Assembly: GCA_017627975.1 (NCBI GenBank)
Contig: JAGAFT010000229.1
Coordinates: 1 to 11,215 of the forward strand
Direction of reading: 5' to 3'
DNA from: Oscillospiraceae bacterium
GTDB lineage: Bacteria; Bacillota_A; Clostridia; Oscillospirales; Oscillospiraceae
Length of the DNA: 11,215 nt
Shown here: positions 1 through 11,215 of the stretch, piece by piece
Layout of the letters: each line of letters begins with the position of its first letter
How positions within the stretch are numbered: the first letter of the stretch is position 1
The notes under the pieces: generated by a model
What the model was told of the DNA's origin: nothing
Databases searched by the model: none
What the model saw: only the letters and a program-made list of their open reading frames with translations
Program-made: the position numbers and the translations under genes

Positions 1-1297
1 CAAAGCGGATGGGTCCCAGGCGCTCGGACTGCTTTTCGAGGGAGTTGCCCGTCACGACCGCTTCAAAGGTATAGGTTCCCTCCTCGATGCGCGACTTCAC
101 CTCGAAGCCGTTGTTTCCCACGTACATGGGCAGGCGCAGGACCTCGGTTTCGTTCCCGTCATACGCGACGAGGTCCGCCGCAAAGCCAAGATAAGCATCA
201 TAGTCGCCGGCCTCCACCTCCCCTGCCGAGAGGCGGGCGTTGAAGGTTACCGGCTCCAGCGGGTCGAGCTCGTCGCCCTCCCGGTTCATATACAGCGTAA
301 CCTTGAGATTGGTGTTGTAGATCACATCGATCCGGATGCGGTCGCCGGAGATTCCACGAGTCTGCAGGGACCATTTACCGGGGATGATGTCCATGAGCTT
401 GATCGCCGTGAAGGTCTCGTACTGCTGCAGATCCGCCTCATACGGGTTTCCGTCGGGCGTCCGAAGACTGGCCTCCGTTGCGTTTCCCTGAATCACGACA
501 TTGACCTCTTCGACGCCGAAGCCCGGCACCTCAAACGGGGTGTCCAGCACGCCCTCCGGCGGGAACACGCCGTCCGTCAGCGTGACGGTGGAGCTTCGGT
601 AGATCAGCTCGTAAAAGACCTCGAACACCCGGTTCAGGTCCTCGGCTCTGCGCACCTCGGTGAAGACGCCGCCGGTCTCGCCGGAAATGCGCTCCATCTC
701 CGAGCTGTCGGCCGTGCCGTTGCCGTTGAGGCATATGCTGTAGATGGGGACCTCGGCTTCCGCGGCCCGCCGGATCGCCTCGTCCCGCACCTCGGCCGCC
801 TCTTTGGTCATGGCGTCGGTGTACATGGCGGTGTTTCCGTCACTGAGCAGGATGATCACCGAAGGAATCTCCGGATTTCCCTTCTCCTCCAGGCGGTCCA
901 GCGCGGTGTCAAGCCCCGCGCCGATGTTGGTCCAGCCGCCCGGCGTCGGTACATTCCGAAGCGTCTGGACAACGACGTCCTTTTCCGACGGTCCGGTCAC
1001 CGGCTGCGGGCCGATCTCCCGGTCGACACCGGTGGAGAAGACGACGCCGCCGAGGGAGTTTCCCTCATTCGGCAGCAGGTTATTGAAGAGGCGGATCGCC
1101 TCATAGCGGTAGCCGCGGGCATCGGACTCGTTCATCGAAACGCTTGCATCCAGGACCAGCTCCACGTTAAAGCGGTTTGCCGTCTCCGACGGGAGCGGCC
1201 CGGTCGGCAGTGCCGGCGCCTCCGCGGCCGCGCACAGCGGCAGCAGCAGCGTCAGGATCAGAAGCAGCACCGGCAGCGCGCTAAGTCTTTTTCTCAT
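1..1297 (-). CDS. Secreted VWA-domain protein (3' end outside window)
   Basis: The minus-strand frame is open from the ATG at 1297-1295 to the window edge, giving 432 residues with no stop, so the C-terminus is missing. Residues 1-25 form a Sec signal peptide: MRKR, then a leucine-rich core, then a CAAAEA cleavage region. The cysteine there sits in LPLC, which is a poor lipobox, so secretion is more likely than lipidation. A VWA domain follows (about residues 43-220) with a complete-looking MIDAS: DASVS at 50-54, the threonine of GGWTNIG and the aspartate of LLSDGNT. Such domains bind a divalent metal and a protein partner outside the cell. The remaining 200 residues look like beta-rich, Ig-like repeats (LEPVTFNARLSAG, GTYTFEAVVTGNSL) and resemble no enzyme I know. 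The start is supported by AAAGGAGG seven bases upstream and by an extended -10 promoter. It is transcribed divergently from the signalling genes and its role is unknown; adhesion or surface assembly are possibilities. Confidence 0.85.
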   Translation of the reverse strand, partial: MRKRLSALPVLLLILTLLLPLCAAAEAPALPTGPLPSETANRFNVELVLDASVSMNESDARGYRYEAIRLFNNLLPNEGNSLGGVVFSTGVDREIGPQPVTGPSEKDVVVQTLRNVPTPGGWTNIGAGLDTALDRLEEKGNPEIPSVIILLSDGNTAMYTDAMTKEAAEVRDEAIRRAAEAEVPIYSICLNGNGTADSSEMERISGETGGVFTEVRRAEDLNRVFEVFYELIYRSSTVTLTDGVFPPEGVLDTPFEVPGFGVEEVNVVIQGNATEASLRTPDGNPYEADLQQYETFTAIKLMDIIPGKWSLQTRGISGDRIRIDVIYNTNLKVTLYMNREGDELDPLEPVTFNARLSAGEVEAGDYDAYLGFAADLVAYDGNETEVLRLPMYVGNNGFEVKSRIEEGTYTFEAVVTGNSLEKQSERLGPIRF

Positions 1298-1325
1298 GTC
1301 CCCGCCTCCTTTCCGGTACAGCAGC

Positions 1326-1354
1326 ATTGTACCATGCTTTCCGCCCCTGCGCAA
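1326..1354 (-). promoter_or_regulatory. Promoter of the VWA gene
   Basis: Read on the minus strand there is TTGCGC (1354-1349), a 17-base spacer, and TACAAT (1331-1326) preceded by TGG, which makes an extended -10. Transcription would start near 1319 and leave a leader of about 20 bases holding the AAAGGAGG ribosome binding site (1312-1305). The -35 matches only three of six consensus bases, which an extended -10 can compensate for. Confidence 0.6.
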
Positions 1355-1368
1355 CTGCGATGTTTCTG

Positions 1369-1397
1369 TGGAAATGTGCGGACGGGTATGTTATAAT
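1369..1397 (+). promoter_or_regulatory. Promoter of the permease/c-di-GMP gene
   Basis: TGGAAA (1369-1374), a 17-base spacer and a consensus TATAAT (1392-1397) preceded by TGT form a textbook extended -10 sigma-A promoter. The start site would be near 1404, giving a leader of about 67 bases before the ATG at 1471. The promoter faces away from the VWA promoter about 40 bases to its left, so one regulator binding between them could act on both; I see no recognisable operator. Confidence 0.7.
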
Positions 1398-1430
1398 AAA
1401 ATCTGTATATGGTTACGGATCTCGAAAAAC

Positions 1431-1451
1431 GCCTGCCGCAGCGCGGCAGGC
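1431..1451 (+). repeat. GC-rich inverted repeat in the mRNA leader
   Basis: GCCTGCCGC (1431-1439), loop AGC, GCGGCAGGC (1443-1451): nine perfect base pairs with a three-base loop. It sits wholly inside the predicted leader and ends seven bases before the ribosome binding site CGGAGGT (1458-1464). No U-run follows, so it is not an intrinsic terminator. It could be an RNA hairpin affecting translation or stability, or a DNA operator; the sequence alone does not decide. Confidence 0.7.
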
Positions 1452-1470
1452 AGACTTCGGAGGTAGCGGG

Positions 1471-2994
1471 ATGAACAACGACAGAACCCTGCAAAAGCAC
1501 CTGTCGCCGGCGGGTGCATGGGCCTTTGCCATCGGCACCGCCATCGGCTGGGGCTCGCTGGTGGTGACCGCCAACACCTATCTTGCCCAGTCCGGCCCCA
1601 TGGGCAGCGTCCTGGGTCTGGTGCTCGGCGCGCTGATCATGGCGGTGATCGCGGTGAACTACGCCTATCTGATGCGGGCCTTCCCGGAGGCGGGGGGCGC
1701 CTATGCGTACACGCGGGAGGCCTTCGGCTACGACTTTGCCTTCCTGACGGCCTGGTTCCTCGCGATGACGTATCTTGCGGTCCTTTGGGCCAATGTCACG
1801 TCGCTGCCCCTGTACGGGCGGATCTTCATGGGCGGTCTGTTCCGTGTCGGGAAGCTCTATACCATCTTCGGGTATGACGTTTACCTGGGCGAGGTGCTGC
1901 TGTCCATGGCGGCGCTGCTTGTGACGGGCTACCTCTGCATCCGGCATGAGAAGCTTGTCGATGTCCTCATGATCGCCCTTGCCATCCTCTTCACGGCCGG
2001 AATCGCGGTCTGCTTCATCGGGGGCTTCGCCGGCGGCGGCCGTGAGCTGAAGCCGCTCTATCTCCCGGACAGCTCGGAGCTGTCACAGATTGTGCAAATC
2101 GCCGTCATCTCGCCCTGGGCCTTCATCGGCTTTGAGAGCATCTCCCACGGCGTGGAGGAATTCCGCTTTGACCACCGGCGGATCCGGCGGCTGATGCATG
2201 TGGTCGTGGTGATGACGCTGGCGCTCTACGTGATGGTGACGCTTCTGTCGGTGACGGCGTATCCCGAGCGGTACGACAGCTGGCTCTCGTACATCCGGGA
2301 CCTGAACAACCTCGAGGGCCTTGAGGCTCTGCCGGCCTTCTATGCCGCAAACCGCTACCTCGGCGGCTTCGGCGTATGGGCGCTGATGCTGTCGCTGCTG
2401 GGTCTGGTCATCACAAGCCTCATCGGAAACACCTTTGCCCTGAGCCGCCTGTTCTTCGCGCTGGGCCGGGACAAGGTCCTTCCGAAAAAGCTTGCCGAGC
2501 TCAACGACCGGAATGTTCCGGCCAATGCCGTGGCCCTGGTCATCGCCGTCTCGTTTCTGATCCCGCTGATCGGAAGAACCGCCATCGGATGGATCGTGGG
2601 ACGTCACAACCATCGGCGCCACGCTGATCTACGCCCTGGTCTCCGCCGCCGCGGCGAAGCTGGCCAAACAGGACGGGAACCGGGCGATTCGCTTTGCGGG
2701 AACACTCGGCCTCGGTCTCATGCTCGCCTTTGGCGCGTACATTCTGCTTCCCAACCTTCTGCTCAGAAGCTCCATGGCGCGCGAGACCTACTTCCTGTTC
2801 ATCGCGTGGAGCGTGCTGGGCTTCCTGTTCTTCCGCTACATTCTCCGGATCGATACGGAAAAGCGCTTCGGCAACTCCCTCATCGTCTGGGTGGCGCTGC
2901 AGGGCCTGGTGCTGTTCGTGTCCCTGATCTGGATGCGCCAGTCCATGATCGTCTCCAACGACACCTTGCTGGACAACATCCACACCTACTATGA
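1471..2994 (+). CDS. APC-type amino-acid permease module, N-terminal part of a frameshifted sensor fusion
   Basis: The start ATG at 1471 follows CGGAGGT by about seven bases; the frame is open further upstream, but that part precedes the promoter. Residues 1-376 are an APC-superfamily permease: hydrophobic helices at about 12-33, 43-68, 83-112, 138-185 (two), 203-226, 240-264, 300-330 and 350-366. The glycine-rich GTAIGWGS in helix 1 is the usual substrate-binding break of APC transporters, and FPEAGGAYAYTREAFG is a strong family signature. After V376 the frame turns into arginine-rich, non-membrane sequence and ends at 2994. The true continuation (DVTTIGATLIYALVSAAAA) lies in the next frame from 2600, so this entry is genuine only to about 2598. 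With the extra G removed, the permease gains helices at about 376-395, 408-430, 438-457, 468-488 and 537-555, some 14 in all, placing the signalling domains in the cytoplasm. The substrate is not readable; amino acid or polyamine is likely. The protein may act as a receptor rather than a pump. Confidence 0.85.
   Translation: MNNDRTLQKHLSPAGAWAFAIGTAIGWGSLVVTANTYLAQSGPMGSVLGLVLGALIMAVIAVNYAYLMRAFPEAGGAYAYTREAFGYDFAFLTAWFLAMTYLAVLWANVTSLPLYGRIFMGGLFRVGKLYTIFGYDVYLGEVLLSMAALLVTGYLCIRHEKLVDVLMIALAILFTAGIAVCFIGGFAGGGRELKPLYLPDSSELSQIVQIAVISPWAFIGFESISHGVEEFRFDHRRIRRLMHVVVVMTLALYVMVTLLSVTAYPERYDSWLSYIRDLNNLEGLEALPAFYAANRYLGGFGVWALMLSLLGLVITSLIGNTFALSRLFFALGRDKVLPKKLAELNDRNVPANAVALVIAVSFLIPLIGRTAIGWIVGRHNHRRHADLRPGLRRRGEAGQTGREPGDSLCGNTRPRSHARLWRVHSASQPSAQKLHGARDLLPVHRVERAGLPVLPLHSPDRYGKALRQLPHRLGGAAGPGAVRVPDLDAPVHDRLQRHLAGQHPHLL
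2598..2600 (+). other. Single-base frameshift site (extra G)
   Basis: The run GGG at 2598-2600 separates two frames of one protein. Reading ATC GTG, skipping one G, then GAC GTC ACA ACC gives W-I-V-D-V-T-T, a natural APC helix boundary. Without the skip the product becomes arginine-rich. The receiving frame has a stop at 2558-2560, so the shift must lie after 2560. No slippery heptamer or downstream pseudoknot is evident, so an inactivating insertion or a sequencing error is more likely than programmed frameshifting. Confidence 0.88.
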
Positions 2995-5815
2995 AGAGCA
3001 CGACGACCTGGACGGGCAGAGAACCGAAGATGAGCGCTATGTGGAGCTGCAGCTGGAGTCGGCCAAGGAAGAGGATGCCCGCACGATGGTGATCGCGGTC
3101 GGAATGGTCAGCTTCACCCTGTTCATCATGCTGAACAACCACTTCTATATGAACCGGCGGGCCAAAGAGAGCGATCACCTTGCGAATATCGACCCCATGA
3201 CCGGTGTCAAGAGCAAGCTTGCCTTCCTCAACAGCGAGAAAAAATTTGACGAGGCCATCGCGGACGGCACCGTGGAGAAATTCGCCGTGGCGGTCTGCGA
3301 TGTCAACGGCCTGAAAAAGATCAACGATACCCTCGGCCACAAGGCCGGCGATGAATATATCCGCAGCGCTAGCAGACTGGTCTGCGATATCTTCCAGCAC
3401 AGCCCGGTATTCCGGGTGGGCGGAGACGAGTTTGTGGTGATTCTCACTGGGAGAGACTATCTCATCCGCAAAGAGCTGCTTCTGACCCTCCATGACCGCT
3501 CGGTGGCGAACATCAGCAAGGAGGGCGCCGTGGTGGTCTCGGGCGGGTTCTCCTCCTACAAGCCCGGGGAAGACCGCAGCTTCCATGAGGTCTTCGAGCG
3601 GGCGGACACGCTCATGTATGAGGAAAAGCAGCTTCTGAAGGGGCTGGGCTCGGTCACCAGGGATGACAGCGAAGCCGAAGCGCATCCGGCGGTCCCGCTG
3701 AAGCAGGACGGCGCGGACGTGCTGTCGCTGAGCCGGCATGTGCTGATCGTGGAGGACGAAGTGCCCAACCAGATGATGCTTGGCATGATGCTGGAAGCGG
3801 AGGGGTATGAGCTTCTCTATGCCGACGACGGCGTGGAGGCGCTGGAACAGCTCAAGCTGCACCATGACGACCTGGCCATCGTTCTTCTGGATCTGCAGAT
3901 GCCCAAGATGACCGGCATGGACGTCCTTCGGGTCATGAAGGAGGAGGAAGAGTTCCGGAAGATTCCGGTCATTATCCTCACGGCGGACCAGAGCGCGGAG
4001 GTGGAATGCCTCAAGATCGGCGCCATGGACTTCATCCCCAAGCCCTATCCGAGTCCGGAGATCGTCCAGGCGAGGGTGCGGCGCTGCATCGACCTTGCCG
4101 AGAAGCAGGACATCATCCAGTCCACCGAGCGCGACAGCCTGACAAGGCTCTACAACGTGGACTACTTCATGAACTATGTCCGGATGTACGACCAGCATTA
4201 CGCCGACATGCCCATGGACGCCATGGTGATCGACGTGAACAGTTTCCACATGATCAACGAGCGCTTCGGCCGGCAGCAGGGCGACCGGGTGCTCAGCCGC
4301 CTGGGAGAGCAGATCCGCCTCATTGCCCGCGAGATCGGAGGCGTCGCCTGCCGCCGGGGCGCGGACACCTTCCTCATCTACTGCCCGCACAGGGAGGACT
4401 ATGAGGAACTTCTCAAGAAGGCATCCGGCGGCCTGACGGGAGACGAGGCGACCGCCAACCGGGTAAGACTTCGCATGGGCGTATACGCCCAGGTGGACAA
4501 GAGCCTGGAGGTCGACCGCCGCTTTGACTATGCAAAGACCGCGGCGAATACCATCAAGAACGGCTACCTGAAGACGGTCGGCGTGTATAACCAGCAGATG
4601 CACGACGCGGAGCTGTACCGCGCGCGTCTCCTGGAGGACTTCCGCCCCGCGCTGCGGGCGCGCTGCTTTACGGTGTTTGTCCAGCCCAAGTTCAATGTCC
4701 GCGCAGGCAAGCCGGTCCTCACCGGAGCCGAGGCGCTGGTGCGGTGGAAGCATCCGGAGCTCGGCATGATCAGCCCGGGGGTGTTCATTCCGCTTCTGGA
4801 GGACAACGGCCTGATTCCGGAGCTGGACCGCTACGTCTGGAGAGAGGCCGCCGAAAGGATCCGGGACTGGAAGAAGCGCTTCGGCTTCTGTGTGCCGGTG
4901 TCGGTGAACGTCTCGCGGATCGACATGCTGACCCCCGACCTCAAGGAGGTCTTCGCGGAGATTCTTTCCTCCTGCGGCCTGCAGCCGGAGGATCTCATCC
5001 TGGAGGTAACGGAGTCGGCCTATACGGGAGACTCGGAGCAGATTCTTTCCACCGCACAGGAACTCCGGGATATGGGCCTGCGCATTGAGATGGACGACTT
5101 CGGAACGGGATATTCCTCTCTCGGCATGATGTCCAATCTTCCGCTGGACGCGCTGAAGCTGGACATGAGCTTTGTCCGCAACGCCTTCGGCGAAGCGAAG
5201 GACCTGCGGATGATCGAGCTGATCATCGACATTGCGGACTATCTCGGCGTCCCCGTGGTGGCCGAGGGGGTGGAGACCGAGGAACAGTACCTGGCGCTCA
5301 AGGCGCTGGGCTGCGACGTGATCCAGGGGTACTACTTCTCCAAGCCGGTGCCGCCTGAAGAGTTTGACCGCTTCCTCGCGGAGCTGGAGACGCCGCCGGT
5401 TCCGGTGGTGCCGGAATACCGCCAGTCTTACATCAGCATCTCCAAGGCTCTGGCCGGAGACTTTGAGCGCATGTTCTACATCGACACCCGGTCCGGCCGG
5501 TTCCTGGAGTTCCGGGCCGAGGGCGAGCACGAGCTCGAAATCCTTCCGGGCGGGGCGGACTTCTTCGATGAGCCGGAGAAACTTCTTCCCGGCGCGGTGT
5601 GTGAGGAGGATCGCCCCCGCGTAGGAGCCGCCCTTCGCAGGGAGAGCCTGGCAAAGTGGGCGGAGACGGACGAGCCGCAGGCCGTAAGATTCCGGCGCGC
5701 GGACGACGAAGCCCGGAAGGTCCGCATTCTCCAGACGGTTCGGACCCGAAACCGGGACGACCGTCACCTTGTCATCGGCGTGAGGCCGGACCCGGATTCT
5801 TCGGGATCGCTGTAA
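2720..5815 (+). CDS. GGDEF-REC-GGDEF(degenerate)-EAL-PAS-like c-di-GMP protein, C-terminal part of the frameshifted sensor fusion
   Basis: 2720 is only the first ATG after the frameshift; it has no ribosome binding site, and the frame really continues the permease from 2600. Numbering from 2720: the last permease helices and an extracytoplasmic loop of about 45 residues with one final helix (1-145). Next is a GGDEF domain (155-310) with intact GGDEF at 234-238 and DVNGLKKIND substrate residues; the upstream RxxD inhibitory site is absent (FQHS). A receiver (340-460) has phospho-acceptor D391, acidic VEDE, LTA and KP. A second GGDEF-like domain (470-630) has RGADT at 546-550 and is presumably catalytically dead. 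The EAL phosphodiesterase (632-885) has E671 of EAL, N730, E762, D792-D793 of DDFGTG, K813, E849 and Q869, so it looks active. The 130-residue tail (900-1031) is PAS-like. The protein should both make and break c-di-GMP at the membrane, with the receiver and transporter as inputs. The stop is followed 61 bases later by the kinase gene without a terminator. Confidence 0.9.
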   Translation: MLAFGAYILLPNLLLRSSMARETYFLFIAWSVLGFLFFRYILRIDTEKRFGNSLIVWVALQGLVLFVSLIWMRQSMIVSNDTLLDNIHTYYEEHDDLDGQRTEDERYVELQLESAKEEDARTMVIAVGMVSFTLFIMLNNHFYMNRRAKESDHLANIDPMTGVKSKLAFLNSEKKFDEAIADGTVEKFAVAVCDVNGLKKINDTLGHKAGDEYIRSASRLVCDIFQHSPVFRVGGDEFVVILTGRDYLIRKELLLTLHDRSVANISKEGAVVVSGGFSSYKPGEDRSFHEVFERADTLMYEEKQLLKGLGSVTRDDSEAEAHPAVPLKQDGADVLSLSRHVLIVEDEVPNQMMLGMMLEAEGYELLYADDGVEALEQLKLHHDDLAIVLLDLQMPKMTGMDVLRVMKEEEEFRKIPVIILTADQSAEVECLKIGAMDFIPKPYPSPEIVQARVRRCIDLAEKQDIIQSTERDSLTRLYNVDYFMNYVRMYDQHYADMPMDAMVIDVNSFHMINERFGRQQGDRVLSRLGEQIRLIAREIGGVACRRGADTFLIYCPHREDYEELLKKASGGLTGDEATANRVRLRMGVYAQVDKSLEVDRRFDYAKTAANTIKNGYLKTVGVYNQQMHDAELYRARLLEDFRPALRARCFTVFVQPKFNVRAGKPVLTGAEALVRWKHPELGMISPGVFIPLLEDNGLIPELDRYVWREAAERIRDWKKRFGFCVPVSVNVSRIDMLTPDLKEVFAEILSSCGLQPEDLILEVTESAYTGDSEQILSTAQELRDMGLRIEMDDFGTGYSSLGMMSNLPLDALKLDMSFVRNAFGEAKDLRMIELIIDIADYLGVPVVAEGVETEEQYLALKALGCDVIQGYYFSKPVPPEEFDRFLAELETPPVPVVPEYRQSYISISKALAGDFERMFYIDTRSGRFLEFRAEGEHELEILPGGADFFDEPEKLLPGAVCEEDRPRVGAALRRESLAKWAETDEPQAVRFRRADDEARKVRILQTVRTRNRDDRHLVIGVRPDPDSSGSL

Positions 5816-5861
5816 TCGGGCGGGAGGGTCCGCACATAGAAATGGGCAGACAAGACGCCAT

Positions 5862-5867
5862 AGGGAG
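5862..5867 (+). promoter_or_regulatory. Ribosome binding site of the histidine kinase gene
   Basis: AGGGAG lies nine bases before the ATG at 5877 and decides that start. The 61-base gap after the EAL stop holds no convincing promoter or terminator, so the kinase is probably co-transcribed with the upstream gene. Confidence 0.6.
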
Positions 5868-5876
5868 CATCAATTC

Positions 5877-8417
5877 ATGAAAAAGAGTCTCGTTATCATC
5901 GGCAACGTGATCATAATCGCCGCCATCCTGATCTTCGTTGTCCTCTACTCCAGCTTTGAAAATGCCGATTCATACCGGAGGCAGGTAGAGCACTTTGAAA
6001 ACACCATGGTGACCATGGAGAGCGTGACGGAGAATTATCTGGAGGGCGAACAGCAGATCTGCGACGTCTGGGCGCACTTCATCAACAGCCAGAACATGAC
6101 CATGGAGGAGGCGGCCGCGTTTATTCGGGCCTCCCATGTGCTCCCCAACGCCTCGGCACATCTGATTTCCCTCGACACCCTCACGGGCCTCTCCACACGC
6201 CCGAAACTGGGTTCGACGGACGACTATGCCGTTTCCTACCAGCAGATCTCTCTCCTGCAGAATGTGGGCTGGATCGATGAAATCGGGACGTCCATCAACA
6301 TCACCCGCGCCTACACCAATCCGATGAACGGCGAGCAATCCCTGGCTTTCTGCAACAGTGTAAGGCTGTATAAGCCGGAACGCGATACGTTCGAGACGGC
6401 GGTACTGCTGCGCGTCATTCCGATCTCGGTGCTGGAGCAGAAATGGGTTTTTCCGCAGGCCGAGCTGGTGAACGCCGAGCTGTCCATGATCGATGCCAAC
6501 GGTAATTATATTCTGAAAGGATACAGCTTTAAGAACGCCAGTTTTTTTGAGTTCTACAAATCCTATAATCCGACGGATCCCGAATCGTCGGGCAAGCTGT
6601 TCGACAGGATTACGTCCTCGACCGGCTCCGCAGAAATGATCAACTCGCACGGGCAGGAATGCGTCCTTGCCTTTACCCCGATCTCGGCCACCGCCGGGTG
6701 GACCCTGCTGGGCCTCGTGCCGGCGAAGGATCTCCATGCGGACGCGGAAAACTGGATGCTGGTGGGCGTCGTCTCGGTCGGTCTTCTGATCCTTTTCCTG
6801 CTTGACCTGTACTATATGCTTTACCTGAACCGGCGATATCAGGCCGCCGCACGGGAGGCGGAATCCGCAAGCAAGGCAAAGACCGATTTTCTCTCCACCA
6901 TGTCGCACGACATCCGCACGCCCATGAACGCCATCGTGGGCCTTACGACCATTGTCGAGAAGAATCTCGGCGATGTGGAGTCAACGCGGGAGAGCCTTCG
7001 GAAAATCAGCCTTGCCAGCAATCATCTGCTGACCCTGATCAATGACATCCTGGATATCTCGAAGGTGGAAAGCGGAAAACTGAAGCTGAGTCCGCTGACC
7101 TTCTCCATTGTGGAAACGGTTGAGAACCTCGTCAACATCTCACTGCCGATGATCAAGGAAAAGAATATTGATTTCAGCTTCCACATCAATCAGATGGAAA
7201 AGGAGTATCTGTATACCGACCAGCTCCGTCTGAATCAGATTTATATCAACATCCTCTCCAACGCCCTCAAGTATACGGAACCCGGCGGGCGTGTCACGGT
7301 CGATCTGCGCGAGGAAAAGAGCGCGAACCCCGGCTGTGTGCGGGTGAGCTATACGGTAGCGGATACGGGCATCGGCATGAGCCCGGAATTCATGGCGACC
7401 ATGTATCAGCCCTTCTCGCGTCAGATCGACAGCCGTGTCAACAGCATTCAGGGGACCGGCCTTGGCCTCGCGATTACCAAGCAGATGGTCGATCTGCTCG
7501 GCGGCACGATCGACTGCCAGAGCGAGCAGGGCAAGGGAACGACCTTCACCGTCGTCCTCGATATCCCCGTCGCCGACAGACAGCGGGACGACATGACGCT
7601 TGATCCCATCGACGTGCTGATCGTTGACGACGACGAGATCCTTCTTCAGACGGCAGCCGAAACCCTGGAGTCACTCGGCGCCTCGGTGGAGAAGACGCAA
7701 AGCGGCCTGGAGGCGCTCGGCATGGTCAGGCAAAGGCATCTTTCCGGGCGGGATTACGGCGTCGTCATTGTGGACTGGAAAATGCCGGAAACAGACGGTG
7801 TTGAGACAATCCGCCGGATCCGCGCGGAGGTGGACGAGAATATTCCGATCCTGCTGATCTCCGCCTATGACTGGTCGGACATTGAGGACCGGGCGAAAGA
7901 GGCGGGCGCGAACGGGTTTGTCAGCAAACCGCTTTTCCGCTCCACGCTCTATGACAAGATCAACGATCTGATCGGGAAAGAGTCCAAATCTCAGGAGCCG
8001 GAGGACAATTATTCCGACCTGCAGGGCCTGCACATTCTGGTGGCCGAGGACAACGACATCAACTGGGAAATCATATCCGCCCTGCTTTCCATGTTCGGGA
8101 TCACCACCGACCGGGCAGAAAACGGACGAATCTGCGTGGATATGATGCGCACGGCGGCGGAGGGCAGCTATGAGCTGATCTTCATGGATATCCAGATGCC
8201 GGAAATGAACGGACTTGACGCAACCCGGGCAATCCGGAGCCTGGAGAATCCCTGGGCGGCCTCCATCCCGATTGTTGCGATGACGGCAGACGCGTTCTCC
8301 GAAAACGTCACGGAATGCCTGGAAGCCGGAATGAACGGGCATATTGCAAAACCCGTGGATATCAAGCTGGTGATCAAGGAGATCCGAAGAATCAAGGAGG
8401 GAAAGGGACAGTTATGA
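5877..8417 (+). CDS. Hybrid sensor histidine kinase (Cache-like sensor, HisKA-HATPase-REC-REC)
   Basis: 846 residues. Helix 1 (about 5-25) and helix 2 (294-314) flank a 265-residue extracytoplasmic sensor. Its membrane-proximal half has the LSMIDANGNYILKG strand-turn typical of double-Cache domains. The cytoplasmic part follows directly without a HAMP: HisKA with the phosphorylated histidine H344 in STMSHDIRTPMN, then the HATPase with N462 (N-box), D496 in DTGIGM and GTGLGLAI (G526-G530). Receiver 1 (578-700) has D584-D586, acceptor D633 in VDWKMP, S662 and K684. Receiver 2 (718-840) has E724-D725, acceptor D771 in MDIQMP, T803 and K825. All catalytic residues are present. There is no Hpt and no output domain, so phosphate must pass to another protein; the receiver in the upstream c-di-GMP protein is the only candidate in the window. 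The last codons overlap the next gene (ATGA), so the lipoprotein is its probable ligand-binding partner. Confidence 0.95.
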   Translation: MKKSLVIIGNVIIIAAILIFVVLYSSFENADSYRRQVEHFENTMVTMESVTENYLEGEQQICDVWAHFINSQNMTMEEAAAFIRASHVLPNASAHLISLDTLTGLSTRPKLGSTDDYAVSYQQISLLQNVGWIDEIGTSINITRAYTNPMNGEQSLAFCNSVRLYKPERDTFETAVLLRVIPISVLEQKWVFPQAELVNAELSMIDANGNYILKGYSFKNASFFEFYKSYNPTDPESSGKLFDRITSSTGSAEMINSHGQECVLAFTPISATAGWTLLGLVPAKDLHADAENWMLVGVVSVGLLILFLLDLYYMLYLNRRYQAAAREAESASKAKTDFLSTMSHDIRTPMNAIVGLTTIVEKNLGDVESTRESLRKISLASNHLLTLINDILDISKVESGKLKLSPLTFSIVETVENLVNISLPMIKEKNIDFSFHINQMEKEYLYTDQLRLNQIYINILSNALKYTEPGGRVTVDLREEKSANPGCVRVSYTVADTGIGMSPEFMATMYQPFSRQIDSRVNSIQGTGLGLAITKQMVDLLGGTIDCQSEQGKGTTFTVVLDIPVADRQRDDMTLDPIDVLIVDDDEILLQTAAETLESLGASVEKTQSGLEALGMVRQRHLSGRDYGVVIVDWKMPETDGVETIRRIRAEVDENIPILLISAYDWSDIEDRAKEAGANGFVSKPLFRSTLYDKINDLIGKESKSQEPEDNYSDLQGLHILVAEDNDINWEIISALLSMFGITTDRAENGRICVDMMRTAAEGSYELIFMDIQMPEMNGLDATRAIRSLENPWAASIPIVAMTADAFSENVTECLEAGMNGHIAKPVDIKLVIKEIRRIKEGKGQL

Positions 8418-9709
8418 AAAAGGCGATGTGCATGTTTCTGGCAGTGCTGATGATCCTTGGCCTGGCCGGCTGCGGCCAGGAGAAGCAGGATGCGGAGACG
8501 GCGGAGGGGTTCCGGCCGGCTCTGGATCCCTCTGTCAGCTGCCATATCAGCGTTGCCGGCAGCTACAACAACTTTGAGGCCCTGGAAGCTGAATTTGACC
8601 GATTCAACGAGTATTATCCCAATGTGGAGCTGGTATTTACGAAGGTTGACGACTATAACAACATGGTCGGAATGGTCCTGAATGGAAACGACGCCCCGGA
8701 CATCTATGTCAATTACTCCTGGATGTACGGGAGGGCGCAGTATCAGGCCTCCATCGATCATGCCGAAAACCTGGCCGATCCCGCGCTGGGGCTTGATCTG
8801 GACTGCATCCGCAGCAATATTCTTCTGAATACGGACGACGGCACGCTTCCGATGGTCCCGGTTTTCTCAAACACCTACGGCATGCTTGTGAACAACAGTC
8901 TTTTTGAAAAAGAAGGCCTGCGCGTTCCCGCAAACTATCGGGAACTGGTGGAGGTGTGCGCCGCGTTTCGGGAAAAGGGCTATGAAAACCCGATGATGGG
9001 CTTTTGCCAAAATGAGCTCACCTCGCTTTTTACCCTGACGCTTTATCCGTTCTTCTGCGGAACCGTGGCGCAGGATGAAGAAGCCGTCAAAGAGCTCAAC
9101 GCGCTTGATCCATCGGCCGGCGCGTATATGCGGCCAGCTCTTGAGAAGCTCGTGCAGTTCCTGAACGACGGCTGCGTCGACCTCGAGCAATGCGCGGAGA
9201 TTGAAAACAACTATGAGGCCGTCATCCTTCGCTTCTTTGAAGGGGACGTGCCCATGATGATCTGTTCCGGAGACGCCGTCTCCGGAACAAAGAAGCGGGA
9301 AAGCCGTTCCGAGGCGTTTATCGCCAGCCCCTTTTCATACAGCTTTGCCCCGGTTCCCATGGCGGATGACGGTGCTTATTTCCTTGACATGCCGAATCTG
9401 CAGTTCTCTGTCAACAAAGACAGTGCAAACTTGGACATGGCCAACGAATTCATGCGTTTTCTCATCACGACGCGGGAGCTGAACGAGATGGCGCAGAACA
9501 AGGGCCTGATCTCGCCGACGAAAGACCTGTCTTTTGACAGCATGTACGCCGCGTTTGGGGCCGTCCCGGAATCCCGGGTCCTGTCGCCGGAAGTGTTCGG
9601 CCTGACGGATGACGCGGTCATCCAGCTGCGGCGGGCAGGTTACCTTGTCGGAATAGGCGCAATCACCATCGATGAAGCCGTCGCTGGCTACGGCACGTTT
9701 ACACCGTGA
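8414..9709 (+). CDS. Extracellular solute-binding lipoprotein, probable kinase partner
   Basis: 431 residues. The ATG at 8414 overlaps the kinase stop by four bases (ATGA) and is served by AAGGAGG at 8394-8400, inside the kinase gene. An upstream in-frame ATG at 8315 is rejected because the signal peptide begins at 8414. MKKAMCMFLAVLMILG is followed by lipobox LAGC with C20 as the lipidated cysteine, so the protein is anchored to the outer face of the membrane. The rest fits the family 1 extracellular solute-binding fold: an ordered FEALEAEFDRFNEYYPNVEL start, YNNMVGMVLNGNDAPDIYV, and a C-terminal segment (NKDSANLDMANEFMRFL) typical of sugar and oligopeptide binders of ABC importers. No permease or ATPase gene lies beside it. 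Overlap with a sensor kinase suggests it presents a ligand to the kinase rather than feeding a transporter. The ligand cannot be read from sequence. A perfect 12-bp inverted repeat lies within the gene (9263-9289). Confidence 0.93.
   Translation: MKKAMCMFLAVLMILGLAGCGQEKQDAETAEGFRPALDPSVSCHISVAGSYNNFEALEAEFDRFNEYYPNVELVFTKVDDYNNMVGMVLNGNDAPDIYVNYSWMYGRAQYQASIDHAENLADPALGLDLDCIRSNILLNTDDGTLPMVPVFSNTYGMLVNNSLFEKEGLRVPANYRELVEVCAAFREKGYENPMMGFCQNELTSLFTLTLYPFFCGTVAQDEEAVKELNALDPSAGAYMRPALEKLVQFLNDGCVDLEQCAEIENNYEAVILRFFEGDVPMMICSGDAVSGTKKRESRSEAFIASPFSYSFAPVPMADDGAYFLDMPNLQFSVNKDSANLDMANEFMRFLITTRELNEMAQNKGLISPTKDLSFDSMYAAFGAVPESRVLSPEVFGLTDDAVIQLRRAGYLVGIGAITIDEAVAGYGTFTP
9263..9289 (+). repeat. 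Perfect 12-bp inverted repeat inside the lipoprotein gene
   Basis: TGTTCCGGAGAC (9263-9274), spacer GCC, GTCTCCGGAACA (9278-9289). It encodes part of ICSGDAVSGTKK in the binding protein. There is no following T-run, so it is not an intrinsic terminator. It can form a strong mRNA hairpin or serve as a palindromic protein-binding site. Confidence 0.8.
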
Positions 9710-9766
9710 GCGCGCCGCAGCAATCCTTCAAAGCCCAGGCAGCCACGCCGAGATAAAACAGGAAAC

Positions 9767-9798
9767 AAAAACTCCCCGCCTATCGGCGGGGAGTTTTT
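9767..9798. terminator. Bidirectional intrinsic terminator between convergent genes
   Basis: AAAAACTCCCCGCC (9767-9780), loop TATC, GGCGGGGAGTTTTT (9785-9798): 14 perfect pairs, with a T-run after the GC stem in both directions. It lies 57 bases after the lipoprotein stop and 18 bases after the stop of the opposing diguanylate cyclase gene, so it should end both transcripts. Confidence 0.95.
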
Positions 9799-9816
9799 CA
9801 TCAGGGAGAAAAGGGA

Positions 9817-10971
9817 TCAGCGGCCGACCCCGAGGCGGGACTTGCGCTCGTAGAGCATCGCATCCGCCCGCCGGAGACATTCGCTCATCGGGACGGCCGG
9901 ATCCTTGCAGATCGCGTAGCCGACGGTCATGGCAAGCTGATAGGGCAGGTCCTTTGAGAGCTCGGCGAGGAGCTCCGTAAGATCCCGGATCAGCGCTTCC
10001 GGATCGGCCTTCCCGTCGGCGTCGGGCTGCCAGGTCATCAGGAATTCGTCTCCGCCATAGCGGGCCACGAAGCCGTTGTAGCGCCCGATGGTGCGCTTCA
10101 GGGCAAGACTGCAGCGGATCAGGGCATTGTCGCCCTCCACATGGCCGTAGGTATCGTTGATCTTCTTGAAGCCGTTGAGATCCCCGATATAGACGTAGAG
10201 GGGATTCTCATCAGAGACACGCGTCAGGCGTTCCGACAGATACTCATCCGCCTTGCGCCGGTTGTTCATTCCGGTCAGGGCGTCGGAGTTGATGCTTGAC
10301 TCCTGCATGAGGATGAAGATCACCACAATCACGGCGAAGACCGCGGCCGGCAGGATGGAGGCCTTGCTCATGAAGCCGTCCAGCACGATAAACAGGAGGA
10401 TCAGCAGCACCGAGGCGGAGAGCGCGGCATTGGACCGGCGCAGGAAGGTGGTGCGCGCCCGCATGGCGGTCACGGCACCCACGGCAGCCACGGCGAGAAG
10501 ATAGAGACTTGCAAGCACAAGGCACGGAAGATAAAGCCTCTCATGGACAAAATAGCCCGCCTGGTTCAGCGTAAACACAAGGCCGGTCCAGGGATTCAGG
10601 ATGATCAGCACGGTGGAGATGGCGGCCGGCAGCAGTCTGAGTATCCGTCCGGCCGGCGTCTGGAAGAACTTGACCGACTTTCGCTCCACCACGAAGAGGA
10701 AAAAGGAAGTAGCGCAGTTGATGATCGACCAGAGGCTCAGCGAACATACAACCATCAGGACCGCCCGCGGGAGCTCCAGCAGGTCGTATTCGTGCATGGT
10801 CCAGGCCGTGTTGCTCACGAGATAGACCATGTGCGTGACAATCAGCACACAGAACCAGGTATGCTCATCCTTTCTCGTGATATCCCGGCCGGTCTTTGAA
10901 AGGATGTAGATGTCCAGCAACAGAAACGTGGCCTGAAACATCCCGAACGCAAACAGAACGTCGTTGTCCAT
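9817..10971 (-). CDS. Membrane-bound diguanylate cyclase (GGDEF)
   Basis: 384 residues from the ATG at 10971-10969. I chose this start because GGGAGGT lies about eight bases upstream; the in-frame ATG at 10995 lies before that site and has none of its own. Residues 1-225 hold about seven hydrophobic helices (roughly 5-24, 38-56, 68-94, 110-128, 145-168, 183-199, 204-222) with short loops, a membrane sensor of unknown ligand. The GGDEF domain (226-380) has DALTGMNNRR, the metal/substrate aspartate D264 in GDLNGFKKIND, the signature GGDEF at 306-310 and the conserved RRADAMLYERK near the end. All points to an active enzyme making c-di-GMP from two GTP at the membrane. The inhibitory RxxD site reads RYNG (297-300), so product feedback is probably lost. 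It stands alone, convergent with the kinase/lipoprotein unit, and has its own promoter. Confidence 0.95.
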   Translation of the reverse strand: MDNDVLFAFGMFQATFLLLDIYILSKTGRDITRKDEHTWFCVLIVTHMVYLVSNTAWTMHEYDLLELPRAVLMVVCSLSLWSIINCATSFFLFVVERKSVKFFQTPAGRILRLLPAAISTVLIILNPWTGLVFTLNQAGYFVHERLYLPCLVLASLYLLAVAAVGAVTAMRARTTFLRRSNAALSASVLLILLFIVLDGFMSKASILPAAVFAVIVVIFILMQESSINSDALTGMNNRRKADEYLSERLTRVSDENPLYVYIGDLNGFKKINDTYGHVEGDNALIRCSLALKRTIGRYNGFVARYGGDEFLMTWQPDADGKADPEALIRDLTELLAELSKDLPYQLAMTVGYAICKDPAVPMSECLRRADAMLYERKSRLGVGR

Positions 10972-11024
10972 CTTGTTTTTACCTCCCTTCACCATACAAA
11001 GCGGGAGAAATGGTATATACAGTC

Positions 11025-11053
11025 AGTATAACAAATCTTTGAAGCGATTTCAA
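11025..11053 (-). promoter_or_regulatory. Promoter of the diguanylate cyclase gene
   Basis: On the minus strand: TTGAAA (11053-11048), a 17-base spacer, and TATACT (11030-11025) preceded by TGT, an extended -10. The start would be near 11018, with a leader of about 45 bases. The -35 lies only about 24 bases from the predicted 3' end of the group II intron, so the promoter itself is intact and outside the intron. Confidence 0.75.
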
Positions 11054-11080
11054 TACCGCCGTTGGAAAGAGCAGAAAATC

Positions 11081-11119
11081 GGGTAGGAGGTCACCCGTTA
11101 ATTGAGTGACCGTCCTCCC
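11081..11119 (-). ncRNA. Group II intron domain VI
   Basis: The outer helix pairs 11081-11083 and 11085-11088 with 11113-11119 (seven pairs), leaving a single unpaired A on the minus strand at 11084. The inner helix pairs 11089-11094 with 11106-11111 (GGTCAC/GTGACC). The bulged A is in the position expected for the branch-point adenosine. Confidence 0.78.
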
Positions 11120-11121
11120 AC

Positions 11122-11153
11122 ACCACGTAGCGTACCGCTCGGTACTACGCGGT
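11122..11153 (-). ncRNA. Group II intron domain V (catalytic hairpin)
   Basis: On the minus strand ACCGCGTAG pairs with CTACGTGGT (nine pairs, one G-U), then TACC pairs with GGTA around a four-base loop GAGC. A two-base bulge CG sits between GGTA and CTAC. Two helices, a two-base bulge and a tetraloop in about 34 bases is the domain V pattern. Confidence 0.8.
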
Positions 11154-11215
11154 TCAACCGTATAAGTGCAGAGACTCGTATCGGTCAAGGATACTGTAAT
11201 ATCCGGCCTGTGCGA
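11154..11215 (-). CDS. Group II intron reverse transcriptase/maturase, C-terminal end only
   Basis: The minus-strand frame from the window edge reads AQAGYYSILDRYESLHLYG and stops at TGA (11156-11154), directly beside the first strand of domain V. Only these 19 codons are visible, so the function is assigned from position: the intron-encoded protein of group II introns normally ends in domain IV just before domain V. Tyrosine- and leucine-rich endings of this kind are usual in maturases, but I cannot confirm homology from 19 residues. Confidence 0.6.
   Translation of the reverse strand, partial: AQAGYYSILDRYESLHLYG

Follow-up and report, generated by a model that had tools for sequence, protein, structure and literature searches.

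An amino-acid transporter that some gut bacteria appear to have turned into a sensor wired to enzymes making and breaking c-di-GMP

What does an amino-acid permease do in the same polypeptide as the enzymes that make and break c-di-GMP? The question is raised by the window analysed here, a whole stretch of 11,215 nt from an Oscillospiraceae bacterium, in which one gene (the core gene below) joins the two. A sequence-only reading of this DNA had proposed that correcting one base gives a single 1447-codon frame, and that substrate occupancy of the permease, together with phosphorylation of the receiver (REC), would set the balance between cyclase and phosphodiesterase. The features of the window are given below, where GGDEF* denotes a degenerate GGDEF domain, P0001 is an intact relative of 1447 aa, and L008 is a relative whose structure was modelled (pLDDT 84.8, 41 sequences).

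2-1285, minus strand: VWA-domain protein, divergently transcribed from the core gene, its start resembling a signal peptide
About 1458: Shine-Dalgarno-like GGAGGT, upstream of the permease start at 1471
1471..2595, plus strand: first part of the APC-type permease, to codon 375 (Pfam)
2596..2605, plus strand: frame break in the window copy, where the reading frame shifts; the flanking pieces are consecutive parts of P0001
2606..2833, plus strand: remainder of the 12-TM permease (alignment and L008 model, position mapped from P0001 numbering)
2882..3184, plus strand: two-helix membrane hairpin, laid out as a helix through TM13, an extracellular turn, and a helix through TM14 continuing as the linker into GGDEF1 (L008 model helices 470-512 and 516-570 mapped to the window)
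3182..3631, plus strand: GGDEF1, an active-looking diguanylate cyclase, motif at 3419-3433, without an RxxD I-site (Pfam and residue tallies)
3740..4072, plus strand: REC, phospho-acceptor Asp codon at 3890-3892 (Pfam, 81.9 bits)
4130..4561, plus strand: GGDEF2, degenerate, GADTF at 4358-4372 (Pfam, 63.5 bits when scanned alone)
4634..5347, plus strand: EAL domain, an active-looking phosphodiesterase, with its EAL motif at 4730-4738 (Pfam, 205 bits)
5438..5803, plus strand: C-terminal alpha/beta tail, a PAS-like candidate (model; absent from many relatives)
5877..8417, plus strand: hybrid histidine kinase HisKA-HATPase-REC-REC downstream of the core gene, a candidate phosphodonor (Pfam)
8411..9709, plus strand: extracellular solute-binding protein whose gene overlaps that of the kinase, an association only (Pfam SBP_bac_8/1, from an upstream start at 8315)
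9820-10995, minus strand: a separate GGDEF protein of the membrane, its gene convergent with that of the solute-binding protein

Above the Pfam cut-offs, permease families were matched in 1471-2595 and GGDEF, REC and EAL in 2606-5812. The permease matches (AA_permease, PF00324, 84.9 bits against a cut-off of 24.6; AA_permease_2, PF13520, 79.4 bits against 27) are to the APC superfamily, and only AA_permease families were matched, with no SLC5/SSS or Amt domain found by Pfam in the window protein. Searched apart, the two pieces of the gene matched residues 1-375 and 379-1447 of P0001, which represents a cluster of 89 sequences, with 93.9% identity over residues 1-375 and 93.5% over the 1069 open codons after the break. 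The single corrected frame is thus borne out, as is the proposed domain order (permease, GGDEF, REC, GGDEF*, EAL), which relatives carry in one frame. The frame break may leave the window copy inactive, a pseudogene in its own organism whilst the relatives alone work; we treat this as a serious possibility, if short of an even one. Against it, the codons after the break have stayed open and close to P0001, and the sporadic breaks seen in two relatives (below) suggest scattered errors or lesions of recent origin; in any case it concerns the window copy and not the family. Identity to P0001 across 1471-5812 is uneven (336/359 in residues 1-359, 515/521 in 379-899 and 485/548 in 900-1447), which strain-to-strain recombination or a chimeric reference would explain. 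A plasmid search with 2720-5812 gave zero matches.

To find relatives, the N-terminal 500 residues of the piece after the break served as the protein query; 2681 of 7997 scored candidates matched at E <= 0.001 and the best 120 of these were listed. By a motif test, 109 of the best 120 had permease, GGDEF and EAL, six lacked the EAL motif and five lacked the permease motif. Their lengths fell into two main classes, 66 of 1420-1475 aa and 44 of 1290-1330 aa, with 10 shorter; aligned members of the 1290-1330-aa class stop after the EAL, without the C-terminal tail. At the DNA level, 513 contig stretches encode relatives, and we kept the best 80 as loci. All 80 have a frame with the permease motif, GGDEF and EAL, and in 75 of them TM1, GGDEF and EAL lie in one open frame. 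Three of the remaining five (L064, L071, L078) begin at a contig edge, and two (L001, L069) are frame-broken about 92-94 codons in, at a different place from the window's break. Full-length homologues with the same domain order therefore exist in numbers: permease and GGDEF/EAL are not consistently separate genes, and the frameshift is not in all strains. The fusion is far beyond chance, and it is real. An assembly chimera of unrelated permease and GGDEF genes might be feared since the sources are mostly metagenome assemblies; with independent assemblies and the 3.86-Mb contig of a cultured isolate (Lachnospiraceae AC2029, L061) showing the same order, we give it practically no credence.

Amongst these best 80 of 513 loci, 65 came from ruminant-type sources by a keyword test of titles. 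By NCBI rank, 69 are Bacillota, 8 Actinomycetota, 2 Chloroflexota and 1 Pseudomonadota; we do not claim the non-Bacillota phyla because metagenome bins can be wrong. The gene set of AC2029 holds one core type, one kinase type (L114; see below) and one stand-alone permease. A survey of 150 genomes from its family gave any permease match in 39 and 16 matches above 250 bits; 15 of the 16, in 10 genomes, are open frames of 955-1790 aa, the 1790-aa frame holding masked bases. In 398 genomes of the phylum, with up to four candidates scored per genome, seven matches exceeded 250 bits, in four genomes including AC2029 and all in frames of 815-1326 aa. As the matches are confined to few genomes, the fused permease is a minority trait in the sampled genomes.

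To judge whether the enzymes could work, residues were tallied in 199 sequences, from 79 loci of the best 80 of 513 and the best 120 of 2681 proteins, two sets that partly overlap. The reading of the first GGDEF as active-looking, the REC and EAL as intact and the second GGDEF as degenerate agrees with these counts. In GGDEF1, GGDE is present in 199/199, with F or Y as the fifth residue, as are Asp610, Asn618, Asp619 and Asp627; the RxxD inhibitory site is absent, its positions being F/Y and S in 199/199. In the REC, the acceptor Asp and the Lys are each present in 199/199 and the acidic-pocket Asp762 in 197. GGDEF2 lacks Glu at the fourth, catalytic position in all 196 sequences with a letter there (Thr in 161); as Asp965 is retained in 195, GGDEF2 may serve as a GTP-binding regulatory domain. 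The EAL catalytic set comprises EAL, Asn, two Glu, DD, Lys, Glu and Gln. These residues are kept in 191-194 of the sequences covering each site; the exceptions are one Ser at E1181 and one Val at E1265. With the sites of GGDEF1 and EAL intact, both synthesis and breakdown of c-di-GMP are predicted. For the tail, the model gives strands, helices and strands compatible with the PAS-like fold proposed for it, but Pfam found no PAS profile even at E 5 in the tails of five relatives and that identity is unproven.

The genes around the core gene were examined in 79 loci, of which 38 have flanks of >3 kb on both sides and many have short ones. Kinase domains lie within 5 kb in 22/79, at a density of 0.042 per kb, 2.5 times the 0.017 per kb found at 5-10 kb. 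Relatives of the window's kinase, 66-75% identical over ~843 aa, are near the core gene in 9/79 loci, before it, after it or on the opposite strand, and the window-type solute-binding protein in 4/79. An Hpt gene lies <=40 nt from the core gene in 8/79 loci, with a 4-nt stop overlap in five of the eight (Pfam for two); the other 71 and the window have none beside the core gene. In L036, L041, L042 and L043 the core gene is flanked by both the window-type kinase and Hpt, and L066 has another Hpt gene 2.6 kb away. The REC-GGDEF*-EAL part of the core protein has 45-49% identity over ~550 aa with a regulator that L009, L018 and L058 encode separately, in clusters shared with the kinase type; the comparison was limited to these three and we do not call it the closest. 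These regulators resemble the second half of the core protein, and their GGDEF likewise lacks the motif; they differ in being soluble and encoded by separate genes without a permease. The simplest reading of the sequences is that the one gene arose from an APC-GGDEF receptor joined to a REC-GGDEF*-EAL regulator, so that this half would derive from, or be sister to, a separate response regulator.

At L049:14307-17675, next to a core gene, lies a hybrid histidine kinase whose sensor is an SBP_bac_3 solute-binding domain, and L042:4609-7518 encodes SBP_bac_3-GGDEF-EAL. The MshEN domain type binds c-di-GMP. In L019, L053 and L059 a 583-604-aa protein is encoded downstream of the core gene, the one in L019 being a type II/IV secretion ATPase with MshEN.

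The permease and its hairpin occur with four outputs: the core output (GGDEF-REC-GGDEF*-EAL), a hybrid kinase, GGDEF and PAS-GGDEF. The kinase type found near the core gene, of ~1107-1117 aa, has the same permease followed by HisKA-HATPase-REC-REC (Pfam for L009; same cluster in L018, L058 and L063). An APC-GGDEF protein is near the core gene in L009 and L001 and an APC-PAS-GGDEF protein in L004; in L009 three fusions stand in a row, kinase type at 7061-10381, core at 10425-14762 and GGDEF type at 14826-17078. A kinase-type query gave 1939 matches, the best 120 of which have permease and HisKA in the Pfam columns (both in 98/120 by a stricter motif test). A GGDEF-type query gave 1344; of the best 120, 110 carry motifs for both permease and GGDEF, many of these having PAS_4 as well, whilst the kinases P0283 and P0298, P0327 (PAS and HisKA) and the 500-aa P0303 are amongst the remaining 10. 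By Pfam content, P0283, P0298 and the L111 row are kinases. L115, an open frame of 1780 aa, has masked bases and was left out as evidence of architecture.

Two trees of the permease domain were made, both with SH-type support and midpoint roots. The FastTree tree has 135 domains, from 134 of 135 collected proteins (P0117, in which no permease domain was found, was left out) plus the window; P0343 was entered twice, and the L058 row (377 aa), counted as solo, is maybe cut short. A branch with support 100 separates all fused permeases, along with P0303, P0343 and the short L058 row, from the rest; the next row outside is the stand-alone L092. A quick IQ-TREE tree of 49 chosen rows under a mixture model gave the same fused/unfused split with support 99, P0303 nested inside. 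In it the kinase types branch first and the c-di-GMP types are nested (support 100), with the kinases P0283 and P0298 amongst PAS-GGDEF; this suggests an early kinase form with later changes of output. By the same sequence evidence, the window's fusion is one branch of a larger, putative receptor family. A pair of neighbouring APC fusions per genome, of ~815-848 aa, was also seen at L097:538-2967(-) and G179:C8; the one of this kind that was scanned had only HATPase_c after the permease and is perhaps a different kinase type.

What the four outputs share is the hairpin. It can be aligned across the kinase, GGDEF, PAS-GGDEF and core types, and is missing in 11/11 stand-alone permeases sampled and in 3/3 permeases fused to iron-containing alcohol dehydrogenase; TM-like segments after TM12 were counted from hydropathy windows and the one L008 model. 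The sequence-only reading had a 14-helix permease: a membrane permease it is, but the long helices 470-512 and 516-570 of the model, and the sampled stand-alone relatives with no TM after TM12, favour a permease of 12 TM and APC fold followed by a two-helix hairpin. The 500-aa P0303 stops inside TM13, like a cut receptor. Pfam gave zero matches for 2930-3190 at E 5, and may hold no STAC model.

The spacing through the hairpin and linker is strict in the core type. From Trp473 in TM13 to Tyr506 it is 33 in 199/199 core sequences, and from Met553 in TM14 to Asp574 in GGDEF1 it is 21 in 129/199 and 28 in 70/199, one heptad apart; the two linker lengths may reflect one event. In the kinase type, the length from TM14 to the His box is 34 in 100/102 measured (18 of the 120 listed were unmeasured). 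Counted from Asn556, where the core type has 18 and 25, 69 APC-GGDEF rows gave 25 in 46, 21 in 14, 35 in 3, 32 in 2, 29 in 2, and 23 and 20 once each. The idea that every type follows a perfect heptad ladder was rejected: it holds in the core type (199/199) and fails in APC-GGDEF, where an 18+7n series fits 48/69 rows, 14 having 21, 3 having 35 and 4 other values. Judged from these spacings, the core type has a fixed helix with one heptad step and APC-GGDEF is looser.

Does the permease domain sense, carry or merely hold the protein in the membrane? When folded with a structure predictor, L008 gave a LeuT/APC fold of 12 TM (target TM-scores 0.83 to AdiC 3l1l and 0.76 to GkApcT 6f34); its PDB matches were AdiC, GkApcT, SLC7 transporters (LAT) and the WspR GGDEF, and a search of viral structures found only general APC and GGDEF folds. 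AdiC, GkApcT and SLC7 proteins thus resemble the domain in fold and sequence but stand alone, without a hairpin or signalling domain. The permease core is well conserved, with the unwound-helix motifs of the APC fold and invariant residues in TM1, TM3 and TM6. TM6 has Glu in 112/112 fused permeases against Asp in 14/14 others, and His in 106/112 against Gln in 14/14; Trp215 is present in 112/112 fused permeases, the others having Phe (9) or Trp (5), and a Trp-Ala-Asn in TM3 is found in nearly all fused permeases. A TM1 GWG motif was rejected as a mark of receptors, its Trp also being present in 12/14 non-receptor permeases. In TM5, GkApcT has Lys191 (K158 in ApcT), which we take to be the proton-coupling residue. 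Nearly all rows of the window family have a hydrophobic residue at this position instead, and Lys is absent from 126/126 aligned rows, fused and unfused, whilst present in the GkApcT row. We rejected this absence as proof of lost transport because stand-alone relatives lack the Lys too.

The conserved core, the unwound-helix motifs and the fold match to working transporters would also suit a working transporter whose attached enzymes report or regulate uptake, with c-di-GMP or phosphorylation controlling transport. A precedent is CbrA, the nearest type to have been characterised, where excerpts of PMC7096432 describe an SLC5 domain that transports histidine and a kinase uninfluenced by histidine. 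We nevertheless find a transporter unlikely: hairpin and linker are a shared addition, and outputs have been swapped freely between kinase, GGDEF and PAS-GGDEF, which fits a sensor; the absent TM5 Lys points the same way but is not decisive, given the stand-alone relatives. Less likely again is a permease that is a mere membrane anchor, the true inputs being REC phosphorylation and cytoplasmic or tail domains. The REC intact in every sequence tallied and the Hpt and kinase neighbours suit such an anchor, as does CbrA still signalling without its SLC5 domain (PMC7096432, in the excerpts available). It is hard to explain, however, why an anchor would keep 12 TM and invariant TM1, TM3 and TM6 residues across four output types, three of which (GGDEF, PAS-GGDEF and kinase) have no REC directly after GGDEF1.

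The probable reading, in our judgement, is that of an APC-fold receptor which drives the cyclase by ligand and the phosphodiesterase, probably, by phosphorylation. The domains, the intact and lost catalytic residues, the shared module, the single group of fused permeases and the neighbour genes are computed observations, and the receptor idea draws support from four of their aspects: one fused-permease group, a shared hairpin, swappable outputs and kinase and Hpt neighbours. Against it weigh the looser spacing of APC-GGDEF, the chance that the two core linker lengths go back to one event, the lack of an adjacent Hpt in 71/79 loci and in the window, a kinase within 5 kb in just 22/79 loci, the frame break of the window copy, and CbrA, which signals even when its transporter domain is removed. 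In the proposed mechanism, the permease domain would bind an extracellular solute as a sensor, with or without transport. The hairpin after TM12, probably paired in a dimer, would relay the movement down the fixed-length helix into GGDEF1, whose synthesis of c-di-GMP would presumably rise or fall with it. A nearby hybrid kinase may then act through Hpt to phosphorylate the REC and tune c-di-GMP breakdown. Histidine kinase, GGDEF and PAS-GGDEF outputs would likewise have been attached to this permease-hairpin module.

Fusions of transporters to signalling domains are known (SLC5-STAC, Amt-kinase). No description of an APC permease joined to a kinase, GGDEF or EAL was found in open-licence full texts, subscription papers being outside the scope, whilst database records give the fusions names such as 'amino acid permease' and 'signal transduction histidine kinase/L-asparagine transporter-like permease'. 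The fusion is not a one-off, being one branch of a larger family. Amongst permeases of its own superfamily, Ssy1 of yeast is a sensor, a signalling amino-acid permease. To our knowledge Gap1 and Ssy1 act via separate partner proteins in eukaryotes, and we know of no GGDEF, EAL or kinase fused to them. The yeast transceptor Gap1 is similar in being an APC-superfamily amino-acid permease that signals (PMC3166329, in part). SLC5-STAC proteins such as CbrA and CrbS likewise have a LeuT-fold transporter domain and signalling domains in one chain (excerpts of PMC7096432 and PMC13022988), these being histidine kinase or diguanylate cyclase domains according to PMC7096432; a 2026 preprint on the CbrA structure, as far as its available text goes, calls such transceptors rare (PMC13022988). 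Theirs is an SLC5 (SSS) domain with a STAC linker (PMC7096432, PMC13022988, in part), whereas the window family has an APC domain with a two-helix membrane hairpin and adds REC-GGDEF*-EAL, with c-di-GMP synthesis and breakdown in one chain. The ammonium sensor kinase Ks-Amt5, an Amt domain joined to a HisKA kinase with transport lost, is another transporter domain recruited as a sensor, and differs in its Amt fold, its trimer and the lack of a hairpin and of a c-di-GMP output (PMC5764959, in part). An NRAMP-like transporter domain joined to a 5TMR receptor also places a transporter domain inside a receptor protein, with a different fold and receptor type (PMC11109136, in part).

If the receptor reading is right, the APC superfamily would join the few transporter folds known to serve bacteria as built-in receptors. 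One chain holding both a cyclase and a response-regulator phosphodiesterase would show how two opposite controls can combine, and hairpin-less stand-alone permeases set against hairpin receptors with four outputs form a natural experiment on how movement becomes signal. More tentatively, and with doubt outweighing belief, we put forward a joint reading in which APC permeases that gained a hairpin became an unrecognised family of plug-in sensors, for kinases first and then for c-di-GMP enzymes, mostly in gut (ruminant) Clostridia, and in which receptors from neighbouring genes (in L009, for example, one each of the kinase, cyclase and cyclase/phosphodiesterase types) associate by way of the hairpin into mixed arrays. 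Were such arrays to form, one solute would set phosphorelay and c-di-GMP together.

Most bacterial c-di-GMP enzymes lack a recognised input; a receptor built from a transporter would make it testable, because the ligand pocket is open to transporter methods. Neighbour genes suggested amine-like or betaine-like solutes as the ligand class, which we rejected as too weak to claim. The hint came from two places. The nearest stand-alone permease, L116:6468-7880, lies beside genes for an SSS symporter, ATP-grasp enzymes, kinase/nucleotidyltransferase proteins and a BCCT transporter, and in three genomes related hairpin-less permeases are joined to iron-containing alcohol dehydrogenase (L107:233-2929(-), by Pfam; L109 and L110, assigned from the resemblance of their ends). 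At L120:7029-12391(-), three related stand-alone permeases stand in a row near aminotransferase- and alanine dehydrogenase-like genes, as judged by eye from the sequence starts.
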